A stretch of DNA of 12,916 nt from an uncultured Lachnospiraceae bacterium (GTDB lineage Bacteria > Bacillota > Clostridia > Lachnospirales > Lachnospiraceae). Both the position numbers and the translations under genes were made by a program. The stretch is from positions 1 to 12,916 of the forward strand of contig CAKRLN010000041.1 of assembly GCA_934359535.1 (NCBI GenBank). Reading direction: 5' to 3'. Numbering within the stretch: position 1 is the first letter of the stretch; each line of letters opens with the position of its first letter. The notes under the pieces are model-generated. The model made no database searches. It saw nothing but the letters and a program-made list of their open reading frames with translations, and had not been told where the DNA came from. Shown here one piece after another: positions 1 through 12,916 of the stretch.

Positions 1-700
1 GCAGATACCCAACGTATGGATCTAAACCTACTGTTTCTAAAGCTGATGCAATTTGATGATTCAACAACGTATATACAAAAGATAACATGGCATTTACATT
101 ATCCAATGGCGGTCTCTTATTTCTTCCTTCAAATGAAAAATCCTTTTTCTGCTGCAAAATAAGTTCATTGAAAACTCCAAAATAAATACTTGCTGCTTCC
201 CCTTCGTGCCCCCTTAGTTGTTCTTTTGATTGGGCATTTCGGATCATTTCAATCGATGTTTTTAATTGCATAGACGCATTCTTCACCCGATCTTTTTCTA
301 TTTGCATGCTGTGATCCCGAATCGCCCTTTCTAACACCCACCTTGCATTATATACTTTTCCTATAATACAATTTTTTGCAATTTCCAGACTGATCTTTTC
401 GTCTTTTGCGCTCATGTACTGTTGTTCCCGTAATACGACATTCCCCTTTGTCTTTCCAACAACCCGTGCCAAAAATTTTCCCTGCGGTGTTAAATAACAA
501 AGTGAAATATTACGCTCCATGCAAGCGCCCATAAGTGCTGGACTTGTTCCACGATATCCAAAGGAAACAATTCCTTCCAGATTATGCAGAGGAACTCTTC
601 CAATCTCTTTTTGTTCATCATAAACAACAATATTTTCCCCATCAAGTCCAAGATAGCTGTTTTCCGATGTCACATACAATGTATTTAACAGTTTTTTCAT
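1..700 (-). CDS. cas1: Cas1 integrase (type I-C), 3' part cut by the window edge
   Basis: Cas1 is the metal-dependent integrase subunit of the Cas1-Cas2 complex that inserts new spacers into the CRISPR array. Reading the minus strand from the ATG at 698-700 gives an uninterrupted 233-residue N-terminal part. It has the beta-rich start (MKKLLNTLYV), then the helical catalytic domain with the motif RGHEGEAAS, where E166 is the expected metal ligand, and PPLDNVNAMLSFVYTLL at about residues 197-213. The frame ends at LDPYVGYL, just before the expected catalytic His/Asp region, so about 100 residues lie beyond the left edge. The start overlaps the cas4 stop by 4 bp (ATGA), which suggests translational coupling. 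Cas2 and the array are expected further left. The assignment is very secure. Confidence 0.96.
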   Translation of the reverse strand, partial: MKKLLNTLYVTSENSYLGLDGENIVVYDEQKEIGRVPLHNLEGIVSFGYRGTSPALMGACMERNISLCYLTPQGKFLARVVGKTKGNVVLREQQYMSAKDEKISLEIAKNCIIGKVYNARWVLERAIRDHSMQIEKDRVKNASMQLKTSIEMIRNAQSKEQLRGHEGEAASIYFGVFNELILQQKKDFSFEGRNKRPPLDNVNAMLSFVYTLLNHQIASALETVGLDPYVGYL

Positions 701-1362
701 TCTGTCCCCTCCCCCAACATTCGCATCATATAAGTTTGAACCGATTCAGTTTTTTCCAGTTTTGGTAAACAGATATCCTTTAATGAACATGATGTACAGG
801 CTTTGCTTCTTTTTACTTTCGGGGTATAACTCCGCTTATAATACTGATGCATTTCCTGAAACATTTTTCTTACTTCTGCTCGTAATTCCTCGGAAATTTC
901 AACTTCTTCTCTTCTCCTTGTTTCACCATAAAAAATAGCACCCTTTAATACTTTTGTAGAAAACATCTCTTCCAAGCACATCGCCTGAGCCACAAGTTGC
1001 AGCTTGTCTTCTTCTGTTATCTTTGGCTTTCCTTTTTTATATTCAACCGGATAAATCGAATAACATCCCCGATGTCCAAAAAGCGAAACTCCATCTTCGC
1101 ATTTCTGAAATTCAACAATGTCACATTCTCCGCTTACCCCTAATTCTCTGGACGAAACTGGAAGTGCTCGCACAATAATGGTATCTTTCCGTTTTTCTGT
1201 CAAATACGGATCATGTGCTTTTTTATGCATCAATTCCCCGACTACTGTATGAACATTTTCTTCCCACTGCTGTTCTACATGAATCAATGCCCATTGTCTT
1301 CTGCAAAATTTAAAATGCTGTATCCCCGATATCATTAAATACTCTTCTTCTGTATATTCCAT
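697..1362 (-). CDS. cas4: Cas4 exonuclease of type I-C adaptation module
   Basis: Cas4 is an Fe-S nuclease that works with Cas1-Cas2 to trim prespacers and select those with the correct PAM. The protein shows one N-terminal cysteine (C20, CRRQW) and a C-terminal cluster C189-x2-C192-x5-C198 (KACTSCSLKDIC), the usual four ligands of the 4Fe-4S cluster. Between them are the PD-(D/E)XK residues: D81 in GECDIVEF, E107-x-K109 in PVEYKKGKP, and a QAM-containing helix after them. I place the start at the ATG at 1360-1362, giving 221 aa, which overlaps the cas7 stop as TGATG and has AAGGA 7 nt upstream. A TTG one codon earlier (1363-1365) is possible but sits too close to that site. The gene is tightly coupled to cas7 and cas1. 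Confidence 0.95.
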   Translation of the reverse strand: MEYTEEEYLMISGIQHFKFCRRQWALIHVEQQWEENVHTVVGELMHKKAHDPYLTEKRKDTIIVRALPVSSRELGVSGECDIVEFQKCEDGVSLFGHRGCYSIYPVEYKKGKPKITEEDKLQLVAQAMCLEEMFSTKVLKGAIFYGETRRREEVEISEELRAEVRKMFQEMHQYYKRSYTPKVKRSKACTSCSLKDICLPKLEKTESVQTYMMRMLGEGTE

Positions 1363-2273
1363 CAAATCATCCTTTTCACTTCAACTGAATCCGGAACCAC
1401 TTCTTCGTGAACCTGAACAATATAATCCTGATATTTTCTTGGATTTTCGACCTCTTCTTTCTTTTTTACTTCCACTGCATCAAATAACTTATATGCCGGA
1501 CAATCCCCTAATTCTTTGCTATGTTTAAAAACAATCAGTTCACGGACTGCCATTTTTCCTCTTGCCGCTGAATGGTCATTTTCAAACATATTAATGATTG
1601 CTTCCCAAAGAAGATCCAGATCCTCTTCGGAAAAACCGGTAACCTTTCTTGCAAGATTGGCTGAAACATACCCTTCCGCACGATATAGTCCATATGGTAC
1701 TATGCTTTTCCTTCCCATTTCTGTGCTCTTATTCTCAGCATCTTTTTCCGTTGTGATCGCAACTCTTGTTATGGTTACTTCCTGACTGATAATTGGATCA
1801 ATACTTCTCGCAAATCCAATCTGAACCGGTCCTCTTACCTGACCACAATTCATGGAAGCTTTTACAAACGTCGTCATAACTGCCCCAAAGGTACGGATGT
1901 CATAAAAATTATCACACATATAATCTCTTAACTTGATATCCGCATCTGGATCTGATTTCTTTAATTTTTTCAAAGTCTCCGTTACCTTTTTATCATCTGA
2001 TTCCTCTATTCCAAGACTTTCACAGGCTTTGCGGTCACTTCTGTTTAAAGGAACATCTTCCTTAATGTAAATCTGATATCCTTTTTCATCCTCTTTCACT
2101 GTTTCTACGTAATTGCGGATTTTACGCTTTAAACAGACATCTGTAACCAATCCTAACCCACTTTCCGGATCAATTCTTGGCATATTCCCTGCATCCGGAT
2201 CTCCATTTGGATTTCCATTTTCCACATCAAATAATACGACAAATTCATATCTGTTTTTTATTACTTCTCCCAT
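1362..2273 (-). CDS. cas7: Cas7 (Csd2), Cascade backbone subunit of type I-C
   Basis: Cas7 forms the helical filament that covers the crRNA spacer in the I-C Cascade. Each subunit's thumb kinks the guide so that every sixth base is flipped out of pairing with the target. The 303-residue protein begins with the Csd2 signature RYEFVVLFDVENGNPNGDPDAGNMPRID, split here as RYEFVVLFDVENGNPNGDPD at about residues 8-27 followed by AGNMPRID. It continues with a typical RRM-like body including FGAVMTTF and GPVQIGFARSIDPI. Length and motifs are normal for the family. The start directly abuts the cas8c stop (TAA followed by ATG) and has a GGGAGG ribosome site inside the end of cas8c. The stop overlaps the cas4 start. 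No damage is visible. Confidence 0.97.
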   Translation of the reverse strand: MGEVIKNRYEFVVLFDVENGNPNGDPDAGNMPRIDPESGLGLVTDVCLKRKIRNYVETVKEDEKGYQIYIKEDVPLNRSDRKACESLGIEESDDKKVTETLKKLKKSDPDADIKLRDYMCDNFYDIRTFGAVMTTFVKASMNCGQVRGPVQIGFARSIDPIISQEVTITRVAITTEKDAENKSTEMGRKSIVPYGLYRAEGYVSANLARKVTGFSEEDLDLLWEAIINMFENDHSAARGKMAVRELIVFKHSKELGDCPAYKLFDAVEVKKKEEVENPRKYQDYIVQVHEEVVPDSVEVKRMI

Positions 2274-5106
<2,833 letters not shown>

Positions 5107-5123
<17 letters not shown>

Positions 5124-5574
5124 ATATAACCTCACTTCCCACATATTCTAATGTATCCAATGCGGATAACGTATGAAAACTGATCTGATGCGTTGGATGA
5201 TTGAATTTTGCCAGTTCCCAAAATGCAGCTCTGGATATTTTACCGTCGATAAAATTCTGTATATAATTGTAAATCGTATCATCTGCCATTGGTCCTTCAA
5301 CGATATCATAATGATGAGGTACTCCATTTCGACACTGAACGATAAAATCCAGCCATTCTTCCGTCATCTCTGCAAAATACAAATAGTTTAATTCCTCATT
5401 CGGCGTATATTCGTATTGATTTAAATACCCCTTTCCCCCATAACGGCTTGCCCAGCGTTTTGCCTGTTCTGGCAGTCTGGTACAATAAAATCCAAAATAA
5501 AAATCTTTGTTATACTGTGCCTTTCGAATTTCAGGATATTCTACGATTTGTTTACTGCCATGGTATAAGATCAT
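5107..5574 (-). CDS. DUF3990 protein, ADP-ribosyltransferase-like, toxin candidate
   Basis: This 155-aa protein matches the DUF3990 family by its start ILYHGS (H5), FGFYCTRLPEQAKRWA at about 27-42, EEWLDFIVQCRNG at 72-84, the block YDIVEGPMADD at 89-99, and the terminal HQISFHTLSALD. DUF3990 is grouped with ADP-ribosyltransferase folds. H5 in YHG and the GFYxT tyrosine would be the NAD-binding residues of an H-Y-type site. No ART activity is established from this sequence. It is the first gene of the transcription unit that continues through its partner gene into cas5c-cas1. AAGGAG lies upstream of the ATG at 5572-5574, and a promoter lies about 50 bp further upstream. A toxin role is inference. 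Its position between cas3 and cas5c, a junction normally tight in I-C loci, is unusual. Confidence 0.85.
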
Positions 5575-5624
5575 CTGCCCTCTCCTTATTCAATCGTACT
5601 TTTTACTTTTTCTTCTCTAAACCG

Positions 5625-5653
5625 ACTATACTACACTATATGTCATAAATCAA
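5625..5653 (-). promoter_or_regulatory. Promoter of the DUF3990-cas5-cas1 unit
   Basis: On the minus strand, TTGATT (-35, at 5648-5653) and TATAGT (-10, at 5625-5630) are separated by exactly 17 bp. Transcription would start near 5618, leaving a leader of about 44 nt before the DUF3990 start. A second TATAGT at 5635-5640 makes a tandem direct repeat with a 4-bp gap over the -10 region. The -35 box lies at the far edge of the DNA that Cascade would cover if guided by the crRNA-like RNA. Confidence 0.65.
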
Positions 5654-5661
5654 GCTTTATA

Positions 5662-5686
5662 TTTTTCTATTTAAAATATTATTGAA
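5662..5686 (-). promoter_or_regulatory. Self-target (PAM + protospacer) of the crRNA-like RNA
   Basis: Read on the minus strand, TTC at 5684-5686 is followed from 5683 by AATAATATTTT. This equals the first 11 nt of the spacer-like stretch that begins at 5772 on the plus strand. Pairing continues to guide position 22 with mismatches only at positions 12 and 18, then becomes poor. TTC is the canonical I-C PAM, and positions 12 and 18 are flipped out in type I Cascade. A bound Cascade would reach the -35 box at 5648-5653. The AT-rich composition raises the chance of coincidence, but the PAM, seed and mismatch spacing agree. Confidence 0.7.
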
Positions 5687-5710
5687 TTAAGTATTATTAT
5701 TAAGCATTTG

Positions 5711-5739
5711 TTGCAGAATTTTTATAATTCATTTATACT
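5711..5739 (+). promoter_or_regulatory. Promoter of the crRNA-like RNA
   Basis: On the plus strand, TTGCAG (5711-5716, 3 of 6 matches to the -35 consensus) and TATACT (5734-5739, 5 of 6 to the -10) are separated by 17 bp. The expected start at about 5746 coincides with the first bases of the CRISPR-repeat-like element. This promoter is divergent from the DUF3990/cas promoter, with about 57 bp between their -35 boxes. Confidence 0.55.
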
Positions 5740-5746
5740 AATTCTA

Positions 5747-5771
5747 GTCTGGAAATCCAGTGGATTGAAAT
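5747..5771 (+). repeat. Solitary, shortened type I-C CRISPR-repeat-like element
   Basis: The element starts with GTC and ends with GTGGATTGAAAT. The ending matches the conserved 3' end of type I-C repeats, and many I-C repeats also begin with GTC. In between, CTGG-AAAT-CCAG forms a 4-bp stem with a tetraloop, so the element is about 25 nt instead of about 32 nt. The usual long GC-rich stem is shortened while the 11-nt handle is complete. No other copy exists in the window, so it is not an array. The locus array repeat is outside the window and cannot be compared directly. Confidence 0.7.
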
Positions 5772-5789
5772 AATAATATTTTTAATAGT

Positions 5790-5836
5790 AAAAAAGTAGC
5801 GATGTGAATTATCTCTTCACACCGCTGCTATTTTAT
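5790..5836. terminator. Bidirectional hairpin terminator between cas3 and the crRNA-like gene
   Basis: The inverted arms 5795-5808 and 5816-5830 form a stem of about 13 bp (one G-T pair and one mismatch) around a 7-nt loop. On the minus strand it is followed by six T (AAAAAA at 5790-5795 on the plus strand), so it terminates cas3 transcription. On the plus strand it is followed by ATTTTATT, a weaker tail that would end the crRNA-like RNA. It insulates the DUF3990-cas5-cas1 unit from cas3. Confidence 0.8.
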
Positions 5837-5838
5837 TG

Positions 5839-7968
5839 TTACCAGTATAACGCAATTCCATCATCAATCGAAAAATCAATCCCGCAGCTTTCCGAATACT
5901 GCTCTGGAAATACCAATTCAAAAAAGTCCTGCATGTCCTCTGTAACCGGCTGCACCATTCCGGCTCCATATAATTTTTCAAAGAAATTATCATACACCTG
6001 AATGCAGTATTGTCCGGCTTTTCGCATTCTTTCTTTTGATATTCCTTTTATTTTAATCTCCTCCAGCAGTTCCTCTGCCTCTTGTTCTTTTCCAATAAAA
6101 ATTGTTTTCGTATTCTCTTCAATCAATTGAAATTCACGTCCAACCTTCGCAAAATGATAATCCTTGTTTTTAAACTCCTCCATAATATGTTTCTTATCCA
6201 GACTATCTCCCCGTGCCTTATATAAACGCACAAAATAATTTGTAATGCATGCCAGATCTGCCAGATTCCCATAGTCATGTAATACAGATTTTGCAACATC
6301 AATCTGCTGCCTTTGATTCCGTACCGCCGGCTCTCCTTCCAGATCAAAAACAAAAACCCTGCTTTCTTCTGCACTTCTTTTTCCTTCACGGTTGCATCTT
6401 CCTGCTGCCTGTATCATAGAATCAATTCCCGCAGTCTGCCGGTATACACATGCAAAATCCAGATCAACACCTGCCTCTACAAGACTTGTCGATATCAGAA
6501 TACATTTCTCATTCTTCGATAACCGTTCACGAACACACACAAGAACCCGTTTTCTGTGTTTCGGATACATACTCGTTGATAAATGGTATACCCCTTCTCC
6601 CTCAAGCATATGATAAAGCTCCTGCGCATCTTTCTTTGTATTCACAATACATAAAACACTCCGTTCTTCTGCAAGTCTTTCTGTAAGGTACCCTTTCGAA
6701 ACAGAACCAATATTCTGATATGTCACACGTTCAAAAAATCGAAATTGTTCCTCCATCCTCGGACACAATTCTACGATCTCTTCTACATGTGGAAAAAATT
6801 GATCTAGCGATGGCTGAGTTGCTGTGCATAACATAGCACTTACCCCATAACTTTCTGTCAATTCCTGTATCATCGACAGACAAGGCTTTAAATAGTCTAT
6901 CGGAAGCATCTGTGCTTCATCAAAAACAATAACACTATTTGCAATATTATGAATTTTTCTGCATTTTGATGATTTATTCGAAAATAATGATTCAAAAAAT
7001 TGCACATTTGTCGTTACCACAATCGGTTTGTCCCAGTTTTCACTTGCAAGCTGCATTGGACGAAACTCTTCCGATCCGTCATAATCTACATTGCAATGAT
7101 TTTCCAGCACATTATCGAAGCCAACAATCTCACGAAAAACCTGTGCATTCTGCTCTATGATACTGGTATACGGAATAACATAAATCACACGATCCATCTT
7201 GTTTGCTACCGCATGTTTTAACGCAAATGCAAAAGATGCTATTGTTTTCCCCCCTCCCGTTGGTACTGTTAACCGGAAAATTCCCTTTTTTCTGCTTCCT
7301 TCTTCCAGACAATGCTTCAGTATTTCTGTTCTTCTGCCATTTACACTATCGATATCCTGATTCAAAAGCCAATCCGAAATATAATTTTCTAATTTTTTCA
7401 AAAGAACATCCATCGGCTGTCCCGCCATTCTTTCAGTTTGTCCATTCTTCATAAAAAATTCTGTGTCCAGAAAATCCGCATCAACAAGACAGGAATAGAG
7501 CATTCTTATAAAAGTGCTCAGGGAAAAATCCAAATTTTTCCCCTGCTCTATTTTAATTGGAGCAGATTGAAGTTCCGGAATCTGAATTTCCTCTTTATAT
7601 GCCTCATAATCCTCAATCTTTTTTTCTCTTCTCCCACACAAACTGGAAGAAATCGCTGAATTTCCATAATCTGGAATCCCAGCATGATGTCCTGCAATGC
7701 AATAACTCAAAAATGGATAATACCCTCCTAGTTTCATACAAAGCTGTGCCCCAGCAGTCGCATGATCCACCTTACGGTTAGAATTTTCTTTTATTTTTTT
7801 CTGGAATGCGTCGGAATATTTTCCGATATCATGCAACATCCCGCAGCAATACCCCCAATCTTCTTTTCCAAACTTAGCTGCAAATCTTCCTGCCAGTTGC
7901 GCAGTCCCGGTTAAATGCGCCTTAACTGTCTGTGTTCTTTCCCCATCCTTATGTGCAATATAATCCAT
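5839..7968 (-). CDS. cas3: Cas3 HD nuclease-helicase of type I-C
   Basis: Cas3 is the nuclease-helicase recruited by Cascade to unwind and shred target DNA. The 709-residue protein has an N-terminal HD domain (H18; H46-D47 in MLHDIGK; H69; H94-H95 in AGHHAG; D163) and a superfamily 2 helicase. The helicase has Walker A VPTGGGKT at 235-242, motif II DEAQ at 350-353 (in place of DEAH), motif III TAT at 382-384, and motif VI QAAGRCNR at 520-527. All catalytic motifs are intact, so the system should be able to cleave. The start at ATG 7966-7968 is preceded by a weak AAGG site. Unlike standard I-C operons, cas5c does not follow directly: a terminator, a divergent RNA gene and two foreign genes separate them. 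Cas3 therefore has its own transcript. Confidence 0.97.
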   Translation of the reverse strand: MDYIAHKDGERTQTVKAHLTGTAQLAGRFAAKFGKEDWGYCCGMLHDIGKYSDAFQKKIKENSNRKVDHATAGAQLCMKLGGYYPFLSYCIAGHHAGIPDYGNSAISSSLCGRREKKIEDYEAYKEEIQIPELQSAPIKIEQGKNLDFSLSTFIRMLYSCLVDADFLDTEFFMKNGQTERMAGQPMDVLLKKLENYISDWLLNQDIDSVNGRRTEILKHCLEEGSRKKGIFRLTVPTGGGKTIASFAFALKHAVANKMDRVIYVIPYTSIIEQNAQVFREIVGFDNVLENHCNVDYDGSEEFRPMQLASENWDKPIVVTTNVQFFESLFSNKSSKCRKIHNIANSVIVFDEAQMLPIDYLKPCLSMIQELTESYGVSAMLCTATQPSLDQFFPHVEEIVELCPRMEEQFRFFERVTYQNIGSVSKGYLTERLAEERSVLCIVNTKKDAQELYHMLEGEGVYHLSTSMYPKHRKRVLVCVRERLSKNEKCILISTSLVEAGVDLDFACVYRQTAGIDSMIQAAGRCNREGKRSAEESRVFVFDLEGEPAVRNQRQQIDVAKSVLHDYGNLADLACITNYFVRLYKARGDSLDKKHIMEEFKNKDYHFAKVGREFQLIEENTKTIFIGKEQEAEELLEEIKIKGISKERMRKAGQYCIQVYDNFFEKLYGAGMVQPVTEDMQDFFELVFPEQYSESCGIDFSIDDGIALYW

Positions 7969-7982
7969 ACCTTTTTCCCCAC

Positions 7983-8014
7983 TTATTATTCAAACCTACA
8001 ATTTGTAACAAATT
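7983..8014 (-). promoter_or_regulatory. Possible cas3 promoter with perfect palindrome
   Basis: The 88 bp between the SRA-like gene and cas3 contain a perfect 15-bp inverted repeat at 8000-8014, AATTTGT-N-ACAAATT, which could be an operator. A weak minus-strand promoter overlaps it: TTGTTA (8006-8011), 17 bp, TAATAA (7983-7988). It would give a very short leader before the cas3 ATG at 7968, so it may not be the real promoter. No terminator is visible after the SRA-like gene, so read-through into cas3 is also possible. Confidence 0.35.
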
Positions 8015-8056
8015 TAGATAATTGAATCCTCATAGCGCATTTTGATACTGTCCTGC

Positions 8057-8806
8057 TTATACGAACTCCAATAACTTCTTGTCCATGCAGAATTCAAATC
8101 CCATCTTCTTTAATCCAACCTTATCAAACTGAATAGCTATCGAAGTACCTTCAATGGCTGTAATCTCACCAATACCAAACGCCTTATGTCTTACCTGTTT
8201 TCCTACAACATCGGCTGGTATTACCATATTTGTTTTCTGTTCTGACACCCTCGAAGCAACATACATAGGCTTCTTTATTCCTTTTTTCTTTGTAGCAGTC
8301 ATCATCTTTGCGTATTCAACGTCCACATTCTTACCACGACTTTTGTAATCATCCATGTCCTTAAACACAAACATTTGTGGTTTCTTTACATCATTATCTG
8401 GTACAGGTCTTATTGGGAACATCCATACTTTTCGATCATTACCATCTTCACCGGGCTGCACATCTGTGTATGGCTTGCTCACAAGCTCTATTCTTCCGCA
8501 GTAGATATATTCTCCAGCATCAATAACTTCAAACAGATGAACATCAACTCCATTATAATCAGACTCAGCCAATGTGGCATTCTGCGCCCAATGAATATCT
8601 TGGTTGCCTGATTTGCCCATGCCCGTATAATGTAAAACTCCTCCAATCCACTTATCATGATAAAGACCTTTTGTATAATCCGATACGATAACAAGTGTAT
8701 TCGTTGTTCTTGACCGGCGCATACCTCCCATATTTCCGCATTTGAATATTTCAACAATATCTGCGTTCTTTATAATTTGTCCTATTTTTAGTCCAGGATT
8801 AAACAT
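8057..8806 (-). CDS. ScoMcrA-type SRA-like domain protein without nuclease domain
   Basis: Residues 1-135 (KIGQIIKNADIVEIFKCGNM, then GGMRRSRTTNTLVIVSDYT, GLYHDKWIGGVLHYTGMG, and VHLFEVIDAGEYIYCGRIEL) resemble the SRA-like domain of ScoMcrA-type HNH enzymes, which reads modified DNA bases. In those proteins an HNH nuclease normally follows. Here the remaining residues are a linker and, at about 200-249, a small beta domain (VGKQVRHKAFGIGEITAIEG) like the tudor-like tail of UvrD/PcrA helicases. I see no HNH or PD-(D/E)XK motif, so the 249-aa protein may be a reader or adaptor, not a restriction enzyme. The start is secure: AAGGAGG at 8814-8820 lies 7 nt upstream of the ATG. The frame stays open upstream to a stop at 8939-8941. 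It probably belongs to the same defence island as cas3, which follows 88 bp later. Confidence 0.65.
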   Translation of the reverse strand: MFNPGLKIGQIIKNADIVEIFKCGNMGGMRRSRTTNTLVIVSDYTKGLYHDKWIGGVLHYTGMGKSGNQDIHWAQNATLAESDYNGVDVHLFEVIDAGEYIYCGRIELVSKPYTDVQPGEDGNDRKVWMFPIRPVPDNDVKKPQMFVFKDMDDYKSRGKNVDVEYAKMMTATKKKGIKKPMYVASRVSEQKTNMVIPADVVGKQVRHKAFGIGEITAIEGTSIAIQFDKVGLKKMGFEFCMDKKLLEFV

Positions 8807-9083
8807 AAATACGCCTCCTTCAATATCATCTATTCCACTGCCAAGTCTGCCTCTTAATACCGAGAGGCTTAAACTGCGGTCGGCTCTGACAACAATCCCA
8901 GTGCCACAACCTATGACATCTAATCCACAGCCTAAACCCTACCGCATTTTCCGACCATCCACTTTTTCTTTAATCAGACCGAAAAGTAGATATGTTTCCA
9001 TACAAGAAAACCGAGCTTTCCGCAAGGCTTCTCTGATGATGCTAACCTCGCAAAAAGCCCGGAAATACGCCACTTTTCAGCCT
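8807..9083. other. 277-bp gene-free junction; possible end of an integrated element
   Basis: No convincing gene is present. On the minus strand, one frame is open over most of this stretch, broken by one stop at 8939-8941, and runs into the SRA-like gene. It includes an ATG-started 20-codon ORF (8939-9001) with no clear ribosome site. A perfect 6-bp stem (GCCTCT at 8849-8854 against AGAGGC at 8863-8868, 8-nt loop) lies 43 bp before the SRA-like start and could be a leader structure. Composition is intermediate. I see no good terminator for rlmD here. The stretch lies between the AT-rich island and the GC-richer chromosome. Confidence 0.4.
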
Positions 9084-10238
9084 TTATTTATCTTTTCTTG
9101 ACAGCAAACAGACCGTCTCCACATGCCTCGTATGCGGGAACATATCAAACGGCTGAATGTCCGTGACGGCATACTTTTTTTCAAGTGTTTTCAAATCTCT
9201 TGCAAGCGCGGCGGGGCTGCATGAAATATAAACGATACGTTTCGGCGCAATTTTCACGAGCGCATTAAGAAACATTCTGTCCGCGCCCGCACGCGCAGGG
9301 TCCATTATCACCGCGTCAAACCGCGTCCCGATTTTCGCCTTTTCGCGCAGATATTCGCCCGCGTCACCCCTGTTGAACGCAATGTTCCGCGTAAGCCCAT
9401 TCTCCTGACAGTTGCGGACAGCGTCGCGCACCGCCGAGGCGTTGTACTCAATTCCCTGAACCTGTCCCGCGTAATCGGAAGCGATTATCCCGATAGTCCC
9501 GATTCCGCTGTATGCGTCGAGAAGCGTTTCTTTTTTGTTCAGCGCTGCCGCGTTGATCGCGTAACTGTACATTTTTTCGGTCATTATCGGATTAACCTGA
9601 TAAAACGACCGCGGCGAGATTCTGAAACGCTTTCCGCAAAGCTCATCGGTTATGTATCCGTCGCCGAAAAGCGTTTCGTTCTTTTCGCCGAGCATCATCA
9701 TATCCTCGTTTTTGTTCACCGAGAATGTTACGGTCGTTATTTCGGGAAAACGTTTCACAAGTGCGTTCACAAAATCCCTCTTTTTCGGAAACATCGGCGA
9801 CCCGCCGACGATAGTGACCAGCACTTCCCCGCTCTTCTTCCCTACGCGAACCAGAACGTGCTTCAAAAACCCCCGTCCCGTTCCCTCGTCGTAGGGCATA
9901 AGCTTGAATGAGCGCATAAGCTCGCGAATCCCGAGGATTATTTTGTCGGCGATCGGATCGTTGAGCATACAGCTGTCAACGCCCACAACGCCGTTGCGTG
10001 AGGACTGATATACTCCCGAAATGATCCTGCCGCTGCGGTCGCTGCGAAACACCGCCTGAACCTTGTTGCGGTAATTATACGGGTTTTCCATTGGGGTTAT
10101 TTTGTTCACTTTTCCGAATTTTCCAAGCAGCTTTTCAACGTCCTTTTGTTTCCATTCAAGCTGCTGCTCATATGTCATATTTGATAGCTGACAGCCGCTG
10201 CATTTTTTCGCAGCAGGGCATTTTCTCTCGGTAATCAT
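9084..10238 (-). CDS. rlmD: RlmD/RumA-family rRNA uracil-5-methyltransferase
   Basis: Enzymes of this family transfer a methyl group from SAM to C5 of specific uridines in 23S rRNA. The 384-aa protein has the Fe-S cluster cysteines C7, C13, C16 and C90, the motif FYQVN (212-216), the SAM site DAYSGIGTIG (241-250), DPAR (313-316), the nucleophile C340 in ISCSPAALARD, and the catalytic base E374 in RHVETVCLL. It lacks the N-terminal TRAM domain of the second copy at the right edge and starts directly at the cysteine cluster, so it is the short form of the family. AGGAG lies 7 nt before the ATG. It is the last gene of the right-hand operon, 56 bp after the patatin-like gene. The exact rRNA position (U747 or U1939 type) cannot be told from sequence. 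Confidence 0.9.
   Translation of the reverse strand: MITERKCPAAKKCSGCQLSNMTYEQQLEWKQKDVEKLLGKFGKVNKITPMENPYNYRNKVQAVFRSDRSGRIISGVYQSSRNGVVGVDSCMLNDPIADKIILGIRELMRSFKLMPYDEGTGRGFLKHVLVRVGKKSGEVLVTIVGGSPMFPKKRDFVNALVKRFPEITTVTFSVNKNEDMMMLGEKNETLFGDGYITDELCGKRFRISPRSFYQVNPIMTEKMYSYAINAAALNKKETLLDAYSGIGTIGIIASDYAGQVQGIEYNASAVRDAVRNCQENGLTRNIAFNRGDAGEYLREKAKIGTRFDAVIMDPARAGADRMFLNALVKIAPKRIVYISCSPAALARDLKTLEKKYAVTDIQPFDMFPHTRHVETVCLLSRKDK
9099..9130. other. Candidate attachment-site core in the 3' end of rlmD
   Basis: The DNA encoding the RHVETVCLLS motif at the C-terminus of the methyltransferase (minus-strand core GGCATGTGGAGACGGTCTG) lies 15-45 bp inside the sharp GC change. The 3' end of rum/rlmD genes is a known target of integrative conjugative elements in streptococci (for example ICESp2905), where the core overlaps this conserved motif. 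No integrase gene and no second copy of the core are in the window, apart from the paralogue's similar codons, so this is a positional inference. Confidence 0.35.
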
Positions 10239-10294
10239 ACGTTTCTCCTGTTCAATTTCTGCGCTTTTGGCAGCATGGGTTTGTTCACAAAATA

Positions 10295-11140
10295 TTACTG
10301 CTCTCCAAGATATTTTCCCAGTCGTTCAAGTTCCCTCTCCGCGTCCGCTCTTCCGAGCGCATAAACCTGTTTCAGCTTTTCGGGTTCGCGCTCTGTGCGA
10401 CTTATCTCAATAGGCGCAGACGGTCGGATAACGAACGCCCTTCCCGCCTTTTCAAGCTCCGCGAGCTTATGAATGCTTTCATTGTAGACAATATGCCTGT
10501 TTTTTAGACGGCGGCGGAATTCGGGATACTTCCGATAAAAAAGTGAAATAAGCGCGCCGTTCATCGGCTTTTTGCGATAGCTCATATCGCGCGTGAGTAC
10601 CACGACCTGTTTTTCATAGCCCATTTCGGCAAATTTCTCAAAAGGAATACTGTCAGTAACCCCGCCGTCGAGATACTTTTTTCCATTTATTTCAACAGGC
10701 TTTGAAGCGAACGGCATTGACGCCGAAGCGCGCAGCGTTTCCATTTGTCCGAGAACGCTTTCGACCCGCATATACTCGGGTTCGCCGGTTTCAACATTTG
10801 TCACAACGGCATAAAACGGAACTCCCGACGACATATACGTTTCATCGTCGAAGAGGTCAAGCTCGCGGGGAACGCGATAGTACGCATATTCCGCATTGAA
10901 ATAATTGCCCGTCTTTAAAAGGCAGCCCACTCCCATATAGTTTTTGTCGGTGTTAAATCGGCAGTTATAGCGGATAACTCTGCCGCGCTGCCCCGAAAGA
11001 TAGTTCACGCCGAAAACCGCGCCCGCAGAAACGCCGATTATTCCGTCAAAATGCACCCCGCGCTCCATAAACACATCAAGTACTCCCGCCGTATACATTC
11101 CGCGCATAGCGCCGCCCTCAAGCACAAGTCCGGTTTTCAT
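10295..11140 (-). CDS. Patatin-like phospholipase (YjjU-like)
   Basis: Patatin-family proteins are lipid acyl hydrolases that use a Ser-Asp dyad. The 281-aa protein has all the expected parts: the oxyanion loop EGGAMRGMY at about 8-16, the nucleophile S38 in GVSAG (36-40), and the catalytic D158 in YLDGGVTDS. No signal peptide or membrane segment is visible, so it is probably cytoplasmic or peripherally membrane-bound. The start is supported by AAAGGA about 8 nt upstream. It lies 40 bp after the lipoprotein gene and 56 bp before rlmD, all in one direction and probably one operon. The natural substrate is not known. A link with the neighbouring methyltransferases is not obvious and may be only operon hitch-hiking. 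Confidence 0.9.
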   Translation of the reverse strand: MKTGLVLEGGAMRGMYTAGVLDVFMERGVHFDGIIGVSAGAVFGVNYLSGQRGRVIRYNCRFNTDKNYMGVGCLLKTGNYFNAEYAYYRVPRELDLFDDETYMSSGVPFYAVVTNVETGEPEYMRVESVLGQMETLRASASMPFASKPVEINGKKYLDGGVTDSIPFEKFAEMGYEKQVVVLTRDMSYRKKPMNGALISLFYRKYPEFRRRLKNRHIVYNESIHKLAELEKAGRAFVIRPSAPIEISRTEREPEKLKQVYALGRADAERELERLGKYLGEQ

Positions 11141-11180
11141 TGCATAAATCCTTTCTGTTCAGAACACATCAAATTTAAAA

Positions 11181-11645
11181 TCAACTTTCCTCGTTCTGAC
11201 CTAAAAACTGTACATTAAGTTCAACATTTTCGCAGTCATATCCGACAATTTTCATCCTGTTTTTCCCCTCCGAAAAAGGAACCGATTCAGCCGAACCGCT
11301 TAATTCATCGGAATCGCACTCGATCAGCACAGTAATATTTCCATTTCCGTCAATAAGCACCAACTTCGCCGTTCCGCGCGATATTTTCATCAAAATTTCG
11401 GCGGAAGCGCAGTATTCCGCTTCTGCTTCTGCCGTCCACACAGTCTCACGTCCGTCGAATTTTTCAGCCGTGAATATACAGCCGTTATCCGTCTGATTGT
11501 ACAACGCACCTACTTTTGCAAACCTGTCAGACTGTTCGGAAATTTTCTCTGCGGAATCGTATTCATTTTTCGCAAACTCGTTGCTGCATCCCGCCATGCA
11601 AAAACAAAGCAGGACAGCAGCAAATCCACATATTATCTTTTTCAT
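11181..11645 (-). CDS. Small secreted lipoprotein of unknown function
   Basis: The 154-aa product starts MKKIICGFAAVLLCFCMAGC. This is a short basic N-terminus, a hydrophobic stretch and a lipobox-like MAGC, so C20 would be lipidated after signal peptidase II cleavage. Methionine at lipobox position -3 is less common than leucine. The mature part (about 134 residues) is acidic and beta-rich by appearance (GTAKLVLIDGNGNITVLIEC, then GKNRMKIVGYDCENVELNVQ). It resembles a small extracellular beta-sandwich, but I do not recognise a family. I chose the ATG at 11643-11645 because GGGAG lies just upstream and the signal peptide then begins at residue 1. A start 9 codons earlier would spoil the signal. 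The ATG overlaps the upstream methyltransferase stop (ATGA), so translation is probably coupled. Confidence 0.8.
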   Translation of the reverse strand: MKKIICGFAAVLLCFCMAGCSNEFAKNEYDSAEKISEQSDRFAKVGALYNQTDNGCIFTAEKFDGRETVWTAEAEAEYCASAEILMKISRGTAKLVLIDGNGNITVLIECDSDELSGSAESVPFSEGKNRMKIVGYDCENVELNVQFLGQNEES

Positions 11646-12916
11646 ATTACTCCCTTTCTTAGCAGCAGACATACCGTTTCGACATGCCTCGTCCTGCTGA
11701 ACAGATCAACTCCCTGCACCGTCCTCAGCTCATACCCGCGTTCGGTAAGCGCCCGACAGTCACGCGCCGCCGTGACAGCATTACACGACACCATTACAAT
11801 GCGTTCGGGTGAAAACTTCACAATATTCCCGATAGTTTCTTCGTCGCAGCCCTTACGCGCGGGGTCGACGATAACAACGTCCGCCTTTATGCCCTCGGCG
11901 GCAAGTTTATGCGTAATCTCGCCTGCGTCCCCGCAGAAAAACCGCACATTATCCGCGCCGTTCAGACGTGCATTTTCACGCGCGTTTTCGACCGCGCTTT
12001 CGACTATTTCCACGCCGATAACGCTTTTCGCCCTGTCCGCCATAGTCAGCCCGATAGTTCCCGCGCCGCAGTAAAGGTCGATAACCGTTTTGCCGTCAGG
12101 CTGCGCAAGCTCCGTTGCTTTTTGATACAAAATCTCTGCCATAGGCGTGTTGACCTGATAAAACGACCGCGAGGAAACCGCGAACCGCTTCCCGCACATT
12201 CTGTCGTATATCACGGGTGCACCGAAAAGCAGCCTTTCCTCGTCGCCGTAGATAACGTTCGTTTCCACCTTGTTTACGTTTGCGACAATGCTCTTTATTT
12301 CCGAGAATTTTTGGCTCAGCGCTGCCGCGAGAGCTTTAAGCTGCGGAACTGCTCTCCGCACGACCAGCGTTACTCCGATCTCGCCCGAGTGATGTCCGCG
12401 ACGAATACATATCGAACGCAGAACTCCGCTGTGTTCCGCCTCATTATAGGGCGAAATTTTCAGCTCATGCGCGAAGTCGAGCGCCGCGCAGCGTATATCC
12501 GAAAAAATATCCTGTTCAAGCCGACATTGCTCGCAGCATATAACGCGGTGGCTGCGCTCCGCAAAAAATCCGCAGACGGTTTCGCCCTGTTCATTTTTGC
12601 GCACCGGATACTGCGTTTTGTTGCGATAGCTGTCAATGTTGCAGTTTCCGATAATCGGCAGAAACTCGGGTTCAAGCCCGCCTATTCGGGTGAACGCGTC
12701 ACGGATAAAGCCGTCTTTCGCCCTAAGCTCCGCTTCATATGAAATGTGGCGAAAATCGCACCCGCCGCACTTCCCGAAAACTAAGCAGTCTACGTCGATC
12801 CTGTCGGGCGACGGGGTCAATATCTCCTCGATTTTGCCGTAGCAATGACTTTTGTTCACTTTTACAATACGCACACGAAGGCTGTCGCCAACGGCGCTGA
12901 GCGGAACGAATACAAC
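11642..12916 (-). CDS. rlmD: RlmD/RumA-family rRNA uracil-5-methyltransferase with TRAM domain, 5' end beyond window
   Basis: This is a second methyltransferase of the same family as 9084-10238. The frame is open to the right edge (VVFVPLSAVGDSLRVRIVKV). An apparent GTG start at 12872-12874 is internal, because the residues before it are the beta strands of a TRAM RNA-binding domain. The true start is outside the window. Seen in order are the partial TRAM domain, the cysteine cluster (visible residues C44, C50, C53, with CEQC later), FYQVN, DLYCGAGTIGL, DPARKGCD, the nucleophile in VSCNAVTAARD, and the base in RTRHVETVCLLL. All catalytic residues are intact. Its stop overlaps the lipoprotein start by 4 bp. 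Which of the two copies modifies which rRNA site cannot be assigned here. Confidence 0.92.
   Translation of the reverse strand, partial: VVFVPLSAVGDSLRVRIVKVNKSHCYGKIEEILTPSPDRIDVDCLVFGKCGGCDFRHISYEAELRAKDGFIRDAFTRIGGLEPEFLPIIGNCNIDSYRNKTQYPVRKNEQGETVCGFFAERSHRVICCEQCRLEQDIFSDIRCAALDFAHELKISPYNEAEHSGVLRSICIRRGHHSGEIGVTLVVRRAVPQLKALAAALSQKFSEIKSIVANVNKVETNVIYGDEERLLFGAPVIYDRMCGKRFAVSSRSFYQVNTPMAEILYQKATELAQPDGKTVIDLYCGAGTIGLTMADRAKSVIGVEIVESAVENARENARLNGADNVRFFCGDAGEITHKLAAEGIKADVVIVDPARKGCDEETIGNIVKFSPERIVMVSCNAVTAARDCRALTERGYELRTVQGVDLFSRTRHVETVCLLLRKGVI

Follow-up and report, generated by a model that had tools for sequence, protein, structure and literature searches.

What is a lone, degenerate CRISPR repeat doing between cas3 and the next gene of a type I-C locus, and why does the sequence behind it match the neighbouring promoter? 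The locus lies in the window, as we call the whole 12,916-nucleotide stretch of Lachnospiraceae DNA that was analysed. An earlier note on this DNA had proposed a self-targeting arrangement, in which a spacer-like guide matches the promoter beside it, and tests of chance, of guide–target covariation and of drift at positions 6 and 12 favour that reading. The interpretation developed here, to which we give a probability of about 0.88, is that the gap encodes a cas-regulating RNA of the CreR type, in subtype I-C, which would send Cascade to the -35 element of the promoter of DUF3990-orf2-cas5-cas1.

Parts of the locus and the match in the window

The repeat and guide, on the plus strand, occupy the gap between two minus-strand genes, cas3 (5839..7968; HD and helicase domains), which lies upstream of the gap, and DUF3990 (5107..5574; PF13151, E 4.1e-51; PDC-M10A). 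A promoter predicted by consensus match on the minus strand (5625..5653; TTGATT, 17 nt, TATAGT) precedes an operon in the order DUF3990-orf2-cas5-cas8c-cas7-cas4-cas1. DUF3990 is thus its first gene, followed on the same strand by the partner gene orf2 (4683..5123, likely start 5123; PDC-M10B), cas5 of subtype I-C (4019..4681), cas8c (Csd1; 2274..4022), cas7 (1362..2273), cas4 (697..1365) and cas1 (2..700), which is truncated at the window end. The -35 box that the earlier note had placed at 5648-5653 was found as described, with TTGATT at 5653-5648 and TATAGT at 5630-5625.

Within the gap, a guide-RNA promoter is predicted on the plus strand at 5711..5739 by consensus match only (TTGCAG, 17 nt, TATACT); its -35 is weak in the window, and many relatives show TTGAAN-17-TATANT at the equivalent place. 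The degenerate type I-C repeat, or mini-repeat, follows at 5747..5771 (plus strand) and consists of GTC, a short CTGG/CCAG hairpin (5749-5760) and an 11-nt handle, TGGATTGAAAT (5761-5771). There is no CRISPR array within the window, and the handle was compared with the arrays of relatives, whose repeats end in the same way: it is identical to the final 11 nt of the repeat in the array of the close relative L001, the Roseburia porci locus, which is the closest with a species name. A stem of at least four pairs precedes the handle in 29 of 33 loci with such a repeat, versus 2029 of 6600 randomly placed positions in these gaps, a difference that is weak evidence taken alone. The spacer-like guide occupies 5772..5795 on the plus strand, its conserved-pairing part being 5772-5788, and a stem-loop at 5798..5826, found by folding 5740-5838, is the probable end of the guide RNA. 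The folded region is more stable than its shuffles (z -5.46), with the post-guide hairpin as the main contributor. On the minus strand this hairpin resembles a terminator placed behind cas3; a terminator scan of the plus strand called none at 5798..5826. A search of Rfam over 5400-6000 of the window matched no family with an E of 1 or below.

The guide, AATAATATTTTTAATAGTAAAAAA (5772-5795, plus strand), was compared with the minus strand running down from 5683, AATAATATTTTAAATAGAAAAATA. Direct alignment reproduces the identities reported in the earlier note, at positions 1-11, 13-17 and 19-22, and places mismatches at 12, 18 and 23. The TTC said to stand directly before the match is found on the minus strand at 5686-5684; its assignment as the PAM (5684..5686) draws on this adjacency and on a preference for TTC across relatives. 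The conserved-pairing part of the target, or protospacer, is the 17 nt at 5667..5683 on the minus strand; in the window the match continues as far as 5662, and a footprint of 34 nt would extend to 5650.

With positions 6, 12 and 18 left out, this TTC-adjacent pairing scores 19/19. The earlier note had suggested shuffles as a check on coincidence, and an equally good PAM-adjacent match arose in 0 of 20,000 rounds in which the guide was held fixed and the target side was dinucleotide-shuffled, the best reaching 16. Shuffling the whole gap (n = 5,000) gave a best score of 15, and 3,000 shuffles in which the PAM was not required gave 17. Elsewhere in the whole window, no other TTC-adjacent site reaches 11/15 over positions 1-17.

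Guide and target in related loci

A genome scan for DUF3990 gave 101 loci, of which the best 80 were taken. Among these 80, the 23 most similar, L001-L023 (identity at least 74%), have I-C cas genes or fragments, and the other 57 are without a cas gene in the DNA examined, orf2 adjoining DUF3990 in 55 of the 57. Whole-genome searches with Cas5 or Cas8c added further I-C loci, for a total of 136, or 97 when only loci distinct in the last 120 bases of the gap are counted. Targets were scored in 33 of these distinct loci, those with an antisense repeat whose gap measures about 120 bases or more: 24 DUF3990-first (the window included), one orf2-first (L164) and eight cas5-first. The score, out of 15, covers positions 1-17 minus 6 and 12, and allows one 1-nt gap at 11-13, for which 1 is deducted.

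A TTC-adjacent target scoring at least 13/15 lies in the same gap in 31 of the 33 loci, versus 5 of 936 mispaired guide–gap combinations, a control in which only guides differing at five or more of 17 positions were combined with foreign gaps. The two remaining loci are L123, with a weak target (12/15), and L019, which has the repeat and a best target of only 11/15. Eight of the 31 good targets need the 1-nt gap at 11-13, beside the flipped base 12, to reach their score (L013, L015, L020, L022, L176, L146, L164 and L149), and a bulge near that base may be tolerated in guide–target pairing. When the PAM is not required, TTC still stands before the best site in 28 of the 33 gaps searched with their own guide (26 outright, two as ties), compared with 106 of 936 mispaired combinations, for which only the first-found site was counted.

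The guide is present in 25 of the 32 distinct DUF3990- or orf2-first gaps and was not seen in L003, L005, L006, L007, L010, L011 and L023. Of these seven, L003 and L007 end at contig ends, L005 is without cas3 in the sequence examined, the cas genes of L006 are broken, and the gaps of L010, L011 and L023 are short (44, 44 and 112 bases). Counting L112, L180, L189 and L190, guides occur in 37 of 97 distinct I-C loci; in the other 60, the search patterns found none within the sequence examined. The guide of L112 was first picked by eye and then scored (15/15, on the opposite strand). The other three come from a scan upstream of cas3 in the 37 loci with sequence there: in L180 (14/15), L189 (14/15) and L190 (15/15), cas3 stands close to cas5, and guide and target are found upstream of cas3. 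Among cas3–cas5 gaps shorter than 120 bases with upstream sequence, only 2 of 12 (L180 and L189) have a guide upstream of cas3. Sense-orientation CRISPR repeats are also seen upstream of cas3, in L014, L023, L175, L178 and L181. In L094 and L178 a sense repeat-like element, TGTGGATTGAAAT, directly precedes the cas5 ribosome-binding site, and would therefore lie within the cas5 mRNA leader.

No antisense guide was found in 56 cas-free DUF3990 loci (57 in total among the best 80 of 101, one being too short upstream); one of them, L077, has a single sense motif without a target. In a sample of the phylum, Cas8c is present in 84 of 329 genomes. Sixty further I-C loci from this sample were scanned with a strict handle pattern and scored without a mispaired control: L238 and L267 reach 14/15, L241 (sense repeat) and L272 reach 13/15, and the remainder fall below 12/15. 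As far as sampled, the guide occurs mainly in Lachnospiraceae and is not a general feature of I-C.

Position by position, the conserved pairing has a regular structure. An identity profile was drawn from 24 of the 33 sites, those that are ungapped, with nine gapped sites omitted, L019 among them. Across the 24, guide and target are identical at every site (1.00) at positions 1-5, 7 and 10, and at 0.79-0.96 of sites at 8, 9, 11 and 13-17. The earlier note had expected the flipped positions to drift freely, and 6 and 12 do so, with identities of 0.33 and 0.17 versus 0.30 and 0.14 in mispaired combinations. At positions 8 (0.88 versus 0.67 mispaired) and 9 (0.96 versus 0.88) the excess is small, and agreement there is uninformative because the letters are almost invariant. 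From position 18 onward identity is near the mispaired level. The profile therefore describes pairing conserved as three five-nucleotide segments, 1-5, 7-11 and 13-17, stopping at 17. A functional seed continuous to position 22, as the earlier note had it, does not fit this pattern: relatives keep the pairing only to 17, with background identity from 18. Since the conserved match stops there, the window's match at 19-22, a run of A, is probably without function; relatives lack this A-run.

A degenerate repeat followed by an incomplete match could also be what is left of a decayed one-spacer array, a relic of autoimmunity whose self-targeting spacer has been eroded by mutation. Decay, however, would not hold 15 positions at 0.79-1.00 identity while the guides themselves diverge, nor would it produce matched changes in guide and target, and we regard such a relic as very improbable. 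Matched changes are what the related pairs contain. Covariation was counted, skipping gap columns, in seven pairs chosen by hand from the Cas5 tree, six of them supported sister pairs and one (L013/L015) near relatives. Joint change of guide and target had been named in the earlier note as a test, and the outcome is in its favour: outside positions 6 and 12 the guide changed 19 times and the target copied 18 of these changes; at those two positions it copied 0 of 5. The distant pair L176/L183 supplies nine of the 18 copied changes, and the other six pairs give 9/9. Changes in the target only number six, three of them at 6 or 12. Examples include L004/L008, with matched changes at 1, 4 and 11; L001 and the window, at 13 and 17; and L154/L155, where changes at 11 and 14 are matched and those at 6 and 12 are confined to the guide. 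Guide–target agreement is favoured because targets were picked as the best match to the guide; the mispaired control, at 5/936, bounds this effect.

These results also bear on two explanations that need no guide RNA. The window has two copies of AATAATATTTT, oppositely oriented and about 90 bp apart in AT-rich DNA, as the half-sites of an ordinary repressor might be, so that the inverted repeat would be a protein operator or a DNA hairpin. An operator should keep a constant sequence across loci; instead the copies diversify together, positions 6 and 12 excepted. Further, one copy is preceded by a repeat handle and the other by TTC, and the copies have the same orientation in 7 of 33 loci (the weak L019 included), which leaves this explanation only a slim chance. 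Coincidence in AT-rich DNA is less credible still: the gap is indeed AT-rich, and one locus alone could mislead, but the shuffles, the mispaired controls, the TTC preference, the identity profile and the covariation all oppose it, and its probability is close to nil.

The CreR-type reading places the target where a bound Cascade could interfere with the operon promoter. In 26 of 33 loci the target precedes the first gene and lies on the coding strand; in 20 of these 26 a 34-nt footprint ends within six bases of a predicted -35 or covers it, a count that is not independent because promoters were sought near the target. In the window, the span runs from -115 to -78 and the -35 is at -82. In the other seven loci the opposite strand has the best target: in L021, L184, L114, L115 and L168 it scores at least 14/15 and its first base is 15-77 bases from the start codon, and the remaining two are the weak targets of L123 and L019. 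In L016 (2983-5239), about 2 kb of extra, insertion-element-like sequence separates guide and target from DUF3990.

Ten of 33 loci have a target PAM within the predicted -35 of the guide itself, a position which hints that Cascade may also dampen the guide's own promoter in some loci; the overlap is not seen in the window. The ten loci are L002, L008, L013, L015, L016, L174, L144, L149, L154 and L163. Tandem target pairs occur in four of them (L008, L016, L144 and L149).

DUF3990, its partner and the question of a guarded toxin

DUF3990 (PF13151) is assigned to the Pfam ADP-ribosyltransferase (ART) clan (PMC7955679). The predicted model of the window protein (pLDDT 88) matches ART-fold proteins at moderate scores, with the RES toxin of Xre-RES and ParT on top; the fold is predicted to be ADP-ribosyltransferase-like. 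A sequence search of the PDB with DUF3990 gave no match at E below 0.5, and NCBIfam gave none for either DUF3990 or orf2. Pfam at E 10 likewise gave no match for orf2. PADLOC assigns the adjacent genes to a candidate defence system, as PDC-M10A and PDC-M10B (E 7.9e-79 and 9e-69).

It is conceivable, therefore, that the guide mainly silences a candidate toxin, as in CreTA or CrePA, with loss or inhibition of Cascade releasing DUF3990 to harm the cell. DUF3990 leads the genes behind the targeted promoter, its best structural matches are the toxins of the Xre-RES and ParT-ParS pairs, and the PDC-M10 pair is known also without cas genes. Further, L164 keeps orf2 behind the regulated promoter (about 2189-3035) and DUF3990 was not found there, as expected if orf2 is a protective partner. 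However, guide and target occur in 12 cas5-first loci (8 + 4) in which DUF3990 is absent from the DNA examined. In the Cas5 tree, all 29 DUF3990/orf2 rows fall inside one supported set of 37 rows (100/94), against nine guide rows outside it; here L164 is grouped with the DUF3990 loci, a locus truncated by a contig end is marked as having no guide, and rows that lack a near-complete Cas5, such as L006, L021 and L149, are omitted. A possible antitoxin, orf2, moreover shares the operon of DUF3990. We consider a guide devoted mainly to guarding DUF3990 to be unlikely.

The guide thus has a broader distribution than DUF3990, an argument for cas regulation as its primary role. The earlier note had brought DUF3990 and cas5-cas1 together under control of one promoter; as a prediction for the cas operon this stands, whereas control specific to DUF3990 is not borne out by the 12 cas5-first guide loci. 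A joint role, regulator and suicide switch at once, in which one Cascade-guided RNA represses both the cas genes and the ART-like module that leads them, is a tentative suggestion, improbable on balance. Were it true, a phage anti-CRISPR that disables I-C Cascade would release Cas proteins and ART together, and the cell would either regain immunity or halt growth.

Relation to known systems and a proposed mechanism

Among the papers listed in literature searches, none reports an I-C CreR or DUF3990 beside cas genes. The original CreR paper reportedly appeared in Cell Host & Microbe in 2023. Its survey may already include I-C cases, since a review calls CreR widespread in type I. Release by array crRNAs or by anti-CRISPR proteins is also reported for CreR in the review literature. 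CreR autorepression is reported in I-B, I-E and V-A (PMC13131331).

The window locus has the sequence features of CreR and would work like it. As with CreR, a crRNA-like RNA would come from an ectopic degenerate repeat outside an array (here with the 11-nt array handle and a shortened stem); a spacer-like sequence gives a partial PAM-adjacent match to the cas-operon promoter, in this case a predicted one; and the effector is a type I or V-A effector from the regulated operon in the same locus, here I-C Cas5c and Cas8c. The locus differs from CreR in its subtype, in the single degenerate repeat followed by a hairpin, in the pairing in three segments to position 17, in the overlap of target PAM and predicted guide -35 in ten loci, and in the ART-like gene and partner that lead the operon in one clade. 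Unusual here are the single repeat, the 17-nt three-segment pairing and a predicted ART-fold gene leading the operon.

Several features are shared with CreA of CreTA: a degenerate repeat, a TTC PAM, pairing at 1-5 and 7-11, and freedom at 6 and 12 (PMC8501985, PMC9458426). The haloarchaeal CreA of H. hubeiense needs pairing at 1-5 and 7-11, next to TTC, and its positions 6 and 12 are freely mutable; the H. hispanica CreA has a single repeat and a terminator (PMC8501985). Unlike CreA, which silences a small RNA toxin, the promoter here serves protein-coding genes, including cas5-cas1, and positions 13-17 are paired as well. CrePA offers another parallel, in that Cascade and a crRNA-like RNA silence a potentially harmful protein gene; its reported toxin CreP typically has a KilA-N domain (PMC12737573). 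The only Pfam match in the first gene of the operon, by contrast, is PF13151, and the toxin here would be DUF3990, which, in a further departure from CrePA, shares its operon with cas genes and a partner. DUF3990 and orf2 match PDC-M10A and PDC-M10B and are adjacent as in PDC-M10, but here the pair stands between cas3 and cas5, behind a promoter that Cascade would target.

We infer the following course of events. A short transcript from the predicted promoter at 5711-5739 would contain one degenerate I-C repeat, the guide and a terminator hairpin. Cas5 would probably cut it at the short hairpin so that the 11-nt handle is kept, and the processed RNA would be taken up by the locus's own Cascade (Cas5, Cas8c and Cas7), which would recognize TTC, pair at 1-5, 7-11 and 13-17 while ignoring the flipped bases 6 and 12, and then occupy or abut the -35 of the promoter of DUF3990-orf2-cas5-cas8c-cas7-cas4-cas1. 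Because the pairing ends at 17, RNA polymerase would be blocked and Cas3 would not be licensed. Shortage of Cascade, whether array crRNAs occupy it or an anti-CRISPR blocks it, would release the operon. An engineered I-C Cascade without Cas3 does repress with one repeat, one spacer and a TTC PAM (PMC10865793).

If this mechanism is correct, RNA-guided cas autorepression reaches subtype I-C, mainly in Lachnospiraceae as sampled. The loci would then amount to a natural, repeated experiment on the bases that Cascade reads, with 1-5, 7-11 and 13-17 kept and 6, 12 and everything beyond 17 free, and one could directly test how little pairing suffices for I-C binding without cleavage. That an ART-like gene leads an operon of this kind, putatively repressed, suggests that CRISPR self-regulation and toxin-like defence may be connected.

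The surroundings of the operon add some minor observations. A gene next to cas3 (8057-8806) has as its sole match a sub-threshold one to a UvrD tudor domain. At about 8900-9100 the G+C content of the window rises from about 0.39 to about 0.5 beyond 9 kb, which looks like insertion of a cas block into a richer genome. Further along, two members of the tRNA (uracil-5-)-methyltransferase family lie close to each other (9084-10238 and 11642-12916), with a patatin-like gene in between.
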